NCBI GenBank assembly: GCA_903932385.1
Contig: CAIZGA010000209.1
Location: 1-7,667 of the forward strand
Source of the DNA: an uncultured Acidobacteriota bacterium
GTDB taxonomy: Bacteria > Acidobacteriota > Terriglobia > Terriglobales > Acidobacteriaceae
Length of the DNA stretch: 7,667 nt
Reading direction: 5' to 3'
This document shows positions 1-7,667 of this stretch, in pieces. The first letter of the stretch is position 1, and each line of letters begins with the position of its first letter. The position numbers and the translations under genes are program-made. The notes beneath the pieces were generated by a model that saw only the letters and a list, made by a program, of their open reading frames with translations, was not told where the DNA came from and ran no database searches.

Positions 1-553
1 CCCAGCCCTGCTTCATGCCGGCGATGAGATGCGGCAGCGATGCGGGGAGAAGAACGTGGAGGAAGAGTTTGACTCCGCGAGCGCCGAGGTTACGGCCGAC
101 CTGCGAGTAGATGCGCGGCATGGAGTGAATGCCGGATTCGACCGCCATGGCGATGGAGGGCGTGGCACCCATGATGATGACGAAGAGGATGGAGCTTTCG
201 CTGAGTCCGAACCAGAGCAGAGCGAGAGGCAGCCAGCAGATGCTGGGCAGGTTCTGCAGGCTGGTGAGCAGGGGCGATAGCGTGTCTGAGAAAAACTTGC
301 TGCTGGAGATGATGAGTGAGAGTACGAGTCCGAGCACGACGGAGATGACGTAGCCGATGGCGACGCGGCGCAGGCTGACCGCGATGGCGATAAAGAAACT
401 GCCGTCAGAGAAACCGGAACGCAGCGAGGCGAAGACATCACTCTGCGAGGGAAACAAGTACGGCGGCCAGACGCGAAGATGAATGACCCAGGCCCAGATA
501 CCGAGCAGCACGGCGTAGAAGATGACGTTATTTAGAACGCGGCGTATTGGCAA
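1..553 (-). CDS. ssuC: ABC transporter permease, SsuC/TauC type (3' end cut by window)
   Basis: Inner-membrane permease of a sulfonate/taurine/nitrate-type importer, forming the channel that works with the ATPase and binding protein upstream. The 184 visible residues form several hydrophobic segments (about 10-27, 53-81, 106-139). The stretch SLQNLPSICWLPLALLWFG (98-116) is typical of the SsuC/TauC/NrtB family, and the EAA coupling loop that contacts the ATPase lies at about 151-175 (GRNLGARGVKLFLHVLLPAS). About 70-90 C-terminal residues should lie beyond position 1. I chose a TTG start at 553 because GGAGG (564-560) sits 6 bases before it and the product then begins MPIRRVLNNVIFYAVLLGIW, a normal family start. 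The gene overlaps the end of the ATPase gene by 26 bases, suggesting translational coupling. A GTG further upstream in the same frame is an alternative without as good a ribosome site. The family is clear; sulfonate rather than nitrate or taurine specificity is inferred from the operon. Confidence 0.88.
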   Translation of the reverse strand, partial: MPIRRVLNNVIFYAVLLGIWAWVIHLRVWPPYLFPSQSDVFASLRSGFSDGSFFIAIAVSLRRVAIGYVISVVLGLVLSLIISSSKFFSDTLSPLLTSLQNLPSICWLPLALLWFGLSESSILFVIIMGATPSIAMAVESGIHSMPRIYSQVGRNLGARGVKLFLHVLLPASLPHLIAGMKQGW

Positions 554-1412
554 ACTCCACCTCCATGGCTTTGTTGATGTCGGCACGCAGGTGGTCGAGA
601 ATTTCGCGGGCGAGTTGGGCGACGCGGTTCTCTTCAATGTGGCGCGGACGCTGGAGCGGGATGGCGAACTCATTGATGATGGTGCCCGGGCGGAAGCTCA
701 TGAGCAGAACGCGGTCGCCGAGGCGGACCGATTCGCGGACGTTGTGGGTGACGAAGACGATGGTGCAGCCGGTCTCGCGCCAGAGGCGTTCGAGTTCGTC
801 GTGGAGCATGTCGCGGGTTTGCGCATCGAGCGCGGCGAAGGGTTCATCGAGCAGAAGGATTTTCGGTTCGGTGGCGAGGGCGCGGGCGATGGCAACGCGC
901 TGGCGCATGCCGCCGGAAAGCTGATGAATGTAGCTATCGCGAAACGATGTGAGATGCACGAGGCGCAGGTAATGGTCGGCGCGTTCGCGACGCTCTTTGC
1001 GGCCGATGCCGAGCATGCGGAGACCGAACTCAACATTTTGCCCGACGGTGAGCCAGGGAAAGAGGCCGTGCTCCTGAAAGATGAGGATGCGGTCTGTGCC
1101 GGGGCCGGTGACGCGTTCGCCGTTGAGCTGCACTTCTCCGCTGCTGGGGAAGGCGAGGCCGGCGATGAGATTGAGCAGGGAAGATTTGCCGCAGCCGGAG
1201 GGGCCGACGATGCAGAGAAATTCGCCGGGATGAATTTCAAGATTGACGTTATTGAGCGCGACCAGCGGCGGAGCATTTTTATTCGGAGAGAAACTTTGGG
1301 TGACGCCGTGCAGCGAGATGTGGGTATTGTGCGAACCGGGCGCACGACGAGCGCGGATCAGACGAATCTGTTCCTGCTGCGCGGTGAGTTCGGTCGGATT
1401 GATGGGCGTCAT
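528..1412 (-). CDS. ssuB: ABC transporter ATP-binding protein, SsuB/TauB type
   Basis: Cytoplasmic ATPase that powers the importer. All expected motifs are present in the 294-residue product: Walker A GPSGCGKSS (70-78), Q-loop Q113 in FQEHGLFPW, signature LSGGMRQR (165-172), Walker B ILLLDEP (185-191), D-loop ALD (194-196) and the switch histidine H223 in FVTHN. FQEHGLFPWLTV and the LLMSFRPG segment (237-243) are typical of the SsuB/TauB/NrtD subfamily. The N-terminus carries about 30 residues before the first beta strand (HISLHGVTQSF), longer than usual and of unknown role. Its ATG at 1412-1410 overlaps the TGA of the binding-protein gene (ATGA, 1412-1409), and AAGAAGGC lies a few bases upstream. 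It is followed by the overlapping permease gene. Substrate class is inferred from the neighbours. Confidence 0.95.
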   Translation of the reverse strand: MTPINPTELTAQQEQIRLIRARRAPGSHNTHISLHGVTQSFSPNKNAPPLVALNNVNLEIHPGEFLCIVGPSGCGKSSLLNLIAGLAFPSSGEVQLNGERVTGPGTDRILIFQEHGLFPWLTVGQNVEFGLRMLGIGRKERRERADHYLRLVHLTSFRDSYIHQLSGGMRQRVAIARALATEPKILLLDEPFAALDAQTRDMLHDELERLWRETGCTIVFVTHNVRESVRLGDRVLLMSFRPGTIINEFAIPLQRPRHIEENRVAQLAREILDHLRADINKAMEVEFANTPRSK

Positions 1413-2458
1413 TGAATTGCCTTCTTATGTTTTTCAACCAGCACCTGATTGAGCAGGGTGAGGTCGTAGAGGTTGCTGAGGTTCGGCACGGACTTTACAG
1501 AGCCGGCGTCGTAGGACTCCTGCGCGGACCGGAAGAGGGTGGCACGCAGCGGGTCATAAGTGGGCGTGAGGCGCGACCATGCTTCATTAATGATAGCGGG
1601 TGCGAGCGCTTTGCCGGTATCGGATTTAATTTGCGCGTTCAGCAGGGACTTGGCCTGGTCGGGATGGGCGAGGATCCAGTCGGTGAGATCGACGTGGGCG
1701 CGCAGGAAAGCCTTGACGATATCCGGATGCTGCTGCAGAAACTGGGTGCGGACAATAACGTGCGCGGAGACGAACTGGCCGTTGGGCCAGAGAGTGCGCT
1801 CATCGAGAAAGAGATGGCCCTGGCCCTGATGGATGAGGCGAGTGGCCCAGGGTTCGGGCGCCCAGGCTGCATCGAGAATATTGCGTTCGAAGAGCAGCAC
1901 CTGTTCAGGATTGGGCATGGGATAGACTTCGACGTCGCCACCTTTGTCGCGGGTCTTGAGTCCCTGCGAGTGGAGCCAGTAGCGGAGGGCGACGTCCTGC
2001 GTGTTGCCGAGTTGCGGGCTGGCGACGCGCTTGCCGTGGAAGTCTGCCGCAGTGTGGATGTTGGCGCCGTTGCGGACGATGAGCGCCGCGCCGCCACTGC
2101 AGGCACCGGCGATGACGCGAAGAGCTTCTCCGCGAGACTGAACGTAGCCGTTGATGGTGGGGCTGGGGCCGATATAGGTGATGTCGACTGCGTTGGCGAA
2201 GATGGCTTCGACGGCGGAGGGGCCGGCATTGAATTGCTGCCACTGAATGCGAACGCCCGGGCCGAGTGCGCGCTCGAATGCGCCTTGCGCGCGGCCGACG
2301 AGCGCCTGCGGATGCGAGACGTTGGGGAAGTATCCGATACGAACGGTTTGCTGCGCGTGGAGCGGCAGAGCGAGCGCGATGAAAAACAGAACCGCCCCGG
2401 CCAGCAGCGACCGGGGAGTTCTGCGAATGCTACAGCGAATTGGTTGCGATGAGTCCAT
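1409..2458 (-). CDS. ssuA: Periplasmic substrate-binding protein, aliphatic-sulfonate (SsuA) family
   Basis: Periplasmic solute-binding protein that would deliver the substrate to the permease. The 349 residues start with a signal peptide (hydrophobic core about 18-33, likely cleavage after LPLHA at 35). The mature part follows the SsuA/TauA/NitT pattern: TVRIGYFPNVSHPQALVGRA (38-57), the ligand-loop segment YIGPSPTINGY (95-105), ASPQLGNTQDVALR (146-159), WAPEPWATRL (199-208), and a C-terminal helical region with AHVDLTDWI. These match the sulfonate-binding branch better than nitrate binders, though the true ligand cannot be read from sequence. The mature chain has one Cys and one Met, consistent with sulfur sparing. 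The ATG at 2458 has AGGAA 5 bases upstream and begins 12 bases after the receptor stop codon, so it is almost certainly cotranscribed with it. The stop overlaps the ATPase start. Confidence 0.93.
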   Translation of the reverse strand: MDSSQPIRCSIRRTPRSLLAGAVLFFIALALPLHAQQTVRIGYFPNVSHPQALVGRAQGAFERALGPGVRIQWQQFNAGPSAVEAIFANAVDITYIGPSPTINGYVQSRGEALRVIAGACSGGAALIVRNGANIHTAADFHGKRVASPQLGNTQDVALRYWLHSQGLKTRDKGGDVEVYPMPNPEQVLLFERNILDAAWAPEPWATRLIHQGQGHLFLDERTLWPNGQFVSAHVIVRTQFLQQHPDIVKAFLRAHVDLTDWILAHPDQAKSLLNAQIKSDTGKALAPAIINEAWSRLTPTYDPLRATLFRSAQESYDAGSVKSVPNLSNLYDLTLLNQVLVEKHKKAIQ

Positions 2459-2470
2459 TACTGTTCCTGA

Positions 2471-5400
2471 TTAGAACAAAATCTTCGCGCCGAATTGAAT
2501 CTGGCGGGAAGTGGTTGCTGTTGCAGTGATGACGCCAGCGGTGGGCGACAGCGTATTGGCGGCTGTGTAGACCACGGGATTGGGCGTGTTGAAGTTGGCA
2601 TGGTTGAAGATGTTGAAGAACTCCGCGCGCAATTGCAGGCGAAGCTGCTGGTGGATGATGGTGGTCCGGGTCAGCGAAGAATCCAACTCGCTGAGCAGCG
2701 GGCCTTGTAGAGAATCGCGACCTGCATTGCCAAGTTGACCTGTTGTCGGGGTGAGAAACGCGTTGGGATTGAAGTACTCGCCGACCGTCTTAGGATATAG
2801 GTTGCCCGTGAAGGACGGGTTGAGATTCGGGCGGACGGGATTGCGAGAGTCACCACTGCCGGTGGGGTTGTAACCGAGCTGCGGAGTGAAGGGAAATCCA
2901 CTCTGCTCGGTAAGGATGCCGCTGACGGTCCAGCCGCTGACGATGTCGCGGACCAAGGGCGAAGTACGCGCGAGGTAGGTGCGGCCATCGCCGAAGGGAA
3001 GGTCGTAGGTGCCGTTGACGGCGGCGATGTGACGCATGTCGGTGGCCGAGGGGCCCCAGTCGAGCTTGGCGTTGCCGGGATAGGAAACGAAGGCCGGCGT
3101 GTTGCCGCTGACGCTGGTGTTCCACGCGGAACCATCATCGAGCGATTTGGAGTAGGTGTAGACGCCGCGGAATTGCAGGCCGTGCGAGAAGCTGCGACGC
3201 ACATCCACCTGTAGGCCGCTGTAGAAGCTGTTGCCCTGCGAGACCCAGGTGGTGGTGTTGGCGACGGCTGGGTTGGCGTCATGGGAGCCGGAAGTGAATT
3301 CGATGCCGCCGTAGCAAGTGGTGCAGGCAACCGGGACCGGCTCATTTAAATCTTCAGAAAGAATTTGATGGTAGCCGTGGTAGCCGACGTAGCCGACGGA
3401 GAGCAAGGTGTTGGGCGCAATCTGCTGCTCGATTTTCAGAGTCCAGTCGACGATGGCGGGAGTGGCGATGTCCGGCTGCACGCCGCTGGGTGAGATGGTG
3501 CCGACGGCAGAGCTGCCCGGCGCGATGACAAGGCTGGAGACGGGAACCGACTTCTGCACCGAGGTGGTGTTGTAGGGCGCGGTCTGGTCGAGGCGATAGT
3601 CGAGCGTATCGAGCAACGCGTGATAGACGCCGACGCTGGCGTGGACGGCAGTGTGGCCGTTGCCGAATGGGTCCCACGCGAGGCTGAGGCGCGGGTTGGG
3701 AAGAAATTTTGCGCGATTGACGGCGAGTGCGGAATTGCCGACGGTGGGGGTGGTTTGAATGACGCCGTTGGTGAAGAGGTAATTCGAGGCGCGGTTGTGG
3801 GACTCATTCCAACCGTTGGTGGATTCGAAGCGGAAGCCGGCACGGAGTTCGAGGTGCGGGGTGACGTGCAGCGTGTCCTGCACGAAGCCGGCGCCTTCAG
3901 TGGAACGCCAGCCGAGCGCGGTGGGTGCGGGGACGACGGTGAAGGTGGCAACGGTTCCCTGCAGGAATGTGGTGAGGGTGCTGAAGGAGGCCTGACCGTA
4001 CTGGTTCTGGGCGAGATTGTCATTGGACTGAATGCGCTGCGCCCAGCCACCGGCTTCAATCTGTTGGCGGCCATGCGACCAGTAGAAGTGATCGTCGTAG
4101 GTGAAGAGGTTGCGGGCGACGGCGTTGTTGCTGCCGGTGTTTGCTCCGGCACCGGTGATGGTGGAGGCACCGTTGGAGGCCGTGCTGCCGCTGATGACGA
4201 TCGCGCCGATGGTATCTCCGGTGACCCAGCCGGGAACGCTGACCGGAACCAGGCCGGTGAAGTAATAGCTGGCGCGGGAGTATCCGAAGCGAGCGGTGTT
4301 CAGCAGATTGGCGGAGAAGAGATGCTGCTCCTGAACGCTGGCGACCTGCTCGCGAAGATTTTCTTCGACGAGGCTGAGCGGGTTGGCGCTGGGGGTGTGG
4401 GCGACACTGTCGTCTACGGTGTAGACGCCGAAGAGCAGATCGCGGTCGCTGAGGTTGTCGTCAAAGCGCGTGGTGCCGAAGTCTTCGCGGATGTGCTGCG
4501 GCGGATTGCTGTAGGCGTAGGCGATGCCGCTGGCAAGACCACCGGCGGTGGTGAGCTCGGCACCGTTCTGCACGGGCCAGAGATTGAGCAGCGGAGCGAC
4601 GGAAGGATTAACGCCGACATAGACTTCGTTACCGCTGGAGTTGGGAACGTATCCCTGACGCGCTTCATTGTCGGGAACGAGAGTGACGTCGCTGAGGCCG
4701 AGGTTCTGGCGATAGCCTTCATAGTTGCCGAAGAGGAAGAGCTTGTCTTTGCGGATGGGACCGCCGAGCGAGCCGCCGAAGACATTGCGTTGGAACTCGG
4801 GGATGCGGGCCTGATCAAAATAATTGCGGGCATCGAGGGCGCTGTTGCGGAGGAATTCGTAGAGCGCGCCGTGGACCTGATTGGACCCCGATGCGGTGAT
4901 GATGCTGACCTGCGCGCCTTCACGCTTGCCGTACTCCGCACCGTAGCCGTCGGAAGCGACGTTGAATTCGCGGACGGCATCGACACCGAGGAGCTGGCCG
5001 CTGGTGCCGCCGGGGGTGACATTGATGAGCGAGGCGCCGGTGTATTCCACACCGTTGAGCAGGAAGAGATTGTCCTGCGGACGATGGCCGGCGATGGAGA
5101 ACATGTTGCCGACCGAGGAGTTGGAGGTGCCGATGCTGCCGGAACGCTGCGCAGTGTAATTGACCACGGCAGGGTTGAGCAGAATGAGCTGGTCATAGCT
5201 GCGGCCGTTAAGCGGCAACTCCTTCACTTGACGCTCATCGACCAGGCCGGAGACCTGCTGGGTGCCGAGGTTGACGGCGCGCGGAGTTGCCTGCACAACG
5301 ACATGCTGCTCCACCGTGCCGATGGAGAGAACGAAGTTGATGGTGGTGGTTTGACCGACGACGAGGCTGATGCCGCTTTGGGTCTGGGTGTTGAAACCGT

Positions 5401-5677
5401 CGCGGGAAACGGTGATTTGATATTGACCGACGGGAACCGAAGGCGCGGAGTAGCGGCCATCGGCGGCGGTCAAAAGTTTGCGTTGGTTGCCGGTTTCAAG
5501 ATTGCGGATGTTGACCGCTGCGCCGCTGACGACTGCGCCGGTGGAGTCTGTGACGGAACCGGAGATGCTGCCGCCGACAATCTGGGCGTGGAGCGGGGAT
5601 CGCAGGAAGACGCTGAGAAAGGCGATGAGAACGATGGCGCGCGAGGCACCAAGAAAAATGCGGGCAAAAATACGCAC
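2471..5677 (-). CDS. TonB-dependent-receptor-like outer-membrane protein with carboxypeptidase-regulatory-like domain
   Basis: Large outer-membrane beta-barrel protein of 1068 residues, of the kind abundant in acidobacteria (Oar/SusC-like). Residues 1-31 are a signal peptide ending LHA. Residues about 36-118 form a carboxypeptidase-regulatory-like beta-sandwich (GSISGSVTDSTGAVV ... FVLSIG). A TonB-box-like VEQHVVVQA lies at 122-130, a plug-like region follows (LPLNGRSYDQLILLNPAV ... FSIAGHRPQDNLFLLNGVEY ... GYGAEYGKREGAQVSIITASG, to about 265), and the rest is barrel, ending in the outer-membrane sorting pattern QFGAKILF with a terminal Phe. I chose GTG at 5677 because AAGGAGAT (5691-5684) lies 6 bases upstream and the signal peptide begins there; an upstream in-frame GTG at 5863 would put poor sequence before the signal peptide and run through the leader ORF. 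The protein has only two Cys (785, 788, as CTTC) and two internal Met. Operon position suggests it imports or binds the sulfur compound carried by the downstream ABC transporter; that is inference. Confidence 0.93.
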   Translation of the reverse strand: MRIFARIFLGASRAIVLIAFLSVFLRSPLHAQIVGGSISGSVTDSTGAVVSGAAVNIRNLETGNQRKLLTAADGRYSAPSVPVGQYQITVSRDGFNTQTQSGISLVVGQTTTINFVLSIGTVEQHVVVQATPRAVNLGTQQVSGLVDERQVKELPLNGRSYDQLILLNPAVVNYTAQRSGSIGTSNSSVGNMFSIAGHRPQDNLFLLNGVEYTGASLINVTPGGTSGQLLGVDAVREFNVASDGYGAEYGKREGAQVSIITASGSNQVHGALYEFLRNSALDARNYFDQARIPEFQRNVFGGSLGGPIRKDKLFLFGNYEGYRQNLGLSDVTLVPDNEARQGYVPNSSGNEVYVGVNPSVAPLLNLWPVQNGAELTTAGGLASGIAYAYSNPPQHIREDFGTTRFDDNLSDRDLLFGVYTVDDSVAHTPSANPLSLVEENLREQVASVQEQHLFSANLLNTARFGYSRASYYFTGLVPVSVPGWVTGDTIGAIVISGSTASNGASTITGAGANTGSNNAVARNLFTYDDHFYWSHGRQQIEAGGWAQRIQSNDNLAQNQYGQASFSTLTTFLQGTVATFTVVPAPTALGWRSTEGAGFVQDTLHVTPHLELRAGFRFESTNGWNESHNRASNYLFTNGVIQTTPTVGNSALAVNRAKFLPNPRLSLAWDPFGNGHTAVHASVGVYHALLDTLDYRLDQTAPYNTTSVQKSVPVSSLVIAPGSSAVGTISPSGVQPDIATPAIVDWTLKIEQQIAPNTLLSVGYVGYHGYHQILSEDLNEPVPVACTTCYGGIEFTSGSHDANPAVANTTTWVSQGNSFYSGLQVDVRRSFSHGLQFRGVYTYSKSLDDGSAWNTSVSGNTPAFVSYPGNAKLDWGPSATDMRHIAAVNGTYDLPFGDGRTYLARTSPLVRDIVSGWTVSGILTEQSGFPFTPQLGYNPTGSGDSRNPVRPNLNPSFTGNLYPKTVGEYFNPNAFLTPTTGQLGNAGRDSLQGPLLSELDSSLTRTTIIHQQLRLQLRAEFFNIFNHANFNTPNPVVYTAANTLSPTAGVITATATTSRQIQFGAKILF

Positions 5678-5683
5678 TGGGAA

Positions 5684-5691
5684 ATCTCCTT
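5684..5691 (-). promoter_or_regulatory. Ribosome-binding site of the receptor gene (SD3)
   Basis: AAGGAGAT, a near-perfect Shine-Dalgarno sequence, ends 6 bases before the GTG start at 5677 and decides that start. With the preceding C (5692) it is the exact complement of AUCUCCUUG inside leader ORF 2 (5820-5812), so it can be hidden by base pairing. Confidence 0.9.
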
Positions 5692-5695
5692 GAAG

Positions 5696-5715
5696 GCCGC
5701 GGTGTGTGCCACGGC
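5696..5715 (-). promoter_or_regulatory. RNA hairpin just upstream of SD3
   Basis: In the transcript GCCGUGG (5715-5709) pairs with CCGCGGC (5702-5696) through 7 base pairs, one of them G-U, around the loop CACACA. It ends 3 bases before CAAGGAGAU. No U-run follows, so it is not an intrinsic terminator. It may stack on, or bring together, the anti-SD/SD helix. The pairing is seen; the role is inferred. Confidence 0.55.
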
Positions 5716-5789
5716 GAGGGCTGGGTGGTGTGGGATACAAGCCAGCGACTGCTTGCGCTGTGCTGCGTGTTGATGGGGTGATGGAACTA

Positions 5790-5900
5790 TCAACAACAAC
5801 AACAGCGACAACAAGGAGATGTATGGGGTGCAAATGCGGAGGAGCGCGCTGCTGCAACAGCACGGGGTGAAGAGAGTTTTGTTTTAAGAGATGCAGTCAT
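5790..5900 (-). CDS. Leader peptide 2, ending in poly-cysteine (CCRCCCC)
   Basis: A 36-residue ORF starting at ATG 5900 with AGGAA (5912-5908) 7 bases upstream. It begins MTASLKTKLSSPRAV, has no recognisable domain, and ends SPCCRCCCC before TGA. Six of its last seven residues are Cys, all encoded by TGT. Such a run at the end of a short ORF upstream of sulfur-uptake genes is the hallmark of a cysteine-sensing attenuation leader, where the peptide itself matters less than ribosome stalling. The Cys codons lie at 5813-5808 and 5804-5793. The sequence AUCUCCUUG (5820-5812) ends inside the first of them and is the exact complement of the receptor ribosome site 112 bases downstream of the stop. 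A ribosome waiting at the Cys codons would cover it. The ORF could be read from further upstream in the same frame, but the ribosome site favours ATG 5900. Confidence 0.8.
   Translation of the reverse strand: MTASLKTKLSSPRAVAAARSSAFAPHTSPCCRCCCC
5812..5820 (-). promoter_or_regulatory. Anti-Shine-Dalgarno 2 within leader ORF 2
   Basis: AUCUCCUUG pairs perfectly over 9 bases with CAAGGAGAU (5692-5684), the receptor gene's ribosome site. It spans the codons just before and into the first Cys codon of leader 2, so a ribosome stalled on the Cys codons would mask it, while a ribosome that has terminated and left would free it to close the receptor start. Confidence 0.75.
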
Positions 5901-5904
5901 TCGT

Positions 5905-5914
5905 TTGTTCCTGT
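5905..5914 (-). promoter_or_regulatory. Ribosome-binding region of leader 2 (SD2)
   Basis: ACAGGAACAA contains AGGAA (5912-5908), 7 bases before ATG 5900. All ten bases are the exact complement of UUGUUCCUGU in leader ORF 1 (6013-6004), so this start too can be closed by base pairing. Confidence 0.75.
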
Positions 5915-5915
5915 G

Positions 5916-5940
5916 GCGTACGCAGGGAAATGCGTCGCGC
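5916..5940 (-). promoter_or_regulatory. RNA hairpin just upstream of SD2
   Basis: ACGCA (5935-5931) pairs with UGCGU (5924-5920) around a six-base loop UUUCCC; an outer GCG (5940-5938) can pair with CGC (5918-5916) across a small internal loop. It ends one base before the ACAGGAACAA region. The placement mirrors the hairpin before SD3. The stem is short, so its stability is uncertain. Confidence 0.4.
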
Positions 5941-5991
5941 GGTATCTGCTTGAAGTTGTTTGGGAAATACGCAGAGGGTTGCGGGCCGCGA

Positions 5992-6045
5992 TTAGCAGCA
6001 GCAACAGGAACAACAACACATGCGGAATGAAGAGGTGAACGACAT
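5992..6045 (-). CDS. Leader peptide 1, poly-cysteine, probably leaderless
   Basis: A 17-codon ORF encoding MSFTSSFRMCCCSCCCC and ending TAA. Seven of the last eight residues are Cys (four TGT, three TGC), interrupted by one Ser codon TCC. There is no Shine-Dalgarno sequence before ATG 6045, but the predicted transcription start is about 4 bases upstream, which fits leaderless initiation; an in-frame ATG at 6021, directly before the Cys run, is an alternative start. The Ser codon and flanking Cys codons form UUGUUCCUGU (6013-6004), the exact complement of the leader 2 ribosome region. Polycysteine leaderless short ORFs acting as cysteine-responsive attenuators have been described in mycobacteria, so the principle has precedent, but I know of no tandem form. 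That the ORF is translated is inferred. Confidence 0.78.
   Translation of the reverse strand: MSFTSSFRMCCCSCCCC
6004..6013 (-). promoter_or_regulatory. Anti-Shine-Dalgarno 1 within leader ORF 1
   Basis: UUGUUCCUGU pairs perfectly over 10 bases with ACAGGAACAA (5914-5905) in front of leader 2. It lies wholly inside the Cys codon run. The single non-Cys codon (TCC, Ser) supplies the CC that pairs with the GG of the AGGAA ribosome site, which explains why the Cys run is interrupted. Confidence 0.72.
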
Positions 6046-6048
6046 GTA

Positions 6049-6084
6049 TGAATCAAGAATAAATTTTGGGCCTGCGTGTGTCAA
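6049..6084 (-). promoter_or_regulatory. Sigma70-type promoter of the sulfur-uptake operon
   Basis: A perfect -35 box TTGACA (6084-6079), a 17-base spacer and a -10 box TATTCT (6061-6056, 4 of 6 consensus) point towards the leader ORFs. A start 7 bases after the -10 box would fall at about 6049 (an A), leaving about 4 bases before ATG 6045. The -35 box lies inside the hairpin that follows the propeller gene. Confidence 0.75.
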
Positions 6085-6113
6085 CCGATGAAGGGTTGAA
6101 CGGCAGGCCCAAA
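6065..6113 (-). terminator. Probable terminator of the propeller gene, overlapping the operon promoter
   Basis: TTTGGGCCTGC (6113-6103) and GCAGGCCCAAA (6075-6065) form a perfect 11-base-pair stem. Inside it TCAACC (6099-6094) pairs with GGTTGA (6086-6081) to form a second 6-base-pair stem with a seven-base loop. It begins 32 bases after the propeller stop codon and is followed by ATTTATTCTT, which is only moderately U-rich, so termination may be partial. Confidence 0.6.
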
Positions 6114-6145
6114 GCTGTGAATCGCCAGGAACGACAGGGCGATGC

Positions 6146-7180
6146 TTACTTGCCGATTTCGATGATGGAGAAGGAGCCGGGGATCATGGGGCCGCGACGG
6201 GTGAAGGGCGATGGCGTTGCTCCGGGTGCGGGAGTGGGCGCCGGGCCGTAGAGGCTGGTCATGGTGAAGATGTGCCCGGTCTTGGCATCGAGGGTGATGG
6301 TGCGTGCGCCGGCGGGGGTGGTGACGACCTGCTCAACGGCGAAGCTGGTGGGCGAGCTTTCTTTCACGACGGTGAGGGTGCTGTCGCCGGCGGTGGCGAA
6401 GGCTTCGCCGGTGGCGGGATTGAAGGCCGCTCCGTCGACGCCGCGGCCGATGGGCAGTGTGGTGATGATGGTGCCATCGGTGTGGAGGATGACGAAGACC
6501 TGCGGTGTGCGGCAGGCGGCGAAAAGGATGCCGTTGGAGGCATCGAGGGCGAGACCGGCGCAACCGTCACCCTTGCCGGCGAGCGAGAGTGTGGTGATGA
6601 GTGAGAGTTTGGCAGTATCGACAACGGCGATGGAGCCTTTGTCTTCGAGGTCTATATATAGATGACCCTTGCCGTCGAGCTGAGCCTGCTCGGGCGCTCC
6701 GCCGAGGTCGATGGTGCCAACGATGGAGCCGTCTTTCGCGTTGATGACGGTGACGTTGGGAGCGCGGTGGCTGAGGATGTAAATGTGGCCGGTGGCGGGG
6801 TCGCCGAGAATGCCGTCGGGTGAGCCGGTGACGGCGATGGTCTTGATGGCCTTGATGGTGGTGGTATCAAACATGAGCACGGGGTTGCTGGAAGCGAAGC
6901 CGTGGCCGGAGGCGGTATCGACGGCAACGCCGTGTGCATTGGAGCCGGGGGTTTCACCGAGCGGCGCGAGCGTATCGAGGGAGTAGACGGTGATGCGGCC
7001 GGTGGGGCCGGAGCGCGGGATGTAGAGCTTGCGGCCAGCGGCATCGGCAAAGACGTAATCGAAACCACCATCGCCGCCGACTTTGGGCTGGGCGATGATT
7101 TTGTAGGGGCCGGATTGGGCGTGTGCGGCGAGCGTGAGAGCGAATGAGAGTGCAAGAACAGTGACGAGAATGCGGCGCAT
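6146..7180 (-). CDS. Secreted seven-bladed beta-propeller protein (YVTN/YncE-like)
   Basis: A 344-residue exported protein. It starts MRRILVTVLALSFALTLAAHA, a signal peptide probably cut after residue 21. The rest contains about seven copies of a short repeat of the form D-x2-(T/S)-G-x-(I/L)-(Y/F)-x(2-3), for example FADAAGRKLYIPR, VDTASGHGFAS, GDPATGHIYILS, LDASNGILFAA, FNPATGEAFATA and LDAKTGHIFTM, which is the pattern of YVTN/NHL-type beta-propellers. A Pro/Ala-rich stretch (GPAPTPAPGATPSP) lies near the C-terminus. No catalytic residues can be recognised, and the substrate or partner is unknown. The ATG at 7180 is preceded by GGAG with a 6-base gap; an upstream extension of the same frame precedes the signal peptide and is not credible. 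It is separated from the sulfur operon by a hairpin, so I see no functional link. Confidence 0.85.
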   Translation of the reverse strand: MRRILVTVLALSFALTLAAHAQSGPYKIIAQPKVGGDGGFDYVFADAAGRKLYIPRSGPTGRITVYSLDTLAPLGETPGSNAHGVAVDTASGHGFASSNPVLMFDTTTIKAIKTIAVTGSPDGILGDPATGHIYILSHRAPNVTVINAKDGSIVGTIDLGGAPEQAQLDGKGHLYIDLEDKGSIAVVDTAKLSLITTLSLAGKGDGCAGLALDASNGILFAACRTPQVFVILHTDGTIITTLPIGRGVDGAAFNPATGEAFATAGDSTLTVVKESSPTSFAVEQVVTTPAGARTITLDAKTGHIFTMTSLYGPAPTPAPGATPSPFTRRGPMIPGSFSIIEIGK

Positions 7181-7328
7181 GGCGGGCTCCGTAGATTGCG
7201 TTGATATGGCTAGCAGAGATGGTAACGCAGATAGATGAAACTGATATTGACTACATATTGAGGACGGTAGATGCCTGAAAAACGTTTCAATTCCTGCAAG
7301 AAGATGGATGCGCTGCGGGCAGGAAAAA
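7181..7328. other. Intergenic region between nadD and the propeller gene
   Basis: About 148 bases, AT-richer than its surroundings. An inverted repeat TTCCTGC (7325-7319 on the minus strand) / GCAGGAA (7297-7291) lies just after the nadD stop, with GTTTTTC some bases beyond; it may be a weak terminator. The direct repeat CAATAT...CAATAT (minus strand, 7260-7245) lies in the presumed promoter region of the propeller gene. I could not assign convincing -35 and -10 boxes. Confidence 0.4.
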
Positions 7329-7667
7329 TCAGACGTAGAGATTGTGGGTGCGGATGTAGTCGGCGACGGCGGGCGGGAGTTGGGACTCGGCTTGGGTGCG
7401 GGCGGCGGCACCGGCGCGGATGCCTTCGCGAATCTGCGTGGAGGAAATGTCTACATGGACGGCGTCGAAGAGATAGAGGCGGGTGGAGAATTTTTCTCCG
7501 ACGCAGTCGAAGGCGCTGAGGTCGCGGTCAGTGAGCGGAGTGATATCGCAGGGCGGCAGGGCGTGGCGGATTTCATCGAGTGCGAGGGTGAAGCCGGGAC
7601 GGCCGGCGATAATCCAATGGGCCTGGCCGAGGAGACGCACGGGACGGTGCCAGCGGTCGAGTGCGCG
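7329..7667 (-). CDS. nadD: Nicotinate-nucleotide adenylyltransferase, C-terminal part (5' end cut by window)
   Basis: The frame is open to the window edge, giving 112 C-terminal residues. NadD transfers AMP to nicotinate mononucleotide in NAD synthesis, in the cytoplasm. The visible part has family hallmarks: RWHRPVRLLGQAHWIIAGRPGF (typical position: a WHR...L...A....V..RPG pattern), then VDISSTQIREGI, the ISST-x-IR motif that binds nucleotide, and the C-terminal LPPAVADYIRTHNLYV. The catalytic N-terminal half with the GxFDPxHxGH motif would lie beyond 7667. A GTG in this frame at 7640 is internal to the domain and is not a start, since homology-like sequence continues upstream of it. No link to the sulfur operon. 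Confidence 0.9.
   Translation of the reverse strand, partial: RALDRWHRPVRLLGQAHWIIAGRPGFTLALDEIRHALPPCDITPLTDRDLSAFDCVGEKFSTRLYLFDAVHVDISSTQIREGIRAGAAARTQAESQLPPAVADYIRTHNLYV

What the first reader, a model, noticed from the sequence alone, without database searches (positions are those of the whole stretch)
5677..6045. Tandem poly-cysteine leader ORFs forming a two-stage translational cysteine switch
Seen: two short ORFs ending in CCCSCCCC and CCRCCCC lie in series before a sulfur-uptake operon; each carries, within or abutting its Cys codons, a perfect complement of the next cistron's ribosome site (10 and 9 bases). Inference: stalling at leader 1 opens leader 2, stalling at leader 2 opens the receptor gene, and ample cysteine closes both. 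Because leader 2 must be initiated before it can stall, the stages act in series (AND logic), giving low leak and a sharp response. Single polycysteine leaders with cysteine-responsive attenuation are known in mycobacteria; a cascaded pair in an acidobacterium-like genome looks undescribed to me.
Basis: partly seen in the sequence, partly recalled or inferred. Interest (0 to 1): 0.95.

Follow-up and report, generated by a model that had tools for sequence, protein, structure and literature searches.

The report
Two cysteine-sensing leaders in series
In a probable acidobacterium, two short cysteine-rich reading frames sit one after the other in front of a predicted sulfur-uptake operon; they likely act as a two-step sensor that would switch the operon on only when cysteine runs short, and the same kind of pair recurs in front of the matching receptor gene in many related genomes.

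Summary
On the minus strand, leader 1 (MSFTSSFRMCCCSCCCC*, 6045-5992) and leader 2 (…CCRCCCC*, 5900-5790) precede a TonB-type receptor gene (start 5677) and Ssu-like transporter genes. The 10- and 9-base complements to the next ribosome site are present and lie in predicted minimum-energy folds (z -3.5 and -5.8). Conservation is strong: of 107 receptor loci (window included), 73 have a Cys-rich short ORF at the leader-2 position (1.6 in shuffles), and 48 have a tandem pair by a looser rule. Cys stands out among amino acids, and leader 2 uses the codon TGT that the receptor gene avoids. Neighbouring CysD and YeiH genes carry such leaders too. In the 57 loci with a leader 1, 28 have an intrinsic terminator after it, with a covarying antiterminator in one clade; long ribosome-site pairing is rare, and a short anti-SD beside leader 2's Cys codons is only about twofold enriched. 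Best reading: an Acidobacteriaceae cysteine attenuation network whose receptor operon often carries two Cys sensors in series, with an output that differs between lineages. No experiment was run. New variant of a known kind.

The parts
6056..6084 (-). predicted sigma-70-type promoter (TTGACA, 17, TATTCT); -10 ends 10 nt before the leader 1 ATG, so the transcript would begin about 3 nt before it
5992..6045 (-). leader 1 ORF, MSFTSSFRMCCCSCCCC*
5995..6018 (-). leader 1 Cys run (CCCSCCCC)
   Evidence: sequence
6004..6013 (-). 10-base complement of leader 2's ribosome site, inside the Cys run
5905..5914 (-). leader 2 SD region (ACAGGAACAA)
5790..5900 (-). leader 2 ORF, 36 codons ending CCRCCCC*
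5793..5813 (-). leader 2 terminal Cys run (CCRCCCC)
   Evidence: sequence
5812..5820 (-). 9-base complement of the receptor's ribosome site, ending 2 nt into the Cys run
5691..5789 (-). C-rich, G-poor spacer between leader 2 and the receptor SD (C 0.44, G 0.19 over 98 nt)
5684..5692 (-). receptor SD region (CAAGGAGAT)
2471..5677 (-). Oar-like TonB-type outer-membrane receptor gene, GTG start (signal peptide and SD)
1409..2458 (-). SsuA-family sulfonate-binding protein gene
528..1412 (-). ABC transporter ATPase gene, SsuB-like by position and family
   Evidence: no specific model over its cut-off among those shown
2..673 (-). ABC transporter permease gene, SsuC-like by position and family, runs off the window
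   Evidence: no specific model over its cut-off

Best explanation
Two Cys-rich short ORFs in series, a kind of pair that recurs in front of orthologous receptor genes, likely act as successive cysteine-tRNA sensors of one attenuator that would turn on a predicted sulfur-uptake operon when cysteine is scarce. Inferred mechanism in this window: transcription starts just before leader 1. With ample Cys-tRNA the ribosome clears leader 1, whose Cys codons then pair with leader 2's SD and keep leader 2 closed; the stretch next to leader 2's Cys codons pairs with the receptor SD and keeps the receptor closed. With scarce Cys-tRNA, stalling in leader 1 opens leader 2, and stalling in leader 2 opens the receptor SD. 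Shown by calls: the ORFs, the complements, the predicted folds, the conservation and the sulfur neighbourhood. Predicted: stalling, response to cysteine, series logic. In relatives the same two sensors are often kept, but stage 1 often acts on an intrinsic terminator, and stage 2 may act by SD occlusion, by Rho on the C-rich spacer, or both.
For: Cys-rich sORF at leader-2 position 73 of 107 loci (shuffles 1.6, reverse strand 8), leader-1 position 41 (2.4, 0), both 31 (0.1, 0). A looser rule gives tandem 48, leader 2 only 29, leader 1 only 14, none 16 of 107; in 15 of the 29 'leader 2 only' loci a Cys leader precedes the upstream yeiH gene (my tally of the list). Cys is by far the most enriched residue: 71 vs 2.0, next Leu 26 vs 15.0 and Arg 23 vs 12.8. 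Cys codons in leader 2: TGT 245, TGC 41; receptor genes 4 and 139; other ORFs 486 and 1845. Promoter scoring 9 or more of 12 before leader 1 in 25 of 57 (1.7% in shuffles), its -10 ending 6-10 nt from the ATG in 24 of those 25. Sulfur gene families (CysN, CysD, CysH, TauE, YeiH; named from one member of each cluster) in 66 of 107 stretches; 28 of 32 CysD genes have a Cys leader. Window folds and opening costs. Own-SD 5-mer complements within 30 nt 5' of leader 2's Cys run: 22 of 73 vs 9.9 shuffled; spacer windows 17 of 143 vs 20.7. Terminator after leader 1: 28 of 57 vs 0.8 shuffled.
Against: The window's long pairings are not conserved. Mean gain in receptor-SD opening by a modelled stall is small across the family (0.25-0.35 kcal/mol; above 1 kcal in 14 or 17 of 73 vs 7 and 9 of 73 for two control masks). 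In the window model a ribosome on leader 1's stop codon, or up to six codons before leader 2's Cys run, opens the next SD as well, and with leader 2's last Cys codon in the A site the receptor SD is closed (7.6 kcal/mol), so the model is not sharply tied to every Cys codon. The synonymous null for stage 1 is only about 2% because Cys-codon runs are repetitive. The loci are related, so they are not independent events. 16 of 107 loci show no leader by the rule used. The window's genus has only this one genome here. No expression data.
Confidence: 0.7

Rival explanations
1. Leader 2 works by Rho-dependent attenuation, as in tnaC: after leader 2 is finished, Rho would load on the C-rich, G-poor spacer and end the transcript, unless a ribosome stalled on the terminal Cys codons covers the site. 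SD pairing in the window would be secondary or accidental.
For: Spacer C>G in 73 of 73 loci and C at least 2G in 53 of 73, against 38 of 561 stretches upstream of other ORFs and 20 of 283 intergenic 98-nt stretches. Intrinsic terminator between leader 2 and receptor in only 1 of 64. Rho over the cut-off in 16 of 16 relatives searched. Rho was proposed for mycobacterial Cys leaders (PMC1262725, passages).
Against: No Rho over the cut-off in the window's own assembly, which is 76.7% complete. SD complements are enriched beside the Cys run. The window has a strong SD-sequestering fold.
Confidence: 0.35
2. Stage 1 in the window is a relic of a transcription attenuator that has lost its terminator, and only leader 2 regulates.
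For: A terminator follows leader 1 in 28 of 57 loci, none in the window. 29 of 107 loci have only leader 2 directly upstream, though 15 of these have a Cys leader before yeiH.
Against: Leader 1 keeps seven Cys codons, a promoter match and a 10-bp SD2 match; the fold z is -3.5.
Confidence: 0.15
3. The short ORFs encode functional Cys-rich peptides (metal- or thiol-binding) and are not sensors.
For: Conserved Cys-rich C-terminal ends.
Against: By eye, N-terminal parts, lengths and spacing vary freely; strong TGT bias; in one clade terminator and antiterminator are coupled to leader 1 codons.
Confidence: 0.05
4. Chance open frames in repetitive TGT/CAA sequence (poly-Gln read on the other strand).
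For: Strict pattern hits elsewhere in 150 genomes look like antisense Gln runs or other non-leader frames.
Against: 107-locus conservation against shuffles and reverse strand.
Confidence: 0.02

Closest known systems
Polycysteine leaderless short ORFs of mycobacteria (Canestrari et al. 2020; paper not held; seen through citations and review passages, PMC9031893 and PMC13236596, otherwise recalled)
   Same: Leaderless or nearly leaderless short ORF with contiguous Cys codons before sulfur genes; stalled ribosome thought to free a ribosome site; several sulfur operons carry one
   Different: Here two leaders lie in series before one operon, in what looks like another phylum, before an outer-membrane receptor; stage 1 has an intrinsic terminator in many relatives
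Classical ribosome-mediated transcription attenuation (trp type; Cys form: uORFC-8-2 motif before cysS in Rhodobacterales, PMC8632094, passages)
   Same: Cys codons, a hairpin over them, antiterminator and terminator in the leader 1 of one clade of relatives
   Different: No terminator in the window; a second Cys leader follows
Tandem attenuators of Salmonella mgtCBR (PMC3641672, abstract and section list)
   Same: Two short ORFs in series in one leader mRNA
   Different: mgtM and mgtP answer different signals (ATP, proline) and add independently; here both are Cys-rich
ermB control by two leader peptides (PMC8274638, abstract and section list)
   Same: Two leader peptides needed for translational attenuation
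   Different: Drug-induced stalling, no amino-acid sensing
tnaC (E. coli), Rho-dependent attenuation (recalled; cited in PMC1262725)
   Same: Stall near the leader stop codon next to a Rho-loading region
   Different: Tryptophan-induced arrest peptide, not starvation for a codon's tRNA

Membership tests
Cys-responsive polycysteine leader attenuator (mycobacterial type) | short ORF with a run of Cys codons before sulfur genes | tested here: met
Cys-responsive polycysteine leader attenuator (mycobacterial type) | leaderless or near-leaderless start | tested here: inconclusive
   agrees by promoter prediction only: -10 ends 10 nt before the ATG in the window, 6-10 nt in 24 of 25 scoring loci out of 57; no transcript start mapped
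Cys-responsive polycysteine leader attenuator (mycobacterial type) | structure that sequesters the next ribosome site and is opened by a stall | tested here: inconclusive
   predicted in the window, not conserved as long pairing, weak family signal
Cys-responsive polycysteine leader attenuator (mycobacterial type) | expression responds to cysteine | not testable with these tools
   needs a reporter
Classical transcription attenuator | intrinsic terminator after the leader | tested here: not met
   not in the window; elsewhere 28 of 57 loci with a leader 1 and 21 of 23 yeiH leaders
Classical transcription attenuator | mutually exclusive antiterminator | tested here: inconclusive
   window has no terminator; in a 14-sequence clade the antiterminator, which I drew by eye on that alignment, pairs in 91.1% of cells with 6 two-sided changes (0 of 500 shuffles reach either), spread over 2 pairs (111 of 500 reach that); over 32 loci of all types the match (5.03) lies within the range of 200 swaps (mean 4.67, max 5.28) though above 100 shuffles (max 4.91)
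Tandem attenuators (mgtCBR type) | two short ORFs in series in one leader | tested here: met
   window and 47 other loci of 107; attenuation itself untested
Tandem attenuators (mgtCBR type) | two different signals | tested here: not met
   both leaders are Cys-rich
Rho-dependent attenuator | C-rich, G-poor region after the leader | tested here: met
Rho-dependent attenuator | Rho-dependence | not testable with these tools
   needs bicyclomycin or in vitro termination
Any Rfam RNA family | covariance match at the gathering score | tested here: not met
   no match in the window or 14 relatives

The most novel reading that the evidence does not exclude
Acidobacteriaceae run a cysteine 'ribosome regulon' in which the sulfur-receptor operon carries two Cys sensors in series, an AND gate for low leak and a steep response; evolution has kept the two sensors while swapping the output of the first one between a transcription terminator and occlusion of the second leader's ribosome site.
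Probability: 0.4. Interest if true: 0.85.

Novelty: new variant of a known kind. Interest (0 to 1): 0.74.

Why it matters
Amino-acid attenuators are usually described as single leaders. Two leaders that read the same amino acid in series, conserved across genera, would make a natural cascaded attenuator in which gain and leak can be measured by recoding one leader at a time. It would also give Acidobacteriota a ribosome-based cysteine network, and hand over dozens of natural variants in which sensor and output have been recombined.

Tried and rejected
Strict Cys pattern in 150 relatives: 26 genomes hit; the 7 non-window loci with a true stop look, by eye, like antisense Gln runs or other non-leader frames. 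The pattern was too strict: relatives often end in CCCR. SsuA orthologs as anchors: 41 of 200 family genomes match, the window's included. In the 40 regions fetched (of 42 other hits listed) there is no receptor hit at E 1e-10 and no Cys-rich short frame within 600 nt upstream of SsuA, though 5 regions have 7 such frames farther off. SsuA was found beside the receptor only in the window among 117 stretches, some cut by contig ends. So the leaders follow the receptor, not SsuABC. Antiterminator matching over all 32 L1-terminator loci was only slightly above the swap control; it is clear only in single clades. My first antiterminator structure was one column out of register and was recounted. 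General conservation of SD pairing was rejected. Of 117 loci (window and 116 orthologs) 10 had no receptor start called and were dropped before all counts out of 107. Counts of leader 1 differ by rule: ATG only, 57 loci; ATG/GTG/TTG, 62. Some leaders may be missed or spurious at these thresholds. Outside the family, 8 of 20 receptor relatives showed a Cys-rich short ORF upstream, with no receptor start called in 12 of the 20.
Full report
Observation. The operon downstream, all on the minus strand, is an Oar-like outer-membrane receptor, an SsuA-family binding protein (over the curated cut-off), an ABC ATPase and an ABC permease (general families only). A promoter match, TTGACA-17-TATTCT, ends 10 nt before leader 1's ATG, so leader 1 would be almost leaderless. 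The receptor's likely start is GTG 5677, not the longest frame from 5863, because an SD and a signal peptide fit there. That the genome is acidobacterial is inferred from source names of the receptor's homologs, such as Terracidiphilus and Acidobacteriaceae.

The RNA in the window. Folding leader 1 to leader 2's start gives -45.2 kcal/mol, z -3.52; leader 2's end to the receptor start gives -60.8, z -5.79; 0 of 200 shuffles are as good in either. Both minimum-energy folds contain the SD pairings. Modelled ribosomes on leader 1's Cys run cut the opening cost of leader 2's SD from 7.24 to 0.7-2.5 kcal/mol; one on the stop codon also does (1.72), while masks 15-45 nt beyond the stop do not (8.5-11.7). 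For the receptor SD the effect is smaller: 6.2 to about 4.3, or 7.7 to 4.3/3.6 in another fragment. It is not specific to the Cys run, since positions up to six codons earlier do the same, and with the last Cys codon in the A site the cost is 7.6. No intrinsic terminator was found. By chance alone the pairings are unlikely but not extreme, since Cys-codon runs are repetitive: 2.1% and 1.1% of synonymous recodings match as well.

Conservation. SsuA orthologs were a false anchor: in the 40 regions fetched they stand without the receptor and without a Cys-rich short frame within 600 nt. Receptor orthologs (116 of the listed hits, 56-72% identity, from a search of 398 family genomes of which 147 matched) told the story. 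With a start called in 107 of 117 loci (window included), a short ORF with at least 3 Cys in its last 10 residues ends at the leader-2 position in 73 (shuffled 1.6, reverse strand 8), at the leader-1 position in 41 (2.4, 0), at both in 31 (0.1, 0). A looser rule gives 48 tandem, 29 leader 2 only, 14 leader 1 only, 16 none, with tandem pairs in 11 of the 16 genera in the count. Cys is by far the most enriched residue: 71 vs 2.0, next Leu 26 vs 15.0 and Arg 23 vs 12.8. Leader 2 uses TGT 245 times and TGC 41 times, the receptor genes 4 and 139, other ORFs 486 and 1845. These loci are related, so the counts are not independent events.

Sulfur context. CysN, CysD, CysH, TauE or YeiH families (named from one member of each cluster) lie in 66 of 107 stretches. 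Of 32 CysD genes, 28 have their own Cys leader (in two the called CysD start overlaps it). Of 25 yeiH genes upstream of a receptor on the same strand, 23 have a Cys leader before yeiH, and 21 of those 23 leaders are followed by an intrinsic terminator. In 15 of these loci a leader 2 also lies between yeiH and the receptor (my tally), so 63 of 107 receptor units would carry two Cys leaders, direct or split, if yeiH and receptor share a transcript.

How the outputs differ. After leader 1 a strong intrinsic terminator stands in 28 of 57 loci (shuffled 0.8; the window is a miss), its T run 55-106 nt past the stop; between leader 2 and the receptor in 1 of 64 (shuffled 0.6). In a 14-sequence clade the hairpin over the Cys codons plus the terminator pair in 95.3% of cells with 6 two-sided changes (0 of 500 shuffles reach either). 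The alternative antiterminator, made by leader 1's last codons and the terminator's 5' arm and drawn by eye on that alignment, pairs in 91.1% of cells, also with 6 two-sided changes (0 of 500; slid registers 33-46%), though these fall on only 2 pairs (111 of 500 shuffles reach 2). Some other loci show long single matches, e.g. 9 bp in L170, but over all 32 loci together the match (5.03) is within the range of 200 swaps (mean 4.67, max 5.28) and above 100 shuffles (max 4.91). For leader 2, 5-mer complements of the locus's own SD are enriched within 30 nt 5' of the Cys run (22 of 73 vs 9.9), where a stalled ribosome would sit, and not in the spacer (17 of 143 vs 20.7). Yet modelled stalls free the receptor SD by more than 1 kcal/mol in only 14 or 17 of 73 loci, control masks 7 and 9. 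The spacer after leader 2 is C-rich and G-poor (C at least 2G in 53 of 73; controls 38 of 561 and 20 of 283) and Rho is present in 16 of 16 relatives searched, so Rho is a real rival for stage 2.

Reading. The sensor pair is the conserved thing; the output is not. In many relatives stage 1 looks like a transcription attenuator. The series logic follows from the layout and is untested.

Compared with what is known. Single Cys leaders before cys operons were described in Actinobacteria in 2005 with Rho suggested (PMC1262725, passages), and reported as cysteine-responsive in M. smegmatis (Canestrari 2020; paper not held; seen through PMC9031893 and PMC13236596 passages). A Cys uORF with a terminator precedes cysS in Rhodobacterales (PMC8632094, passages). 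Tandem attenuators are known in mgtCBR but read two different signals (PMC3641672, abstract); ermB needs two leader peptides (PMC8274638, abstract). Passages of PMC4974804 and PMC10219788 and a reference in PMC9094748 added nothing closer. My searches in the open-licence library listed no paper whose title or abstract start deals with Cys leaders in Acidobacteria or with two leaders in series for the same amino acid; several of those lists were capped, and subscription journals are mostly absent from the library. No Rfam family matches the window or 14 relatives, and no NCBIfam model matches three leader peptides at E 0.001.

Noticed in passing
L203, L227, L251, L150 and others, upstream of CysD: Single Cys-rich leaders such as MRISCQLRCCCPFNVEQACRLTR precede 28 of 32 CysD genes next to the receptor loci; 9 of the 28 are followed by an intrinsic terminator.
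   Followed up: partly
L163-L180, L228, L233, L240, L248 upstream of yeiH: 23 of 25 YeiH-type exporter genes carry a Cys leader (e.g. MGLMHIAACTCCLCC...), 21 of the 23 followed by an intrinsic terminator.
   Followed up: partly
window 6066-6112, strand -: An inverted repeat TTGGGCCTGC...GCAGGCCCAA, perhaps the end signal of the beta-propeller gene 6146-7180, overlaps the predicted leader promoter (sequence).
   Followed up: no
window 1-5677: The receptor joined to SsuABC-like genes is found only in the window among 117 receptor stretches searched; in 40 SsuA regions fetched elsewhere no such receptor was hit.
   Followed up: partly
leader 2 of 73 loci: Strong preference for TGT as Cys codon (245 to 41), which the receptor gene avoids (4 to 139); why TGT is kept is unexplained.
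   Followed up: no
G000: No Rho over the family cut-off in the window's assembly, 76.7% complete, though 16 of 16 relatives searched have it; probably incompleteness.
   Followed up: partly
L281, L283, L284, L285, L287, L288: Cys-rich short ORFs (e.g. ending SRCCCRP, ALSCCCC) before receptor relatives in other families of the class.
   Followed up: no
window 7329-7667, strand -: End of a NadD-like nicotinate-nucleotide adenylyltransferase gene, below the curated cut-offs.
   Followed up: no
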